Assembly: GCA_030648205.1 (NCBI GenBank)
Contig: JAUSIH010000026.1
Span: 1-53,491 of the forward strand
Length of the DNA: 53,491 nt
Direction of reading: 5' to 3'
From: Dehalococcoidia bacterium
GTDB lineage: Bacteria; Chloroflexota; Dehalococcoidia; JAUSIH01
Shown: positions 1 to 53,491 of the stretch, piece after piece
How the letters are laid out: each line of letters opens with the position of its first letter
Position numbering within the stretch: the stretch's first letter is position 1
Program-made: the position numbers and the translations under genes
Notes under the pieces: model-generated
The model's database searches: none
Told to the model about the DNA's origin: nothing
Seen by the model: the letters and a program-made list of their open reading frames with translations, nothing else

Positions 1-605
1 GCGACACGGGCGGCGGCGGACTGAAGGAAGTCATCGCCATGATCGAAGGCCGCGGGGCCTACAGCCGCCTCAAGTACGAGAGCGGCGTCCACCGCGTGCA
101 GCGCGTGCCCGCCACCGAGGCCAGCGGGCGCATCCACACGTCCACGGCAACCGTTGCGGTGCTGCCGGAGGCCGAAGAAGTGGATGTGCAGATCAACGAG
201 AAAGACCTGCGCATCGACACGTTCTGCTCGAGCGGCCCCGGCGGCCAGAGCGTCAACACGACGTACTCCGCGGTGCGCCTCACCCACCTGCCCACGGGCG
301 TCGTCGCCACCTGCCAGAACGAGCGCTCCCAGCATCAGAACCGGGAGATGGCCATGACCGTGCTGCGGGCGCGGCTGCTGCAGATCCAATTGCAGAAGCA
401 GGCGGAGACGGTGTCCAAGCTGAAGGGTGAGTATGTTCCCGCCGCTTGGGGGAACCAGATCCGCAGCTACGTTGTGCACCCATACAAGCTGGTCAAGGAC
501 CACCGGACTGACGTGGAGAGCACGTCGCCGGACGCCGTGCTGGACGGCGACCTGGACCCGTTCATCCGGGCCTACCTGCGCTCCACTGTCGGCGCCGGAG
601 GTTAG
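1..605 (+). CDS. prfB: Class I peptide chain release factor, 3' part; RF2-like C-terminus with RF1-like recognition loop
   Basis: The gene enters from the left edge in frame 3 and ends at TAG 603-605, giving about 200 C-terminal residues. The GGQ peptidyl-tRNA hydrolysis motif is present ([10 protein letters not shown]). The C-terminus ([30 protein letters not shown]) is of RF2 type. The segment before GGQ is RF1-like: [18 protein letters not shown] followed by PATE and [15 protein letters not shown]. In known factors the stop-codon tripeptide is P-x-T in RF1 and S-P-F in RF2, and here it reads PAT. The frame is continuous, so no frameshift explains the mix. Family membership is certain. The RF1 or RF2 label is not; prfB follows the C-terminus only. 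Confidence 0.85.
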
Positions 606-767
606 TGTCCTGTCCTTGAAATACGCTTATGAATTGTCATTGCTTCGTCCTCCTTCCGCGGAAGGAGGACGAAGCAATCTGGAGGAAGGGTGCGCCCCGC
701 GGCCAGATTGGCACGGCCCTCTGGAGCCTGTGGTGAGGGCCTCGAACCATCGGGCCTCGCAATGACA
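603..767. repeat. MITE-like palindromic repeat downstream of the release factor
   Basis: This non-coding stretch starts with TAGTGTCCTGTCC (603-615), which is also the left end of the element at 33606. It contains a 40-bp perfect palindrome at 639-678, centred on CCGCGG, whose arms are ATTGCTTCGTCCTCCTTCCG and its complement. Outer inverted ends TGTCATTGC (635-643) and GCAATGACA (759-767) flank it. The stop codon of the release factor lies inside the first three bases of the shared terminus. It appears to be a small non-autonomous element, possibly one nested in another. Confidence 0.65.
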
Positions 768-828
768 TTGACGGCGAATTTCGGGAACACCACACCAGGC
801 GCCGGGAGCTAGGCTCCGGCATGCGCTC

Positions 829-858
829 TTGCCCACGCCCGCCGACCGGTGCTACACT
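829..858 (+). promoter_or_regulatory. Likely sigma-70 promoter of the PAC2 gene
   Basis: TTGCCC at 829-834 and TACACT at 853-858 are separated by 18 bp. Initiation would fall near 865, about 23 nt before the ATG at 888. Confidence 0.45.
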
Positions 859-887
859 GGCGCCGCTTCGACGGAGAGAGGCGCATT

Positions 888-1781
888 ATGGACTACATTC
901 GCACGTATGAGATGCCAACACTGCGGCGCCCGGTCATGGTCTGCGCCTTCAGCGGGTGGTCGGACGCGGGCCAGGCCGCCACGGGCGCCCTCCACTACCT
1001 GGCGCGCAAGCTGTCAGCCACCAGGTTCGCCGACCTGGACCCGGAGGAGTTCTACGAGTTCACGACTGTGCGACCCTCCACCATGGTCGTCGCCCCCGGC
1101 CAGCGGGAGGTCCGCTGGCCCGCGAACGAGTTCCTCTGCTGGAAGAGCAAACTGGGGCCCCACGATCTGGTGCTCTTCATCGGCATTGAGCCGAACCTCA
1201 AGTGGAGGACGTACGTCAACGCTCTGCTGTCCGTGGCCGGGCAGTTCGACACGGCCAGGGTGATGTCCATCGGCTCGCTGATGGACATGGTGCCCCACAC
1301 GCGCGAGGTCAGGATCACCGGCTCCGGGACCACCCCTGAGATGCGCCAGGACATGGAGGGCCTGGGGGCCTCAATCTCCACGTACCAGGGACCGACGGGA
1401 ATCACCTCCGCTCTTATGGAGGGCTGCGTCCGGCGGGGTATCTCCTACGGCAGTCTGTGGGGGCACTCCCCGCACTACATCCAGTCCATCCCCAACATCC
1501 GGGTCAGCCAGACCCTGGTGGCCGGGCTCGCTCAGCTCATTGGGTTCCAGGTGGACATGACCGATATGGCCAAGGGCGCCGCCTCCTTCGAGGAGGAGGT
1601 TGGCAAGGCGATAGCCAACTCCCCTGAGGTCGTCGCCTACGTCCAAAAGCTGGAGGAGGCGTACGACGCCGCCGTCCGTCCCCCGGACGACCTGCCGCGC
1701 CCGGAGGACGTGGTGAAAGACCTTGAGGACTTCCTGCGGCGCGGCCAGCGCGGCGGCGAGAGCGGCCCCCAGCCCTCCTAG
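888..1781 (+). CDS. PAC2 family protein
   Basis: This 297-residue protein matches the PAC2 (proteasome assembly chaperone 2-like) family. The signs are an early AFSGWSDAGQAATGAL segment, the GSLMDMVPHTR block and the late YGSLWGHSPHYIQSIPN block. Bacterial members are soluble proteins of unknown biochemical role. The ATG at 888 is chosen because GGAGAGAGG lies seven bases upstream; an in-frame ATG at 849 lacks such a site. The acidic C-terminal tail (DDLPRPEDVVKDLEDFL) looks helical. The gene stands alone on the plus strand with its own promoter. Confidence 0.85.
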   Translation: MDYIRTYEMPTLRRPVMVCAFSGWSDAGQAATGALHYLARKLSATRFADLDPEEFYEFTTVRPSTMVVAPGQREVRWPANEFLCWKSKLGPHDLVLFIGIEPNLKWRTYVNALLSVAGQFDTARVMSIGSLMDMVPHTREVRITGSGTTPEMRQDMEGLGASISTYQGPTGITSALMEGCVRRGISYGSLWGHSPHYIQSIPNIRVSQTLVAGLAQLIGFQVDMTDMAKGAASFEEEVGKAIANSPEVVAYVQKLEEAYDAAVRPPDDLPRPEDVVKDLEDFLRRGQRGGESGPQPS

Positions 1782-1915
1782 TCAGCCCGGCGCCACCAAC
1801 CCCCCCAACCCGTTTTCTGTACAAGTCCGCCGTCTGATTCCTCCGCACCGTCCCGCTGTATAATGGACTAATTCCCCTGCCGCAGCATTCTCCCTGTCAG
1901 GATTGGAGTGAGCAT

Positions 1916-2278
1916 ATGACAACCAAGCTCTCTACGGAAGAGACGCGCAACCGCATGGCGTCCATAAACGGATGGCAACACTGGGGAAGCGCCATCGCGC
2001 GAAGCTATACGTTCGGAACGTTCACCAAGGCCATGGACTTCGTGAACAAGGTGGCCCGTCTAGCCGAGGAGGTGGGCCATCACCCTGACATCAGCATCAG
2101 CTACACCCGCGTCACCCTGACGCTGAGCACCCACGTCGTCTCCGGACTCTCGGAGAAAGACTTCGACTTGGCGGCGAAGATTGACGCCATCGCCGACCCT
2201 TCCGACGCCAAGCACGAGGCCAAGCGGGAGAAAGCCGAATCCCGAGCGGAAGCGAGCCTGGAGGCCAAGAAGGACTAG
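1916..2278 (+). CDS. phhB: Pterin-4a-carbinolamine dehydratase
   Basis: This 120-residue protein has the PCD/DCoH fold signature: a central AEEVGHHPDISISYTRVTL segment and THVVSGLSEKDFDLAAKID near the C-terminus. The family dehydrates 4a-hydroxytetrahydrobiopterin, or acts on related pterin and molybdopterin-like compounds. No aromatic amino acid hydroxylase is visible nearby, so its physiological partner is unknown. A charged Ala/Glu/Lys tail extends past the usual end by about 20 residues. GGATTGGAGTGAG precedes the ATG, and a TATAAT lies at 1859-1864. Confidence 0.87.
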   Translation: MTTKLSTEETRNRMASINGWQHWGSAIARSYTFGTFTKAMDFVNKVARLAEEVGHHPDISISYTRVTLTLSTHVVSGLSEKDFDLAAKIDAIADPSDAKHEAKREKAESRAEASLEAKKD

Positions 2279-2467
2279 GCGCACCGGCGAACCAGCAGCC
2301 CCCAGCTTACGGCCCACGCCCCGGGTCACCTCCGACTCGGGGCGTGCGTACTCCGACGCGACAGACCCCAGACTCACTTTTCTCCGGCTGCGGTTAATCG
2401 TCACAGGCGCTGAAATGCCATCACCAAATGAGAGGCGCGTCAATGTGCGGCGGGCTGTAGCATAAAC

Positions 2468-2502
2468 TGTTAGTTGACACTTTCGTAAGCATCTGCTAAC
2501 AT
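2468..2502 (+). promoter_or_regulatory. Near-leaderless promoter with overlapping ArsR operator
   Basis: TTGACA (2474-2479) and TAACAT (2497-2502) are separated by exactly 17 bp. An inverted repeat TGTTAG (2468-2473) and CTAACA (2496-2501) brackets the promoter and overlaps the -10 element, as expected for autorepression by the regulator that follows. Initiation near 2509 leaves only a few bases before the ATG at 2513. Confidence 0.7.
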
Positions 2503-2512
2503 TTAGCGCACT

Positions 2513-2818
2513 ATGGATATTGCGCTACGCGCCATCGCTGAGCCGCACCGGCGGGAGATTCTGCGCCTCGTCCTGAGCAGGGAGCTCTCGGCGGGCGAGA
2601 TCGCCACGCACTTCGACGTAACCCGTTCCGCGGTCTCCCAGCATCTCAGAGCCCTGGAGGACGCGGGGCTGGTGACCGTGCGCCGCCAGGGGACGCGACG
2701 GCTGTACCAGGCGCGCCCGGAGGGCCTGGCGGAGGTAAGAACGTTCCTGGAGGAGTTCTGGACCGATCGCCTGTGGCGCCTGAAGATGGCGGCGGAAGCC
2801 GAGGAACGGAGGTCATAG
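2513..2818 (+). CDS. ArsR family winged-helix regulator
   Basis: This is a 101-residue ArsR-type repressor. The winged helix spans about residues 5-80, with a recognition-helix region ATHFDVTRSAVSQHLRALE and the wing VTVRRQGTRRLYQA. No metal-binding CxxC is present, so it is probably not a metal sensor. It ends one base before the AHSA1-like gene, and ArsR/AHSA1 pairs are common in bacteria. The inverted repeat over its promoter suggests that it represses itself and its partner. There is almost no 5' leader and no clear ribosome-binding site, so leaderless translation is likely. Confidence 0.9.
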   Translation: MDIALRAIAEPHRREILRLVLSRELSAGEIATHFDVTRSAVSQHLRALEDAGLVTVRRQGTRRLYQARPEGLAEVRTFLEEFWTDRLWRLKMAAEAEERRS

Positions 2819-2819
2819 A

Positions 2820-3287
2820 ATGGCGCGGCCTGCCAAAAGCGACGTGGTGGAGTTGAAGGTCCGCATCATAGCGCGACCGGAGACCATCTTCCCCTTCTTC
2901 ACGGACCCCGGAAAGATGGTGCTCTGGAAGGGCATAAGTGCGGAACTCGACCCCCGCCCGGGCGGCATCTACCGCTGCAACATCACCGGCGGGGAGATCG
3001 CCCGCGGCGCATACCTGGAGGTCACCCCCTACACGCGGGTCGTGTTCACCTGGGGATGGGAGGGCGAGGGCAACCCGGTGCCACCGGGTTCCAGCACGGT
3101 GGAGATTACGCTCATCCCCGACGGCGACGGGACTATCGTGCGACTGCGACACATGGACCTGCCGAAGGATGCGCGCGCGCCGCACACCGAGGGCTGGAAC
3201 CACTTCCTACCGCGCCTCGCCGCCACGGCGGAGGGCCGCGACCCCGGCCCGGACCCGTGGGTTTCCCGCGACAAGATGGGCAGTTAG
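2820..3287 (+). CDS. SRPBCC / AHSA1 domain protein
   Basis: This 155-residue protein has the START-like ligand-cavity fold of the AHSA1 subfamily. The N-terminal strand VELKVRIIARPETIFPFFTD, the middle GGIYRCNI segment, VVFTWGWEG and the C-terminal helix GWNHFLPRLAATAEG are typical. Members bind hydrophobic ligands, but no substrate can be predicted. It lies one base after the ArsR gene and is certainly co-transcribed, so its ligand may be related to the signal the repressor senses. Confidence 0.85.
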   Translation: MARPAKSDVVELKVRIIARPETIFPFFTDPGKMVLWKGISAELDPRPGGIYRCNITGGEIARGAYLEVTPYTRVVFTWGWEGEGNPVPPGSSTVEITLIPDGDGTIVRLRHMDLPKDARAPHTEGWNHFLPRLAATAEGRDPGPDPWVSRDKMGS

Positions 3288-3361
3288 TCCTAACCTGAAT
3301 CCGCCGCCACTTGGGAAGCGTATAAACGTATGACACAGCGCAGACTGAAAGGAGAGCAGTC

Positions 3362-3730
3362 ATGGGCAATCCGGTCGTTCACTTTGAGGTCCACGGCAAG
3401 GACGCCAAGAAGCTGAGCAACTTCTATTCCAAGGCCTTCGACTGGAAGATAGAGCACATGCCGCAGATGAACTACGGGATGGTGGATACGGCCTCCGGAG
3501 GCAAGGGCATCAACGGGGGCATCGTTCAGCCGATGCCGGGCAGCAACATGAGCGTCACGTTCTACGTCGAGGTGGACGACCTCGGCGCGAAGCTCAAGGA
3601 GATCGAGAAGCTGGGCGGCAAGACGATCATGCCCGTCACGACGGTCCCGAACATGGTGACCTTCGCCCTTTTCTCAGACCCGGAAGGCAACGTCATCGGC
3701 CTGGTCAAGAGCGAACAGCCCAAGGGATAA
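3362..3730 (+). CDS. VOC family (glyoxalase/bleomycin-resistance fold) protein
   Basis: This 122-residue protein has two beta-alpha-beta-beta-beta units. It opens with VVHFEVHGKDAKKLSNFYSKAFDW and ends with FALFSDPEGNVIGLV, both standard for VOC proteins of the glyoxalase-like type. The His near the start and the late Glu region could bind a metal, but full catalytic ligands cannot be confirmed by eye. AAAGGAGAGCAG precedes the ATG, and TATAAA lies at 3321-3326. The substrate is unknown. Confidence 0.85.
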   Translation: MGNPVVHFEVHGKDAKKLSNFYSKAFDWKIEHMPQMNYGMVDTASGGKGINGGIVQPMPGSNMSVTFYVEVDDLGAKLKEIEKLGGKTIMPVTTVPNMVTFALFSDPEGNVIGLVKSEQPKG

Positions 3731-3773
3731 ACACGCGCAATACGCCGGTTTTCACAAACATTTTGGGGTTTAT

Positions 3774-3802
3774 TTGACGGGAAGACGCGTTTGTTGTAAC
3801 AT
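3774..3802 (+). promoter_or_regulatory. Sigma-70 promoter upstream of the DUF4242 gene
   Basis: TTGACG (3774-3779) and TAACAT (3797-3802) are separated by 17 bp. Initiation near 3809 would give a leader of about 175 nt before the GTG at 3984. No known riboswitch is recognised in it. Confidence 0.6.
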
Positions 3803-3983
3803 GACAACCCCAAAGTCGCTGACTACACCACAGGCCACGAGCGGGGAGATGCTGGCCATACCGTCCCGCAGGAGACGGGGGACACTACGGGCTTCCTGCG
3901 AACCTCGGTTCCAGAGGACGCGCGGATGCGTTCTCGTCCTGTCTCAGCGGATTGGAAGGTAACACAAGAAAGGGAGGGACCAC

Positions 3984-4238
3984 GTGCCAAAATTCATGGA
4001 CTACCACGAGAAGATGCCCCAGATGCCACCGCAGGCCATGCAGCAAATGGCGGGGGATATCAAAGCCGGAAAGGCTGACCAGTTCGGCACGAAGCCCATC
4101 AACGTCTTCGTGGGCAAGGGCGGCCAGGGATACTGTCTGTGCGAAGCCCCCAACGCGGACGCGGTGATGAAGTCTCACCAGTCCAAAGGCTTCACCATGA
4201 GCCATAAGGACGTCATCGAAGTCCAGACCCTGGTCTAG
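3984..4238 (+). CDS. DUF4242 / SCO4226-like small protein
   Basis: This 84-residue protein resembles the DUF4242 family, one member of which (SCO4226) binds nickel. It opens with MPKFMDYHEKM, has a central INVFVGKGGQGYCLCEAPNA strand pair and ends with SHKDVIEVQTLV. The start is GTG at 3984 with AGGGAGGGAC upstream. The His and Cys residues (DYHEKM, GYCLCE) could bind a metal, but nickel binding is only inferred from the family. It forms a single-gene unit with its own promoter and terminator. Confidence 0.75.
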   Translation: MPKFMDYHEKMPQMPPQAMQQMAGDIKAGKADQFGTKPINVFVGKGGQGYCLCEAPNADAVMKSHQSKGFTMSHKDVIEVQTLV

Positions 4239-4255
4239 CCCCGCCGGACGCGGGT

Positions 4256-4309
4256 GAGACGGCGAGAGAACACAAGCCCCCGCTCGTGGCCTCTCCGCCG
4301 TCTCTTTTT
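4256..4309 (+). terminator. Intrinsic terminator after the DUF4242 gene
   Basis: GAGACGGCGAGAG (4256-4268) pairs with CTCTCCGCCGTCTC (4291-4304) with one bulged base, and TTTTT (4305-4309) follows. Confidence 0.8.
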
Positions 4310-4421
4310 GTCCCGCACCCCCGTCCATCCCCCGCGGCAAGCCTCCCTCTGCAGCACGTTACGAGCACTCCTGGATGCTCAAAGGGTATAATGTTCCTAT
4401 CCTATCTCCGCAGGGGCATCC

Positions 4422-5480
4422 ATGCGCTATGACGTCATCATCGTAGGGGCGAGCTTTGCCGGGCTGGCCGCGGCCAGCCGGCTGAAGGGCCGCCGCGTGC
4501 TGCTCCTGGACCGCAAGGAGATCGGCACCATGCCTACCTCCGCCTGCGGCGCGCCCTTGCGCATCGCCCGGGACCTGGGCTGCGAGGGCGCCGTGGCGCA
4601 GACGCACCCCAGCGGCTACATATATACGCCGAAACGCGCCTTTAAGTACCGCCTTCCCGAACCCTACTGCGTCCTGGACTACCCCCGCTTCTGCAAGCTC
4701 CTCTTTGACAAGGGCGGCGCAGAGTTCGTGCGCGCCGCCGCGCTGGGCGTGTCGCCGGACGGGCATACGGTCATGACCAGCGCCGGGAGGTTCGAGGCGG
4801 AGTGCGTGGTGGACGCCTCCGGCTGGCGGGCGGTGCTGGCGAAGTCCCTGGACAGAGGCTTCGTGGACACCCGGACGCTGGCCTTCGGCGTGGAGACGGA
4901 GGCGACGGGCCGGGGCGAGGGCCTGCACTTCTGGTTCGACCCGAACTACATCAGAGGCGGCTACGCCTGGAACTTCCCGTCCGGCAGGCACTGCCGGGTG
5001 GGCGTGGGCTACTTTGGGGAAAACACTGGCCTGGTCAAGATTCGAGGGGGCCTGGCGCGGCTCCTGGAGGCCCTCCGCCTCTCGCCGGGCCACATGCACG
5101 GCGGCTACATTCCGTTCGCCCTGCGTCGGCCCACGGTGGGCAGCCTCTTCGTCGTCGGCGACGCGGCGGGGCAGTCGCTGCCCGCGACCGGCGAGGGTAT
5201 CCGCCCGGCCATCTACTTCGGCCTGCGCGCCGGCGACCTCGTCCGCGACGTCATCGAGCGCCGCGCCAGCCGCGAGGCGGCGCTGCGCTCCTACGCGGCG
5301 CTGGTGGAGGGCTACCGCAGCCGGTACGACTTTCTGCAGCGCGCGCAGGGCGTCGTGATGCACCTGCCGACGGTGTGGATGACGCTCACGCTGGCCGTCA
5401 CCCGCGTGGACTGGCTGCGCGGGCTGTGGCTGCCGCGCTACACGCGCGCGTTCCCGAGCGCCGCGTGGACGGGACGGTAG
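4422..5480 (+). CDS. FAD-dependent oxidoreductase, geranylgeranyl reductase family
   Basis: This 352-residue flavoprotein has an N-terminal dinucleotide-binding motif (VIIVGASFAGLAAASRL) and the late FAD motif VVGDAAGQSLPATGEGIRPA. The combination GDAA...P.TGEGI is typical of geranylgeranyl reductases and related isoprenoid or archaeol-type reductases. It would reduce double bonds of an isoprenoid chain or oxidise a related substrate; the exact substrate is unknown. The substrate domain in the middle contains a HFWFDPNYIRGGYAW segment. A TATAAT at 4387-4392 lies 30 bases before the ATG. The toxin-antitoxin pair follows 12 bases after the stop. Confidence 0.8.
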   Translation: MRYDVIIVGASFAGLAAASRLKGRRVLLLDRKEIGTMPTSACGAPLRIARDLGCEGAVAQTHPSGYIYTPKRAFKYRLPEPYCVLDYPRFCKLLFDKGGAEFVRAAALGVSPDGHTVMTSAGRFEAECVVDASGWRAVLAKSLDRGFVDTRTLAFGVETEATGRGEGLHFWFDPNYIRGGYAWNFPSGRHCRVGVGYFGENTGLVKIRGGLARLLEALRLSPGHMHGGYIPFALRRPTVGSLFVVGDAAGQSLPATGEGIRPAIYFGLRAGDLVRDVIERRASREAALRSYAALVEGYRSRYDFLQRAQGVVMHLPTVWMTLTLAVTRVDWLRGLWLPRYTRAFPSAAWTGR

Positions 5481-5492
5481 AGGAGGAGAACC

Positions 5493-5699
5493 GTGACAAC
5501 AACGCAGAAGCCTGCGAAGAAACGCGAAACGGTCCGCCGCGTGGCCGTGCCCGAGGGCTATGTGCTCATGTCCAAGAAACGCCTCGAACGCATGCGGGAA
5601 GACCTGCGCGACATGGCGGTCATCGTGGAGCGGCGGAACGAGAAGACCTATAGCTGGGAAGACTTGAAAGTTCGCCTGAAGAGAGAGGGCCTCCTATAA
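5493..5699 (+). CDS. Putative antitoxin of a RelE-type toxin
   Basis: This is a 68-residue basic protein with GTG start and GAGGAGGAG upstream. The segment VLMSKKRLERMREDLRDMAVIVERR is helical and could form an antitoxin dimer or toxin-binding helix. No known antitoxin fold is recognised with certainty. The call rests on its size and its position directly before a RelE/ParE-like reading frame, with the stop codon at 5697-5699. Confidence 0.6.
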   Translation: MTTTQKPAKKRETVRRVAVPEGYVLMSKKRLERMREDLRDMAVIVERRNEKTYSWEDLKVRLKREGLL

Positions 5700-5703
5700 G
5701 GTC

Positions 5704-5952
5704 ATCTACAAGTCATCTTTCGAGAAAGACCTTCGCGGCCTCCCGGCACCGCTGTTGGCGCGTGTCAGTGCACAGATTGATGGGTTGGCGGAGTTCCCGA
5801 TTCCCAGGGCGGCAATCAAGCTGCGGGTTGGCCACGGCCTGTACCGCATCAGAGTTGGCAATTACCGGATAGTGTACGAAGTGGATGCGCAGGCAAGGCA
5901 GGTTATTCTCCAGCGTATTCGTCATCGAAGGGAGGCCTACCATGGACTCTGA
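5704..5952 (+). CDS. RelE/ParE-family toxin without a usual start codon
   Basis: The frame codes for a RelE-like mRNA interferase of about 82 residues: IYKSSFEKDLRGLP at the N-terminus, then GHGLYRIRVGNYRIVYEVD and the C-terminal VILQRIRHRREAY. These are core RelE strands. The frame opens after a TGA at 5677-5679, and the only ordinary start (TTG at 5755) would remove the conserved N-terminal helix. Either ATC at 5704 is used, or translation passes from the antitoxin by a +1 shift at its end (the two frames differ by one), or the start has been lost. The family call is firm; the state of the gene is uncertain. Confidence 0.65.
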   Translation: MYKSSFEKDLRGLPAPLLARVSAQIDGLAEFPIPRAAIKLRVGHGLYRIRVGNYRIVYEVDAQARQVILQRIRHRREAYHGL

Positions 5953-6057
5953 GGCGCGCGCCTGGCGGTCGGACCTCGAGCCGGAATGCAACACTGAGCC
6001 TCGGCCACGGGGAGCGCTGGCGTGATGAATGCGTAGCGGGATGTGGGCGAAAAGAAG

Positions 6058-7287
6058 ATGGATAGAGTAGTGTTGAAGCTGTTTGCGGCTGCCGCCCTCC
6101 TGGCGGCGCCCATGCTGTCCGCAACCTGCGGCATACCGGTCGCGCCCACGCCTGTGCCGCAGCCTACTCCCACGCTGGCGCCCGCCGCGACGCGTGTTCC
6201 GCCTGCGCCGTCGCCTTCTCCCGCGCTGCGACCCACACCGACGCCGCTTCCCACGCCTACGCCAACGCCCGCTCCAACGGCAACAGCTATAGCCACTGCA
6301 ACTGCCCGCGCAACGGCAACACCTGTGCCGCCGCCGACGAACGCTGACATCAAGCAGTCAATAGATGCTCTTGCGAACATTCCCGTGGTCTACGACCCGG
6401 ACCAGGGCATTGATAAGACGTCGTCCGTAGTGCAATCCGCAAATCTGCTGAACAGAGCGTTATATGGCAAAACGCTTGCGGAAGAGAACATTGATGTCCA
6501 TATGCTCGGCGAGAAGGAATGGCTACAAAAAACCGCCGAGGCCAAGTATCAGCGTCTGCGGGATGCGATAGGTATTACGGAGTGGGCAACTCCTTCCGGA
6601 GACGCGGAAAAGGGCGCCAAGATAGGCCTGTCCATAAGAGCATCCAGAGATGGCCTGACCGTCTTGCGGTCACTGGCGCACGAAGCCGGTAAAGCGAAAC
6701 TGGCTTCAATCTGGGGTCTGCAGCAATTGCCCGAGAACAAGCAAGAGGCCGAAGAAGCGATCAAATGGTATCTGCCCGGTCTTGAATCGGCAGGCTACAT
6801 GAATGACACCGCTTTTTTGAGAAGGATGGAAGAAGCCGGTTTTGACAGGGCGAGATACGCAAACACGGACCTGAATAAGGCACGAATACAGTTCGCGTTG
6901 GTGAACATCATCTTCCTCTTGTCTGATCAGTCTAAGTTCTTTGCAGCCGATGGCAAGCTGGCCGCCGACAACGACTACACGGGTTACGTCATAGGAAACT
7001 GGGCGAAGTACTTCATCGTGGCGAACGACAAGACTTTTGGTGACGCCCGGCGCGAATTCGAGACCTCGGGGCGGATCAGTTCACGGTATTATACTGGAAT
7101 GCTCACAATGTTCGCCAAGATGGATATCAAAGACGTTTCCACGTACATGCAGAGTATGATTACCGATCAAAACTTTACGGGGGTCACAAACTGGTACATG
7201 GTCATTCTTGCAGGCCCATTACGGCTGGACGGGACGGAGTCGTTCTCAATCCCGACGCCGCTCGGCTCGGCCGTCTTGTCGCCCTAG
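6058..7287 (+). CDS. Exported protein with Pro/Thr-rich linker and unknown helical domain
   Basis: The ATG at 6058 begins a 409-residue protein with a signal sequence (VLKLFAAAALLAAPMLS). A Cys follows within ATCG, which is a poor lipobox because the -1 residue is Thr. About 70 residues of Pro/Thr/Ala repeats (PTPTPLPTPTPTPAP) then act as a surface linker. The C-terminal 300 residues are helical and not recognised. They include RSLAHEAGK, which resembles a broken HExxH zinc site. Base composition in the C-terminal part is lower in GC than in its neighbours. A GTG at 6043 is a less likely start. Confidence 0.6.
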   Translation: MDRVVLKLFAAAALLAAPMLSATCGIPVAPTPVPQPTPTLAPAATRVPPAPSPSPALRPTPTPLPTPTPTPAPTATAIATATARATATPVPPPTNADIKQSIDALANIPVVYDPDQGIDKTSSVVQSANLLNRALYGKTLAEENIDVHMLGEKEWLQKTAEAKYQRLRDAIGITEWATPSGDAEKGAKIGLSIRASRDGLTVLRSLAHEAGKAKLASIWGLQQLPENKQEAEEAIKWYLPGLESAGYMNDTAFLRRMEEAGFDRARYANTDLNKARIQFALVNIIFLLSDQSKFFAADGKLAADNDYTGYVIGNWAKYFIVANDKTFGDARREFETSGRISSRYYTGMLTMFAKMDIKDVSTYMQSMITDQNFTGVTNWYMVILAGPLRLDGTESFSIPTPLGSAVLSP

Positions 7288-7453
7288 CAATGCTCGTCTC
7301 TTCTTTCGCAAGACGTTCGACAAAGGGCGATTGGAGTCCTACGCGCCGCAGTTGCCAACGCAGCGGCTTCACCCGTCTGCGTTCCACAATACGTTGCTCC
7401 TCACGGTTCCTCTGTGCTAGCATGACGCCACACTCCGCGCCAGAGGTGACGCC

Positions 7454-8626
7454 ATGGACTTCTGCTTCACATCCGAGCAGGACGCCTTCCGCAAGGAGAT
7501 CCGCGACTTCCTCGATGCCGAACTGACCACCGAGATGCGGCGGGAGATGGCCGAGCGCCCGGAGGAGGGCGGCTTCTCACCGGAGTTCTCCCGCAAGCTC
7601 GCCCGGAAGGGGCTGATAGGCGTGGCGTGGCCCAGGGAGTACGGCGGCAAAGGCATGGGGTACATCGAGCGGCTCATCTACAATGAGGAGATGACATACG
7701 CGCAGGCCCCGGTCCGCTTCCACCACATGTCGGAGCGGCAGATGGGGCCGAGCATCATCCTGTACGGCACGGAGGAGCAGAAGAAGGAGTTCCTGCCGCG
7801 CATCACCGCCGGCGATCTCTGCTTCTGCGCCGGCTACACCGAGCCGGGCGCAGGCTCCGACCTCGCCTCGCTGCAGGCGCGCGCCGTGCTGGACGGCGAT
7901 GACTTCGTGGTCAACGGCCAGAAGACCTACACCAGCGGAGCGCACATGGCCCAGTACATATGGCTGGCCTGCCGCACGAACCCGGACGTCCCCAAGCACA
8001 AAGGCGTCAGCGTGCTCATCGTGGACATGCAGTCGCCGGGCCTCACCGTCCGCCCGCTCATCACCATGTCCGGAGGCCGCTTCAGCGAGGTCTTCTTCGA
8101 CAACGTGCGCGTGCCGCGCCGCAACCTCGTCGGCGAGCTGAACCAGGGCTGGTACATCGTCGCCTCAAACCTCGACTTCGAGCGGTCGGGCATCGAGCGC
8201 GTCGCCGCCAACGCGCTGCTGTTCGAGAAGCTGGTAGCGTACGTACGCGCGGCCACGGTGAACGGACGGCGGCTGGCGGACGACCCGCTGGTGCGGGCGC
8301 GCCTGGCGGAGACGGCCATCGAGTTCCAAGTGGGCCAGCGGCTGGCGTACCGCGTGGCGTGGCTGATGAGCCAGGGCAAGCACCCCAACCACGAGGCGTC
8401 CATGTCTAAGGTGTTCGGCAGCGAGCTGAGCCAGCGTGTGACCGCCATTGCCCTACAGGTGATGGGCCTCGCCGGGCAACTGGGGCCGGGTTCGCGCTGG
8501 GCGCCGCTGGACGGCACGTTCCTCAGCCCCTTCCTGGGCGCCGTGTCCGACACCATCCGCGGCGGCACGTCCGAAGTCCAGCGCAACATCATCGCGTCGC
8601 GCGGACTGGGCCTCCCCAGGGCCTAG
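7454..8626 (+). CDS. Acyl-CoA dehydrogenase
   Basis: This is a 390-residue acyl-CoA dehydrogenase, an FAD enzyme oxidising acyl-CoA thioesters at C2-C3. It has the N-terminal helical domain (FTSEQDAFRKEIRDFLDAEL), the CAGYTEPGAGSDLASLQ flavin/substrate motif, the middle beta-domain FVVNGQKTYTSGAH and the C-terminal IRGGTSEVQRNIIASRGLG motif. Length is normal. It stands alone on the plus strand with GAGGTGAC before the ATG. The chain-length class cannot be told. It may act with the CoA-transferases further on, but that is only inference. Confidence 0.92.
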   Translation: MDFCFTSEQDAFRKEIRDFLDAELTTEMRREMAERPEEGGFSPEFSRKLARKGLIGVAWPREYGGKGMGYIERLIYNEEMTYAQAPVRFHHMSERQMGPSIILYGTEEQKKEFLPRITAGDLCFCAGYTEPGAGSDLASLQARAVLDGDDFVVNGQKTYTSGAHMAQYIWLACRTNPDVPKHKGVSVLIVDMQSPGLTVRPLITMSGGRFSEVFFDNVRVPRRNLVGELNQGWYIVASNLDFERSGIERVAANALLFEKLVAYVRAATVNGRRLADDPLVRARLAETAIEFQVGQRLAYRVAWLMSQGKHPNHEASMSKVFGSELSQRVTAIALQVMGLAGQLGPGSRWAPLDGTFLSPFLGAVSDTIRGGTSEVQRNIIASRGLGLPRA

Positions 8627-8764
8627 CGCGGCCCCCGCGGTGACCCGCGCCCCAGGGCAATCGCGCGGTATTCTCCTAAAGGAGAGTCCGTGTGGAGAAG
8701 TGGAGCCTCCGCGCTGCGGGATTCGCGTTGTGCGCCTTGCTCATAAGAGGAGCAGGTCTAGACT

Positions 8765-8870
8765 GATACGAGACGTATCAACAAAACGCGATTGCCCTGG
8801 GCCTTGGAGCGTCCGCGCTCTTGTCCGCCGTGGCGTGCGGAGATTTCCCGTAGCCCATGTTAGAATGGGC
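8765..8870 (+). promoter_or_regulatory. Two short inverted repeats upstream of the ECF sigma gene
   Basis: GATACG-AGA-CGTATC (8765-8779) and GCCCAT-GTTAGA-ATGGGC (8853-8870) are the only visible structures in the 273 bases before the sigma gene. The second contains TAGAAT (8861-8866), a possible -10. No GGAAC-type ECF -35 box is seen here. Confidence 0.35.
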
Positions 8871-8899
8871 TGAACGCGCGTCCGCAGCGAGGAGGGGGC

Positions 8900-9487
8900 A
8901 TGGACGAGCAGGCGCTTGTCACTAGGAGCCAGCAGGGCGACCTTGACGCCTTCAACGGCCTGGTGCTGGGCTACCAGGGCCAGGCGTACAACGTGGCCCT
9001 GCGCATGCTGGGCGACTCCCCCTCTGCGGAGGACGTCACTCAGGACGCGTTCATCTCCGCCTACCGGAACATCGCCAGCTTCCGAGGAGGGAACTTCCGC
9101 GCCTGGCTGCTGCGCATCGTCTCCAACGCCTGCCTCGACCAGCTACGCGCCAGCAAGCGCCATCGCACGGAGCCTCTTGACCCGCTCGTTCTGGACCCCC
9201 CAAGTCATGAGGAGCTGCCGGAGGAATACACCCTGCGCCAGGAGTTGGGTGGGGAGATCCGCAAGGGCCTGGACACCCTGCCGCCCGATCAGCGACTGGT
9301 CATCATCCTGGTGGACATTCAGGGCCTCAATTACGAGGAGGCGGCCCAGGTCACGCAGTCCAACCTCGGCACGCTCAAGTCGCGCATCGCGCGGGGGCGC
9401 GCCCGCCTGCGCGATCACCTCCGGGCGCGGTCGGAACTTTTGCCCGCTTCGTTCCGTCTTGATAGTAGGCGGAGCCCATTATCATGA
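8900..9487 (+). CDS. ECF RNA polymerase sigma factor
   Basis: This 195-residue protein has ECF sigma regions 2 and 4. Region 2 contains YNVALRMLGDSPSAEDVTQD and AFISAYRNIASFRG, with FRAWLLRIVSNACLDQLR after it. Region 4 contains LPPDQRLVIILVDIQGLNYEE and the recognition helix around GTLKSRIARGRARLR. The ATG at 8900 follows GAGGAGGGGG. Its stop overlaps the start of the anti-sigma gene by four bases, giving translational coupling. The paired promoters described at 9433 and 10423 are likely targets. Confidence 0.93.
   Translation: MDEQALVTRSQQGDLDAFNGLVLGYQGQAYNVALRMLGDSPSAEDVTQDAFISAYRNIASFRGGNFRAWLLRIVSNACLDQLRASKRHRTEPLDPLVLDPPSHEELPEEYTLRQELGGEIRKGLDTLPPDQRLVIILVDIQGLNYEEAAQVTQSNLGTLKSRIARGRARLRDHLRARSELLPASFRLDSRRSPLS
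9433..9460 (+). promoter_or_regulatory. ECF-type promoter inside the end of the sigma gene
   Basis: GGAACTTTTG at 9433-9442, then CGTCTT at 9455-9460. There are 15 bases between GGAACTT and CGT, the same layout as at 10423. It lies 24 bases before the anti-sigma start. Confidence 0.5.
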
Positions 9488-10407
9488 GCACATTCGACAA
9501 GACCGGCCACCAGCATCTGTCCGCGGAGCGCCTGTCGGAATACATTGACGGGCGTCTGCCGCCGCGCGACCGCGGGGACGTGGAGGCGCAGTTGAACGCC
9601 TGCGTCCATTGCCGCGAGGAGGTGAACTCCCTCCGCGCCACCGTGATGCTCCTCCGCAGGGTGCCCGTCATTCCCGCGCCGCGCTCGTTCGCGTTGCGTG
9701 AAGCTCCGTCGCCGCGCGGAGGGCTTTTCTCGCTGCTGGGCGGCCTGCGGCTGGCCACAGCCGTGGCGGCCGGGCTGCTGGTGCTCGTGCTGGCAGGGGA
9801 CATCCTCCGGCTTCTTCCGTCCCTGTCCGTCTCTCGGACGCAGGCGGCGCCTGTCGCCGCCCTCGCCGTGCCCGCCGCCCCCGCGGAGCCGTCCGAGTCA
9901 CCGCCATCTGCAGCGCCGGAAGGGCTGCGCGCGGCCGCAGTCGCTCCCAGCCCGACAGCACCGGCGCAGAAGGACCAGGCGCCATCGCTGGCCGCGGCTC
10001 CCGTTGCGCCCGCCGCCACGCCCCCCGAGGCGGCGCGTTCTCCTTCCCTCACGGACGCGCTCGTCCCCGCGCCCATGAGGGCGGCAGCGGCTCCCTCCGG
10101 GGCCGCCCCCGCGCTCTCCCCCACGCCCGCGGCGGAGGCCCGCACCCGCTCCGCGCCCGCGCCTGTCGCCACGCCCACTGCTGCTGTGGCGCTGGCCGCG
10201 CCCCCGACCGTCGCGGCGTCGGTCGAGACGCCGCGCCCCGTCGAGCGCGCGGCGCCAGCGATGGCGGCCACGCCACTCACTCCGCCAGCGGGAGGCCGGC
10301 CCGCTGACGTATGGCTGACGGTGGAGACGGCCCTGGCCGTCGTGGTCGCCGTGCTGCTTGTCGCGACGCTCGCGGTGACATGGCGGCGCCGCTGGACGGG
10401 GGACTAG
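9484..10407 (+). CDS. Anti-sigma factor, zf-HC2-like, membrane anchored
   Basis: The 307-residue protein begins with a short zinc-finger-like anti-sigma domain: HLSAERLSEYIDG, then AQLNACVHCREE. The classic ZAS motif is His-x3-Cys-x2-Cys. Here the Cys pair (40 and 43) is kept but the His is Gln36. A transmembrane helix lies at about 86-107, and a long Ala/Pro-rich extracytoplasmic stretch runs to a second hydrophobic helix at about 282-302 followed by RRRW. It should hold the sigma factor at the membrane. Two membrane helices with a low-complexity loop is unusual. Its start overlaps the sigma stop. Confidence 0.8.
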   Translation: MSTFDKTGHQHLSAERLSEYIDGRLPPRDRGDVEAQLNACVHCREEVNSLRATVMLLRRVPVIPAPRSFALREAPSPRGGLFSLLGGLRLATAVAAGLLVLVLAGDILRLLPSLSVSRTQAAPVAALAVPAAPAEPSESPPSAAPEGLRAAAVAPSPTAPAQKDQAPSLAAAPVAPAATPPEAARSPSLTDALVPAPMRAAAAPSGAAPALSPTPAAEARTRSAPAPVATPTAAVALAAPPTVAASVETPRPVERAAPAMAATPLTPPAGGRPADVWLTVETALAVVVAVLLVATLAVTWRRRWTGD

Positions 10408-10422
10408 CGCGGCATCCTGGTG

Positions 10423-10450
10423 GGAACTTTTGGCCCTCTCCTGACGTTAT
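10423..10450 (+). promoter_or_regulatory. ECF-type promoter of the SIMPL lipoprotein gene
   Basis: GGAACTTTTG at 10423-10432 and CGTTAT at 10445-10450 have the same spacing as the site at 9433. A TATAAT overlaps at 10448-10453, so housekeeping transcription is also possible. Confidence 0.55.
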
Positions 10451-10511
10451 AATAAGTGTAACGGTCAGGAGAGGCGCACACCGCCCTCCGCAAGAAAAAA
10501 GGAGACCAGTC

Positions 10512-11348
10512 ATGAAACTCAGACACACGAAGCTTTTTATTCCCGCAGTGGCGCTCGCGGGCGTCCTGCTCATCGGTGGTTGCACCCCCACCGCCGCTCC
10601 CGCCGCGCCGGCCGGGGCTGCGGCGCCTCCCGCGGCGACGGGTGCGCCGTCGGACGCGTCCAGAGTCGCGGCGCAGGCGGGCGCCTACATCTCCGTGCCG
10701 TCTCAGCAGCAGGTGGGCATATCGGTCGGTGGCGAGGGCAGAGTGGCCGTCGCGCCGGACGTGGCCGTCCTGCGCCTGGGCGTGGAGGCCGACGCGCCCA
10801 CCGTGGCTGACGCCTCCGCGAAGGCGGCTGCGGCGATGGACGGCATCATGTCGGCGCTCAAGCGGAGCGGCGTGGCGGAGAAGGACATCCGCACGCAGAA
10901 CTTCAACATCACGCAGCTCACCCGCTACGACGACAAACAGCAGCGCCAGATTGTGTTGGGCTACCGCGTGTCCAACCAGGTCTCTGCCCAGTTGCGTGAC
11001 CTGAGCAAGGTAGGCGCGGCCATTGACGATGCGGCCAAGGCGGGCGGCGACCTGACCCGCGTGCAGGGCATCAGCTTCCAGGTGAGTAACCCGACCGCCG
11101 CCGTGACACAGGCCCGCGACCAGGCGCTGAAGGATGCCCTGGGCAAGGCGCAGCAGATCGCAAAGGCGCTGAACGTCAAGGTGGGCAAGCCCATCTCGAT
11201 CAGCGAGAGCGGTGGCGCTGTGCCCGTTATTGAGAAGAGCTTTGACGCGCGGTCCGCGGCGCCCGCGTTTGCCGCCGCCGCTACCCCCATCTCGCCCGGA
11301 GAGAGCGAAGTCCGGACAAGCGTCTATATCGTCTTTGCTATTGAGTAG
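10512..11348 (+). CDS. SIMPL domain (DUF541) lipoprotein
   Basis: This 278-residue lipoprotein has a signal peptide and lipobox (AGVLLIGGC), an Ala/Pro spacer, then a SIMPL/DUF541 domain. Typical parts are ISVGGEGRVAVAPDVAVLRL, KRSGVAEKDIRTQNFNI, the GYRVSNQVSAQLRDLSKVG strand and DALGKAQQIAKALNVKVGK. Members, including E. coli YggE, are linked to oxidative and envelope stress, but their biochemistry is unclear. The ATG at 10512 follows AAAGGAGACCAGTC. The ECF-type promoter just upstream suggests it is an output of the adjacent sigma factor. Confidence 0.87.
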   Translation: MKLRHTKLFIPAVALAGVLLIGGCTPTAAPAAPAGAAAPPAATGAPSDASRVAAQAGAYISVPSQQQVGISVGGEGRVAVAPDVAVLRLGVEADAPTVADASAKAAAAMDGIMSALKRSGVAEKDIRTQNFNITQLTRYDDKQQRQIVLGYRVSNQVSAQLRDLSKVGAAIDDAAKAGGDLTRVQGISFQVSNPTAAVTQARDQALKDALGKAQQIAKALNVKVGKPISISESGGAVPVIEKSFDARSAAPAFAAAATPISPGESEVRTSVYIVFAIE

Positions 11349-11367
11349 CTTCGTAGCTCTCGCATGC

Positions 11368-11395
11368 GGAGGGCCGCCCCTCGGGGCGGCCCTCC
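11368..11395. terminator. GC-rich hairpin between convergent genes
   Basis: GGAGGGCCGCCCC (11368-11380) pairs perfectly with GGGGCGGCCCTCC (11383-11395) across a two-base loop. There is no clear T-run on either side. It probably ends transcription of the SIMPL gene. Confidence 0.55.
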
Positions 11396-11503
11396 GTGCG
11401 TCAGCGCGTCCTGACAGGCCTTCGTCGCGCACATGGCGAAGGCGCGGGGCTCAGCAGGGAAGCCACGGGCCGACGCGCCTCGTGCTTGAGCGCCAGCTCT
11501 TCC

Positions 11504-13258
11504 CTATTTGCCCAGCCAGACGTGGTCCAACTTGAGGTTCACATGAACACCCGGCCCTGGCTTGTAGTCATGCACCTCGTTCCACCAGGCTCTTCTGTAC
11601 ACACTCCAGAACGCGATTGGATAGGAACCGGTCTCCAGCAATCGCTCCTGCAGCCGCAGGACTAGCTGCCTGCGCTTTGCAAAATCCGTCGTGAGGGACT
11701 GTTCGTTGATGAGTGTGTCAACCTCTTTGTCACTGAAGTTGCCAAAGTTCCGCGAACCATTGGAAATATAGAGTGAATTCAACACCAGGTCAGGTTCGTC
11801 CAGGAGGTCTCCCACGTTGTACCAGATCAACTCGAAGTTTTTTTGGTTCAGGCGGTCCACGAGTGGACCTTGAGCCAGAAGCTCAATTTGCAGGTCAATG
11901 CCGATAGCCTTCAGTTGCTCCTTGACCGCGGGCGTCAAGCGCCCCGCGACACCGTACGAAAGCATGGTGGTCTTGAATCCTGATGCATAGCCCGCGTCGG
12001 CAAGGAGCCGTTTTGCCTGAGCGATATCCTCAGTCTTGGATTCTCGATAGCCGGGCCGTGAGCGCAGTTCCTCCTGGCTGATACCCCATGTGCCGAGGGG
12101 ATGCATTGCAACGCCAATGAGCCCATCGTTTCCGTTCAGCTTGATCAGGTTTTGACGGTCCAGCGCCAGGTCCACCGCCCTGCGCACTCTGACGTCCTTC
12201 CAAGGGTCCTTGGTGTTGTTCACAATGAACATGATGCGTGCGATAGCCGCATGGTCCTTGACGGTTACCTTGCCCGCCAGGTCGCGGACAAGAATCTCGG
12301 CTTGTGACGAAGTCAACGAGTTGGAACCGATGAACGTCATCTTTACCCGCCCGGTGCGGAAGGCGGCAAAACGCGTCGCATCGTCGAAAATAATATAGAA
12401 CGCCAGCCCGTTCAACATCGGCAGGCTCTTATCGTAGTAGTTGGGGTTTTTCTTGATCTCGATCTTCACGCCTCGGTCATGGCTGACCCATGTGAAGGGG
12501 CCAGTCCCGTTGACGACTCTTTTCATATCGCCCTGGGATTCGACTGTCTGTTTCGGTAGAATCATCGCCCAGTCCGTCGCTATGTTGCCCATGAACGAGG
12601 CGCTGGGGAACTTCAGGCGGACCCGGAGAGTGTACGGGTCCACGGCCTCCGCCTTGTCCACGGCTGCCAGCAGGGGCTCGCCACGCGGGCTGATGATCTT
12701 GTAGGCTTTGGGATTAGCCATGCGCATGTAGCTGAACGCGGCGTCTTCGGCTGTGAACGGACGGCCGTCGTGCCACTTCACGTCCTTGCGCAGGCGAAAC
12801 ACATACGTCAAGCCATCGGCGCTGGTCTCCCAGCTCTCGGCCAGCTCCGGGACGATCTCCGATTGGCGCTGGTAGTGGTATTGCACCAGGCCCTCGTAGA
12901 CGTTACGGAAGGGCACCGCCACGGTGGGTGAGCTTTCCTGATGCACGTCGTACGTGGGCGGGTCCTCCGTGGTCGCTACGTTCAAGACCCCACCGTATTG
13001 CGGGGCGATCAATGTGGGGGGCGGGGCGGCGACGGCGGCGGCAGAGCTGGGCCTGGGCGTGGGCGTGGCGGAGGAAGGCGCGGGCGCCGCGGGAACGGGC
13101 GCTGTCGGGACGGGAGTAGTTGGCTGCTCCGACCGGGCCGGCGGGGCGGCAGCCGCAGGAGCGCCGGTTGGAGCGCCCGCGGGCGCGCACGCCGTGGCTA
13201 TCAGGACGACCGATGCCACCACGCGCAGGAGCGTTCGTATCTCATAGGGTGATTGCAT
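11504..13258 (-). CDS. ABC transporter substrate-binding lipoprotein, family 5
   Basis: This 584-residue protein binds a solute (peptide, nickel chelate, opine or similar) outside the cell for a Dpp/Opp-type importer. Evidence is the lipobox IATAC, a Pro/Ala linker, GGVLNVATTEDPPTYDVH, the family signature around RLRKDVKWHDGRPFTAEDAAFSY, and FAAFRTGRVKM further on. The ATG at 13258 is chosen because GAAGGAGAGC precedes it; longer frames do not begin with a signal peptide. It is the third gene after a UGSC selenoprotein and its partner, 73 bases downstream of the partner. No permease or ATPase lies beside it, so it must use permeases made elsewhere. Confidence 0.9.
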   Translation of the reverse strand: MQSPYEIRTLLRVVASVVLIATACAPAGAPTGAPAAAAPPARSEQPTTPVPTAPVPAAPAPSSATPTPRPSSAAAVAAPPPTLIAPQYGGVLNVATTEDPPTYDVHQESSPTVAVPFRNVYEGLVQYHYQRQSEIVPELAESWETSADGLTYVFRLRKDVKWHDGRPFTAEDAAFSYMRMANPKAYKIISPRGEPLLAAVDKAEAVDPYTLRVRLKFPSASFMGNIATDWAMILPKQTVESQGDMKRVVNGTGPFTWVSHDRGVKIEIKKNPNYYDKSLPMLNGLAFYIIFDDATRFAAFRTGRVKMTFIGSNSLTSSQAEILVRDLAGKVTVKDHAAIARIMFIVNNTKDPWKDVRVRRAVDLALDRQNLIKLNGNDGLIGVAMHPLGTWGISQEELRSRPGYRESKTEDIAQAKRLLADAGYASGFKTTMLSYGVAGRLTPAVKEQLKAIGIDLQIELLAQGPLVDRLNQKNFELIWYNVGDLLDEPDLVLNSLYISNGSRNFGNFSDKEVDTLINEQSLTTDFAKRRQLVLRLQERLLETGSYPIAFWSVYRRAWWNEVHDYKPGPGVHVNLKLDHVWLGK

Positions 13259-13331
13259 GGCTGAAGCTCTCCTTCGAAAAAGTGCGTTGTATCCCTTTGA
13301 TGGGACAGGCTGCATTTGCGCGGCGGGCCAG

Positions 13332-14408
13332 CTACGAGCCGTTGCTTGAGATTTTCCTGGTGACGGCGCGAGCGACTCCGGTGGGAAGGTAGCAGGAATG
13401 CCCTCCCTGAGGTCCTCCAGCCACCACTATGATGAGCTTCCCCGGGTCCCAGCAAATGGGCACGAAGCCACCTACGTGCAAGTACTCTTTGGCGCCCTCA
13501 ACCGCCCCCAGGCGGGCGTGTTGACGCCACGGGGTCAGCCAATCAAGCGGTATGCGGGCGTTCTGGAAGAAATGCTCTTTGAGCTTGTCCTTCGTGAAGC
13601 CGGCGTCGGATAGAAGGCGCGCGTGGGACGGATTCAACACTATCAGCGGCTCAGCGAGCGGATGGGTGTAGTTATTAGCTGTCGCCACCTTCAGCCCTAA
13701 CGTCAGCGAATGAAGAGCATCTTTCCACCCGGGGCTGCTGTCGTGGAGGTTGATGCTCGCATTGGCTCCTATGAGCGTGACGGTGCTGTCGCTTTGAGCG
13801 AAGCCTCGTTCAACATGGAGCGGCGGCCAGGGGCTTTCTTCCTCGTTCTCCCCAATGCACAACGTGTACTTCCCGACGAAACCCTGGGTTGACTTGTCCA
13901 CATCGCCGGGCACGGCCCCGCCGATATTCAGGAGGATGAGGCGAATAGCGCGCCCGATGGTCGCGTTGGCGCGCCACCCCGGTCCCATCACTCCGGAGGT
14001 GCAGTTCACACCCAACTGCTTCCGCACCGGTCCGTTCAGAATGATGCACGGGGTTATCGGGTTGGTCGTGGTCTGGACGTGTTCCAGCTTGAACTCGGGG
14101 GCTGTCATCGCCTCGACTGTGGTGATCACCAGGTCCATGTACTCCGGCCGGCATCCCGCCATGAGGGCATTGACGGCGATCTTCTCAACAGTGGCGGCGC
14201 CGTTCGCCGGGGGAACATGCGCGATAACTTGCTGAGCGGATCGCCCTGACGCGGCGATCATCTCCTGTACGCGTTGCTCCGTGGGGGGGATGATGGGAAG
14301 ACCGTCGGTATAACCCTTGCCGTAATAGTAATTGAATACCTCCTGGGCGTCGTCAGCCATCAGCTCTCGTGTGGAAGTAAGCGCGTCGCTTTGCATCGTC
14401 TTCCTCAC
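13332..14408 (-). CDS. Partner protein of UGSC selenoprotein, copy 1
   Basis: The 358-residue protein belongs to a family present three times in this window. Shared segments are GYTDGLPIIPPT, NGAATVEKIAVNALMAGCR, PGWRANATIGRAIRL, LNIGGAVPGD, and GKYTLCIGENEEESPWPPLH. Cys86 (in MAGCRPEY) and Cys184 (in YTLC) are conserved in all three copies. No family I can name fits. No signal peptide or membrane helix is seen. The gene overlaps the UGSC selenoprotein stop by four bases (GTG at 14408; ATG at 14396 is possible), so the two products are probably made together. A subunit or substrate-processing role is inferred. Confidence 0.75.
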   Translation of the reverse strand: MRKTMQSDALTSTRELMADDAQEVFNYYYGKGYTDGLPIIPPTEQRVQEMIAASGRSAQQVIAHVPPANGAATVEKIAVNALMAGCRPEYMDLVITTVEAMTAPEFKLEHVQTTTNPITPCIILNGPVRKQLGVNCTSGVMGPGWRANATIGRAIRLILLNIGGAVPGDVDKSTQGFVGKYTLCIGENEEESPWPPLHVERGFAQSDSTVTLIGANASINLHDSSPGWKDALHSLTLGLKVATANNYTHPLAEPLIVLNPSHARLLSDAGFTKDKLKEHFFQNARIPLDWLTPWRQHARLGAVEGAKEYLHVGGFVPICWDPGKLIIVVAGGPQGGHSCYLPTGVARAVTRKISSNGS

Positions 14409-14968
14409 ATGGCTGCGGGCGTGCGAACTCGAGGGACTGACACGAGATTGTGAATGATCACATCCGAATGCTGCCGCACAATTTGACGGATCTGTTTTTC
14501 AGGCAAGGAGTCCAGAGGATGCGGCAGGACGACTACACGCAGGTCCGGTACGCCGCGTCCTTTAGCGGAGGCTTTCGCGAGCCCCTCGAAAGCCTTTGTC
14601 ACCATAGTCACGGTAGGAATCCCGTGCTTTTCCAGTTCGGCGCCGTCGTGGATACACCACGATGTGCAGGACCCTCAGTTGCCCACGCCGCAAATGACGG
14701 CGTCCGCCCGGTGCATCAGCTCATCCATGTCTCCGGCTGAAAGAGTTTGCAGCGGCGTTATTTCTTTCTCCAGGATCTCTGACACGCCGTATTCCGTCGT
14801 AAGCAACTGACGCAGCTCTTGCGAGGCGACTTGCATGCACTTCCAGCCATTATTGATAATGCCGATGGTCTTTCCCTCTAGAGTGCTCAGCCGTGGCGCC
14901 AGACTTGCTCCGCTGCTCTGCGCACCCTCGGCAAACGGCATTAGCATCGGTACTTTGTTCTGTTGCAT
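14405..14968 (-). CDS. UGSC family selenoprotein, copy 1 (in-frame UGA read as Sec)
   Basis: Read through the TGA at 14677-14675, this gives one 187-residue protein with Sec98. The first half ends ADAVICGVGN, and the second half continues in the same frame as GSCTSWCIHDGAELEKHGIP, then VVVLPHPLDSLPEKQIRQIV. The U-G-S-C motif and the residues after it recall the Sec site of GrdB of glycine reductase (U-G-T-C-T-R-C, then a helix with EIE and G-(I/L)-P). The hairpin after the UGA is described at 14646. The start ATG at 14968 follows GGGAGC. A normal gene caller would report two short ORFs. Confidence 0.85.
14646..14677 (-). promoter_or_regulatory. SECIS-like hairpin after the UGA of UGSC copy 1
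   Basis: From the UGA there are 12 bases, then TCGTGG (14662-14657), loop TGTAT, then CCACGA (14651-14646). The stem is 6 perfect pairs. The loop begins 18 bases after the UGA and has G at its second position, which fits the general layout of bacterial SECIS elements. Confidence 0.65.
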
Positions 14969-15280
14969 GTGGCTTGCTCCCGATTGTTCGATAATCGGCT
15001 GATAGCTCTATGAAGACGCGTAAAAGGCGACCTGGAGGCCGTTTGCTCGGGCCTGGGTGGTCTCTGTGTTTTTCGCCCGGCGCGCTAACGCCCCAGCCTA
15101 GTGTGCTACTCTAACGGCAGTGTTCGATGCTGTCAAGCACGATGATTGCTGGAACGCGTGAAGCATCACCCTAAAGAAGCGTCTTTCTAACTAAAGGGGT
15201 CCGCCTCAAACGATGGCTTCCGCCCGCGCCCGCGCCCGCGCGAACCTTTCAAGACGAGTTGGGCTACGTCGCTCCCCCGT
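14969..15280 (-). promoter_or_regulatory. Non-coding leader and promoter of the UGSC copy 1 operon
   Basis: On the minus strand TTGACA (15136-15131) and TAGAGT (15113-15108) are separated by 17 bp. Initiation near 15101 gives a leader of about 130 nt. A small hairpin CCGATT/AATCGG lies at 14980-14998, just before the start. The right part holds a CCCGCG tandem run near 15221-15241. No gene is seen in this stretch. Confidence 0.6.
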
Positions 15281-16678
15281 TCACAAAGGGGCCTTGTCGT
15301 CTTCGCGCCGCGAGGTATCGCCGTGCCCGCCGGTCTCACCGTGGCTCTGCAGGTGGTGATGCGCCCGGCCGTGGCTGGCGGGCTGGTGCACCGACCTGCC
15401 CCCCAGCATGATGTGGAACAGCTCCGTAGCCGGGATCTGCCGCACCCGGCGGACCTCCTGGATGCGCGGCACGAACACCAGGGCCATGAGCAGCCTCAGA
15501 GCGCCTGACAGGACGAACATGGTGAGGATGGCCGAGCCCATGAATGCGGGGACGTAAGGGATGAGCAACCCGCCGGCCAGCGCGCCCAGGCCGCTCGCGA
15601 TGCTCACCCCGGCGCTGTAGTAGGCCAGATACGCGGTGCGGTTGTGGGCGGACGTCGCGTCATAGATGAAATTGGTGGACACCAGGTTGAACCCCGCCCA
15701 GGCGAACCCGGTGAACAGCTCTACAACGGCCAGGTAAATCACATTGCCGGAGACGAGCCACACCAGCGGCACAAGGCTGATAAGGATGCCCGTGGCCGCC
15801 AGCATCTTGCGGTTGCCCACACGGTCCGCGGCGGCGCCCCAGTGGGTGACGGCCCATACAGCCGCCACGATGGAGAGCATGTCCAGCACCGTGTAGGTCA
15901 GGTAGTCCAGCTTCAGTTCGCGGAGCATGTAGGGGGCAAAGAACGGGCTTGCGAGGTTCACCACGAAGTTCACGCCGAAGAGGTACAGGAAGGTCTTCCC
16001 CAGATTGGTGCGGGGGAGCTGGGACACGAATGTCCGCAGGCTGGGCACTTCATCACTCTTGCCGTCGTGATGAGGCTCGAACAGGGTGGTCAGCATCCCG
16101 AGGGAGACCATCCGGAAGATGAAGGCCACGGCGAAGATGAGCGCAAACCCCAGAGGCCCCTTGTCCGCGAGCACGAACAGGAGTCCCCCTCCCACCAGGA
16201 AGGCGAACATGTTCGCCAGCGTGGACCAGCGGCTCCGGAGGCTGAAATACCGGCCTCGGAGCTGCTCCGGCACCACTTCGGCCATGATGCTCCCCCACGT
16301 CGGGCTGATGAAGCCGCCGAACAGGGTGTAGAGCGCCAGGAAGGCGATGAGCAGCTCCGGACGACGGTCCGGGAACAGAAAGCCGACACTCACGATGGGG
16401 AGCCACATGAGTCCTTGCAGCGCGGCGAAAGCGACGACCACCCGTTTGCGGCCGCCCAGCAGACCGGCGAGGCGCGCCGCAAAGGACTGGCCGAATGCAC
16501 CCAGAAAGGTGGGAAAGGACGACAGGAAGGCAAGCTGGGTGTTTGAGGCTCCCAGGGCGACGGCGTAGGCGGGAGTAAAATGTTCGCCCGCGCCCTGAAC
16601 TACCCCGTACGCCATACCCTCGATGGACGAGTAGCGCAGGGCGCGTTCGATGCGCTTGACGGTGTTGTGGTTGATCAT
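15281..16678 (-). CDS. MFS transporter with His-rich C-terminal tail
   Basis: This is a 465-residue major facilitator protein with about 12 hydrophobic helices. The inter-helix loop after TM2 (GGRKRVVVAFAAL) and the PTWGSIMAEVVPEQLRGRYFS segment are typical of MFS drug or sugar transporters. The second half includes GAAADRVGNRKMLAATGIL. The last 40 residues are hydrophilic and rich in His (SHGRAHHHLQSHGETGGHGD), which could bind a metal at the cytoplasmic face. It sits upstream of UGSC copy 1 on the same strand, but 300 bases with a promoter separate them. The substrate is unknown. Confidence 0.85.
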   Translation of the reverse strand: MINHNTVKRIERALRYSSIEGMAYGVVQGAGEHFTPAYAVALGASNTQLAFLSSFPTFLGAFGQSFAARLAGLLGGRKRVVVAFAALQGLMWLPIVSVGFLFPDRRPELLIAFLALYTLFGGFISPTWGSIMAEVVPEQLRGRYFSLRSRWSTLANMFAFLVGGGLLFVLADKGPLGFALIFAVAFIFRMVSLGMLTTLFEPHHDGKSDEVPSLRTFVSQLPRTNLGKTFLYLFGVNFVVNLASPFFAPYMLRELKLDYLTYTVLDMLSIVAAVWAVTHWGAAADRVGNRKMLAATGILISLVPLVWLVSGNVIYLAVVELFTGFAWAGFNLVSTNFIYDATSAHNRTAYLAYYSAGVSIASGLGALAGGLLIPYVPAFMGSAILTMFVLSGALRLLMALVFVPRIQEVRRVRQIPATELFHIMLGGRSVHQPASHGRAHHHLQSHGETGGHGDTSRREDDKAPL

Positions 16679-16744
16679 CGATGCATCAGGATAGCAGACA
16701 CCGCCCGTCCGTGCCTAGCTTTCGCGGGTTCCCCTAGAACGTGG

Positions 16745-16773
16745 TTGACTAGAGATTTGAGCCTTCCTATAAT
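16745..16773 (+). promoter_or_regulatory. Consensus promoter giving a leaderless mRNA
   Basis: TTGACT (16745-16750) and TATAAT (16768-16773) are separated by 17 bp. The next ATG (16781) is at the expected initiation point, so there is no room for a ribosome-binding site. Confidence 0.7.
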
Positions 16774-16780
16774 AGTGGTT

Positions 16781-17566
16781 ATGCCGATTGTTACCGCCTT
16801 CGATGTTGCTAATTTCAAGCTGAATTGGGCATTGCACCACTTGTCCCTTCTTGACGATACATTGAGTAAGTTTCGTCAAGCGAGGCAACAAACCAAATGG
16901 CGTATTGATGAAACTGATGAGCGCTTCTATGTCCTTCGGGAAAAGGCGATTACGATTGAAACGGAGCGTCTTGGATTGATTGCGGGCGATGTCATACATA
17001 ATATCCGCTCTTCTCTTGACTACATCGCGGTCGGCTTGGATGACCCTATCAGGTATCACCCCCTCCCATTGAAGGGAAAATGCCGGACAAAAAGACCCAA
17101 GCCTGCGTTTCCCATATCTAACCAAGCTGAATACGTAGGCAAGGTCATCCAATGCATGCCCCCCCTTGCGCAGGATATTATCAAGAGTCTCCAGATATAT
17201 GACCCACGAAGTGGCTCTATTGGTAAGTTGCTGTGGACGCTGAATGATGCGTGGAACGCTGACAAGCATAGAGGTATCATTTCTGTGTTGCGAATGAGAG
17301 AAAGCTTTCCTATTATGCAAGGAATCGAGTACCTGAGTGAGGATGACGAGATAGTCGTCCGTATATCCAAGGCTCTCAACCTGAAGCCAAAGGAATATCC
17401 AGCTTCCCCTTTCAGGGAAATCTTGATATGGGGTTCTGAAGGGCATCAGATAGACAGACCTATTGACGAACTCAGAGCTATCTATAATGCTGTCCGAGAC
17501 GACGTGCTCCCACGATTTGAGTGCTTCTTCCCGTATGGAAACACCCCAATTACGCCTGCACAATAA
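16781..17566 (+). CDS. Uncharacterised helical protein in an AT-rich patch
   Basis: The 261-residue protein is predicted to be helical and soluble. The segments LIAGDVIHNIRSSLDYIAVGL and TLNDAWNADKHRGII recall a widespread hypothetical family with a GD..HN.RSALD.. motif and a late DKHR motif. No function is known to me. The ATG at 16781 is chosen because it coincides with the expected start of transcription; the frame is open further upstream but lacks signals. Codon use is clearly more AT-rich than in the flanking genes, and a transposase follows at once, so transfer is likely. Confidence 0.65.
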   Translation: MPIVTAFDVANFKLNWALHHLSLLDDTLSKFRQARQQTKWRIDETDERFYVLREKAITIETERLGLIAGDVIHNIRSSLDYIAVGLDDPIRYHPLPLKGKCRTKRPKPAFPISNQAEYVGKVIQCMPPLAQDIIKSLQIYDPRSGSIGKLLWTLNDAWNADKHRGIISVLRMRESFPIMQGIEYLSEDDEIVVRISKALNLKPKEYPASPFREILIWGSEGHQIDRPIDELRAIYNAVRDDVLPRFECFFPYGNTPITPAQ

Positions 17567-17578
17567 AGTCATATTTTT

Positions 17579-18481
17579 CTAACCTCCCTTCACGATGTCC
17601 AGCCAATTCTTGTAGGGAAACTTGATCCTTGCAGCCTCAGCCGGTGTAGAGCCGCTGAGAGATTCGTGCGGCCTCAGGAAGTTGTAATGCACAAGCCAGC
17701 CGTCCATGACGAGGCTAGCTGTCCGGCTCTTTTTCAGGCCCCTCATAACCTTCGTTCGGGCCTTCAGTGTTCCGTGAAAGCGTTCAATTAGATTCGTGTT
17801 AGCTTCGGTTGAGAATGGACCACCTTGCTTGTGTTTGGTATCTGCACCGAAAGCTAGCTCAATACCGTCCAAGTAAGCTGCCAGCTTGTCGGTTCTCACA
17901 ACTTTTGGCGTCTTTTGCGCTCGCTCCGCTGCCTTTTCCATGAGCGTTTGCGCTACTCGTTTTGTGCGCGTTAGCGACGTATGCGAGGCCAGCAGAAAGC
18001 GAGTCTTGGTATCTATGATGTCCCAAAACCAGACATTCTCCCCTCCAATATCGAGCATAGTTTCATCGGCTACCCAAATATCGCCGACGACTGGCGTTAT
18101 GCCCTCAATTTTCGCTATGGCGATCCTCGTAAACTTGGTTATCCAGTAGTACACGGCAGCGTCCGTCACGTAGCTGTTGTAGGTCTGGTGAAGATTCCGA
18201 CAGATAGCTTGTAGTGAATTCCCCTCGTAAAACTCACTCATTGCCAGGGCTATTTGGATGACCGGCGTTTTCATCTTGGGTAGAGCGTCGTTGTTGACGA
18301 ATTTCCTACCGCAGTCCTTACACCACCATCTTTGTATCTGTTTGTAGTGCCCAAAGCGGACTATGTTCTTTGAACCACAGAGCTTGCACTTTTCCGGTAT
18401 CTCGTTGATTAGCGGCATGGCTTTTCTCATCCCCTCAATTAGTGCTCTTCCGAACCAGTTCCAACGCTTTGTGCTTCCCAT
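17579..18481 (-). CDS. DDE transposase with N-terminal zinc ribbon (IS6/IS240-like)
   Basis: This 300-residue transposase has a zinc ribbon near residues 30-60 (CKLCGSKN and WWCKDCGRKF), a helix-turn-helix region, and a DDE catalytic core. The core has VADETMLDIGG (first Asp), VVRTDKLAAYLDG (second Asp) and NLIERFHGTLKARTKVMRG (Glu), then HYNFLRPHESL. The core resembles IS6/IS240-type DDE enzymes. Length is complete. A hairpin CTCTTACC/GGTAAGAG lies just upstream (18491-18514). I could not define terminal inverted repeats. It shares the lower GC of the preceding gene. Confidence 0.85.
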   Translation of the reverse strand: MGSTKRWNWFGRALIEGMRKAMPLINEIPEKCKLCGSKNIVRFGHYKQIQRWWCKDCGRKFVNNDALPKMKTPVIQIALAMSEFYEGNSLQAICRNLHQTYNSYVTDAAVYYWITKFTRIAIAKIEGITPVVGDIWVADETMLDIGGENVWFWDIIDTKTRFLLASHTSLTRTKRVAQTLMEKAAERAQKTPKVVRTDKLAAYLDGIELAFGADTKHKQGGPFSTEANTNLIERFHGTLKARTKVMRGLKKSRTASLVMDGWLVHYNFLRPHESLSGSTPAEAARIKFPYKNWLDIVKGG

Positions 18482-18604
18482 TTCCTATCTCTCTTACCTT
18501 CGTTCCGGTAAGAGGATAAGCTATGCAGAAAACAGGAGTCAACCACGTTCTAGGAGCACCCTTTCGCGCGGCGGGTTGCGCGCACTGTCTGACCAGTCGT
18601 GGCC

Positions 18605-18632
18605 TTGACGCTCAAAGGGCGCCTCGTATAAT
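18605..18632 (+). promoter_or_regulatory. Promoter of rsmD-coaD
   Basis: TTGACG (18605-18610) and TATAAT (18627-18632) are separated by 16 bp. Initiation near 18640 gives a leader of about 30 nt. Confidence 0.65.
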
Positions 18633-18671
18633 GAGGGTTGTGTCGCCTGCACAGGAGAGGTGGATGGGGTC

Positions 18672-19241
18672 ATGCCGAAGAGGGGTATCCGGGTCATCAC
18701 CGGCGAAGTCAAGGGACTTCGCCTGCGCACGCCTCCGCGCGGAGCGGCCCGGCCGACGTCGGCCCTGGTGCGGAGCGCCATCTTTTCGATGCTGGAGTCC
18801 ATGGACGTCCCGTTCGACAGGGTTGTGGACCTGTACGCCGGGACCGGCGCCCTCGGCATCGAGGCGCTCAGCCGGGGCGCGAGCGAGGCGGACTTCGTGG
18901 AGCGGAACGCGCACATGGCCACTGTGATAAGGGAGAACCTGAAGGCCGCTGGATTCGTGGAGCGGACGCACGTTTACGCCGTGGAGGTGGCCAGGGCCGC
19001 CACTTTTCTGACCGGCCCGTATAATGTGGTATTCATGGACCCTCCCTACGCCGATGCGCGGAGGGACGAGGTTATCGGGCAAGTGTTGAAGTCCGGCCTG
19101 GTGGGGCCGCGGACCACAGTTGTGGTGGAGCACGCGCATCGCCGGCCCCTGCCGGAGGCCATGGACGGCTTCAGCGCCGTGCGGCAGCGCCGGTACGGGG
19201 ACACCGCCATCACCATCTACCGCAAGGAGGACGTGGAGTGA
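18672..19241 (+). CDS. rsmD: 16S rRNA (guanine(966)-N(2))-methyltransferase
   Basis: This 189-residue methyltransferase uses S-adenosylmethionine to methylate G966 of 16S rRNA. The start MPKRGIRVITGEVKGLRLRT, the SAM-binding motif VVDLYAGTGALGIEALSRGA and the catalytic MDPPYAD are standard for RsmD. The ATG at 18672 gives the usual N-terminus; a GTG at 18660 is also possible, with GGAGAGG at 18654-18660. It overlaps coaD by four bases, and rsmD-coaD is a common gene order in bacteria. Confidence 0.93.
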   Translation: MPKRGIRVITGEVKGLRLRTPPRGAARPTSALVRSAIFSMLESMDVPFDRVVDLYAGTGALGIEALSRGASEADFVERNAHMATVIRENLKAAGFVERTHVYAVEVARAATFLTGPYNVVFMDPPYADARRDEVIGQVLKSGLVGPRTTVVVEHAHRRPLPEAMDGFSAVRQRRYGDTAITIYRKEDVE

Positions 19242-19765
19242 CCATCGCCGTCTATCCCGGCAGCTTTGACCCGGTGACATACGGACATGTAGACATCGTC
19301 ACCCGTGTCGCCCACCTGTTTAAAGAGGTCATCGTGGGCGTCTACGACACCCCGCCGAAGAACCTGCTGTTTACCACGCAGGAGCGGGTAGAGATGTTCC
19401 GCGGGTCAGTAACCCATCTGAAAAATGTGCGGGTGACCCAGTACACGGGCCTGACGGTGCACTTCGCCCAGAGCATGAAGGCGCAGGTCGTCGTCCGCGG
19501 CCTGCGCATGTTCTCGGACTTCGAGCGCGAGTTCGAGATGGCGCTCATGAACAAGAAGCTCGCGCCGGGCATTGAGTTGGTGTGCATGATGTCCAGCCTG
19601 GAGTACCAGTTCGTCAGCTCCAGCCTGTTGAAGGAAGTCTTCATCCTACGGGGCGATGCCGACAGCCTTGTGCCGCCCCATGTGGCGACGGCGATGCGGA
19701 AGAAGCTCGTGGAGAAGGGGCTTATTCCGGCCGCGCCGCCGAAGAGGGCGTCCGCCCGGAAGTAG
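19238..19765 (+). CDS. coaD: Pantetheine-phosphate adenylyltransferase
   Basis: This 175-residue protein carries out the fourth step of coenzyme A synthesis (4'-phosphopantetheine plus ATP to dephospho-CoA). The nucleotidyltransferase motif GSFDPVTYGHVDIV with T/HxGH is present, as are VVRGLRMFSDFEREFEMALMN and the late EYQFVSSSLLKEV. The GTG start at 19238 overlaps the rsmD stop. Length is slightly above the usual 160 because of a basic Ala/Pro tail. Confidence 0.95.
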   Translation: MTIAVYPGSFDPVTYGHVDIVTRVAHLFKEVIVGVYDTPPKNLLFTTQERVEMFRGSVTHLKNVRVTQYTGLTVHFAQSMKAQVVVRGLRMFSDFEREFEMALMNKKLAPGIELVCMMSSLEYQFVSSSLLKEVFILRGDADSLVPPHVATAMRKKLVEKGLIPAAPPKRASARK

Positions 19766-19976
19766 ACGGCCTCCGTACCGAGCGCTGCGTCCCCGCCAGG
19801 GACGCATCCACCCCCTGTCGCGCCACCGCGTTTGGCTATCGGCTGATAGCCGCGGATTCCCTATTCCGTCCTCTGGACTCCCACCAAGCGGCGTCGTTTG
19901 AGCCGCCCGCGACCTTTCGGGTACAATGAAACCATAGTGGGGTGGCATGTGACTCTACCCGGAGGGAGACAGTAGG

Positions 19977-20846
19977 ATGACCTCGAACCAGCCCAAGATG
20001 ACCCCGGAGATGGCGGCGCGTCTGGAGGCCATGAAGCGCCAGTGGGATTCCAAGCGCCGGTTGGAGCAGAAGCTTTCAGCGATCAAGTACAAGATTGCTG
20101 TCTATAGCGGCAAGGGCGGCGTCGGCAAGACGACGGTGGCGGTCAACCTGGCCGTGCTGCTGGCGGACAAGGGATTCAAAGTCGGCCTGTTCGACGTGGA
20201 CATTGACTGCCCCAACGTAGTCAAAGTGATGAAGCTGCAGGAGCAGCCGCTCTTCAAAGAGGACAAGACGCTGTACCCGCCGGAGAAGTACGGCGTCAAG
20301 GTCATCTCCATGAGCCTGTTCCAGGAAAAGGAGGAAGAGGCCATCATCTTCCGCGGCCCCATGATTCACAATGCCATCACGCAGTTCCTGGAGATGACGG
20401 AGTGGGGGCCGCTGGACTTCCTCATCATTGACATGCCGCCCGGAACGTCGGACGCGGCGCTGACCACGATGCAGACGTTCAAGCTGGAAGGGTTCATCAT
20501 CGTCGCGACGCCCCAGGAGCTGGCGGTGCTGGACGCCACGCGCTCCATCAACATGGTCAAGAAGATGAAGGTGAACGTCTTGGGCGTTGTCGAGAACTTT
20601 GTCAGCGACTTCTTCGGCGAGGGCGGCGCGGAGGAGATGGCCCATCGCCTGGGGGTGAAGTTCTTGGGCAAGATTCACCTGAGCAAGGACTTCCGCAAGA
20701 CGGAGAAGCCCACTGTCCTTCTCTCCAAGTCCGTGCGGGAGGAGTTCGAGCGCATCTGGGCGAATGTGGAACTGCCGGCCCCCGCGTCCGCCGCGCCCGC
20801 GCCGCAGGCAGGCGGCCCTGCCGGACCCCCGCAGAAGCAGGGCTAG
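19977..20846 (+). CDS. Mrp/NBP35-type P-loop ATPase
   Basis: This 289-residue protein has a deviant Walker A motif YSGKGGVGKTTVAVNLA (about 43-59), VGLFDVDIDCPNV, and the switch region DFLIIDMPPGTSDAA, all typical of Mrp/ApbC/NBP35 ATPases that load iron-sulphur clusters. The N-terminal 40 residues are charged and helical, in place of the DUF59 domain of some Mrp proteins. No CxxC pair for a bridging cluster is visible, so cluster carriage is not proven; another role in the MinD/Mrp group is possible. The C-terminus is Pro/Ala-rich. It stands alone and converges on the next gene. Confidence 0.85.
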   Translation: MTSNQPKMTPEMAARLEAMKRQWDSKRRLEQKLSAIKYKIAVYSGKGGVGKTTVAVNLAVLLADKGFKVGLFDVDIDCPNVVKVMKLQEQPLFKEDKTLYPPEKYGVKVISMSLFQEKEEEAIIFRGPMIHNAITQFLEMTEWGPLDFLIIDMPPGTSDAALTTMQTFKLEGFIIVATPQELAVLDATRSINMVKKMKVNVLGVVENFVSDFFGEGGAEEMAHRLGVKFLGKIHLSKDFRKTEKPTVLLSKSVREEFERIWANVELPAPASAAPAPQAGGPAGPPQKQG

Positions 20847-20865
20847 CGTCCGCGCGCGCGTCCGG

Positions 20866-22896
20866 CTACGGTTGCGCCAGGGAGAAGCGAAAGCGGGCGG
20901 GCTCGGTGGTCACCGGCGTCAGGCCTGAGACCACCAGGACGGCGTAGTCCAGCCTCTGCCCGAATCCCTCCAGTGAAGCGCTGGCGCGCTGCTCCGCGTC
21001 CAGCGGCAGCTCCCGCACCTGCGGCTCGCGACCGTCACGGAACACCTCGATGAGCTGCATCGCGAAGCGCTGGGGCAGAACGTTATCCGTTAGAACGAAG
21101 CCGTTGGCTGTCCACCCCTGTGTGTCTTCCGCCGGGTCCTGGTAGCGCAACTCAGGGATGGAGATATCGTCAATGGCGATGCCCGGCTGGTTCACCGCGC
21201 CGTCCGTGATGTACTCAAAGCGCACCAGGATGGAGCGGCCCGCGTAGGGCGTCAGGTCCACTCGCTCTTGCGCCCATTGTGACTGCTTTCCGCCGCTGGT
21301 TCCCGTGTAGCCCGGCCCAAAGCTGACGAACAGCGTGTCGTCGGTCCGTGTGTGGGTTCCGGGCAGGATGTTCCACGTCGCGCCGCCGTCGGTTGAGACC
21401 TCCACGTAGGCGAAGTCGTACCCCTCCTCGATGTCGTACCAGGTCCACCAGGTCAGCGTCGCCGTCGAGAGGCCGGTCAGGTCAAAGGCGCGGGTGAGAG
21501 TGCTGTCAATGGAGTCGCCCCGGTTGCCCCACCACATGCGCCGCCCGCTGCGCGGAGTCGTGGGCAGAATGGGGACCGTGGCGTCGCCCTGTAACGTCAG
21601 CCGTGCGTCGCCTGGCGGGAGGCGCAACTCGTAGTAGCGCGCGGCGTACTGGCGGACGTCCGTATCCTGCTCGCCAGCGCGGGTGAGCGTGGCGGAGGAT
21701 CGCACGCGCACGTCCCGCTCCCTGTAGCCGTAGCGACCGGGCCTGTCCAGATAGTTGGCGATGACCCAGTCCTTGAACACCGAGTCAAAGGTGGCGCCGG
21801 ACTTCTGTTGGGTCAGGAGATAGTCAATCCCCGCGGCGCCCGTATTCGGCGCGGCCAGAATGTCCTTGACACGGTCGGGACCTCCGTAGTGCTCCATGAG
21901 GTATGAAAAAAAGAGGTGCGCGGCCGCGTAGTGCGGGATGCTCTCGCGGGGTTCGGTCTGCCATGTGGTGAGCTGCGTGTTGGGGTTGTCCAGAAACGGC
22001 CTGAAGGGGATGCTGGAATAGCCCGCCAGTTCCGCGGCCAGTTCGGAGAGGCCCTCGTTGACCCATACCTGCTGGGTAGGGCTGGCGCGCCAGTGGACGG
22101 CGTGCTGGAGCTCGTGGGCCAGCGTGGCGTAGTAGGCACCGCTGCCCGGCCGCAGGAACTCCAGGTTCATGTAAATCATCTCGCGCTGGTTGCTTAGCGT
22201 ATAGACCGCCTTGGGGTATTCGTCCAAATCGCTGTAGTAGCCGCCCACCGCCGGGATGCGGGCGTGCAGGATGGTGAGGTGTTCGTCGTTGTCCACGCCG
22301 GGCACCCACTCGCGCCCGAAGTAGCGCGTGACCTGTGGGTAGATGCGCTCCTCGAACTCCTTGCCCGAGCGCTCCAGGTCCTCCTGCGGCACGTTCATGT
22401 CGTCCGCGACGTAGAAGTACGCGTGGGGCGTCACGACCCGGAGCGTGGCGGCCACCTGAAACGGCTCGCGTTTGTCCAAGTCCACTGCCCCGAACGTCAT
22501 TTTGTGCCCCACGGCGTAGCTGACCGGCTGGGGATTGACCACGCGCGCAATGGGCGCATTCGATTTCAGGCGCAGCCGTTGCGCCATCTCATAGACGTTC
22601 GAACGTGGCGGTTCCGGAATGGCGATGACGGCGGGTGGCGCCGCTGGAGGCTTGACCGCGGGCGCCGCGGGCCGAGGAGTGGCGGGCGCGGCGGTAGGCG
22701 CGGACGTCGCCGTCGGCCCTTCCGCGGAAGGGGGCTGCGTGAGCGTTGCGGCAGGGCTGCTGGCAGGAGCGCTGCTCGCGGAAGGCGCGGCGACGGGCGT
22801 GGCCGGTCCTTCCGGTGCTGGAAGGACGGGAGCGACGCACCCGGTTATCGCCAGCGCCAGCGCGAGGAGCAGGGCGCGCGGAAAACGCGTGTCCAT
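20866..22896 (-). CDS. Lipoprotein with gluzincin-like peptidase domain and immune-inhibitor-A-like beta domain
   Basis: The 676-residue protein begins with a lipoprotein signal (LALALAITGC) and a 70-residue Ala/Pro/Thr linker. The middle domain has a zinc site HELQHAVHW (about 261-269) followed by VNEGLSELAAELAGY, giving HExxH plus a downstream Glu as in gluzincins. The C-terminal part (WGNRGDSIDSTLTRAFD, VEVSTDGGATWN, GIAIDDISIPEL) resembles the beta-sandwich found in immune inhibitor A proteases. It is probably a surface-attached metallopeptidase. ATG 22896 is chosen; TATACT lies just before it (22908-22903), so the mRNA may be leaderless. Confidence 0.78.
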   Translation of the reverse strand: MDTRFPRALLLALALAITGCVAPVLPAPEGPATPVAAPSASSAPASSPAATLTQPPSAEGPTATSAPTAAPATPRPAAPAVKPPAAPPAVIAIPEPPRSNVYEMAQRLRLKSNAPIARVVNPQPVSYAVGHKMTFGAVDLDKREPFQVAATLRVVTPHAYFYVADDMNVPQEDLERSGKEFEERIYPQVTRYFGREWVPGVDNDEHLTILHARIPAVGGYYSDLDEYPKAVYTLSNQREMIYMNLEFLRPGSGAYYATLAHELQHAVHWRASPTQQVWVNEGLSELAAELAGYSSIPFRPFLDNPNTQLTTWQTEPRESIPHYAAAHLFFSYLMEHYGGPDRVKDILAAPNTGAAGIDYLLTQQKSGATFDSVFKDWVIANYLDRPGRYGYRERDVRVRSSATLTRAGEQDTDVRQYAARYYELRLPPGDARLTLQGDATVPILPTTPRSGRRMWWGNRGDSIDSTLTRAFDLTGLSTATLTWWTWYDIEEGYDFAYVEVSTDGGATWNILPGTHTRTDDTLFVSFGPGYTGTSGGKQSQWAQERVDLTPYAGRSILVRFEYITDGAVNQPGIAIDDISIPELRYQDPAEDTQGWTANGFVLTDNVLPQRFAMQLIEVFRDGREPQVRELPLDAEQRASASLEGFGQRLDYAVLVVSGLTPVTTEPARFRFSLAQP

Positions 22897-22950
22897 ATAC
22901 ACAGTATAACGAGCGTGGGCCGTGGAAGGTTTGCTTGCGGGCCCGCCGCG

Positions 22951-24642
22951 CTACGTCCCCGCCGGGCGGGCCCGCGCGCTCCGCATGGCCACGGCCCGCG
23001 TGACGGGCGTTGAAGGGCGGCCATAGGACGGGAGTACGATGCCGTGGACGCCGCCCGCGCCGATGACCGTGACCATGATGTCTTCCCATCGGTCGGTCAT
23101 GGGAATCATGGTCTTAGGGTCGTCCCAGTTGATGGTGGGCCGCATCTTGCGCAGCTTGGTAATCTCAAGGGGGTGGTACCGGCTGACGGGGATGCGCCCC
23201 TGCTCAAACAACTCCTGCTTCAGTCTGTCCTTGGAGTAGCCGGACCGCGCCAGGATGGAGGCGTGGTACGGGTTCAGGGCCAGGAGAGTCACTCCCGCGT
23301 ACTGCACATTGTTCACGCCCATTGCGGCCATGGCCCCGGACATGGTCGAGACGAGAGACTCGGCGGAGCCGGTCTCCAGGGTGTGGACGGCGCTTGCCCA
23401 GGCGTGGAACCCCATGACCGCCACCGCGGTCACCGCGCTGGCACCGCGCTCCAGCCCGCGCTCCACGTGAAGGGGGTCCCAGGGACTCTCCGCCTCGTTC
23501 TCCGCGACGCAGAACGTGTACTTGGCGGGCTGCCCCTGAATCGCCCGGTCCGTCGCCTCCGGGTGGCCGCCGCCCACGTTAATCATGACGAGGCGCAAGG
23601 CCCGTCCGATGGTCGCGTTGGCCTGGTTCCCCTGGCCGAAGGCGTTGAATCGGCTGTTCATTCCGATTGCCTGGGCGACAGGCCCGTTGACGATGAGCAG
23701 GGGCGCCACCGGGTTCGTCGTGGCCTGGACGGCGGTGAGGTTGAAAGCGGGATCGGTGATCGCCTGCACCGCCGCGATGAGCACGGGCATATATTCCGGT
23801 CTGCAGCCCGCCATCACCGCGTTGACCGCTATCTTTTCGATGGTCGCCTTGCCCCATCTGGTCGCCACCTTCGCGATGACCTCATCCGGGGCGCGGTCCG
23901 CGTGCGTCAGCATCCGGTCAACGGCCTTGCGCGTGGGAGGCAGAATGGGCAGGCCGTCGGTCCACTTGCGCTCGCGGAAGGCGTCGGTGGCGGAAGCGGC
24001 GTCCGGCTCGACGGAAACGTTCTGTAGCTCGCGGGCCTGCGCGGCGCCGGAGGCCAGCCCATTCTGGTTGATGTGGCGCGCCGCCTTCTCCATCAGAAGC
24101 TGCCTGGGCTTGCTCAATGCCTCCACTATGTCGCCGACGACCCGGTCAGCCCAGCCGCGCAGCTCGTCGTTGCTCATGCCGAAGTACTCGGGTATGGTCA
24201 CCAGCGGAAGGGCGGGCACGCCCCGGCCTATGGCCTGCCTGCGCCCGAGGACGTCAAAGCCCTGGGTGCACATAATGGCCGTGGGCACGCCCGCTTTTTC
24301 CAGTTCCACCGCGTCAGAGATACACCCCGACGTACAGCCCCCTCACTGCGCGAAGGCCTCCACCACCATGTCCGTGCTCCTGATGACCGCGGGCAGGTCC
24401 GGATGGGGGGAGCTGGCGGTGTTCTTGCGCAGGTGCAGCACCTGTGCGAACTTGTAGCGCTGCGTCAGCAGCTCCTCCACGCGGGCCAGGAAGAGGTCCG
24501 CCTTCGGGCGGCTGTTGTCCAGGAACGCGATGCGCAGCCCGTTCAGGTCCGCGGGCCGCTCCGCCAGCCCCATGTCCACGAGCTCTATCTCGCCGACAGG
24601 GTTCAGGAGCTCTGCCGCTTGCGCCGCCGTTTTCAGCTTCAT
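22951..24642 (-). CDS. Fusion of UGSC selenoprotein (copy 2) and its partner protein
   Basis: With the TGA at 24345-24343 read as Sec, one frame of 563 residues joins both families. Residues 1 to about 200 are the UGSC domain: STDMVVEAFAQ, then Sec100-GGCTSGCISDAVELEKAGVP. From about residue 225 comes the partner domain: KWTDGLPILPPT, IEKIAVNAVMAGCRPEYMPV (Cys280), NQANATIGRALRL, AKYTFCVAENEAESPWDPLH. The motif is UGGC rather than UGSC. ATG 24642 follows GGATAGAGG; an earlier in-frame ATG at 24666 is possible. It lies 36 bases after dppC and is the last gene of the operon. The fusion indicates direct contact of the two proteins. Confidence 0.82.
24313..24345 (-). promoter_or_regulatory. SECIS-like hairpin after the UGA of the UGSC fusion
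   Basis: Eleven bases after the UGA, GTCGGGG (24331-24325) pairs with CTCTGAC (24319-24313) around the loop TGTAT. That is 7 pairs, two of them G-U. The loop again starts 18 bases after the UGA. Relative to copy 1, the third pair from the loop is G-C instead of U-A, a compensatory change. Confidence 0.65.
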
Positions 24643-24678
24643 CGTTTCCTCTATCCTGCGTGTCATCGGCAGCCGCGC

Positions 24679-25578
24679 CTACCGACCGCGCAGCCGCGGG
24701 TCCCATACGTCCCGCAGCGCGTCGCCCAGCAGGTTGAAGCCCAGCACCACCAGGGTTATCGCCACACCGGGGAACACGGCCATCCACGGCGCGCGCTCGA
24801 AGTACTCGCGGCCCAGGCCGGAGAGGTCGGCGCCCCAGGACGCCGTGGGCGGCTGCGTGCCCAGGCCCAGGAAGCTCAACGAGGCTTCGGTGAGGATGGC
24901 GGAGCCCAAGCCGGCGGTCGCGATGATGATAATGGGAGCGGCCACGTTAGGGGCGACGTGCCGGAGCACGATGCGAAGGCGCCCGCAGCCCACGGCCCGG
25001 GCGGCCTCGATGAACTGGTGCTCTTTCACCGCCAGAGTCGTGGACCGGACCACGCGGCTGACCTGGGGAATCATGACGATGCCGATAGCCAGCATGGTGT
25101 TGGTCGTGCTGATGCCGAGGGCGGCCGTGATGGTGATGGCCAGGATGAGGGTTGGGAAGGCCAGGATCGCATCCATGGCCCGCTGCACTAGCAGGTCGGC
25201 CCGGCCGCCCGCGTAGCCGGAGATCACCCCTATGACAGATCCCAGGCCCGTCCCAATCCCCACGGAGACGATGCCCACCCACAGGCTGATGCGCGCGCCG
25301 TGGATGACGCGGCTGAGGATGTCGCGCCCGAACTTGTCCGTGCCCAGCAGGAAGTCCGCTCCGGGTGGCTCGAAGCGGTGCGCCGCGCGCAGCGTCAGCG
25401 GGTCGCTGGGCGCGATGTAGGGCGCGGCGATGGCGACGGCTATCACTAGCAGCAGGATGGCCGCGCCCACGGCCCCCAGGGGCTTCCATTGCGCAAAGCC
25501 CGCCACGCTTTGGACAATGGAGACGGCGGGACGCCGCCTCCGTTGGACCTCCAGGGTAGCCGTGTCGCTCATCGCCAT
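24679..25578 (-). CDS. ABC transporter permease, DppC-type
   Basis: This 299-residue inner-membrane permease has the DppC/OppC N-terminal segment (FLLGTDKFGRDILSRVIHGARISL), about six helices and the EAA loop that contacts the ATPase (EAARAVGCGRLRIVLRHVAPN). The end NLLGDALRDVWDPRLRGR is typical. It pairs with the DppB-type gene at 27400 and the binding protein between them. The order B, binding protein, C is unusual, since B and C are normally adjacent. Confidence 0.92.
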   Translation of the reverse strand: MAMSDTATLEVQRRRRPAVSIVQSVAGFAQWKPLGAVGAAILLLVIAVAIAAPYIAPSDPLTLRAAHRFEPPGADFLLGTDKFGRDILSRVIHGARISLWVGIVSVGIGTGLGSVIGVISGYAGGRADLLVQRAMDAILAFPTLILAITITAALGISTTNTMLAIGIVMIPQVSRVVRSTTLAVKEHQFIEAARAVGCGRLRIVLRHVAPNVAAPIIIIATAGLGSAILTEASLSFLGLGTQPPTASWGADLSGLGREYFERAPWMAVFPGVAITLVVLGFNLLGDALRDVWDPRLRGR

Positions 25579-25646
25579 GACGATGCCTGCCTGGTCGTCA
25601 CCTGTCCCGCGCTCCGGTGCGCGAGCGATTCCAGATGCTCACACCG

Positions 25647-27386
25647 CTACCTGTCCAACCAGGCCCAGCGCTGAAGGTGTTGGGCGGTGGGGATAGGCTC
25701 CGCGTAGTCCTTCACCTGTGGCGACATCATCACGTACACATAAAAGTAATAGGTCCAGGCCGCGTAGGATTTCTCGATGGCCTTTCTCTCCAGGTCCAGC
25801 ACAGCCTGCGCCCGCTTCTTGTCGTCCGTAATCCGTCTCTCCTGGTCCAGCAGCTTCTGCAGCTCCGGGTCGTCAATCTGGTACGGTGAGCCCTTCGCAT
25901 AGACGGTGACCATGTTGCGGTCCGGCTCCGCCTCCGGCGGATGGCCGTGGGAGATTGCGTCCCAGTCCCCCTTCTCGCGCCGGTCCAGGAACACGGGGAA
26001 CTCAAGTACCTCTATGTTGGCGGTGATGCCGCAGTCCTTGAGCTGGTCCTTGATGACCGTCATGTTCTGCACGGCAATGGGCTGACGGACGGTGGCGTTG
26101 AGCTTGAAGGCGAAGCCCTGGGGATAGCCGGCGGCGACGAGCTTTTGCTTGGCGCCGGCTACGTCCCGCTTGTAGAGCTTGGCCAGATCATCCTTGGGCA
26201 GGCTATAGCCCGTGCGCAGCGTGGGGACGCCCGCCAGGTCGCCGTCGCCGTCCACCACGAACTGTATCAGCGCCTCCCTGTCCATGCACTGGGAGACCGC
26301 CTGACGCACGCGCATGTCGTCGAACGGCTTCTTTGTGGGGTTCATGAACAGAGCGTTGTGGAACTCGCGGCGCTTGACGGCGACCATATTGGGCACGGTC
26401 TTGCGGGCGGCGTCATACTGGGACTTGTCGCCTTGGATGAGGTCCACCCTCCCGGCGCGGAACGCCGCCAGGCGAGTGGAGGCGTCCGGGATGATGACGC
26501 CGCGGATTTTGTCCAGGTAGGGCAGGTTCTTCTCGAAGTAGGCCGGATTGCGTTCAAGGGTGAACTCCACGTTGGGCGTGAAGCTGGCTACAGTGAAGGG
26601 GCCCGTGCCGATAGCGATCTTCGTCAGGTCGTAGGCGGGGCCGCGTGGGCCGATGTACGACTCCTGGGGATAGATGACGGTGTAGGCGTGGGCCAGGTAG
26701 GTCAGGAAGGGGGCGTAAGGCTCCTTTGTCTCCACCGTGATCGTATAGGGGTCGGTAGCCTGCATGCTCTTGAGAGGTTCAAACCAGGTCCGGGCCACCA
26801 GGTTCATGGGCGGAAGACCTGGAATCTCCTGACGCTTGCGTTTGAAGTCCGTGACCACATCCTGCGCGGTTATCTCCCGCCCGTTGACGGGCGGAATGTT
26901 GGAGAAGCGGACGCCTTTCTTCAGGTGGAACACGTATGTGGTCTCGTTGGGTTGCTCCCAGGACTCGACCAGGTCCTTGACGTTGGACAACTGGGCGTCG
27001 GAATAGAACAGCCCATTGTGGGTGAGGCCGATGATCTCAAAGACCGTGGAACTGCCGGTGAAGTTGAGGTCAAGCGTGGGCGGTGCGACTGCCACCGCAC
27101 GCGTCAGCGTTCCGCCGCGCTTCGGCCCCCGCGACACCGCCGTGGGCGTCGCGTTGGCGATGGCGGGCGTAGGCTCCAGCCGAGGTGTGGGCACGGGCGT
27201 GGCCCGGCTTGAGGCGGACGGCGTCGCCGGAGCGGTCGTCGGCGCGGCCTGGGGAGCAGTGGCCGCCGGCTGCGTGGGCACAGGGGCTTGCGCGGGCGCG
27301 GCGCACGCGGTGAGAACGAGCGCGGCGGCGGCGACGAGGCGGGTAGCCCATGGGTTGGATAGCACGCGAGACAATCCGTGGAACAT
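25647..27386 (-). CDS. ABC transporter substrate-binding lipoprotein, family 5
   Basis: This 579-residue extracellular binding protein has the lipobox ALVLTAC, a Pro/Thr/Ala linker and the family 5 core: GGTLTRAVAVAPPTLDLN, YVFHLKKGVRFSNIPPVNGR, FTLERNPAYFEKNLPYLD and RLAAFRAGRVDLIQGD. The ATG at 27386 has AGGAGGGC upstream. The ligand cannot be read from sequence; the family carries peptides, opines, nickel complexes, sugars and other small molecules. It sits between the dppB- and dppC-type genes in the operon that begins and ends with UGSC and partner genes. Confidence 0.9.
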   Translation of the reverse strand: MFHGLSRVLSNPWATRLVAAAALVLTACAAPAQAPVPTQPAATAPQAAPTTAPATPSASSRATPVPTPRLEPTPAIANATPTAVSRGPKRGGTLTRAVAVAPPTLDLNFTGSSTVFEIIGLTHNGLFYSDAQLSNVKDLVESWEQPNETTYVFHLKKGVRFSNIPPVNGREITAQDVVTDFKRKRQEIPGLPPMNLVARTWFEPLKSMQATDPYTITVETKEPYAPFLTYLAHAYTVIYPQESYIGPRGPAYDLTKIAIGTGPFTVASFTPNVEFTLERNPAYFEKNLPYLDKIRGVIIPDASTRLAAFRAGRVDLIQGDKSQYDAARKTVPNMVAVKRREFHNALFMNPTKKPFDDMRVRQAVSQCMDREALIQFVVDGDGDLAGVPTLRTGYSLPKDDLAKLYKRDVAGAKQKLVAAGYPQGFAFKLNATVRQPIAVQNMTVIKDQLKDCGITANIEVLEFPVFLDRREKGDWDAISHGHPPEAEPDRNMVTVYAKGSPYQIDDPELQKLLDQERRITDDKKRAQAVLDLERKAIEKSYAAWTYYFYVYVMMSPQVKDYAEPIPTAQHLQRWAWLDR

Positions 27387-27399
27387 GAAAGCCCTCCTT

Positions 27400-28359
27400 T
27401 TACTGATAGCGTATGCGCGGGTCAAGATAGCTGTACGTGAGGTCAACGAGAAGGTTGATGACGGTAAAGAGCAGGGCCAGCAGCACGACCGCGCCCTGCA
27501 CAAGGACGAAATCCCGCTGGTGAATGGCGTCCACCGTCAGGCGGCCCACGCCGGGGAGCGAGAAGATCGTCTCCATGATTACCGCGCCGCCCAGGAAGTG
27601 CCCGAACTGGTTGCCGACCAGCGTGATCACGGGTATGGCCGCGTTCTTCAGCGCGTGCCGGGTGATGCCCGCTCGCTCCTGGAGTCCCTTCGCCCATGCG
27701 GTGCGCATATAGTCCTGGCGCATGACCTCCAGCAACGACGAGCGCATCAGCCGCGCGATGAGGGCGGCCATGGAGGCGCCCAGCGCCAGGGCGGGCAGGA
27801 AGAACTGCTGCAGATTCGTCAGGGGGTCGCGCGTGAGCGGCTCGTAAACCAGGGGAGGCACCCACTGGAAGAGCAGCGATGGGACGAGCAACAGCAGTGT
27901 GCCCAGCCAGAAGCCGGGCATGGCGAGTCCGCTGATGCTGAGCAGCCTGCTGACATAGTCAATCCAAGTATCCTGTCTTACGGCGGACAGGACGCCCAGC
28001 GGCACGCCGAAGCATACCGCCACAAGCACGGCCAAGGCCGCCAACTCCAGGGTCACGGGCAGCGAGCTGCTGAACTCTTCCAGCACGGTGCGCTTGGTCC
28101 AGAGCGAGGTCCCCCAGTCGCCGCGCGGGATATTCCCTACCCACGTCAGGTACTGCTCCCACAGGGGCCTGTCCAGTCCCATGGACTGGCGGAAGCTGGC
28201 CAGCTCCTCAGGGGTGGCTAGGTCACCGAGCATCAGGCGGGCCACGTCGCCGGGGATGATGCGCAGGATGAAGAAGACAATGAGCGACACTCCCAGAAGG
28301 ACGGGCACAAGCAAAGCAAGGCGGCGCAGCGCGTACTGGGCCAAGGGCTTGTCTCCCAC
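27400..28359 (-). CDS. ABC transporter permease, DppB-type
   Basis: This permease of about 319 residues has the DppB/OppB pattern: YALRRLALLVPVLLGVSLIVF as first helix, the GLDRPLWEQYLTWVGNI periplasmic segment, an EAA-like loop (MRTAWAKGLQERAGITRHALKN) and the end VDLTYSYLDPRIRYQ. The start is unsure: GTG at 28359 or TTG at 28344, which gives the usual N-terminus. It follows UGSC copy 3 by about 20 bases, so it is in the same operon. Confidence 0.9.
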   Translation of the reverse strand: MGDKPLAQYALRRLALLVPVLLGVSLIVFFILRIIPGDVARLMLGDLATPEELASFRQSMGLDRPLWEQYLTWVGNIPRGDWGTSLWTKRTVLEEFSSSLPVTLELAALAVLVAVCFGVPLGVLSAVRQDTWIDYVSRLLSISGLAMPGFWLGTLLLLVPSLLFQWVPPLVYEPLTRDPLTNLQQFFLPALALGASMAALIARLMRSSLLEVMRQDYMRTAWAKGLQERAGITRHALKNAAIPVITLVGNQFGHFLGGAVIMETIFSLPGVGRLTVDAIHQRDFVLVQGAVVLLALLFTVINLLVDLTYSYLDPRIRYQ

Positions 28360-28376
28360 TCCCCTCAAACGCTAGC

Positions 28377-28988
28377 TTACGGCCCCGCCGGAGCCGGTTG
28401 CTTCACCGGCATGGTCATCTTCTGGACGATCTCCTCGAAGCGCTCGTCCGCAATGCGGCGCACCTCGTCCCTGGGCAGCGTCTCGAACGGATGGGGCAGT
28501 ACCACCATCGGCAGGTGGGCGTAGCCCTTGGCCTTGAGGCAGGCCTGCGCCAGGGTGACGAACTCGGACGTCACCAGGATGAGGGTGGGTACGCCTTTCT
28601 CCTCCAGCGAGACCGCGTCGTGGATACACCACGCTGTGCAGGAGCCTCAGGCGGCCAGACCGGAGATGGCGGTGTCTATGCCCTGGGCGAAGGCGGCATA
28701 CTTCTGGGGCGAAAGGGCGTCCACGCTGCTCGGCATCGCGGTGGCGGACGTGCGGGTCTGGGTGTGCATCCTGTCGGCCCGCTCCTCCTCCACCGAGATG
28801 ATGCGCACGTCGCCGACCTTGGTCTCCGAGCGCAGACGCTCCTGGATGCGCTCCACGAAGACGAAGAAGTTGGGCCAGTAGCTTCGCACGCCGATGACTT
28901 TGCCCCGCAGGTCCGCGACGCGGGGCGCCGCCTGCTTCACGTTGCCCGGGGACGGCGCTACGGGGTCAATAACTTCAACGCGTGTCAT
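28377..28988 (-). CDS. UGSC family selenoprotein, copy 3 (in-frame UGA read as Sec)
   Basis: Reading through the TGA at 28649-28647 gives a 203-residue protein with Sec114. The first part ends QGIDTAISGLAA, and the second continues in the same frame as GSCTAWCIHDAVSLEEKGVP, then VVLPHPFETLPRDEVRRIA. The sequence around Sec is nearly the same as in copy 1, while the N-terminal parts have diverged much more, which argues for selection on the UGA region. The gene lies 26 bases after its partner (29015-30082) and just before dppB. Confidence 0.85.
28619..28649 (-). promoter_or_regulatory. SECIS-like hairpin after the UGA of UGSC copy 3
   Basis: Thirteen bases after the UGA, CGTGG (28633-28629) pairs with CCACG (28623-28619) around the loop TGTAT. 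The loop starts 18 bases after the UGA, as in copies 1 and 2. Confidence 0.6.
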
Positions 28989-29014
28989 TTGATTTTCCTC
29001 CGTGAGGCGCTGCG

Positions 29015-30082
29015 CTAGGAGTTGGACACTGGGGTGATGCGCCGTGTGTCAATGACTCGGGTGACGGGCTGGGACTGGGCCCAGGTGGGCACAAAGGTGG
29101 AGTGAAAGCCGCCGTGGCCGCCGGCCACCACCACCATGAAGTACTCCGGCCCCGGCACCAGCGCCACGTGCCCGTCGCGCACGCGCCGGTCCTCTGTGAG
29201 GCGCTGCTGCTCCGCCTTGGCGAACCGCGACAGCGGAATCCGGCTGGTGCGCTCGTACAGCACGCGCTTGACGTCCTCCTTGGACAGGCCGTCGCGGGCG
29301 CAGATGGCGGCGTGGTCCGGATTGAGGACGAGCAGAGGCTGGCCCGAGAAGTACCGCAGCGAGGGGATGCCAGGCCAGTCCATAGACGAGGTCATCGTGA
29401 CCAGGATGCCTTCCGCGTCCCTGCTCCACACGTCGGACACGCTGACCGTGCTCGTCGCCGCGGTGACGGTGACAGTGCTCTCCTCCCGCGGGTGTCCCAT
29501 CTCCACGTGCAGGGGAGGCCAGGGGCTGCGCTCCTCGTACTCGGCCATGCACAGGGAGTAGCGCCCCGGTTGGGCCATGGTGGACTTGCTCACCGAGCCG
29601 GGGATGGAGCCGCCGATGTTGAGCTGGGCCAGCCGGACCGCTCGCCCAATGGTGGCGTTGGCGCGCCAGCCCGGCCCGAAGAAGCCGTAGCTGCTGTTCA
29701 AATCTACCATGTGCCGCACGGGACCGTTGACAATAAGCAAAGGGGTTACAGGGCTTGTGGTGGAGTTGATGCCGTACAGGTTGAACTCCGGCTGCGCAAT
29801 GGCCTCCACCGCGGCCACGACCACCGGCAGGTAGTCCGGCCTGCAACCCGCCATGACGGCGTTGGCCGCGATGCGCTCCACAGTGGCTGCGCCGTTGCGC
29901 GGCGGCAGCGTGGCGACGACGTAGTCAGGCGCGCGCTCCACTGTCGCCATCATGCGCTCTACGCGCGCCGAGGTAGGCGGGATGATGGGCAGGCCGTCCG
30001 TCCAGCCCTTCCCGTAGGCGTCCTCGAAGGCGGCCTCGGCATCTTCTTCCAGAAAAATTCGGCGGGCCTTTAGTTTCTCCAT
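29015..30082 (-). CDS. Partner protein of UGSC selenoprotein, copy 3
   Basis: This 355-residue protein is the third member of the partner family, and here it precedes its selenoprotein. Shared parts are GKGWTDGLPIIPPTSARV, NGAATVERIAANAVMAGCRP (Cys80), NGPVRHMVDLNSS, GPGWRANATIGRAVRL, LNIGGSIPGSVSKST and RYSLCMAEYEERSPWPPLHV (Cys178). It is soluble, with no recognised domain. It opens a six-gene operon with the promoter at 30267, about 180 bases upstream of the ATG. Confidence 0.75.
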   Translation of the reverse strand: MEKLKARRIFLEEDAEAAFEDAYGKGWTDGLPIIPPTSARVERMMATVERAPDYVVATLPPRNGAATVERIAANAVMAGCRPDYLPVVVAAVEAIAQPEFNLYGINSTTSPVTPLLIVNGPVRHMVDLNSSYGFFGPGWRANATIGRAVRLAQLNIGGSIPGSVSKSTMAQPGRYSLCMAEYEERSPWPPLHVEMGHPREESTVTVTAATSTVSVSDVWSRDAEGILVTMTSSMDWPGIPSLRYFSGQPLLVLNPDHAAICARDGLSKEDVKRVLYERTSRIPLSRFAKAEQQRLTEDRRVRDGHVALVPGPEYFMVVVAGGHGGFHSTFVPTWAQSQPVTRVIDTRRITPVSNS

Positions 30083-30266
30083 GTCTGTGGAAAGCCTTCC
30101 TTGTGTACTTGGGAATCGCCCGTGGCCGCGTTATTGCGGGACACACTGGGCACGGGACAGAGTACGGCCATGCCCATTCCGCCGTGGGTGCTCTGGCGTA
30201 CACCCGCGGAAGGCGCCGGGGCGCTCTCGCAGGAAGCTATATCCCATGCTGACCAGTATGCCCGCG

Positions 30267-30295
30267 ATTGTAGGTGTCAGCGAGCGCCGTGTCAA
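30267..30295 (-). promoter_or_regulatory. Promoter of the partner-UGSC-Dpp operon
   Basis: On the minus strand TTGACA (30295-30290) and TACAAT (30272-30267) are separated by 17 bp, close to consensus. The leader to the ATG at 30082 is about 180 nt and contains no gene. The 418 bases between the two divergent genes hold this promoter and the next one only. Confidence 0.7.
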
Positions 30296-30408
30296 GCGGA
30301 GGACGCAAGGAATTGCCATACGTGGGTCGCGTTGCGGCCCAACGCTCTGGCGAGCACGCGGCCCTGCTTCTTTTTGCCGTTTTCTGGCCGTGGGATAGCG
30401 CAAAAGGC

Positions 30409-30437
30409 TTGACACTGCTCAGAACGGTCTTTATGCT
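30409..30437 (+). promoter_or_regulatory. Promoter of the MBL-fold hydrolase gene
   Basis: TTGACA (30409-30414) and TATGCT (30432-30437) are separated by 17 bp, diverging from the operon promoter at 30267. Confidence 0.6.
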
Positions 30438-30500
30438 TGGCGCGGCAGAGCCGTTTCACGGCTATTTCATGTGCGGCAAAGTTTAGTGCAGGAGGTCGTC

Positions 30501-31331
30501 ATGGCTGACAAGGTTACGATTGGCAACGTTGAGATCACGGTCTTTGTGGACGCGGCGCCGCCCCCATTTGACACGACCCGTTTCTTTCCGGACGTACCCC
30601 CGGAGGCCTGGGCCCCCTACAAGCAGTGGCTGGACCAGAACGGCAAGTTCCGCACCAACTTCTGTTTCTTCCTTTTGCGCTCCTCGGGAAAGACCATCCT
30701 GGTGGACTCCGGACTTGGCCCCGGCCCGCACGAGCGGTTTGGCGGCGCCACGGGGCAACTCATGAACCATCTCGCCTCCAAAGGGGTGAAAGCCGAGGAT
30801 GTGTCCACCGTCATCATCACACACATGCACGGCGATCACATGGGGTGGAACGTGATGGGCGCGGGCGCGAATGCCCGGCCTACGTTTCCCAAGGCCAAGT
30901 ATTACATCCCCAAGGGAGACTACGAGCATTTCAGCAAGACCAACCCCGCCTATGCCCCTCTGTCTCAGGCGACGCCTTTGCTTAACCTGGGTGTCGCGCA
31001 GCTCGTGGAGGGTGACTTTGCGGTCACGCCGGAGCTGAAGACTCTCTACACCCCTGGCCATACCCCAGGCCATCTGAGCGTTATCATCAGCTCCGCGGGG
31101 CACAAGGGCATGATTGTGGGCGACGTGTACCACAGCCCCGCGCAGGTCTCGGAGCTGGACTGGTGCCCGGGCGGCGACATAAACAAGGACGATGCGCGCA
31201 AGACCCGCCGCAAGGTCACCCAGCGCCTGGCCGATGAGAACATGACTGTGGCGGCGTCCCATTTCTGGCTTCCCGACAGCGTCGGCAAAGTGGTGCGGCT
31301 GGACGGCAAGACCGCCTGGAAGTCTCTCTAA
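30501..31331 (+). CDS. MBL-fold metallo-hydrolase
   Basis: This 276-residue metallo-beta-lactamase-fold enzyme has the binuclear zinc motif TVIITHMHGDHMGWN, the later TPGHTPGHLSV, the bridging Asp in MIVGDVYHSP, and a final His (SHFWLP). The arrangement is like the N-acyl homoserine lactonase/quorum-quenching group, which hydrolyses lactones, but many members act on other esters or thioesters. The ATG at 30501 follows GGAGGTCGTC. It lies between a UGSC operon and a transporter operon, and could process an imported compound or CoA ester. That link is inference. Confidence 0.87.
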   Translation: MADKVTIGNVEITVFVDAAPPPFDTTRFFPDVPPEAWAPYKQWLDQNGKFRTNFCFFLLRSSGKTILVDSGLGPGPHERFGGATGQLMNHLASKGVKAEDVSTVIITHMHGDHMGWNVMGAGANARPTFPKAKYYIPKGDYEHFSKTNPAYAPLSQATPLLNLGVAQLVEGDFAVTPELKTLYTPGHTPGHLSVIISSAGHKGMIVGDVYHSPAQVSELDWCPGGDINKDDARKTRRKVTQRLADENMTVAASHFWLPDSVGKVVRLDGKTAWKSL

Positions 31332-31375
31332 CCCTGACCCCGAAGGATGTATCGACCTCCGTCTGGCGCTGACGG

Positions 31376-31411
31376 AAAAAGAGAGGGCGGTGCGTGGCGC
31401 ACCGCCCTCTC
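31376..31411 (-). terminator. Intrinsic terminator on the minus strand
   Basis: GAGAGGGCGGTGCG (31381-31394) and CGCACCGCCCTCTC (31398-31411) form a perfect 14-bp stem with a three-base loop. The T-run lies on the minus-strand side (five A at 31376-31380 on the plus strand). It therefore ends transcription coming from the SDR remnant, though it may also act for the MBL gene. Confidence 0.75.
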
Positions 31412-31472
31412 TCCTGTTGTGTGGCTCGTAGCCCCGGGACCAGGGCCTTGCACGCTGTAGTAGCTGAATGGA

Positions 31473-31616
31473 CTGGCAAGTGAGATAGCCTGCGTCAACG
31501 AGGACGCGGGCGTTGACGGCTACATCCGCGCCCAGGGACGCCAGTTCTAGGGCTGTCGCTTTACCCATGTTGCGCCCCGCGCCGGTCACCAATGCCACCT
31601 TGCCTTTGAGTTTCAT
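31473..31616 (-). pseudogene. Short-chain dehydrogenase remnant with internal deletion
   Basis: The minus frame from ATG 31616 reads MKLKGKVALVTGAGRNMGKA, a typical SDR cofactor-binding start (TGAGRNMG), and continues to DVAVNAR. It then passes straight into VLVDAGYLTCQ, which matches the usual SDR C-terminal end. The catalytic centre (Ser, YxxxK) and about 200 residues are missing, yet the junction is in frame. The terminator at 31376 still follows. It is a decayed gene. Confidence 0.75.
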
Positions 31617-31680
31617 GCGGCCTCCCGTGCTCCTTACTGCGTAATCGAGAAAAAGGCGAGGTTTTCTGCCGTGCCATCCC

Positions 31681-31709
31681 TTGACAAAGGGGCGAAAGAA
31701 AGGTACTCT
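31681..31709 (+). promoter_or_regulatory. Promoter of the plus-strand transporter operon
   Basis: TTGACA (31681-31686) and TACTCT (31704-31709) are separated by 17 bp, about 110 bases before the ATG at 31823. Confidence 0.55.
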
Positions 31710-31822
31710 CCGCGTGCAAGCGCGGCGCCATAATACCATGCTCCGGCGTTGACCGTCGCACCTGGCTACAACCGAAGTCCCAGTCCAGTCGTTGCATCTT
31801 AGTATCGTTGTGGGAGGCAAGT

Positions 31823-33571
31823 ATGCACGGAATAGTGTCTCGGAAAGCGTATCTGGGCAGCCTGATCGTTGCCTCATTGCTGCTGGCCGCATGCGCGCCC
31901 GTGGCGGTCCCAGCCCCTGCTCCAGCGTCCCAGCAACCTTCGGCTCCCGCCGCAGCGCCCCGGCAGCCCCCGGCGGCGGCCCCCGCGGCTCCCGCTCCCG
32001 CCGCCCCGGCGGCGGCGCCGGCCTCCCGGCCCACCCCCGCCCCGGCCGCCGCGCAACCCGCCGCGCAGGCGGCGGCAAGCACGGCCCCGAAGCGAGGCGG
32101 CGTGTTCCGCATCGCCACCGGCGCGGACCCCGAGAACTTCGATTTCTACCAGACGGAAGGCTCCACGACGCTGGTGCTCGTGACGCCCGCGTACAACAAC
32201 CTCATCGCCAATGACCCGGCCAAGCCTACCGCGCTCATGGGAGACCTGGCTGAGAAGTGGGAGGTAAGTCCGGACGGCAAGGTGTTCACGTTCCGCCTGC
32301 GGAGCGGCGTCAAGTGGCATGACGGGAAGCCCTTCACGGCGGACGACGTGGTCTATGCGTTGAACCTGCAGAAGTCACCACCAGAGGGCTACATCGCGTC
32401 TCGGAAGGACACGTTCAAGCCGGTGACCAAGATTGAAAAGCTGGACGACAAGACGGTGCGCTTGACCTTCGACCAGATTGATGTGACCTTCCTGCCGCGG
32501 TTCGCCGTGGAGTGGTTCGGCGTCCAGCCCAAGCACATCTTGGAAGTCAACAAGAACATGAAGACCACCGTCATGGGCACGGGGCCTTTCAAGTTCAAGT
32601 CCTTTGAGCCGGGAAGCCACATGGAGCTTGTCCGGAACCCGGACTACTTCGTGCAGGGGCAGCCCTATTTGGACGGCCTCATGTTCTTCATCATCAAGGA
32701 CCAGTCCACTGCGGTGGCCGCGCTCCGGACGGGGAAGGTGGACTTCGCGAACTCGTCGCGCAGGCTGACTCCTTCAGAGGCCAAGACCGCTACGCAGGGG
32801 AACCTGAATATCGAAATCATCAAGCAGGCGCGACTGGGAGGCCCGTGGTTCCATCTGAACGCGACGGTGAAGCCGTTTGACGACGTGCGCGTGCGGCAGG
32901 CGGTCAGCCTCGCTTTCAACCGGCAACAGGCCATTGATGTTGTTGGGGAAGGCGCCGCCACCGTGGGTACCTTCGTGCAGCCGGGTGGGGATTGGGCCAG
33001 GCCGCAAGCGGACATTGAGAAGCTACCCGGCTACAGGAAGGACAAGACGGCGGACCTGGCGCAGGCCAGGGAGCTTGTGGCCGCCGCGAAGGCCGGAGGG
33101 GCGGAGGTAGTCATTGAGGCCCGCGAGGATGTGGTGACCGTGTCTGAGTACATGCAGACCCAGCTCCAACTGATAGGGCTGAAGGCGACAGTGAAGTCAA
33201 GCACGCGGGCGCGGACTGTGGAAATCCAGCGGGCCAAGCAGTTTGCGATGAACACCTCGCGCAACGCGTACACCGACGATGATATCGTGGATGTGGGCCG
33301 CAAGTGGATCAAGGGCGCGGCCCAGAACTATGTTAACTACTACAACCCGAAGCTGGACGAGTTGATGAAGCTTCAGGCAGAGGCGGTGGACCCCGCCAAA
33401 CGCTTCCAGCTTATTCAGCAGATTGACGACATCCTGATTCAAGACGTGCCCGCCATCCTCCCGTACTGGGAAGACCAGCTCTTGGGGAAAGCCAGGTACG
33501 TCAAAGGGCTGACGATCGGCACCAACATCTATGCGCTGAACCGCTACCCGATGGTCTGGCTGGACAAGTAA
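31823..33571 (+). CDS. ABC transporter substrate-binding lipoprotein, family 5
   Basis: This 582-residue binding protein has the lipobox SLLLAAC, a long Pro/Ala linker, then GGVFRIATGADPENFDFYQT, FRLRSGVKWHDGKPFTADDV, MELVRNPDYFVQGQPYLDGL and VRQAVSLAFNRQQAIDVVGE. All are family 5 signatures. The ATG at 31823 has GGGAGG upstream. It is followed, after a repeat element, by permeases of the DppB and DppC types. The CoA-transferase cluster starts right after them, which suggests its ligand may be the acid activated there. This last point is inference. Confidence 0.9.
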   Translation: MHGIVSRKAYLGSLIVASLLLAACAPVAVPAPAPASQQPSAPAAAPRQPPAAAPAAPAPAAPAAAPASRPTPAPAAAQPAAQAAASTAPKRGGVFRIATGADPENFDFYQTEGSTTLVLVTPAYNNLIANDPAKPTALMGDLAEKWEVSPDGKVFTFRLRSGVKWHDGKPFTADDVVYALNLQKSPPEGYIASRKDTFKPVTKIEKLDDKTVRLTFDQIDVTFLPRFAVEWFGVQPKHILEVNKNMKTTVMGTGPFKFKSFEPGSHMELVRNPDYFVQGQPYLDGLMFFIIKDQSTAVAALRTGKVDFANSSRRLTPSEAKTATQGNLNIEIIKQARLGGPWFHLNATVKPFDDVRVRQAVSLAFNRQQAIDVVGEGAATVGTFVQPGGDWARPQADIEKLPGYRKDKTADLAQARELVAAAKAGGAEVVIEAREDVVTVSEYMQTQLQLIGLKATVKSSTRARTVEIQRAKQFAMNTSRNAYTDDDIVDVGRKWIKGAAQNYVNYYNPKLDELMKLQAEAVDPAKRFQLIQQIDDILIQDVPAILPYWEDQLLGKARYVKGLTIGTNIYALNRYPMVWLDK

Positions 33572-33605
33572 CCCGTGGCGCACGTTCGGGGCTGGAGGCC
33601 CTCTG

Positions 33606-33822
33606 CTAGTGTCCTGTCCTGGATATCCGTGGCATAAAGCCGCGGGGTGCAGGGGGCACAGCCCCGCCGGGGTCTGGGGTGTCCCCAGATTCTCCTTTCA
33701 TCCCCCTCTCCTAATCTAGGGGAGGGGGATCGAGGGGGTGAGGTACTGCCGTCCGCAAGGGTGTGAACTCCGAGCACCAGGGCGCTCGAATTATGCAACG
33801 GATTAATAGCTCAGGACACTAG
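33606..33822. repeat. MITE-like element with 11-bp inverted ends
   Basis: CTAGTGTCCTG (33606-33616) and CAGGACACTAG (33812-33822) are perfect inverted ends of a 217-bp non-coding element between the binding-protein and permease genes. Inside lies GGGGTCTGGGGTGTCCCCAGA and a long near-perfect hairpin around 33700-33730, followed by GAGGGGGTGAGGT. The same internal blocks recur near 39511, 47374 and 50155, and the left end recurs at 603. Confidence 0.75.
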
Positions 33823-33867
33823 CCATGTCTGGAGCGGCATCTCGCTAAACGGCTGAGGGGTCTATCT

Positions 33868-34824
33868 GTGTACCGGTATATCCTGCGTCGCTTACTGCTG
33901 CTTGTCCCCGTGCTCCTGCTGGTATCCGTCGTGATTTTCGGCATTCTGCGCGTGCTTCCCGGGGATGTGGCGGTCGTGATGCTCATGTCCGGAGACACGG
34001 GCGCGCCCTCGGAGGAGCAGATAGCGTCCCTCCAGCACAGCCTGGGGCTGGACAGACCCTTCTACGAGCAATACCTGTCCTGGATGTGGGGACTCGTGCG
34101 GCTGGACGCCGGAGCTTCCTTCTACACCCAGCGCAGCGTGATCATGGATCTCCAACTCCGGATTCCTCGGACGATGGAGCTGGCGCTCCTCACGATTGCC
34201 GTCTCCGCGCTCATAGCCATACCGGCGGGCGTCATCGCGGCGATGCGCCAGGACACGTGGGTGGACTATGTGCTGCGAGTCGTGACCGTGGGGGGCATCG
34301 CCATGCCCACCTTCTGGATAGCCACGCTCATTCTGCTGTTCATGGTCGTGGGCTTTAACTGGATGCCTCCGTTGGGCTACAAGGGGTTCTTCGCCGACCC
34401 CTGGAGCAATCTCCAGCAGATGATCTGGCCCGCTATGGCCATGGGCTACTACCACTCCTCCATGCTGACCAGGATGGTGCGCTCCAGCGTCCTGGAGGTG
34501 CTGCGCCAGGACTACATCCGCACCGCATGGTCCAAGGGGTTGCGTGAGCGCGTCGTCATGGCGCGCCACACGCTGCGGAACGCCTTTCTGCCCGTGGTCA
34601 CGCTTCTGGGGACGGAGTTCGCGGTGCTCCTCGGCGGCACGGTCATCGTGGAGACGATTTTTGTTATTCCGGGGTTGGGCAGCTACCTGATCGAGTCCAT
34701 CAACCGCCGGGACTACTACGTGACGCAGGCCATCATCGTCGCCGTGGCGCTGATGCTCGCCATCGTCAATCTGTTGGTGGACATCGCCTACGGCTGGATT
34801 GACCCGCGTATCCGGTATCGCTAG
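33868..34824 (+). CDS. ABC transporter permease, DppB-type
   Basis: This 318-residue permease has a first helix YILRRLLLLVPVLLLVSVVI, the SLGLDRPFYEQYLSWMWGL segment, an EAA-like loop (RTAWSKGLRERVVMARHTLRN) and the end VDIAYGWIDPRIRYR. The start is GTG at 33868. It lies nine bases before the DppC-type gene, so the two form one membrane pair. The repeat at 33606 was inserted between it and the binding protein without breaking either gene. Confidence 0.92.
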   Translation: MYRYILRRLLLLVPVLLLVSVVIFGILRVLPGDVAVVMLMSGDTGAPSEEQIASLQHSLGLDRPFYEQYLSWMWGLVRLDAGASFYTQRSVIMDLQLRIPRTMELALLTIAVSALIAIPAGVIAAMRQDTWVDYVLRVVTVGGIAMPTFWIATLILLFMVVGFNWMPPLGYKGFFADPWSNLQQMIWPAMAMGYYHSSMLTRMVRSSVLEVLRQDYIRTAWSKGLRERVVMARHTLRNAFLPVVTLLGTEFAVLLGGTVIVETIFVIPGLGSYLIESINRRDYYVTQAIIVAVALMLAIVNLLVDIAYGWIDPRIRYR

Positions 34825-34833
34825 AAAGGCGCA

Positions 34834-35739
34834 ATGGCGAGATCCCAAGATTTGAACGCGTCCGCATCAGCCGGTCTGCTCCGCAGAAGGCGGACGGGCG
34901 TCTTCGATAACATCATCCGGCTTCTTACCACGAAGCCGCTGGGAGCGTTCGGCGCCGTCGTGGTGACGGGGATGGCGTTGCTCGCCATCGCGACGCCGCT
35001 GGTCGCGCCCTTTGATCCTCTTGAGGCCCACTTCGCCGACCGCTTCAAGGGGCCGAGCGCCACCTATTTGCTCGGGACGGACAACTTTGGGAGAGACCTC
35101 CTTTCGCGGATTATCTGGGGGGCTCGTGTCTCGCTTCTGGTGGGCTTCGGGGCGGTGGCCCTGGGACACACCGTTGGCGCGGTGCTAGGGGTGATCAGCG
35201 GGTACGCGGGCGGGAAAGTGGATATCCTGTTCCAGCGCTTCGTGGACGCCATGATGGCGTTTCCGCGCCTTATCATGGCCCTCGCCATCGTCGCCGTAAT
35301 GGGGCCATCCATACTGAACGTGATTCTCGCCATCGCCATCGTGGACCTGCCGCGCACCGCCCGCATCCTGCGGGCCAGCGGCCTGGTCATCAAGCAGACC
35401 CAGTACGTCGAGGCGGCGGTCGCGGTCGGGGCGTCGCCGCTGCGGATTATCGTCATGCACGTCATGCCCAACTGCCTCGCGCCGTACCTTATCGTCGCCA
35501 CGGCCGGCCTGGGGCAGGCTATAGTGGTGGAGGCGTCGCTGAGCTTCCTCGGTCTGGGAATTCCGCCTCCGCTGCCGTCATGGGGAGGCATGCTCTCCGG
35601 TGTCGGCAGGGAGTACCTGCAACAGGCGCCGTGGATAGCGATCTTTCCCGGTGTGGCCATCAGCCTGACGGTGTACGGCTTCAATCTGCTGGGCGACGCA
35701 ATCCGCGACGTCTGGGACCCGCGCCTTCGGAAGGCCTGA
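34834..35739 (+). CDS. ABC transporter permease, DppC-type
   Basis: This 301-residue permease has YLLGTDNFGRDLLSRIIWGARVS, five to six helices, the EAA loop VEAAVAVGASPLRIIVMHVMPN and the end FNLLGDAIRDVWDPRLRKA. It is the partner of the DppB-type gene nine bases upstream. No DppD or DppF ATPase gene follows; the next gene is a CoA-transferase 74 bases on. Energy must come from an ATPase coded elsewhere. Confidence 0.92.
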   Translation: MARSQDLNASASAGLLRRRRTGVFDNIIRLLTTKPLGAFGAVVVTGMALLAIATPLVAPFDPLEAHFADRFKGPSATYLLGTDNFGRDLLSRIIWGARVSLLVGFGAVALGHTVGAVLGVISGYAGGKVDILFQRFVDAMMAFPRLIMALAIVAVMGPSILNVILAIAIVDLPRTARILRASGLVIKQTQYVEAAVAVGASPLRIIVMHVMPNCLAPYLIVATAGLGQAIVVEASLSFLGLGIPPPLPSWGGMLSGVGREYLQQAPWIAIFPGVAISLTVYGFNLLGDAIRDVWDPRLRKA

Positions 35740-35813
35740 GCGCTATTTATTTTCAGCCCGCGCATGGGGCCGAGGGTCAAGGCGTGGGGGCTGAGTGATG
35801 GAGGATTGGTACG

Positions 35814-37013
35814 ATGCCCGCATCCCTGGACGGTGTCCGTGTCCTGGACCTATCCCGGCTGGTCCCCGGCCCTTTCTGTACGATGCTTCTGGCGGACCTG
35901 GGTGCCAATGTCATCAAAGTGGAGGAAGCCAAGCCCAAGTTCCGCCATCACGCCGTGCAAGCGCCTGGCGCCGCCGCTCAGAAAGAAAGCGAGCACTGGG
36001 GTGACGCTCTGCGGGTTGTGGAGCGGAACAAGCGCAGCATCGGCCTGAACCTGAAGAGCAAGGCCGGTCAGGAAGTGTTCCATCGGCTCGCGAAGACGGC
36101 GGACGTGGTGGTGGAAGGATTTCGGCCCGGCGTCGTGGACCGGCTGGGGATCAGCTATCAGACTATCAAGGCCATCAACCCGCGGATCATCTACTGCGCC
36201 ATCACGGGGTACGGCCAGACGGGGCCGTACCGTGACTACCCCGGACACGACATCAACTATGAGTCCACGGGTGGCCTTCTGAGCATCCTCTGCACGCCGG
36301 AGGGGAAACCCATCGCGCCCGCCATTCCGCTGGCCAACGTCATCGGCGGCTTCTCGGCGACGGTCGCCATCCTCGCCGCGCTGCGCGCCCGTGAGAAGTC
36401 GGGAAAGGGCCAGTACGTGGACATCGCGCTGACGGACGGGGTCGCGATGGTCATGGCGCTGCGCTACGGCGCCGCGTACTTCGCGAACGGAGCGGCTCCC
36501 AAGTACGACGCCGCGCCGTCCCGCGTGTTCCAGACGAAAGACGGGCGGCACGTCTCCGTGAACGCCGGCGAGCCCTGGTTCTGGGAGCGGCTGTGCAAAG
36601 CCACCGGGCTGACCCAGTACCTGCCGGACCACATGACGTTCAGGGCCAGCCCCCGCGAGAACCCGCGCACCAAAGAGATACTGGAGGCCTACCAGCAGGC
36701 CTTCCTGACGAAAACGCGGCAGGAGTGGCTTGACCTTCTCCGTGAAGCGGACGCCTGCGTGGGGCCGGTTTACACGTTCCAGGAGACGTTCAGCGATCCA
36801 CAGCTCCTGGCGCGTGAAATGGTCGTCAGTGTGGACCATCACAAGCTGGGGAAGACCCGGACGGCCGGCACGCATTTGAAGCTGTCGGAGACGCCCGCGA
36901 AGGTGCGGACGCTCAGCCCCATTCTGGGGGAGCACACCGACGAGGTCCTGAAGGAAGCAGGCTACGCGGCCAGTGACATCAAGGCTCTTCGTGAGCAAGG
37001 CGACATCTGTTAG
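35814..37013 (+). CDS. CaiB/BaiF CoA-transferase 1 (catalytic Asp kept)
   Basis: This 399-residue class III CoA-transferase moves CoA between two acids. It opens with LDGVRVLDLSRLVPGPF and has ANVIKVEE, NKRSIGLNLKS, VVEGFRPGVVDRLG and GYGQTGPYRDYPGHDINY. The motif GKGQYVDIALTDGV places Asp208 at the catalytic position of formyl-CoA transferase (Asp169 in that enzyme). It is the only one of the nine paralogs here with this Asp, and it has no pair mate. It begins a colinear plus-strand series running to 51500. Confidence 0.93.
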   Translation: MPASLDGVRVLDLSRLVPGPFCTMLLADLGANVIKVEEAKPKFRHHAVQAPGAAAQKESEHWGDALRVVERNKRSIGLNLKSKAGQEVFHRLAKTADVVVEGFRPGVVDRLGISYQTIKAINPRIIYCAITGYGQTGPYRDYPGHDINYESTGGLLSILCTPEGKPIAPAIPLANVIGGFSATVAILAALRAREKSGKGQYVDIALTDGVAMVMALRYGAAYFANGAAPKYDAAPSRVFQTKDGRHVSVNAGEPWFWERLCKATGLTQYLPDHMTFRASPRENPRTKEILEAYQQAFLTKTRQEWLDLLREADACVGPVYTFQETFSDPQLLAREMVVSVDHHKLGKTRTAGTHLKLSETPAKVRTLSPILGEHTDEVLKEAGYAASDIKALREQGDIC

Positions 37014-37031
37014 CTGAAGGGAGACGTTGAT

Positions 37032-38237
37032 ATGCCGAAAGCGCTTGAAGGCATGCGGGTGGTGGAGGTGGCCGACCTGGTGGCGGGCCCCTATTGCACC
37101 CGCCTGCTGGGGGACTTTGGCGCCGACGTCACGAAGATTGAGCTGCCCGGCGCCGGCGACTCCGCCCGGCGTCGCGGGCCGTTCTATCGCGACATCCCGC
37201 ACCCGGACAGGGGCGCGCTCTTCATGTACGTCAACACCAACAAGCACAGCGTCACGCTGGATATTGCGTCGCCCAAGGGCCGGGAGATATTCCGACGCCT
37301 CGTAGCTGACGCTGACATTCTGGTCACCGATCGCTCACCCAAAGAGGCCAACGCGCTCGGCCTGACATATAAGCACCTTAAGAAGGTGAACCCGCGCCTT
37401 GTCGCGGTCGCCATTACGCCGTTCGGGCTGACGGGGCCGCGCAAGGACTACAAGGCCTATCCCCTCAACGTCTATCACGCGGGCGGCGACGGCTACCTGC
37501 TCCAGAGCGGAGAGGCTTACCTGGGCCGTCCTCCCATCAAGGCAGCAGGCATGGCCGGCGAGTACCAGGTGGGGTGGAATGCAGCCACCGCCGCGCTCTT
37601 CGCCGTCTTTGCCCGTAACTTCAGCGGCGTTGGCCAGCAGGTGGACGTCTCCAAGCAGGAGGCGCTCATGGGCCTGAACCGCATGATTCTGGGCCGCTAC
37701 CCCAACGAAGGCGTGGTGGAGCAGCGCGCCTCCCGGCACTACGACTTCCTGGGAATTTTCCCCTGCCGCGACGGCCACATGATTATCATGGCCTTCGACG
37801 ACCACCACTGGCGGACTCTGGCGGAGCTGGTCGGCCGCGCGGACTGGAAGACGGACCCGGAGTACGCAAGTCGCGACGGGCGGACCAAGCATCGGAAGGA
37901 CATCAACGCGTACATGACGGAGTGGCTGAAGGACAAGAGCGGGCCGGAGCTTTATCATGCCTGGCAGAAGGCCCACTGTCCCGTCGGGTGGTTCGCGTCT
38001 CCGAAGGACGTGGCGCACAGCGAGCAACTCAAGGAGCGCAACTTCTTTACCACTCTGGACCACCCGGGCATAGGGCCAGTGGTCATGCCCACCGTGCCGT
38101 ACCAGTTCTCCGGAACGCCCGCCGCCTACGAGCGGAGCGCGCCCGGCCTGGGGCAGGACAATGAGATGGTCTTCCGCCAGCGCCTGGGGATTCCTCGCGA
38201 AGAAATCGTGCAGCTTCGCGAGGCCGGCATTATCTAG
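37032..38237 (+). CDS. CaiB/BaiF CoA-transferase 2 (type A of pair 1)
   Basis: This 401-residue family III CoA-transferase-like protein belongs to subtype A in this cluster. Marks of the subtype are GPF..DIPHPDRGALFMYVNTNK, a linker to AITPFGLTGPRKDY and the end LREAGII. The catalytic site reads GVGQQVDVSKQE, so Glu210 stands where Asp is expected. It lies 18 bases after transferase 1 and 14 bases before a type B paralog. The substrate is unknown. Confidence 0.9.
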   Translation: MPKALEGMRVVEVADLVAGPYCTRLLGDFGADVTKIELPGAGDSARRRGPFYRDIPHPDRGALFMYVNTNKHSVTLDIASPKGREIFRRLVADADILVTDRSPKEANALGLTYKHLKKVNPRLVAVAITPFGLTGPRKDYKAYPLNVYHAGGDGYLLQSGEAYLGRPPIKAAGMAGEYQVGWNAATAALFAVFARNFSGVGQQVDVSKQEALMGLNRMILGRYPNEGVVEQRASRHYDFLGIFPCRDGHMIIMAFDDHHWRTLAELVGRADWKTDPEYASRDGRTKHRKDINAYMTEWLKDKSGPELYHAWQKAHCPVGWFASPKDVAHSEQLKERNFFTTLDHPGIGPVVMPTVPYQFSGTPAAYERSAPGLGQDNEMVFRQRLGIPREEIVQLREAGII

Positions 38238-38251
38238 CACAGGAGATTACG

Positions 38252-39448
38252 ATGGCGAGGAACGCACTGGACGGCATCCGGATCATGGACTTCACGTGGG
38301 CGGGGGCGGGTCCCTACGCCACGCTGCTGATGGCCCTCTTCGGCGCGGAGGTCATCAAGGTCGAAAACCACCGGCATCTGGACACTAACCGGACGCGGAA
38401 CCCCGGTAACCTTGAGAATTCCTGGCGCTTCAACGACCTGAACCTGAACAAGATGAGCGTGACGATGGACTTGAGCGTTCCGGAGGCGCGCGAGCTGGTC
38501 ACGAGCTTGGCCCAAGTATGCGACGTGGTGATACAGAACTTCCGGCCGGGCGTGATGGCCCGGCTGGGAGCGGATTACGCGAGCCTGGCATCCCGTAATC
38601 CGTCCGTCATCATGGTCTCTTCGTCCAGCCGCGGCAGCGTGGGGCCGGAGCGGGACTACCTGGGGTTCGCCTCCATCTTCTCCGCCCTCAGCGGGTTGAG
38701 CTACGTGACCGGCTACGATGACGGCCCGCCCGTGGAGATGCGGCTGCCCATGGACTTCGCCAGCGGAGTCAGCGCGGCTATGGGCACCATGGTGGCGCTG
38801 GAGCACCGGTTTCGCACGGGGAAAGGGCAGCACGTTGACCTGGCCTCCGCTGAGCTTCCCAGCGCGAGCATCGGCGAAATGCTCATGGACTACACTATGA
38901 ACGGCAGGGTGCAGCAGCGGAAGGGGAACCAGGACGGGATCATGGCCCCCTGCGAGTGCTATCCCTGCAAAGGCGAGGATAGCTGGGTCAGCATCGCGGT
39001 GGCCAACGACGCGGAGTGGAAGGCGTTGTGCGGGGTCATCGGCAGGCGGGACCTTCTGAAAGACGCGCGGTTCGCTGACCAGCTCAGCCGGTGGGAGCAC
39101 CGGCGGGACATGGACGGGGCCATCGGCGCGTGGACGGTCCAGCTTACGCCCTGGCAGGCCACCGAGCGTTTGCAGAAGGCGGGGGTCGCGGCGGCGCCCT
39201 CCTGCAGCTCCAAGGACCTGTACGAGGACGAGCACATGAAGAAACGGGACATGTACACCTTCGTGATGCACCCGGTGCTGAACAAGCAGGCGGTGATGAA
39301 CGCGCCGTTCAAACTCACGGCGAATCCGTCCAAAGTCCGGCGCCACGCTCCGCTGATAGGCGAGCACAACATGCACGTTTTTCATGGGCTTCTGGGGCTT
39401 CCGCAGCAGCGTGTGGAAGACCTGATTGAGCGGAAGGTACTGTACTAG
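38252..39448 (+). CDS. CaiB/BaiF CoA-transferase 3 (type B of pair 1)
   Basis: This 398-residue paralog is of subtype B: MDFTWAGAGPYATLLMALFG, then SWRFNDLNLNKMSVTMDLS without the DPE/G segment of type A, APCECYPCKGEDSWVSIAV in the second half and the end IERKVLY. The site is GKGQHVDLASAE (Glu201 instead of Asp). The gene directly follows its type A mate. The two probably form one enzyme, as BbsE/BbsF of benzylsuccinate CoA-transferase are known to do. Confidence 0.9.
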   Translation: MARNALDGIRIMDFTWAGAGPYATLLMALFGAEVIKVENHRHLDTNRTRNPGNLENSWRFNDLNLNKMSVTMDLSVPEARELVTSLAQVCDVVIQNFRPGVMARLGADYASLASRNPSVIMVSSSSRGSVGPERDYLGFASIFSALSGLSYVTGYDDGPPVEMRLPMDFASGVSAAMGTMVALEHRFRTGKGQHVDLASAELPSASIGEMLMDYTMNGRVQQRKGNQDGIMAPCECYPCKGEDSWVSIAVANDAEWKALCGVIGRRDLLKDARFADQLSRWEHRRDMDGAIGAWTVQLTPWQATERLQKAGVAAAPSCSSKDLYEDEHMKKRDMYTFVMHPVLNKQAVMNAPFKLTANPSKVRRHAPLIGEHNMHVFHGLLGLPQQRVEDLIERKVLY

Positions 39449-39510
39449 CGCGGTGGTTCCAGCGCTTCGCTTGCTGGTCGCTGTCTCGAATGTCTGATAT
39501 CAGGGCGTTC

Positions 39511-39560
39511 AGAGGGGCGACGCCCCTCTACGGGGGTCTGGGGGATGGTCTGGTAGTCGC
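39511..39560. repeat. Short repeat fragment between CoA-transferase pairs
   Basis: AGAGGGGCG-A-CGCCCCTCT (39511-39529) is a perfect hairpin, followed by GGGGGTCTGGGGGATGGTC, similar to the block inside the element at 33606. It lies in the 160-base gap between pair 1 and pair 2. Confidence 0.5.
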
Positions 39561-39608
39561 GGGACTCGTGGGAAACGAGACCGCGAACGTCTTGCACAGG
39601 GGTCATCT

Positions 39609-40820
39609 ATGGAACAGGCGCTTAAAGGGCTGAAGGTCATAGAGTTCGGCGAATACATCGCCGCGCCGTACTGCGGGAAGCTGCTTGCGGACATGGGCGC
39701 GGACGTGATCAAGGTGGAGCGGCCTCCCCAGGGCGACGTGGCGCGCCGGCACGGGCCGTTCCCCGGCGACCAGCCGCACCCGGAACGCAGCGGCCTCTTT
39801 CTGTTCCTGAACACGAACAAGCGGGGCGTCACGCTGGACCCCGCGGTTCCGACGGGCCGCGACCTGCTGATGCGGCTAGTCAAGGACGCGGACGTGCTGG
39901 TTCAGAGTTATCTGCCTCCTCAGACGGACGCGTGGGGCCTGTCGTACGCGGAAATGGAAAAGCTCAATCCCCGGCTTGTCATGACATCCATCACGCCCTA
40001 CGGCCAGACAGGGCCGTACCGCAACTTCGCGGGGCACGATATCAACTGCGCGGCCATCGGCGGTGTCAGCGCCGGCAACGGCGACTCCGACAGGGAGCCG
40101 CTGGCCTTCGGCCTGACCCAGTGCGATTTCCAGGGAGGACTCAACGCCTCGGGGGCGACCACTGCGGCGCTCATCGCGCGGGAGGCCACCGGCGAGGGGC
40201 AGCACGTGGACATCTCCATAGGAGAAGTCTTGGCCACGCTGCACGTGGGGGTCAACCTGCCCACCTACATCTACCGCGGCATCGTGGCCACCCGCTCCGG
40301 TCGCCGTGGCAGCGTGGGGCGGTACCCCAAGGCGCTCCTGCCCTGCAAGGACGGCCATTTCTCCCTCAGCGCGATTCAGCTTGGGGAATGGATACGGTTC
40401 ATTGAGCTGATGGGAACGCCCGAGTGGAGCAAGAACCCGCGCTACCGGGACCGCCGCGCCATGGCGGAAGAGTACCCGGACGAGGTGGACGCCCTCGTGT
40501 CCCAGTGGACGAGGCAGTACACGAAAGAGCAGATCTTCCAGATGGGACAGGACAAGCACATCCCCTGTGCGCCGGTGCGGACGGCGGACGAGACCCTTGC
40601 CGAGCCACACCTGCGCGAGCGCGGGTTCTTCGTGAAGGGCGCGACGCCCGACGGCCAGACGTTCGAGATGCCCGGCCCGACCGCCAGGTTCTCGGTCACG
40701 CCGTGGGCCTTGAGCCGCCAGGCCCCGCAACTCGGCGAGCACAATCAGGAAGTCTTCTGCGGCTCCCTGGGGTTGAGCCGCGCCGACCTGGTCGCCCTGC
40801 GACGCACGGGCATCATCTAA
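39609..40820 (+). CDS. CaiB/BaiF CoA-transferase 4 (type A of pair 2)
   Basis: This 403-residue subtype A paralog opens with LKGLKVIEFGEYIAAPYCGKL and has GPFPGDQPHPERSGLFLFLN, TPYGQTGPYRNFAGHDI, and the site GEGQHVDISIGE (Glu206). It ends LRRTGII. The block WSKNPRYRDRRAMAEEYPDE is shared almost exactly with transferase 8, so these two are the closest type A relatives. It starts a module A-B-MaoC. Confidence 0.9.
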   Translation: MEQALKGLKVIEFGEYIAAPYCGKLLADMGADVIKVERPPQGDVARRHGPFPGDQPHPERSGLFLFLNTNKRGVTLDPAVPTGRDLLMRLVKDADVLVQSYLPPQTDAWGLSYAEMEKLNPRLVMTSITPYGQTGPYRNFAGHDINCAAIGGVSAGNGDSDREPLAFGLTQCDFQGGLNASGATTAALIAREATGEGQHVDISIGEVLATLHVGVNLPTYIYRGIVATRSGRRGSVGRYPKALLPCKDGHFSLSAIQLGEWIRFIELMGTPEWSKNPRYRDRRAMAEEYPDEVDALVSQWTRQYTKEQIFQMGQDKHIPCAPVRTADETLAEPHLRERGFFVKGATPDGQTFEMPGPTARFSVTPWALSRQAPQLGEHNQEVFCGSLGLSRADLVALRRTGII

Positions 40821-40849
40821 GACGGGCGCTTGAGCTATGGAGTAACGCG

Positions 40850-42088
40850 ATGGAACGTAGCGCGCTGGACGGATTTCGAGTCCTTGACCTGGGCCGTGTC
40901 CTGGCCGGGCCCATGCTCGGCCAGTTGTTGGCGGACATGGGAGCAGAGGTCATCAAGGTGGAGTCGCACCAGAGGATGGACGGCACCCGGCTGGGCCGCC
41001 CCATCATCGGTGACGACATCGCGGGCGGCGACGAGGGCAAGTGGCCCAACATGCAGCCCATGTTTCACGCGGTGAACCGGAACAAGATGGCCATCACTCT
41101 GGACCTGAAAAGCCAGCAGGGCCGGCGGACGTTTCTGGATTTGGCGCGCGTCAGCGACGCAGTGACGGAAAACTTCTCCCCCGGGGTGATGGACAATCTG
41201 GGGCTGGGCTATCGCGACCTCTGCAAAGTCAAGCCTGACATCGTACTCATCTCCATGTCGGGGCCTGGCGCGTGGGGATCGAAGCGCCACATCGTCACCT
41301 ACGCCTCGCAGATAGCGGCCCTCTGCGGCATGGCCGCCTTCATCGGCTATGAGGACGAGGAGGTGCTGGGCATAAGCCAGACCCACTACTGCGACGCCGC
41401 CGCCGCGACCGCCGGCGCCACCGCCGTTTGCCAGGCCCTGTACTATCGCCAGCGGACGGGAAGAGGCCAGTTCATTGACCTTTCCCAGTGGGAGGCGGAC
41501 ACGGCGTTCCACGCGGAGGCCATCATCGAGTATTCAATGAACAAGCGTGTGCTGCGCGCCAAAGGGAACTATCATCCCCGCATGGCGCCGTACAACGCCT
41601 ACCGGTGCCAGGGCGACGACGCCTGGATATCCATCGCGGTGGACACGGAAGGGGCGTGGCAGGCGCTCTGCCGCGTCGCGGGCCATCCGGAGTGGGCGAG
41701 CGACGGCCGCTTCGCCGATATGTACCAGCGGCTGCGCAACCGCAAGGAGTTGAACGCGGTCATCAGCGAGTGGACGCGGAACGAGGATGCCTACGCCCTG
41801 ATGGAGCGGCTCCAGGCCGAGGGCGTGGCGGCCATGCCCGTGATGAACATCCAGGACCTGTACTTCAACCCGCACCACCTGGCCCGTCAGGCCTTCGTGG
41901 AGACGGACCATCCCCTCGTGGGAGTGGAGCCAATCTACGGCATGCCGTGGAAGCTGAGCAAGACGCCCGGTCATATTCGGCGCGTGGCGCCGTCCGTAGG
42001 CGAGCACAACGAGTACGTCTATCAGGCCCTCCTCGCCATGCCCGGCGAGGAGGCTCGGGACCTTGAGGAACAGAAAGTCTTCTGGTAA
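40850..42088 (+). CDS. CaiB/BaiF CoA-transferase 5 (type B of pair 2)
   Basis: This 412-residue subtype B paralog starts at ATG 40850 (ALDGFRVLDLGRVLAGPMLG); the open frame extends upstream but overlaps transferase 4. It has MFHAVNRNKMAITLDLKS, the site GRGQFIDLSQWE (Glu215), APYNAYRCQGDDAWISIAV and the end EEQKVFW. Its insertion TRLGRPIIGDD matches TRLGR-like segments of transferase 9, its closest type B relative. It is followed 17 bases later by the first MaoC-like gene. Confidence 0.9.
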   Translation: MERSALDGFRVLDLGRVLAGPMLGQLLADMGAEVIKVESHQRMDGTRLGRPIIGDDIAGGDEGKWPNMQPMFHAVNRNKMAITLDLKSQQGRRTFLDLARVSDAVTENFSPGVMDNLGLGYRDLCKVKPDIVLISMSGPGAWGSKRHIVTYASQIAALCGMAAFIGYEDEEVLGISQTHYCDAAAATAGATAVCQALYYRQRTGRGQFIDLSQWEADTAFHAEAIIEYSMNKRVLRAKGNYHPRMAPYNAYRCQGDDAWISIAVDTEGAWQALCRVAGHPEWASDGRFADMYQRLRNRKELNAVISEWTRNEDAYALMERLQAEGVAAMPVMNIQDLYFNPHHLARQAFVETDHPLVGVEPIYGMPWKLSKTPGHIRRVAPSVGEHNEYVYQALLAMPGEEARDLEEQKVFW

Positions 42089-42105
42089 GGGTAAGGAGAG
42101 AACAG

Positions 42106-43572
42106 ATGGAAAAGCACGCAGGGACCATCACCGACGAGACAGTCGCCCAGCTCAGGGCCCAGATTGGCCAGGAGTTGGTCGGCAACGACCAGCCCTACAT
42201 CGAGGCGGCGGGCAAGGACGCCATCAGGCACTTTGCCTTCGGCATGGGGGACTTCAATCCCCTCTGGTTAGACGAGACGTACGCGCGGAAGAGCCGCTTC
42301 GGCGGCCTGACGGCGCCTCCGTGCATCCTGTACGCCGCCGGGTACCACCGCCATCACGGGCTGCGCGGCGCGCACGGGCTGCACGCGGGCGGGACGTGGG
42401 AGTGGTTCCGGCCCATCCGCGTGGACGACCACTTCACCAGCAAGTGCTATCTTTCAGACGTGAAGGAAAAGCAGGGACGCTTTGGCGGCAGGGAGGTCAT
42501 CCAGACATGGCGGGTGGACTACAAGAACCAGACGGGAGAGCTGGCAGGCTCCTGCTTCATGTGGACCATCCGGGCGGACCGCAGCGCGGCCCAGAGCAAA
42601 GGCAAGTACGCCGACCTCCAGAAGCAGGTCTATACCGACCAGCAGATACGCGACATCGAGCGGCAGGTGATGCACCATACGGAGCAGGGTGACATTCCCC
42701 GCCTGTGGAGCCAGGTGCAGGTGGGCGACGTCCTTCCCCCTCTCGTCAAAGGCCCCATCACGACCAATGACATCATCGCCTACTGCATGGGATGGGGCGG
42801 CGGCGGCAATCCGTACCACTATGCCCACTCCCTCAACCTCATCTACCGCCGCCAGCACCCCGGCGCCGCCACGAAGAACCCGCAGGGGATTCCGGACATC
42901 CCCGCCCGCGTCCACTGGGAGGACGACTACGCCCAGCGGTCGGGTCTGCCCTGGGCCTACGACCTCGGCCCGCAGCGCATCTCGTGGATGTCGCAGTTGA
43001 TGACGGACTGGGTCGGCGACGACGGCTTCCTGAAGAAGATGGACGTGCAACTCCGCAGCGTCAACTTCGTCGGCGACACCACGTTCTGCAAGGGCGAGGT
43101 GACGCGGAAGTTCACCGAGGGTGACGAGGCCCTGGTGGAATGCCGCCTGTGGGCTGAAAACCAGCGGGGTGAGAAGGCGGTGCAGGGGACGGCCGTGGCG
43201 AGCCTGCCACAGTCGGCGCCCGCGCGGCCCGCTCTACGGCTCGTGCGGGAGACCCCGCCCTCCGGCGCTCAGTCCGCCAAGTGCATCTGCGTCGTGGACG
43301 GCGGCATGATCGAGCTGGAGAACGGCACAGAATTGCGGTACGAGGAATTCCATGCGCCATCGGTCTGGGCCCCCGGCGGGGCGGTGGCGCGGCGCTTGAA
43401 CCAGCGGCTGGTCCAGGACAAGGTGGTCCAGTTCGTCCCGGTCCGCAAGGACAGGTATGGCCGCTTTGTGGCGAAGGTCTGGGTGGACGGCGTCAGTCCT
43501 TCTCAGACCATCCAGCAGGATATTCTGGCCCGCGGCTACCGCTTGAACGCGGCGGACGAAGGCGAGGGCTAG
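42106..43572 (+). CDS. FAS1-like/MaoC-type dehydratase fused to a decayed SNase-like domain
   Basis: This is a 488-residue protein. Residues 1 to about 375 form two hot-dog domains of the MaoC/FAS1-like hydratase group. IRHFAFGMGDFNPLWLDETYA and SRFGGLTAPPCILY carry the family GD.NPLW motif, and the second part has RVHWEDDYAQ and VNFVGDTTFCKGEV. These would hydrate or dehydrate enoyl- or acyl-CoA made by the transferases. The last 100 residues are different: VVDGGMIELENGTELRYEEFHAP and VPVRKDRYGRFVAKVWVDG resemble staphylococcal nuclease (TNase-like) domains, but DGDT is changed to DGGM. The second MaoC-like protein (46197) lacks this tail. Confidence 0.8.
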   Translation: MEKHAGTITDETVAQLRAQIGQELVGNDQPYIEAAGKDAIRHFAFGMGDFNPLWLDETYARKSRFGGLTAPPCILYAAGYHRHHGLRGAHGLHAGGTWEWFRPIRVDDHFTSKCYLSDVKEKQGRFGGREVIQTWRVDYKNQTGELAGSCFMWTIRADRSAAQSKGKYADLQKQVYTDQQIRDIERQVMHHTEQGDIPRLWSQVQVGDVLPPLVKGPITTNDIIAYCMGWGGGGNPYHYAHSLNLIYRRQHPGAATKNPQGIPDIPARVHWEDDYAQRSGLPWAYDLGPQRISWMSQLMTDWVGDDGFLKKMDVQLRSVNFVGDTTFCKGEVTRKFTEGDEALVECRLWAENQRGEKAVQGTAVASLPQSAPARPALRLVRETPPSGAQSAKCICVVDGGMIELENGTELRYEEFHAPSVWAPGGAVARRLNQRLVQDKVVQFVPVRKDRYGRFVAKVWVDGVSPSQTIQQDILARGYRLNAADEGEG

Positions 43573-43579
43573 AGGCTTC

Positions 43580-44809
43580 ATGACCACACGCAGCGCCGGG
43601 ACGCGCAATGGGGGAGCAGTGCGCGGCGCACTCACCAACATGCGCGTCCTGGACCTGACACATGCGATGGCAGGGCCTTACTGCACCAAGCTCCTGGCCG
43701 ACTATGGCGCGGATGTGGTGAAGGTGGAACGGCCCGGCACGGGAGACATGGCGCGATGGTTCGGCCCCTTTCCCGACGACCGGCCAGACCCTGAGCGGGG
43801 CGGCCTCTTCCTGTACCTTAACACGAACAAGAAGAGCGTGACGCTGGATCTGAAGTCGGCGGAAGGGCGGGCGCTCGCCCTGCGCCTGGCCGCGAAGGCG
43901 GACGTGGTGGTGGAGAGCTTTGCGCCGGGGGTCATGGCGTCGTTCGGGCTTTCCCCGGACGCATTGCGCGCGGCGAACCCCGCGGTCGTCCTGGTGTCCG
44001 TCTCCAACTTCGGACAGACGGGGCCGTACCGTGACTACCGGGCCACGGAACTGGTGCTGGAGGCAATGGGCGGTCTGGTGGCCGTGAACGGCGCGCCGGA
44101 CAGGGCGCCGCTGAAGCTGGGCCTGGCCCAGGGCCCCTATCTGGCAGGCTCCGTCGCGGCGGCGGGCGCGCTGGGCGCCTTCTACGCACGGAGAGGCCGC
44201 GGCGCGGGGCAGCATGTGGATATCGCTATCAGCGAGTGCATCACCACGGTCATCCGAACGCAGGTTGTGGATTACACCTACATGGGTGTCGTGGGCTGGC
44301 GTCGTCCGGGTCAGGTCCTGCCTCTGCACAACATCATGCCGTGCAAGGACGGCTACGTCGTGCCTCAGGTGGGGAATAATCGGGACTGGGAACACTTCGT
44401 CGCCTTCACTGGCATAGAAGCGTTCCAGGATCCCCGGTATGCCTCCGCTGAGGGCCGGCATCGCTGGACGGAGGAGATTGAGCGCCACGTCCAGAAGTGG
44501 CTGGTCGAACAGGGCAAGAAGGAGCTGTTCCACCAGGCCCAGGAGTGGCGGCTGCCGTTCGGCATTGTGCAGGACGCGGGGGACCTCCTGCGCTGCGAGC
44601 AACTGGAAGCGCGGGGGTTCTTTACAGTCCAGGACCATCCCGTAGCGGGTGCGGTACGCCTTCCCGGCCCGCCGTTCCGGCTTTCGGCGAGCCCGTGGCG
44701 AAAGGGCCGCGCGCCTCTGCTGGGGGAGCACACGGAAGAGGTGCTGTGCGGTCATCTGGGGCTCGACCCCGGCGACGTGGCGGCGCTCCGCGAGAAGAGG
44801 GTCGCGTAG
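43580..44809 (+). CDS. CaiB/BaiF CoA-transferase 6 (type A of pair 3)
   Basis: This 409-residue subtype A paralog has an N-terminal extension of about 18 residues before LTNMRVLDLTHAMAGPYCTK. It has GPFPDDRPDPERGGLFLYLN, VSNFGQTGPYRDYRATELVL, and the site GAGQHVDIAISE (Glu219). The end is LREKRVA. It lies eight bases after the first MaoC-like gene and two bases before its type B mate. Confidence 0.9.
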   Translation: MTTRSAGTRNGGAVRGALTNMRVLDLTHAMAGPYCTKLLADYGADVVKVERPGTGDMARWFGPFPDDRPDPERGGLFLYLNTNKKSVTLDLKSAEGRALALRLAAKADVVVESFAPGVMASFGLSPDALRAANPAVVLVSVSNFGQTGPYRDYRATELVLEAMGGLVAVNGAPDRAPLKLGLAQGPYLAGSVAAAGALGAFYARRGRGAGQHVDIAISECITTVIRTQVVDYTYMGVVGWRRPGQVLPLHNIMPCKDGYVVPQVGNNRDWEHFVAFTGIEAFQDPRYASAEGRHRWTEEIERHVQKWLVEQGKKELFHQAQEWRLPFGIVQDAGDLLRCEQLEARGFFTVQDHPVAGAVRLPGPPFRLSASPWRKGRAPLLGEHTEEVLCGHLGLDPGDVAALREKRVA

Positions 44810-44811
44810 CC

Positions 44812-46200
44812 ATGCAGACTGAGGGAATGCCCCTGCACGGAATCCGCATTCTGGAGGCGGGCCACCAATGGGCGGCGCCCATCGCCATCCAGTTCCTCGC
44901 CGGCATGGGTGCGGAGGTCATCAAGGTGGAGTCCACGGTCCACCCGGACATGGTCCGCTCCGGTTCCTACCCCGACGGCATCCCCGGAGAGAGGTATTGG
45001 AACAGGGGCGGGCGGTTCAACGACGTCAACCGGAACAAGCGGGGAATCACGCTGGACCTCACGAAGCCGGAGGGATGCGCGCTGTTCAAACAGTTGGTGG
45101 CGGTGACCGACGTGGTGGCGGAGAACTTCACGCCCCGCGTCATGGCGAACTTCGGGTTGGACTACGACTCGCTTCGGAAGGTCAGAAACGACCTGATTAT
45201 GCTATCCATTACGGGCTTCGGTCACTCCGGGCCGTGGCGGGACTATGCGGGCCGCGGCTCCGGCCTGGAGGCCACGTCGAGCCTGACCTACATGACCGGT
45301 TACCCCGGCGAGGGGCCGATGAAGTCCGGCGTGCCCTATACCGACATCCCCGCGGCGTACCACGCGGCGTTCGCGGTGATGGCCGCCCTGAACTACCGCG
45401 ACATGACGGGCGAGGGCCAGTGGATTGATCTCGCCATGTACGAGATCGGCGCGTCCGCCATGACAGAGGCGCTCCTGGACGCGGACTGGAACGGTAGGAT
45501 AGCAAAGCCGCGGGGGAACCGCCATCCGGCGTTCGCGCCGCAGGGCTGCTACCCCTGCGCCGGGTTTGACGAGTGGCTTGCGCTGTCCGTCACGTCGGAG
45601 CGCGAGTGGCGGACGCTGGCGGCGCTCATGGGCAGGCCGGAACTGGCCGAGGACCCGCGCTTCGCGACACTCGCGGCGCGCGCGGAGCACCACGACGAGC
45701 TTGACGGCGTCATCGCGGCGTGGACAAAGGCCCATGCGCCCCAGGCGCTGATGGAGCGCCTGCAGCGGGCGGGCTTCAGCGCGGGGCGCGTGCTGACGAG
45801 CAAGGACGCCCTGCTGGACAAGCACTATCGGCAGCGCGGGGCCTTCCCCGTGGTGCGCCACCTGCCGGAGACAGGCGTGGGCGACCGGGTGCACACGGGC
45901 ATACCGGTGCGGATGTCCGCCACGCCGTGTCACCTTGAGTCGCCCGCGCCCGGGCTGGGGCAGGACAACGCGGCGGTACTGGGCGGGCTTATCGGCCTCT
46001 CCGGCTCTGAGCTTCAATCGCTCCAGGAGCAGGGCATCATCGGCGACTGCCCTGTCGCCACTGTGCATGGCGCCGCCAGCGAGGGCGGGCGACCCGGCAA
46101 GGAGTCCGCCAGGACATATGATGAGGACTATCAGTCTTTGCTAGGGACCGCGCCGTCTCAGGGACGGAAGGACCATCGTGAAAAAGGAGGCGCGTCATGA
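44812..46200 (+). CDS. CaiB/BaiF CoA-transferase 7 (type B of pair 3), with C-terminal extension
   Basis: This 462-residue subtype B paralog starts at ATG 44812 (LHGIRILEAGHQWAAPIAIQ). It has GRFNDVNRNKRGITLDLTK, ITGFGHSGPWRDYAGRGSGL, the site GEGQWIDLAMYE (Glu211) and APQGCYPCAGFDEWLALSV. After the usual end (LQEQGII) it carries about 50 extra polar residues (GDCPVATVHGAASEGGRPG and on), absent from its relatives. It overlaps the next MaoC-like gene by four bases, so the extension may simply link the two by translational coupling. Confidence 0.88.
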   Translation: MQTEGMPLHGIRILEAGHQWAAPIAIQFLAGMGAEVIKVESTVHPDMVRSGSYPDGIPGERYWNRGGRFNDVNRNKRGITLDLTKPEGCALFKQLVAVTDVVAENFTPRVMANFGLDYDSLRKVRNDLIMLSITGFGHSGPWRDYAGRGSGLEATSSLTYMTGYPGEGPMKSGVPYTDIPAAYHAAFAVMAALNYRDMTGEGQWIDLAMYEIGASAMTEALLDADWNGRIAKPRGNRHPAFAPQGCYPCAGFDEWLALSVTSEREWRTLAALMGRPELAEDPRFATLAARAEHHDELDGVIAAWTKAHAPQALMERLQRAGFSAGRVLTSKDALLDKHYRQRGAFPVVRHLPETGVGDRVHTGIPVRMSATPCHLESPAPGLGQDNAAVLGGLIGLSGSELQSLQEQGIIGDCPVATVHGAASEGGRPGKESARTYDEDYQSLLGTAPSQGRKDHREKGGAS

Positions 46201-47351
46201 CGACCCAACCCGTGCACGTCGGCGACATCACTCCCGAGGGGCTGGCGAAGCTGCGCGCCCTCGTCGGCGTGGAGCTGCGCGGCATGCAGCAGTTCAACGA
46301 CTATGCCGCGTCGGACACCATCCGCCACTTCGCGTGGGGGATGGGCGACGGCAACCCTCTGTGGTCGGACAAGGAGTACGCCGCAAAGACCCGATGGGGC
46401 CGCCTGGTGGCGCCGCCGCTCTTCGTCGAGACGGGCCGCAAGGTGATGAGCGTGGGCCTGCCCGGTGTCCACGCCCTCTGGGCCATTGACGAGCTGGAGT
46501 TCTTCCTGCCGGTCTATGAGGGAGACCAGATTGTCACCACGACCAGGGTCCTGGCTGTCAAAGAGCGCCAGGGCCAATTCTCCGGCACGTTCATCGAGCA
46601 GCAGATGGAGCACATGTACCGCAACCAGCGGAACGAGGTCATGTGCCGGCGCGTCCAGACGGTCTTCCGCACGCCCACGCGCGGCGGGCGGGCCAAGGGC
46701 AAGTACTCCGGCATCGAGAAGACCAAGTATACCCCTGAGATGCTTGAGCGCATCTTTGACGAGATGTTCAAGCACGAGCGGCGCGGGGCCACTCCGCGCT
46801 ATTGGGAGGACGTGCAGGTCGGCGAGCAGCTTTCGCCGCTTGTGAAGGGGCCGCTCTCCGAGCAGGATATGATCGCCGCGTATGTCGGCATCGGCGCCAC
46901 GGCGGGCATGGTGGGCGGCATGGAGCTATACCACAAGTTCCGGATGCGCCACAAGTCCTGGTCGTACACGAACCCGGAGACGGGGCTGATCGAGGCCCCG
47001 GCGCGCGTTCACTCGCAGGACTGGATGGCCAAAGACATCGGCGCGCCCGGCGCGTACGACAACGGCTCCCAGCGCATCACGTGGCTGAGCCAGCTCGCGA
47101 CCGACTGGATAGGCGACGACGGGTTCCTGAAGCACCATCGCGTCGAGCTGCGCCGGTTCAACGCCATCGGAGACACCACGTGGTGCCGCGGCAAGGTTGT
47201 GGGGAAGTCGGTCAGGGACGGCGAGCATCGGGTGGAGCTGGAGATGCATGCGGTGAACCAGCGGGACGAGATCACGGCGCCGTGCCGCGCCACGGTCGTC
47301 CTGCCCAGCCGGCAGTCGGGGCCGGTGAAGCTGCCCACAAAGCCGCTGTAA
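46197..47351 (+). CDS. FAS1-like/MaoC-type dehydratase 2
   Basis: This 384-residue double hot-dog protein of the MaoC/FAS1-like group is related along its whole length to the one at 42106, but without the nuclease-like tail. It has TIRHFAWGMGDGNPLWSDKEYA, TRWGRLVAPPLFVETGRKV, RVHSQDWMAKDIGAPGAYDN and FNAIGDTTWCRGKVVGK. It probably hydrates or dehydrates an acyl-CoA. With transferases 6 and 7 it repeats the A-B-MaoC module. Its start overlaps the stop of transferase 7. Confidence 0.87.
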   Translation: MTTQPVHVGDITPEGLAKLRALVGVELRGMQQFNDYAASDTIRHFAWGMGDGNPLWSDKEYAAKTRWGRLVAPPLFVETGRKVMSVGLPGVHALWAIDELEFFLPVYEGDQIVTTTRVLAVKERQGQFSGTFIEQQMEHMYRNQRNEVMCRRVQTVFRTPTRGGRAKGKYSGIEKTKYTPEMLERIFDEMFKHERRGATPRYWEDVQVGEQLSPLVKGPLSEQDMIAAYVGIGATAGMVGGMELYHKFRMRHKSWSYTNPETGLIEAPARVHSQDWMAKDIGAPGAYDNGSQRITWLSQLATDWIGDDGFLKHHRVELRRFNAIGDTTWCRGKVVGKSVRDGEHRVELEMHAVNQRDEITAPCRATVVLPSRQSGPVKLPTKPL

Positions 47352-47373
47352 GAGTGGTAGGCCGGAGGAGTCC

Positions 47374-47486
47374 AGAGGGGGCGAAGCCCCTTCTGGTGGG
47401 GGGCTGGGGGTATCCCCCAACTTCAATTTCTCCTCCCCCTCTCCAAATCTGGAGAGGGGCACCAAGGGGGTGAGGTCCCCCTCCCA
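47374..47486. repeat. Repeat fragment related to the element at 33606
   Basis: It holds GAGGGGGCGAAGCCCCTTC, GGGGGCTGGGGGTATCCCCC and the hairpin CCCCTCTCC-AAATCT-GGAGAGGGG (47436-47459), followed by GGGGGTGAGGT. These are the same ordered blocks as in 33640-33745. Confidence 0.6.
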
Positions 47487-47560
47487 TGACTTATGGCATA
47501 ATCCAGCGGGCGGCGCATCTGCCGCGGGTGTTACAGCGACCATTGCAGGAGGCACACAAC

Positions 47561-48760
47561 ATGAGCGAGAAGGGCCAGCGGCTGGAGGGCGAGGCGGAAA
47601 TCCCGGGGGCGACCAGGATCATCTTCGGGCCGGACAAGGCGTTCACCGCCATCAACGCCGAGCTTGACGAGATAGGCGCCTCGCGCGCGTTCATCGTCAC
47701 CGGCAACACGCTCGCCAACAAGACGGACCTCATCCCCCGGCTTGTGAAGGCCCTGGGCAAACGCAGCGTGGGGGTCTTCGACGGCATGCGCATGCACACC
47801 CCGCGCGACGCCGTGCTCGCCTCGGCGCGCATGGCCCGGAAGGCGAACGCGGACATCCTGATAGGCGTCGGCGGGGGCAGCCCCATCGTCGGTACGAAGG
47901 GCACGGCGCTCGTCCTGGCCGAGGGCGAGGACATGGACGCCCTCTGCACCCGCTACGACCACATAGCCAACACCTACGTCGTGCCGAAGTTCACCCATCG
48001 CAAGCTCCCCATTATCGTCATCCCCACGACGCTGAGCGCGGGCGAGTTCAACTCCTCCATGGGCATCACGAACCCCGCCACGGGCGGCAAGGATATCTAC
48101 GTAGACCCGGGAGTCGTGCCGCACACCATCATTTTTGACCCTGTCATGACCTCGGCGACGCCGCCGTGGCTCTGGGGATCCACGGGCGTCAAGGGACTCC
48201 AGAACGCCGTCGAGCGGTACATGAGCCGCAACCGCAGCCCGTTCTCCGAGGGCCTGGGCCTGGAGGCCATCAGGATCGTCTTCCGGTACCTGAAACACTC
48301 GGTGGACGACCCGTCCGACATGTTCGCCCGCGGGAACCTGCAATTCCTGAACTGGATGACGGCGTTCGGAGGGGGCAAGGGCGGCTTCGGACTGGGGCAC
48401 GGCATCTGCCACCAGTTGGGCGGCCTGTGCCACGTACCCCACGGCGTGAGCGGGTGCATCGTCCTGCCGCACATGATGGAATATAATCGGCCCGTGACAC
48501 TCGAGAGGCAGAGGCACATCGCGGAGGCCATGGGCATCATCGGCGTGTCCGACGAGGAGGCCTCCGTGCAGGCGACGGCGAAGGTCCGGGGGCTGGTCAA
48601 GACGCTGGGCCTGCCGGGCCGCCTGCGGGACGCGGACGTTAGGGAGGCAGACTTGCCGAAGGTGGCGGAGCTGACGCTCAGGGACCGCTCTCTGAACGGG
48701 GCGCCGCGCCCGCCGAAAGACGCGGCTGAGATACTGGGCCTGCTCCAGAAGATGTACTAG
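47561..48760 (+). CDS. Iron-containing alcohol dehydrogenase family protein
   Basis: This 399-residue group III alcohol dehydrogenase is possibly of the maleylacetate-reductase type. It has the NAD(P)-binding GVGGGSPIVGTKGTALVLAE, the VIPTTLSAGEFNSSMGITNP segment and the metal-site region GHGICHQLGGLCHVPHGVSG with the expected His residues. It would oxidise an alcohol or reduce an aldehyde or keto acid. ATG 47561 follows GCAGGAGGCAC; an earlier frame start at 47486 overlaps the repeat. It lies between two CoA-transferase modules and probably serves the same pathway. Confidence 0.88.
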   Translation: MSEKGQRLEGEAEIPGATRIIFGPDKAFTAINAELDEIGASRAFIVTGNTLANKTDLIPRLVKALGKRSVGVFDGMRMHTPRDAVLASARMARKANADILIGVGGGSPIVGTKGTALVLAEGEDMDALCTRYDHIANTYVVPKFTHRKLPIIVIPTTLSAGEFNSSMGITNPATGGKDIYVDPGVVPHTIIFDPVMTSATPPWLWGSTGVKGLQNAVERYMSRNRSPFSEGLGLEAIRIVFRYLKHSVDDPSDMFARGNLQFLNWMTAFGGGKGGFGLGHGICHQLGGLCHVPHGVSGCIVLPHMMEYNRPVTLERQRHIAEAMGIIGVSDEEASVQATAKVRGLVKTLGLPGRLRDADVREADLPKVAELTLRDRSLNGAPRPPKDAAEILGLLQKMY

Positions 48761-48774
48761 ACAAGGATGAAGAG

Positions 48775-49998
48775 ATGACGACGGGACCTTCCGCACGAGC
48801 GACAGGGCAATTCACGGTCGTTGAGTATGGCGACGGCATCTCCGCCGCCCACGCGGGCAAAATGCTCGCGGACTTCGGCGCCACGGTCATCAAGGTGGAG
48901 CCGCCAGAGGGCGACGCGCTGCGTCGGATGGGGCCTTTCCCGGGCGACATGCCTGACCCCGAGAAGGCGGGCCATTTCCTGTACCTGAACACGAACAAGT
49001 ACGGCGTCACCCTCAACCCCGCGCTCCCGACGGGCAGGGCCATCCTGCTGAAGCTGCTGGAAAGAGCGGACGCCTTCATCACGAACGCGGCGCCGTCGCG
49101 CCTCATCGCCGCGGGCCTCACCCACGTCGACTTGAAAACGTCGCATCCCCGGCTCGTGGTGACCACCATCACGCCGTGGGGCATGGACGGCCCCTACAAG
49201 GACCGCAAGGCGACTGACCTGACGATGAACGCCGCCGGAGGTTTCTCCTGGGGCATTGGCATGCCCGACGGCCAGCCGCTGCAGATGCCATACGACCAGA
49301 GCGAGTACCAGGGCGGGCTGAGCGCCGCGGGCGCGACTCTGGCCGCCCTGTTTGCGCGCTACAGGACGGGCAGGGGCCAGCACGTGGACATCGCCATCGC
49401 CGAGGTGCTCGCGTGCTTCTATGAGGACATGTACATGCCTGCCTTCGTCTTCCAGGGCGTCATGGGTCGGCGGCAGGGGTTTCGGAACACCATCGGGCGG
49501 TATCCGCAGACGCTGATGCAGTGCAAGGACGGCTACGTGAGCCTGAGCGCTCCACAGAAGGACCAGTGGGTGCGCTTCGTGCAGGTGATAGGCACGCCGG
49601 AGTGGTCGAAGAACCCGCGCTATCGGGACCGCCGCGCCATGGCGGAGCAGTACCCGGACGAGATAGACGCGCTGCTGCGACCATGGTTCATGGCGCGCAC
49701 CAAGAAGGAGATATTCGCGCTGTGCGAAGAGGCCCATGTGCCCTTTGCTCCGGTGCACACCGTCGCGGAGGTCGCGGAGGACTCGCACTCACGGGCGCGT
49801 TCCCTCTTCACCGACGTGGCCCACCCGCGGGCGGGCGTCGTCCGCCAGATTGGCGCTCCCTTCAAGCTGACCGGGTCGCCGTGGCGCGTGGACAGGCCCG
49901 CGCCCACCTTGGGCCAGCATAACGTCGCCGTTTACTGCGAGCGGCTGGGGTACACGCCCAGCGACCTTGTGGACATGCGTCGGGCGGGAGTTATCTAG
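48775..49998 (+). CDS. CaiB/BaiF CoA-transferase 8 (type A of pair 4)
   Basis: This 407-residue subtype A paralog has a less conserved start (FTVVEYGDGISAAHAGKMLA). It has GPFPGDMPDPEKAGHFLYLN, TPWGMDGPYKDRKATDLT, the site GRGQHVDIAIAE (Glu210), WSKNPRYRDRRAMAEQYPDE and the end MRRAGVI. It is closest to transferase 4. It starts 14 bases after the alcohol dehydrogenase. Confidence 0.9.
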   Translation: MTTGPSARATGQFTVVEYGDGISAAHAGKMLADFGATVIKVEPPEGDALRRMGPFPGDMPDPEKAGHFLYLNTNKYGVTLNPALPTGRAILLKLLERADAFITNAAPSRLIAAGLTHVDLKTSHPRLVVTTITPWGMDGPYKDRKATDLTMNAAGGFSWGIGMPDGQPLQMPYDQSEYQGGLSAAGATLAALFARYRTGRGQHVDIAIAEVLACFYEDMYMPAFVFQGVMGRRQGFRNTIGRYPQTLMQCKDGYVSLSAPQKDQWVRFVQVIGTPEWSKNPRYRDRRAMAEQYPDEIDALLRPWFMARTKKEIFALCEEAHVPFAPVHTVAEVAEDSHSRARSLFTDVAHPRAGVVRQIGAPFKLTGSPWRVDRPAPTLGQHNVAVYCERLGYTPSDLVDMRRAGVI

Positions 49999-50029
49999 AG
50001 TGGCCCGTTCTAACGTTGGCGTTCCAGTT

Positions 50030-50215
50030 TGTGTCACCCTGAGCGAAGCGAGGGGTCTCTCCCGCAGAAGGTTTCCGGGGAGATTCCGAGTCCTTCCCCG
50101 GAAGGACTCGGAATGACACAAGCCCCCGCGCTCGAAGCGGGTGCAGGGCCGCCCTGCGGCCCGCCGGGGTCTGGGGCGTCCCCAGAAACGTTTTCTTCCC
50201 CTCTCCAGATGAAAA
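50030..50215. repeat. Palindromic repeats between the mates of pair 4
   Basis: A 91-bp element at 50030-50120 has inverted ends TGTGTCA/TGACACA and a hairpin of two perfect 15-bp arms (50083-50097 and 50100-50114, arm ATTCCGAGTCCTTCC). It is followed at about 50158-50210 by GGGGTCTGGGGCGTCCCCAGA and CCCCTCTCC, which match the element at 33606. The insertion separates transferases 8 and 9, which are otherwise expected to be adjacent. Confidence 0.65.
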
Positions 50216-50264
50216 ATACACGACCGCCCGCGACAACCGCGGGCCTGGTCATAGGGGGTCAGTC

Positions 50265-51500
50265 GTGACTGAAACACTGCCGCTTCAAGGGGTACGGGTC
50301 CTGGACTTCGGCACCGCGTGGGCAGGCCCGGCGATAGGCGAAATCCTGAGCGACCTCGGCGCGGAGGTCATCAAGATCGAGTCGCGCACCAAGCTCGACG
50401 GGATGCGCGTCGGGCGCCCCATGGTCGGCGATGTCATGAGCGGCGACGCGGGCAACGAGCCGGAGCTGCAACCCATCTTTCACTCGCTCAATCGCGGCAA
50501 GAAGAGTCTGACCATTGATTTCAAGACGCCGGAAGGGCACGAGCTGCTTCGGAAGCTCATCGCCGTCTCCGACGTGACCACCGACAACTTCTCGCCGGGC
50601 GTGCTGGACAGGGCCGGGATTGGCTACAAGGACCTGGTCAAGATCAAGCCGGACATCATCGTGCAGTCCATGTCTGGCGCCGGAGCGACGGGGCCGCTCA
50701 GCAACATCGTCGCGTACGCCCCGACCACAACCGCGCTGTCGGGCACGACATCGCTCGTCGGCACGGAGGACGGTCGGAACGTCATGCCCCAGCGCGGCTA
50801 TGGGGACGCCAATTCGGCCATCCACGCGGCCATCGCCATCCTGCTGGCGCTCCACCACCGGGAGCAGACCGGACAGGGCCAGTGGATTGACGTGGCGGAG
50901 GTGGAAACGGCGACGGCGCTGCTGGGCGAGCCGTTCGCCGACTACTTCATGAACGGGCGCGTGGCGACTCCCCGTGGGACATTCCACCCCGCAATGGCCC
51001 CGCACAACATATACCCCTGCGAGGGCGACGACGCGTGGGTAGCTATCGCCGTGGCCAGCGAGCAGGAGTGGCGAGCGTTCTGCACGGCCATAGGGCGCGC
51101 GGACATCGCGGACAGGCCCGCCTTCGCCGACGTGGTCCAGCGCGTACGCAATCGCAAGGAGCTGGACGGCATCGTGAGCGCGTGGACGCGCCAGAAGACG
51201 CCCCGCGACGCCGCGGACGCGATGCAGGCGGCGGGCGTCGCCTCGGAGCCGGTCATGAACGCCCACGACCACTACTTCGACCCGGGCTTCAACTACCGGA
51301 AGGCGTGGGTGGAGGTGGAGCATCCCATTCTGGGGAACATCACGCTGCCCGCGGTGCCGTGGCGGCTGAGCGACACGCCCTGCAAGATCACCGGCCACGC
51401 GCCCACACTGGGCCAGCACAACGCCTACGTCTGCCACGACCTGCTGGGCGTGCCGCAGGAGCGGGTGGACGAGCTGGCGGCCAAGAAGGTGCTGCAGTAG
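50265..51500 (+). CDS. CaiB/BaiF CoA-transferase 9 (type B of pair 4)
   Basis: This 411-residue subtype B paralog has GTG start (LQGVRVLDFGTAWAGPAIGE). It has IFHSLNRGKKSLTIDFKTPE, TDNFSPGVLDRAGIGYKDL, the site GQGQWIDVAEVE (Glu214), APHNIYPCEGDDAWVAIAV and the end AAKKVLQ. It is closest to transferase 5. A damaged copy of its last 30 codons is found at 52256. Confidence 0.9.
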   Translation: MTETLPLQGVRVLDFGTAWAGPAIGEILSDLGAEVIKIESRTKLDGMRVGRPMVGDVMSGDAGNEPELQPIFHSLNRGKKSLTIDFKTPEGHELLRKLIAVSDVTTDNFSPGVLDRAGIGYKDLVKIKPDIIVQSMSGAGATGPLSNIVAYAPTTTALSGTTSLVGTEDGRNVMPQRGYGDANSAIHAAIAILLALHHREQTGQGQWIDVAEVETATALLGEPFADYFMNGRVATPRGTFHPAMAPHNIYPCEGDDAWVAIAVASEQEWRAFCTAIGRADIADRPAFADVVQRVRNRKELDGIVSAWTRQKTPRDAADAMQAAGVASEPVMNAHDHYFDPGFNYRKAWVEVEHPILGNITLPAVPWRLSDTPCKITGHAPTLGQHNAYVCHDLLGVPQERVDELAAKKVLQ

Positions 51501-51587
51501 GGGATGGGGTCTGGCGAAAGGATGTTCGCTGCCCGCTCTTGGTCCTTCAAGTGCCACATACCACATGGCTTTGCGCGGGTTGGGTAT

Positions 51588-51932
51588 CTAGTGTTCCAAC
51601 CCCAAACTCCAGTGCAAGGCCACGTCAACATCCCGCATCGTTCCCCTGCTTAGGACGCCAGCCAATGCACCCAAGCGCGTCTGGTCAACTGTCTGGACCT
51701 GCTCACACAGGACCGTCCCATCCAGACGAAGCCCGGTCTCTTTGGCTGTGACGGGAACGTGGAACGGGTAGCGTCGGCGGCGTGGCTGCGATGTGATGGC
51801 GGCGACGATGGTAACGGGACTGGAGCGGTTGCCGACGTCGTTCTGGACTATCAAGACGGGGCGACGGCCCGCCTGCTCGGAGCCAGTGGTTTGTGGAAGC
51901 TCGAGCCAGTAAATCTCGCCCCGCTTAACCAT
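51588..51932 (-). CDS. MazF/PemK-type mRNA interferase toxin
   Basis: This 114-residue toxin opens with VKRGEIYWLELPQTTGSEQAG and RRPVLIVQNDVGN, then PVTIVAAITSQ and LDGTVLCEQVQTVDQTRL. These are the conserved strands of MazF endoribonucleases, which cut mRNA at short motifs. Its start overlaps the antitoxin gene by eight bases. Length is normal and all core parts are present, so it is probably active. Confidence 0.9.
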   Translation of the reverse strand: MVKRGEIYWLELPQTTGSEQAGRRPVLIVQNDVGNRSSPVTIVAAITSQPRRRRYPFHVPVTAKETGLRLDGTVLCEQVQTVDQTRLGALAGVLSRGTMRDVDVALHWSLGLEH

Positions 51933-52197
51933 CGGCGCGCTCGTCCCACCGCGTGCTCTTGCGCATCATCTCGCCGGCGAGCGGGAATGCCTCCTCGGCA
52001 AGGCGGCGGTCCTCCTCGGCCATTTCCCGGTAGCCCTGCTCCATCAACGCTTCGACGCGGGCGCGCTCTTCTTTCTCCAGAAGTTCGGCGATTACGCCGC
52101 TTCTGGTCTTGGCGCGCTCTCTGGCCAGCCCGTCGGCCACAGCAAGCAGACCTTTAGGCAGGCTGATGGTGACTTTGGCGACGCCTGACGGACGCAT
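51925..52197 (-). CDS. Ribbon-helix-helix antitoxin of MazF
   Basis: This 90-residue protein has an N-terminal ribbon-helix-helix segment (VAKVTISLPKGLLAVADGLA, then RSGVIAELLEKEERAR) for DNA binding and dimerisation. The acidic and helical C-terminal part would wrap the toxin. It sits before the toxin with overlap, as expected. A palindrome 26 bases upstream is its likely operator. Confidence 0.85.
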   Translation of the reverse strand: MRPSGVAKVTISLPKGLLAVADGLARERAKTRSGVIAELLEKEERARVEALMEQGYREMAEEDRRLAEEAFPLAGEMMRKSTRWDERADG

Positions 52198-52222
52198 ACT
52201 ATGCCTCCGCCATACAGATTAC

Positions 52223-52237
52223 CATACCATTGGTATG
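52223..52237. promoter_or_regulatory. Likely operator of the MazEF-type pair
   Basis: CATACCA-T-TGGTATG is a perfect palindrome with 7-bp arms, 26 bases upstream of the antitoxin start. Ribbon-helix-helix antitoxins commonly bind such sites to repress their own operon. Confidence 0.6.
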
Positions 52238-52255
52238 ACCACAAGTCTTACCGAA

Positions 52256-52347
52256 ACAGACCACGCCCCGACGCCCGGCCAGCACAACGCCTGCGTCTGC
52301 CGCGACCTGCTGAGCGTGCCGCAGGAGCGGGTGAACGCGTTGCGGTG
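52256..52347 (+). pseudogene. Fossil 3' end of a CaiB/BaiF CoA-transferase gene
   Basis: The frame reads DHAPTPGQHNACVCRDLLSV then PQERVNAL, almost the same as the end of transferase 9 (GHAPTLGQHNAYVCHDLLGV then PQERVDEL). The similarity is also clear in the DNA. Nothing of the rest of the gene is present. The remaining bases up to 52561 show no gene or recognisable signal. Confidence 0.8.
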
Positions 52348-52561
52348 GGGCTCTGTGTGGACAGTACTCGAACTTCCTGCGGCCTGATCTGGTGCCCAGG
52401 CTGAGGGAACTGCTGGCCAGCGATTCCTGACTCGCCTGGCGGACCTAAACGTACAGAAACCAGAACTCAGCCTATTTTTGAGCTCTTTTTAGTGCTAGTC
52501 TTGCCCCGAAGCTAGAATATCTTGAGGCGTTAGCACACAGATTTGGCAGCACCACAGATGG

Positions 52562-53323
52562 CTAACGATTCATGCTTTCCCAAAAAGTCCACATGTTGTG
52601 GGCTGCATCTTGAAGTTCTTTAATAAGTGGGCGCATAGATTCCTTACTTGCACCTCGGTCATCTATCGCTATACGGAGTTTCTCGGCTGAGTCCTTTATC
52701 TTCTCAGCGACTTCGAGACCCCACTGTCTGTTGTCACTCACGACGCCAGCCCGTTTTCGTTCCTCAGCCATAATCCGTTTCACCTCTCTAGTCTCCCATG
52801 CTGAACGCCCTGGTTGGTATTGGAAGATCCAGGCCTGGCCGTCGTGCGCACTTGATAGGCGATTGAAAGCGTCTACAGCCGCTTCTGCCATAGCGTTAGC
52901 CTCACGGATAATGAGAGGGGAATCCGGCTTCTGCGGTGCCACGTCGTCATGTACTGAAGTTATTCGGAGACGACGCCACCTCTCAATGACTTTACGATGT
53001 GGCCTCAAGAGACGGCCTATTTCGGCGAGTTCATCGTCTGATGTACGCGGCGCAAGCGCCACCTTTTCATTCCTAGCGGCGGCAATCAAGGAGTCGAGAC
53101 TATTCGCATGGGAGTCCGGGTCAAAGATCTTCCAAAACTCCACGACGAACGCTTGACGTAGCGCGTATAGCACTGGCTGGAAGAACCCTTTGTAGCGGTT
53201 CAGTCCAGCAGCCTCTTCTTCACTCCTCGACTGCAATTCCTTCCATATGGCGTAGATAGTGACGGCGTTCCATATTGTCTGTGCTAGCTGCTTGCGTCGT
53301 CGTTTGAACTCTTGGGGTTCCAT
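52562..53323 (-). CDS. HEPN-like (AbiU2-type?) hypothetical protein
   Basis: This 253-residue helical, basic protein has AFVVEFWKIFDPDSHANSLD in the first half and RKVIERWRRLRITSVHDDV in the middle. The latter contains R-x4-H (RITSVH), the arrangement of HEPN ribonucleases, and the overall look recalls AbiU2-like proteins. This is a tentative match. ATG 53323 is preferred because a TATAAT lies at 53349-53344 on the minus strand, which gives a 14-base leader; TTG 53344 and GTG 53341 would lie before or at the start of transcription. It neighbours a MazEF pair and a transposase start. Confidence 0.5.
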   Translation of the reverse strand: MEPQEFKRRRKQLAQTIWNAVTIYAIWKELQSRSEEEAAGLNRYKGFFQPVLYALRQAFVVEFWKIFDPDSHANSLDSLIAAARNEKVALAPRTSDDELAEIGRLLRPHRKVIERWRRLRITSVHDDVAPQKPDSPLIIREANAMAEAAVDAFNRLSSAHDGQAWIFQYQPGRSAWETREVKRIMAEERKRAGVVSDNRQWGLEVAEKIKDSAEKLRIAIDDRGASKESMRPLIKELQDAAHNMWTFWESMNR

Positions 53324-53393
53324 CTTTGTGACCGATCGCACCAATTATACAAGGTGATTGAGTACGGTCTGGCACCAGGAGTAGGATGGTGCC

Positions 53394-53491
53394 ATGGACC
53401 TGCAAAGCTATGAACAGCTTGTGAAGAGCGAGTCAACAGCGAAAAAGTATGTGTTGGGATTTTGCTGGAAAAACCATCAGCGGTTTTGCCC
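53394..53491 (+). CDS. 5' end of a probable transposase (zinc-ribbon type)
   Basis: The ATG at 53394 opens 32 codons that run off the window (MDLQSYEQLVKSE, then KKYVLGFCWKNHQRFCP). The GFCWKNHQRFCP segment resembles the N-terminal zinc ribbon of IS1595-like transposases as I recall them. Too little is present to be sure. Confidence 0.45.
   Translation, partial: MDLQSYEQLVKSESTAKKYVLGFCWKNHQRFC

Follow-up and report, generated by a model that had tools for sequence, protein, structure and literature searches.

The UGSC selenoproteins have remained an orphan family since the 2000s. A fusion of a UGSC selenoprotein with a conserved domain of unknown function (i.e., UGSC/Unknown_1) was described from aquatic metagenomes by Zhang and Gladyshev in 2008 (PMC2398784, Fig. 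S1A), and a thioredoxin-like fold was proposed for UGSC in the same paper, which was available to us only in part. The glycine reductase system has several protein B complexes, each specific for its substrate, that all feed one common reductase and are accompanied by transporter genes, and substrate-specific paralogues of GrdB and PrdB lie beside transporters in other bacteria (PMC10838667). The largest bacterial selenoproteome listed in a 2026 review is that of a Methylomirabilota metagenome-assembled genome (MAG) with 63 selenoproteins, while Olavius algarvensis Delta 1 has 57; the same review warns of co-assembled strains in selenoproteome counts (PMC13188914).

Here we present a UGSC-partner fusion gene on a 53,491-nucleotide contig (the window) from a Dehalococcoidia genome (G000; 2.69 Mb; 95% complete). 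Like UGSC/Unknown_1, it joins a UGSC selenoprotein to a conserved but functionally uncharacterized domain, and the two architectures are probably identical as far as the accessible parts of the 2008 paper allow a comparison; Unknown_1 is likely the partner family described here, which is unverified. Since that fusion has been published, the architecture itself is not new. In contrast, those parts of the paper do not describe the many copies, their linkage in operons, the recurrence of the fusion, or a kinship with GrdB, and we found no report of the extreme expansion, the near-obligate partner linkage, the repeated fusion, or the GrdB kinship in the literature searched. What looks new is thus the number of selenocysteine (Sec)-containing UGSC genes (i.e., 41 in the source genome, and 146 or more in a related MAG), the unmodeled partner family, and the relationship of UGSC to the Sec active site of GrdB and PrdB. 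The orphan family is now tied almost without exception to one partner gene. Our best overall explanation, to which we assign a probability of roughly 0.5, is that the Sec fusion is a GrdB-like substrate-specific reductase.

The fusion gene lies on the minus strand (22951 to 24642) and extends from an ATG (24642 to 24640), preceded by a Shine-Dalgarno-like GAGGAA identified by sequence inspection (24646 to 24651, minus strand), to a TAG stop (22953 to 22951). It encodes 563 residues and contains one in-frame TGA (24345 to 24343; residue 100), which is followed by 463 open codons. The first-pass annotation had claimed a single 563-residue frame holding the UGSC domain and its partner, open for more than 460 codons after the UGA and carrying a UGGC motif; the frame and the Pfam and partner-profile matches bear this out, and the motif at the Sec position is indeed U-G-G-C. 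The Pfam UGSC model (PF24696) aligns without a break across the TGA (residues 20 to 185 of 571; E = 1.7e-37; domain at 24112 to 24609, minus strand), and the score of 129.6 bits passes the gathering score of 25 bits. The equivalog NF041046, with a cut-off of 125 bits, was missed at 95.8 bits. The fusion shares the U-G-x-C-T motif and the Pfam match across the Sec codon with PF24696/NF041046 but differs in having a C-terminal domain and in falling below the NF041046 cut-off; on these profile scores, it belongs to the wider UGSC family and lies outside the equivalog. The rest of the protein is covered by a partner profile (E = 9e-162, in-sample), and the partner domain (22963 to 24063, minus strand) has no Pfam or NCBIfam model. 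Because antisense open reading frames of 290 to 400 codons are frequent in this GC-rich window, the length of the open frame alone is weak evidence. Decisive for the fusion instead are the Pfam match through the TGA, the partner-profile match, and paralogues with the same architecture.

Among the 46 UGSC matches in the source genome, TGA is present in 41, and it occupies the same family column in 41/41. A genome-wide reassignment of UGA was considered and rejected: each UGSC gene carries one TGA in a single column, and several of the TGA-bearing genes terminate with TGA as a normal stop. The genome encodes SelB, a SelA gene located directly beside a UGSC gene, and a tRNA-Sec with anticodon tca. 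A natural Cys version (i.e., CGSC), which retains 3/6 of the hairpin pairs discussed below, occurs in an archaeal MAG (L114) next to a separate partner gene. A bacterial selenoprotein is expected to carry an in-frame UGA where a redox residue is conserved and to have Cys homologues, and the fusion gene satisfies both conditions.

Bacterial SECIS elements are hairpins that lie 16 to 37 nt after the UGA and carry a G early in the loop. The hairpin of the fusion gene (24313 to 24331, minus strand; a 7-bp stem with two G-U pairs and the loop UGUAU, approximately 18 nt past the UGA) satisfies the distance and loop criterion, and a hairpin can form at an equal distance past the UGA in most copies in the source genome. 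Since this region is coding, pairing was compared with that in synonymous recodings. In the source genome, 195 of 246 pairs were present, compared with 147.9 ± 6.4 in 2,000 recodings (maximum, 170), and in a relative (G143; a MAG of 5.0 Mb, 96% complete, with 7% contamination), 268 of 312 pairs were present, compared with 188.9 ± 7.9 (maximum, 215). With 21 compensatory cells and a covariation score of 0.282, the hairpin surpassed every one of 500 shuffles and every slid version on both measures, and the fusion gene alone kept 6/6 scored pairs (P = 0.03 by synonymous recoding). The SECIS hairpin is therefore conserved beyond the needs of the protein. A plain minimum-free-energy test was not significant (z = 0.7 and, in a second test, a mean z of -0.5) and was replaced by the hairpin-specific test; because the general folding energy past the UGA is not unusual, the SECIS claim depends on this specific hairpin.

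The fusion is one of nine fused UGSC-partner genes in the source genome; six of the nine are joined via a Sec codon, and three via UGA-free open frames. These three paralogues (C16:17933, C43:1739, and C14:12468) have lost Sec without a Cys replacement, so some family members are unable to use Sec chemistry, and a change of function is possible. In a tree of 121 partner domains, the fusion falls in an all-fused clade of 10 rows (SH-aLRT, 99), and the fused/split state requires eight changes by parsimony, at least four of them on well-supported branches. The fusion is thus real and recurrent. A same-strand partner lies no more than 250 bp from 35 of the 37 unfused UGSC matches, in 25 cases downstream and in 10 upstream, and one of the two partner-less matches sits at a contig end. 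Across the class, the fusion profile matched 43 of 148 sampled genomes, many of them with full-length matches containing one TGA. Recurrent clusters of unknown neighbors (e.g., L078:5003-7192) without a Pfam match were set aside as apparent antisense shadows of UGSC or partner genes. One fused copy in the relative (L158; G143 C101:30937) has the motif U-G-T-U and two in-frame TGAs, and its sequence would allow a possible two-Sec active site.

The window contains two further UGSC copies, both on the minus strand, and the description of their partners as separate genes agrees with the coordinates. The copy 1 UGSC selenoprotein gene (28380 to 28988; Sec TGA at 28649 to 28647) has its partner upstream (29015 to 30082), while the copy 3 UGSC selenoprotein gene (14408 to 14968) has its partner downstream (13332 to 14408); both partners were identified with the partner profile. 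Oligopeptide-type ABC transporter genes lie beside the fusion on the same strand (24679 to 28368), comprising a permease (24679 to 25578), an SBP_bac_5 gene (25647 to 27503), and another permease, identified only by inspection of its translation (27400 to 28368). Genome-wide, 18 of 55 SBP_bac_5 genes have a UGSC gene no more than 4 kb away, compared with approximately nine expected, and this enrichment is only two-fold.

AlphaFold2 predicted the 563-residue protein as one confident assembly (pLDDT, 94.8; pTM, 0.94). In the model, the UGSC domain consists of alternating strands and helices, with Sec100 opening the helix after the third strand. A Foldseek search with the whole fusion returned nothing at E < 0.001; the weak PDB matches included flavodoxin-, B12-binding-, and Rossmann-like proteins, with no thioredoxins among the best 50 listed. 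The predicted model alone would thus give UGSC a flavodoxin/Rossmann-like fold and not a thioredoxin topology. At the profile level, UGSC aligned with GrdB/PrdB-type sequences with a probability of 94.6 (hhalign), Sec on Sec; like UGSC, GrdB and PrdB (PF07355) carry Sec in U-G-x-C, with an E-x-x-G-[IV]-P segment after it. Against long GrdB sequences only, the probability was 95.4, decreasing to 70 with the Sec/Cys columns masked, while unrelated control families scored no more than 4. The UGSC-GrdB match spans only 51 to 98 columns. A 99% match to cluster c0 was discarded because this cluster contains the fused genes themselves. On the basis of the profile alignments, it is quite probable that UGSC and the active-site domain of GrdB and PrdB descend from a common ancestor. 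We read this as kinship and do not count UGSC as a member of GrdB: the PF07355 model (GRDB) had no HMMER match in the fusion at E values up to 1 and none in the source genome. A PDB sequence search with the fusion, the profile, and GrdB gave nothing significant, so there was no solved GrdB structure for superposition. Short U[PG][LIV]C proteins from other Chloroflexota (L091 to L109), mostly with an in-frame TGA, match the GRDB model in its C-terminal part alone and are possibly a separate small selenoprotein family.

The partner domain has no consistent Pfam or NCBIfam match across 42 members. Its invariant or near-invariant residues include Asp229, Asn342, Glu381, Trp388, Cys280 (23805 to 23803), and Arg347 (fusion numbering), and it looks like an enzyme or a substrate-binding subunit. 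An identity with GrdE was rejected (profile-comparison probability, 0.1), and PF09338 (GrdE) is absent from the source genome. With neither PF07355 nor PF09338 matched in this genome and with a partner unlike GrdE, the searches revealed no complete system of the glycine reductase type. The partner modeled alone (pLDDT, 91.6) has class I fumarases as its best PDB matches (E = 4e-4; probability up to 0.85), at TM-scores of approximately 0.2 to 0.27 and an rmsd of approximately 17.

The least credible of the alternatives, which we regard as hardly tenable, is that translation simply ends at the UGA and that each half is made as its own product, the second from an internal start. The first-pass annotation had held that the fusion would be doubtful if related genomes kept the halves apart and if the downstream frame had a ribosome-binding site and a start of its own near 24309. 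The former is the case, with split relatives comprising a UGAC gene with a separate partner (L113) and the CGSC version in L114, but the latter is not: a GTG is present at 24309, yet no ribosome-binding site is evident before it, and translation from there would start midway through the UGSC domain, whereas a good Shine-Dalgarno sequence precedes the ATG at 24642. An ordinary stop is also at odds with the same-column TGA in 41 genes, with the SECIS covariation, with the Sec machinery, and with the three paralogous fusions that lack any stop at the Sec position. The interpretation of the UGA as Sec within a domain fusion is thus supported by independent tests, with the recurrent fusions (including UGA-free ones) and the same-strand split pairs adding to the evidence from the codon, the hairpin, and the machinery; the gene almost certainly encodes a real Sec fusion protein, for which there is no direct protein evidence. 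That the fused and split partners act in one complex, as the first-pass annotation had argued from the fusion, and that split pairs form the complex of the fused model are reasonable inferences that have not been shown.

For a GrdB-like substrate-specific reductase, comparable to protein B in the glycine and proline reductases, we envisage that SelB and tRNA-Sec(UCA) would read the UGA as Sec with the aid of the downstream hairpin, for which the support is comparative. The C-terminal partner domain would pack against the Sec-bearing N-terminal UGSC domain, as the copy 1 and copy 3 subunits presumably do; this packing is inferred from the recurrent fusion, the operon adjacency, and the confident one-piece model. 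Sec100 may then attack or reduce an activated substrate held with Asp229, Arg347, Glu381, and Cys280 of the partner, and Cys103, together with a general thiol donor, could regenerate the Sec. Dozens of paralogues would correspond to dozens of substrate specificities, an inference that would fit the nearby substrate-binding ABC transporters. A substrate-specific Sec reductase is favored by analogy, since the logic would be that of glycine reductase protein B: a Sec subunit with a GrdB-like motif, a second subunit dedicated to it, paralogues by the dozen, and nearby SBP_bac_5 genes. Unlike in protein B, there is no GrdE in the source genome, and the UGSC partner is unrelated to GrdE by profile. 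Catalysis is inferred, and GrdB-like substrate reduction as the chemistry remains a tentative assignment, at somewhat less than even odds. A serious competitor, although on the unlikely side, is that the Sec fusion is real but is a thiol-redox protein, i.e., a disulfide or peroxide reductase acting via UxxC, with the partner protein serving, by way of its near-invariant Cys, as a dedicated client or redox partner. The UxxC motif and Cys280 suit such a role, as do the thioredoxin-like fold and redox function suggested in 2008 (PMC2398784, as far as available to us), but the predicted topology and the lack of thioredoxins among the best 50 PDB matches listed do not, and a set of more than 40 paralogues, almost every one with a partner to itself, suits substrate specificity better than general redox defense. 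It is improbable that catalysis instead resides in the partner, which might be a remote class I fumarase- or dehydratase-like lyase, with UGSC as an accessory regeneration domain. The fumarase matches of the partner-alone model point in that direction, and members of the partner family occur in Poribacteria MAGs (L115 and L116) without a detected UGSC gene in the flanks examined; the structural scores of these matches are poor, however, and sequence-profile support is lacking. Class I fumarases coordinate a 4Fe-4S cluster with three Cys residues, whereas the partner has a single invariant Cys.

The relative G143 carries at least 150 UGSC matches, at least 146 of them with TGA, and at least 95 of its UGSC frames are 540 codons or longer, consistent with fusion. 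Contamination alone is unlikely to explain this count because many of the UGSC genes share the same long contigs; the published warning over co-assembled strains applies here too. SelA is present in this assembly, and no tRNA-Sec was found in it above the Rfam cut-off. Olavius algarvensis Delta 1 and the Methylomirabilota MAG are likewise selenoprotein-rich bacteria, but their counts cover selenoproteins of all kinds, whereas here a single family contributes 41 genes to a genome of 2.7 Mb and no fewer than 146 to G143, which would be the largest set of selenium proteins seen so far. It is conceivable, a shade below an even chance in our judgment, that the UGSC-partner pairs are new substrate-specific Sec reductases built from a GrdB/PrdB-descended domain and a different second subunit, expanded to between dozens and more than 100 paralogues per genome in uncultured Dehalococcoidia-class Chloroflexota, which would make these the most selenoprotein-rich organisms known. 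Gene calling with UGA as a stop would cut every such gene in two, so UGSC biology may be largely invisible in such genomes. The locus provides a confident one-chain structural model of the UGSC-partner pair together with a testable GrdB-like chemistry.

Elsewhere in the window, a transposase/integrase-like gene was recognized by eye from its translation only (17579 to 18481, minus strand). Approximately nine class III CoA-transferase genes (PF02515) lie in a row between 35814 and 51500, interleaved with two FAS1-like dehydratase genes and an iron-type alcohol dehydrogenase gene.
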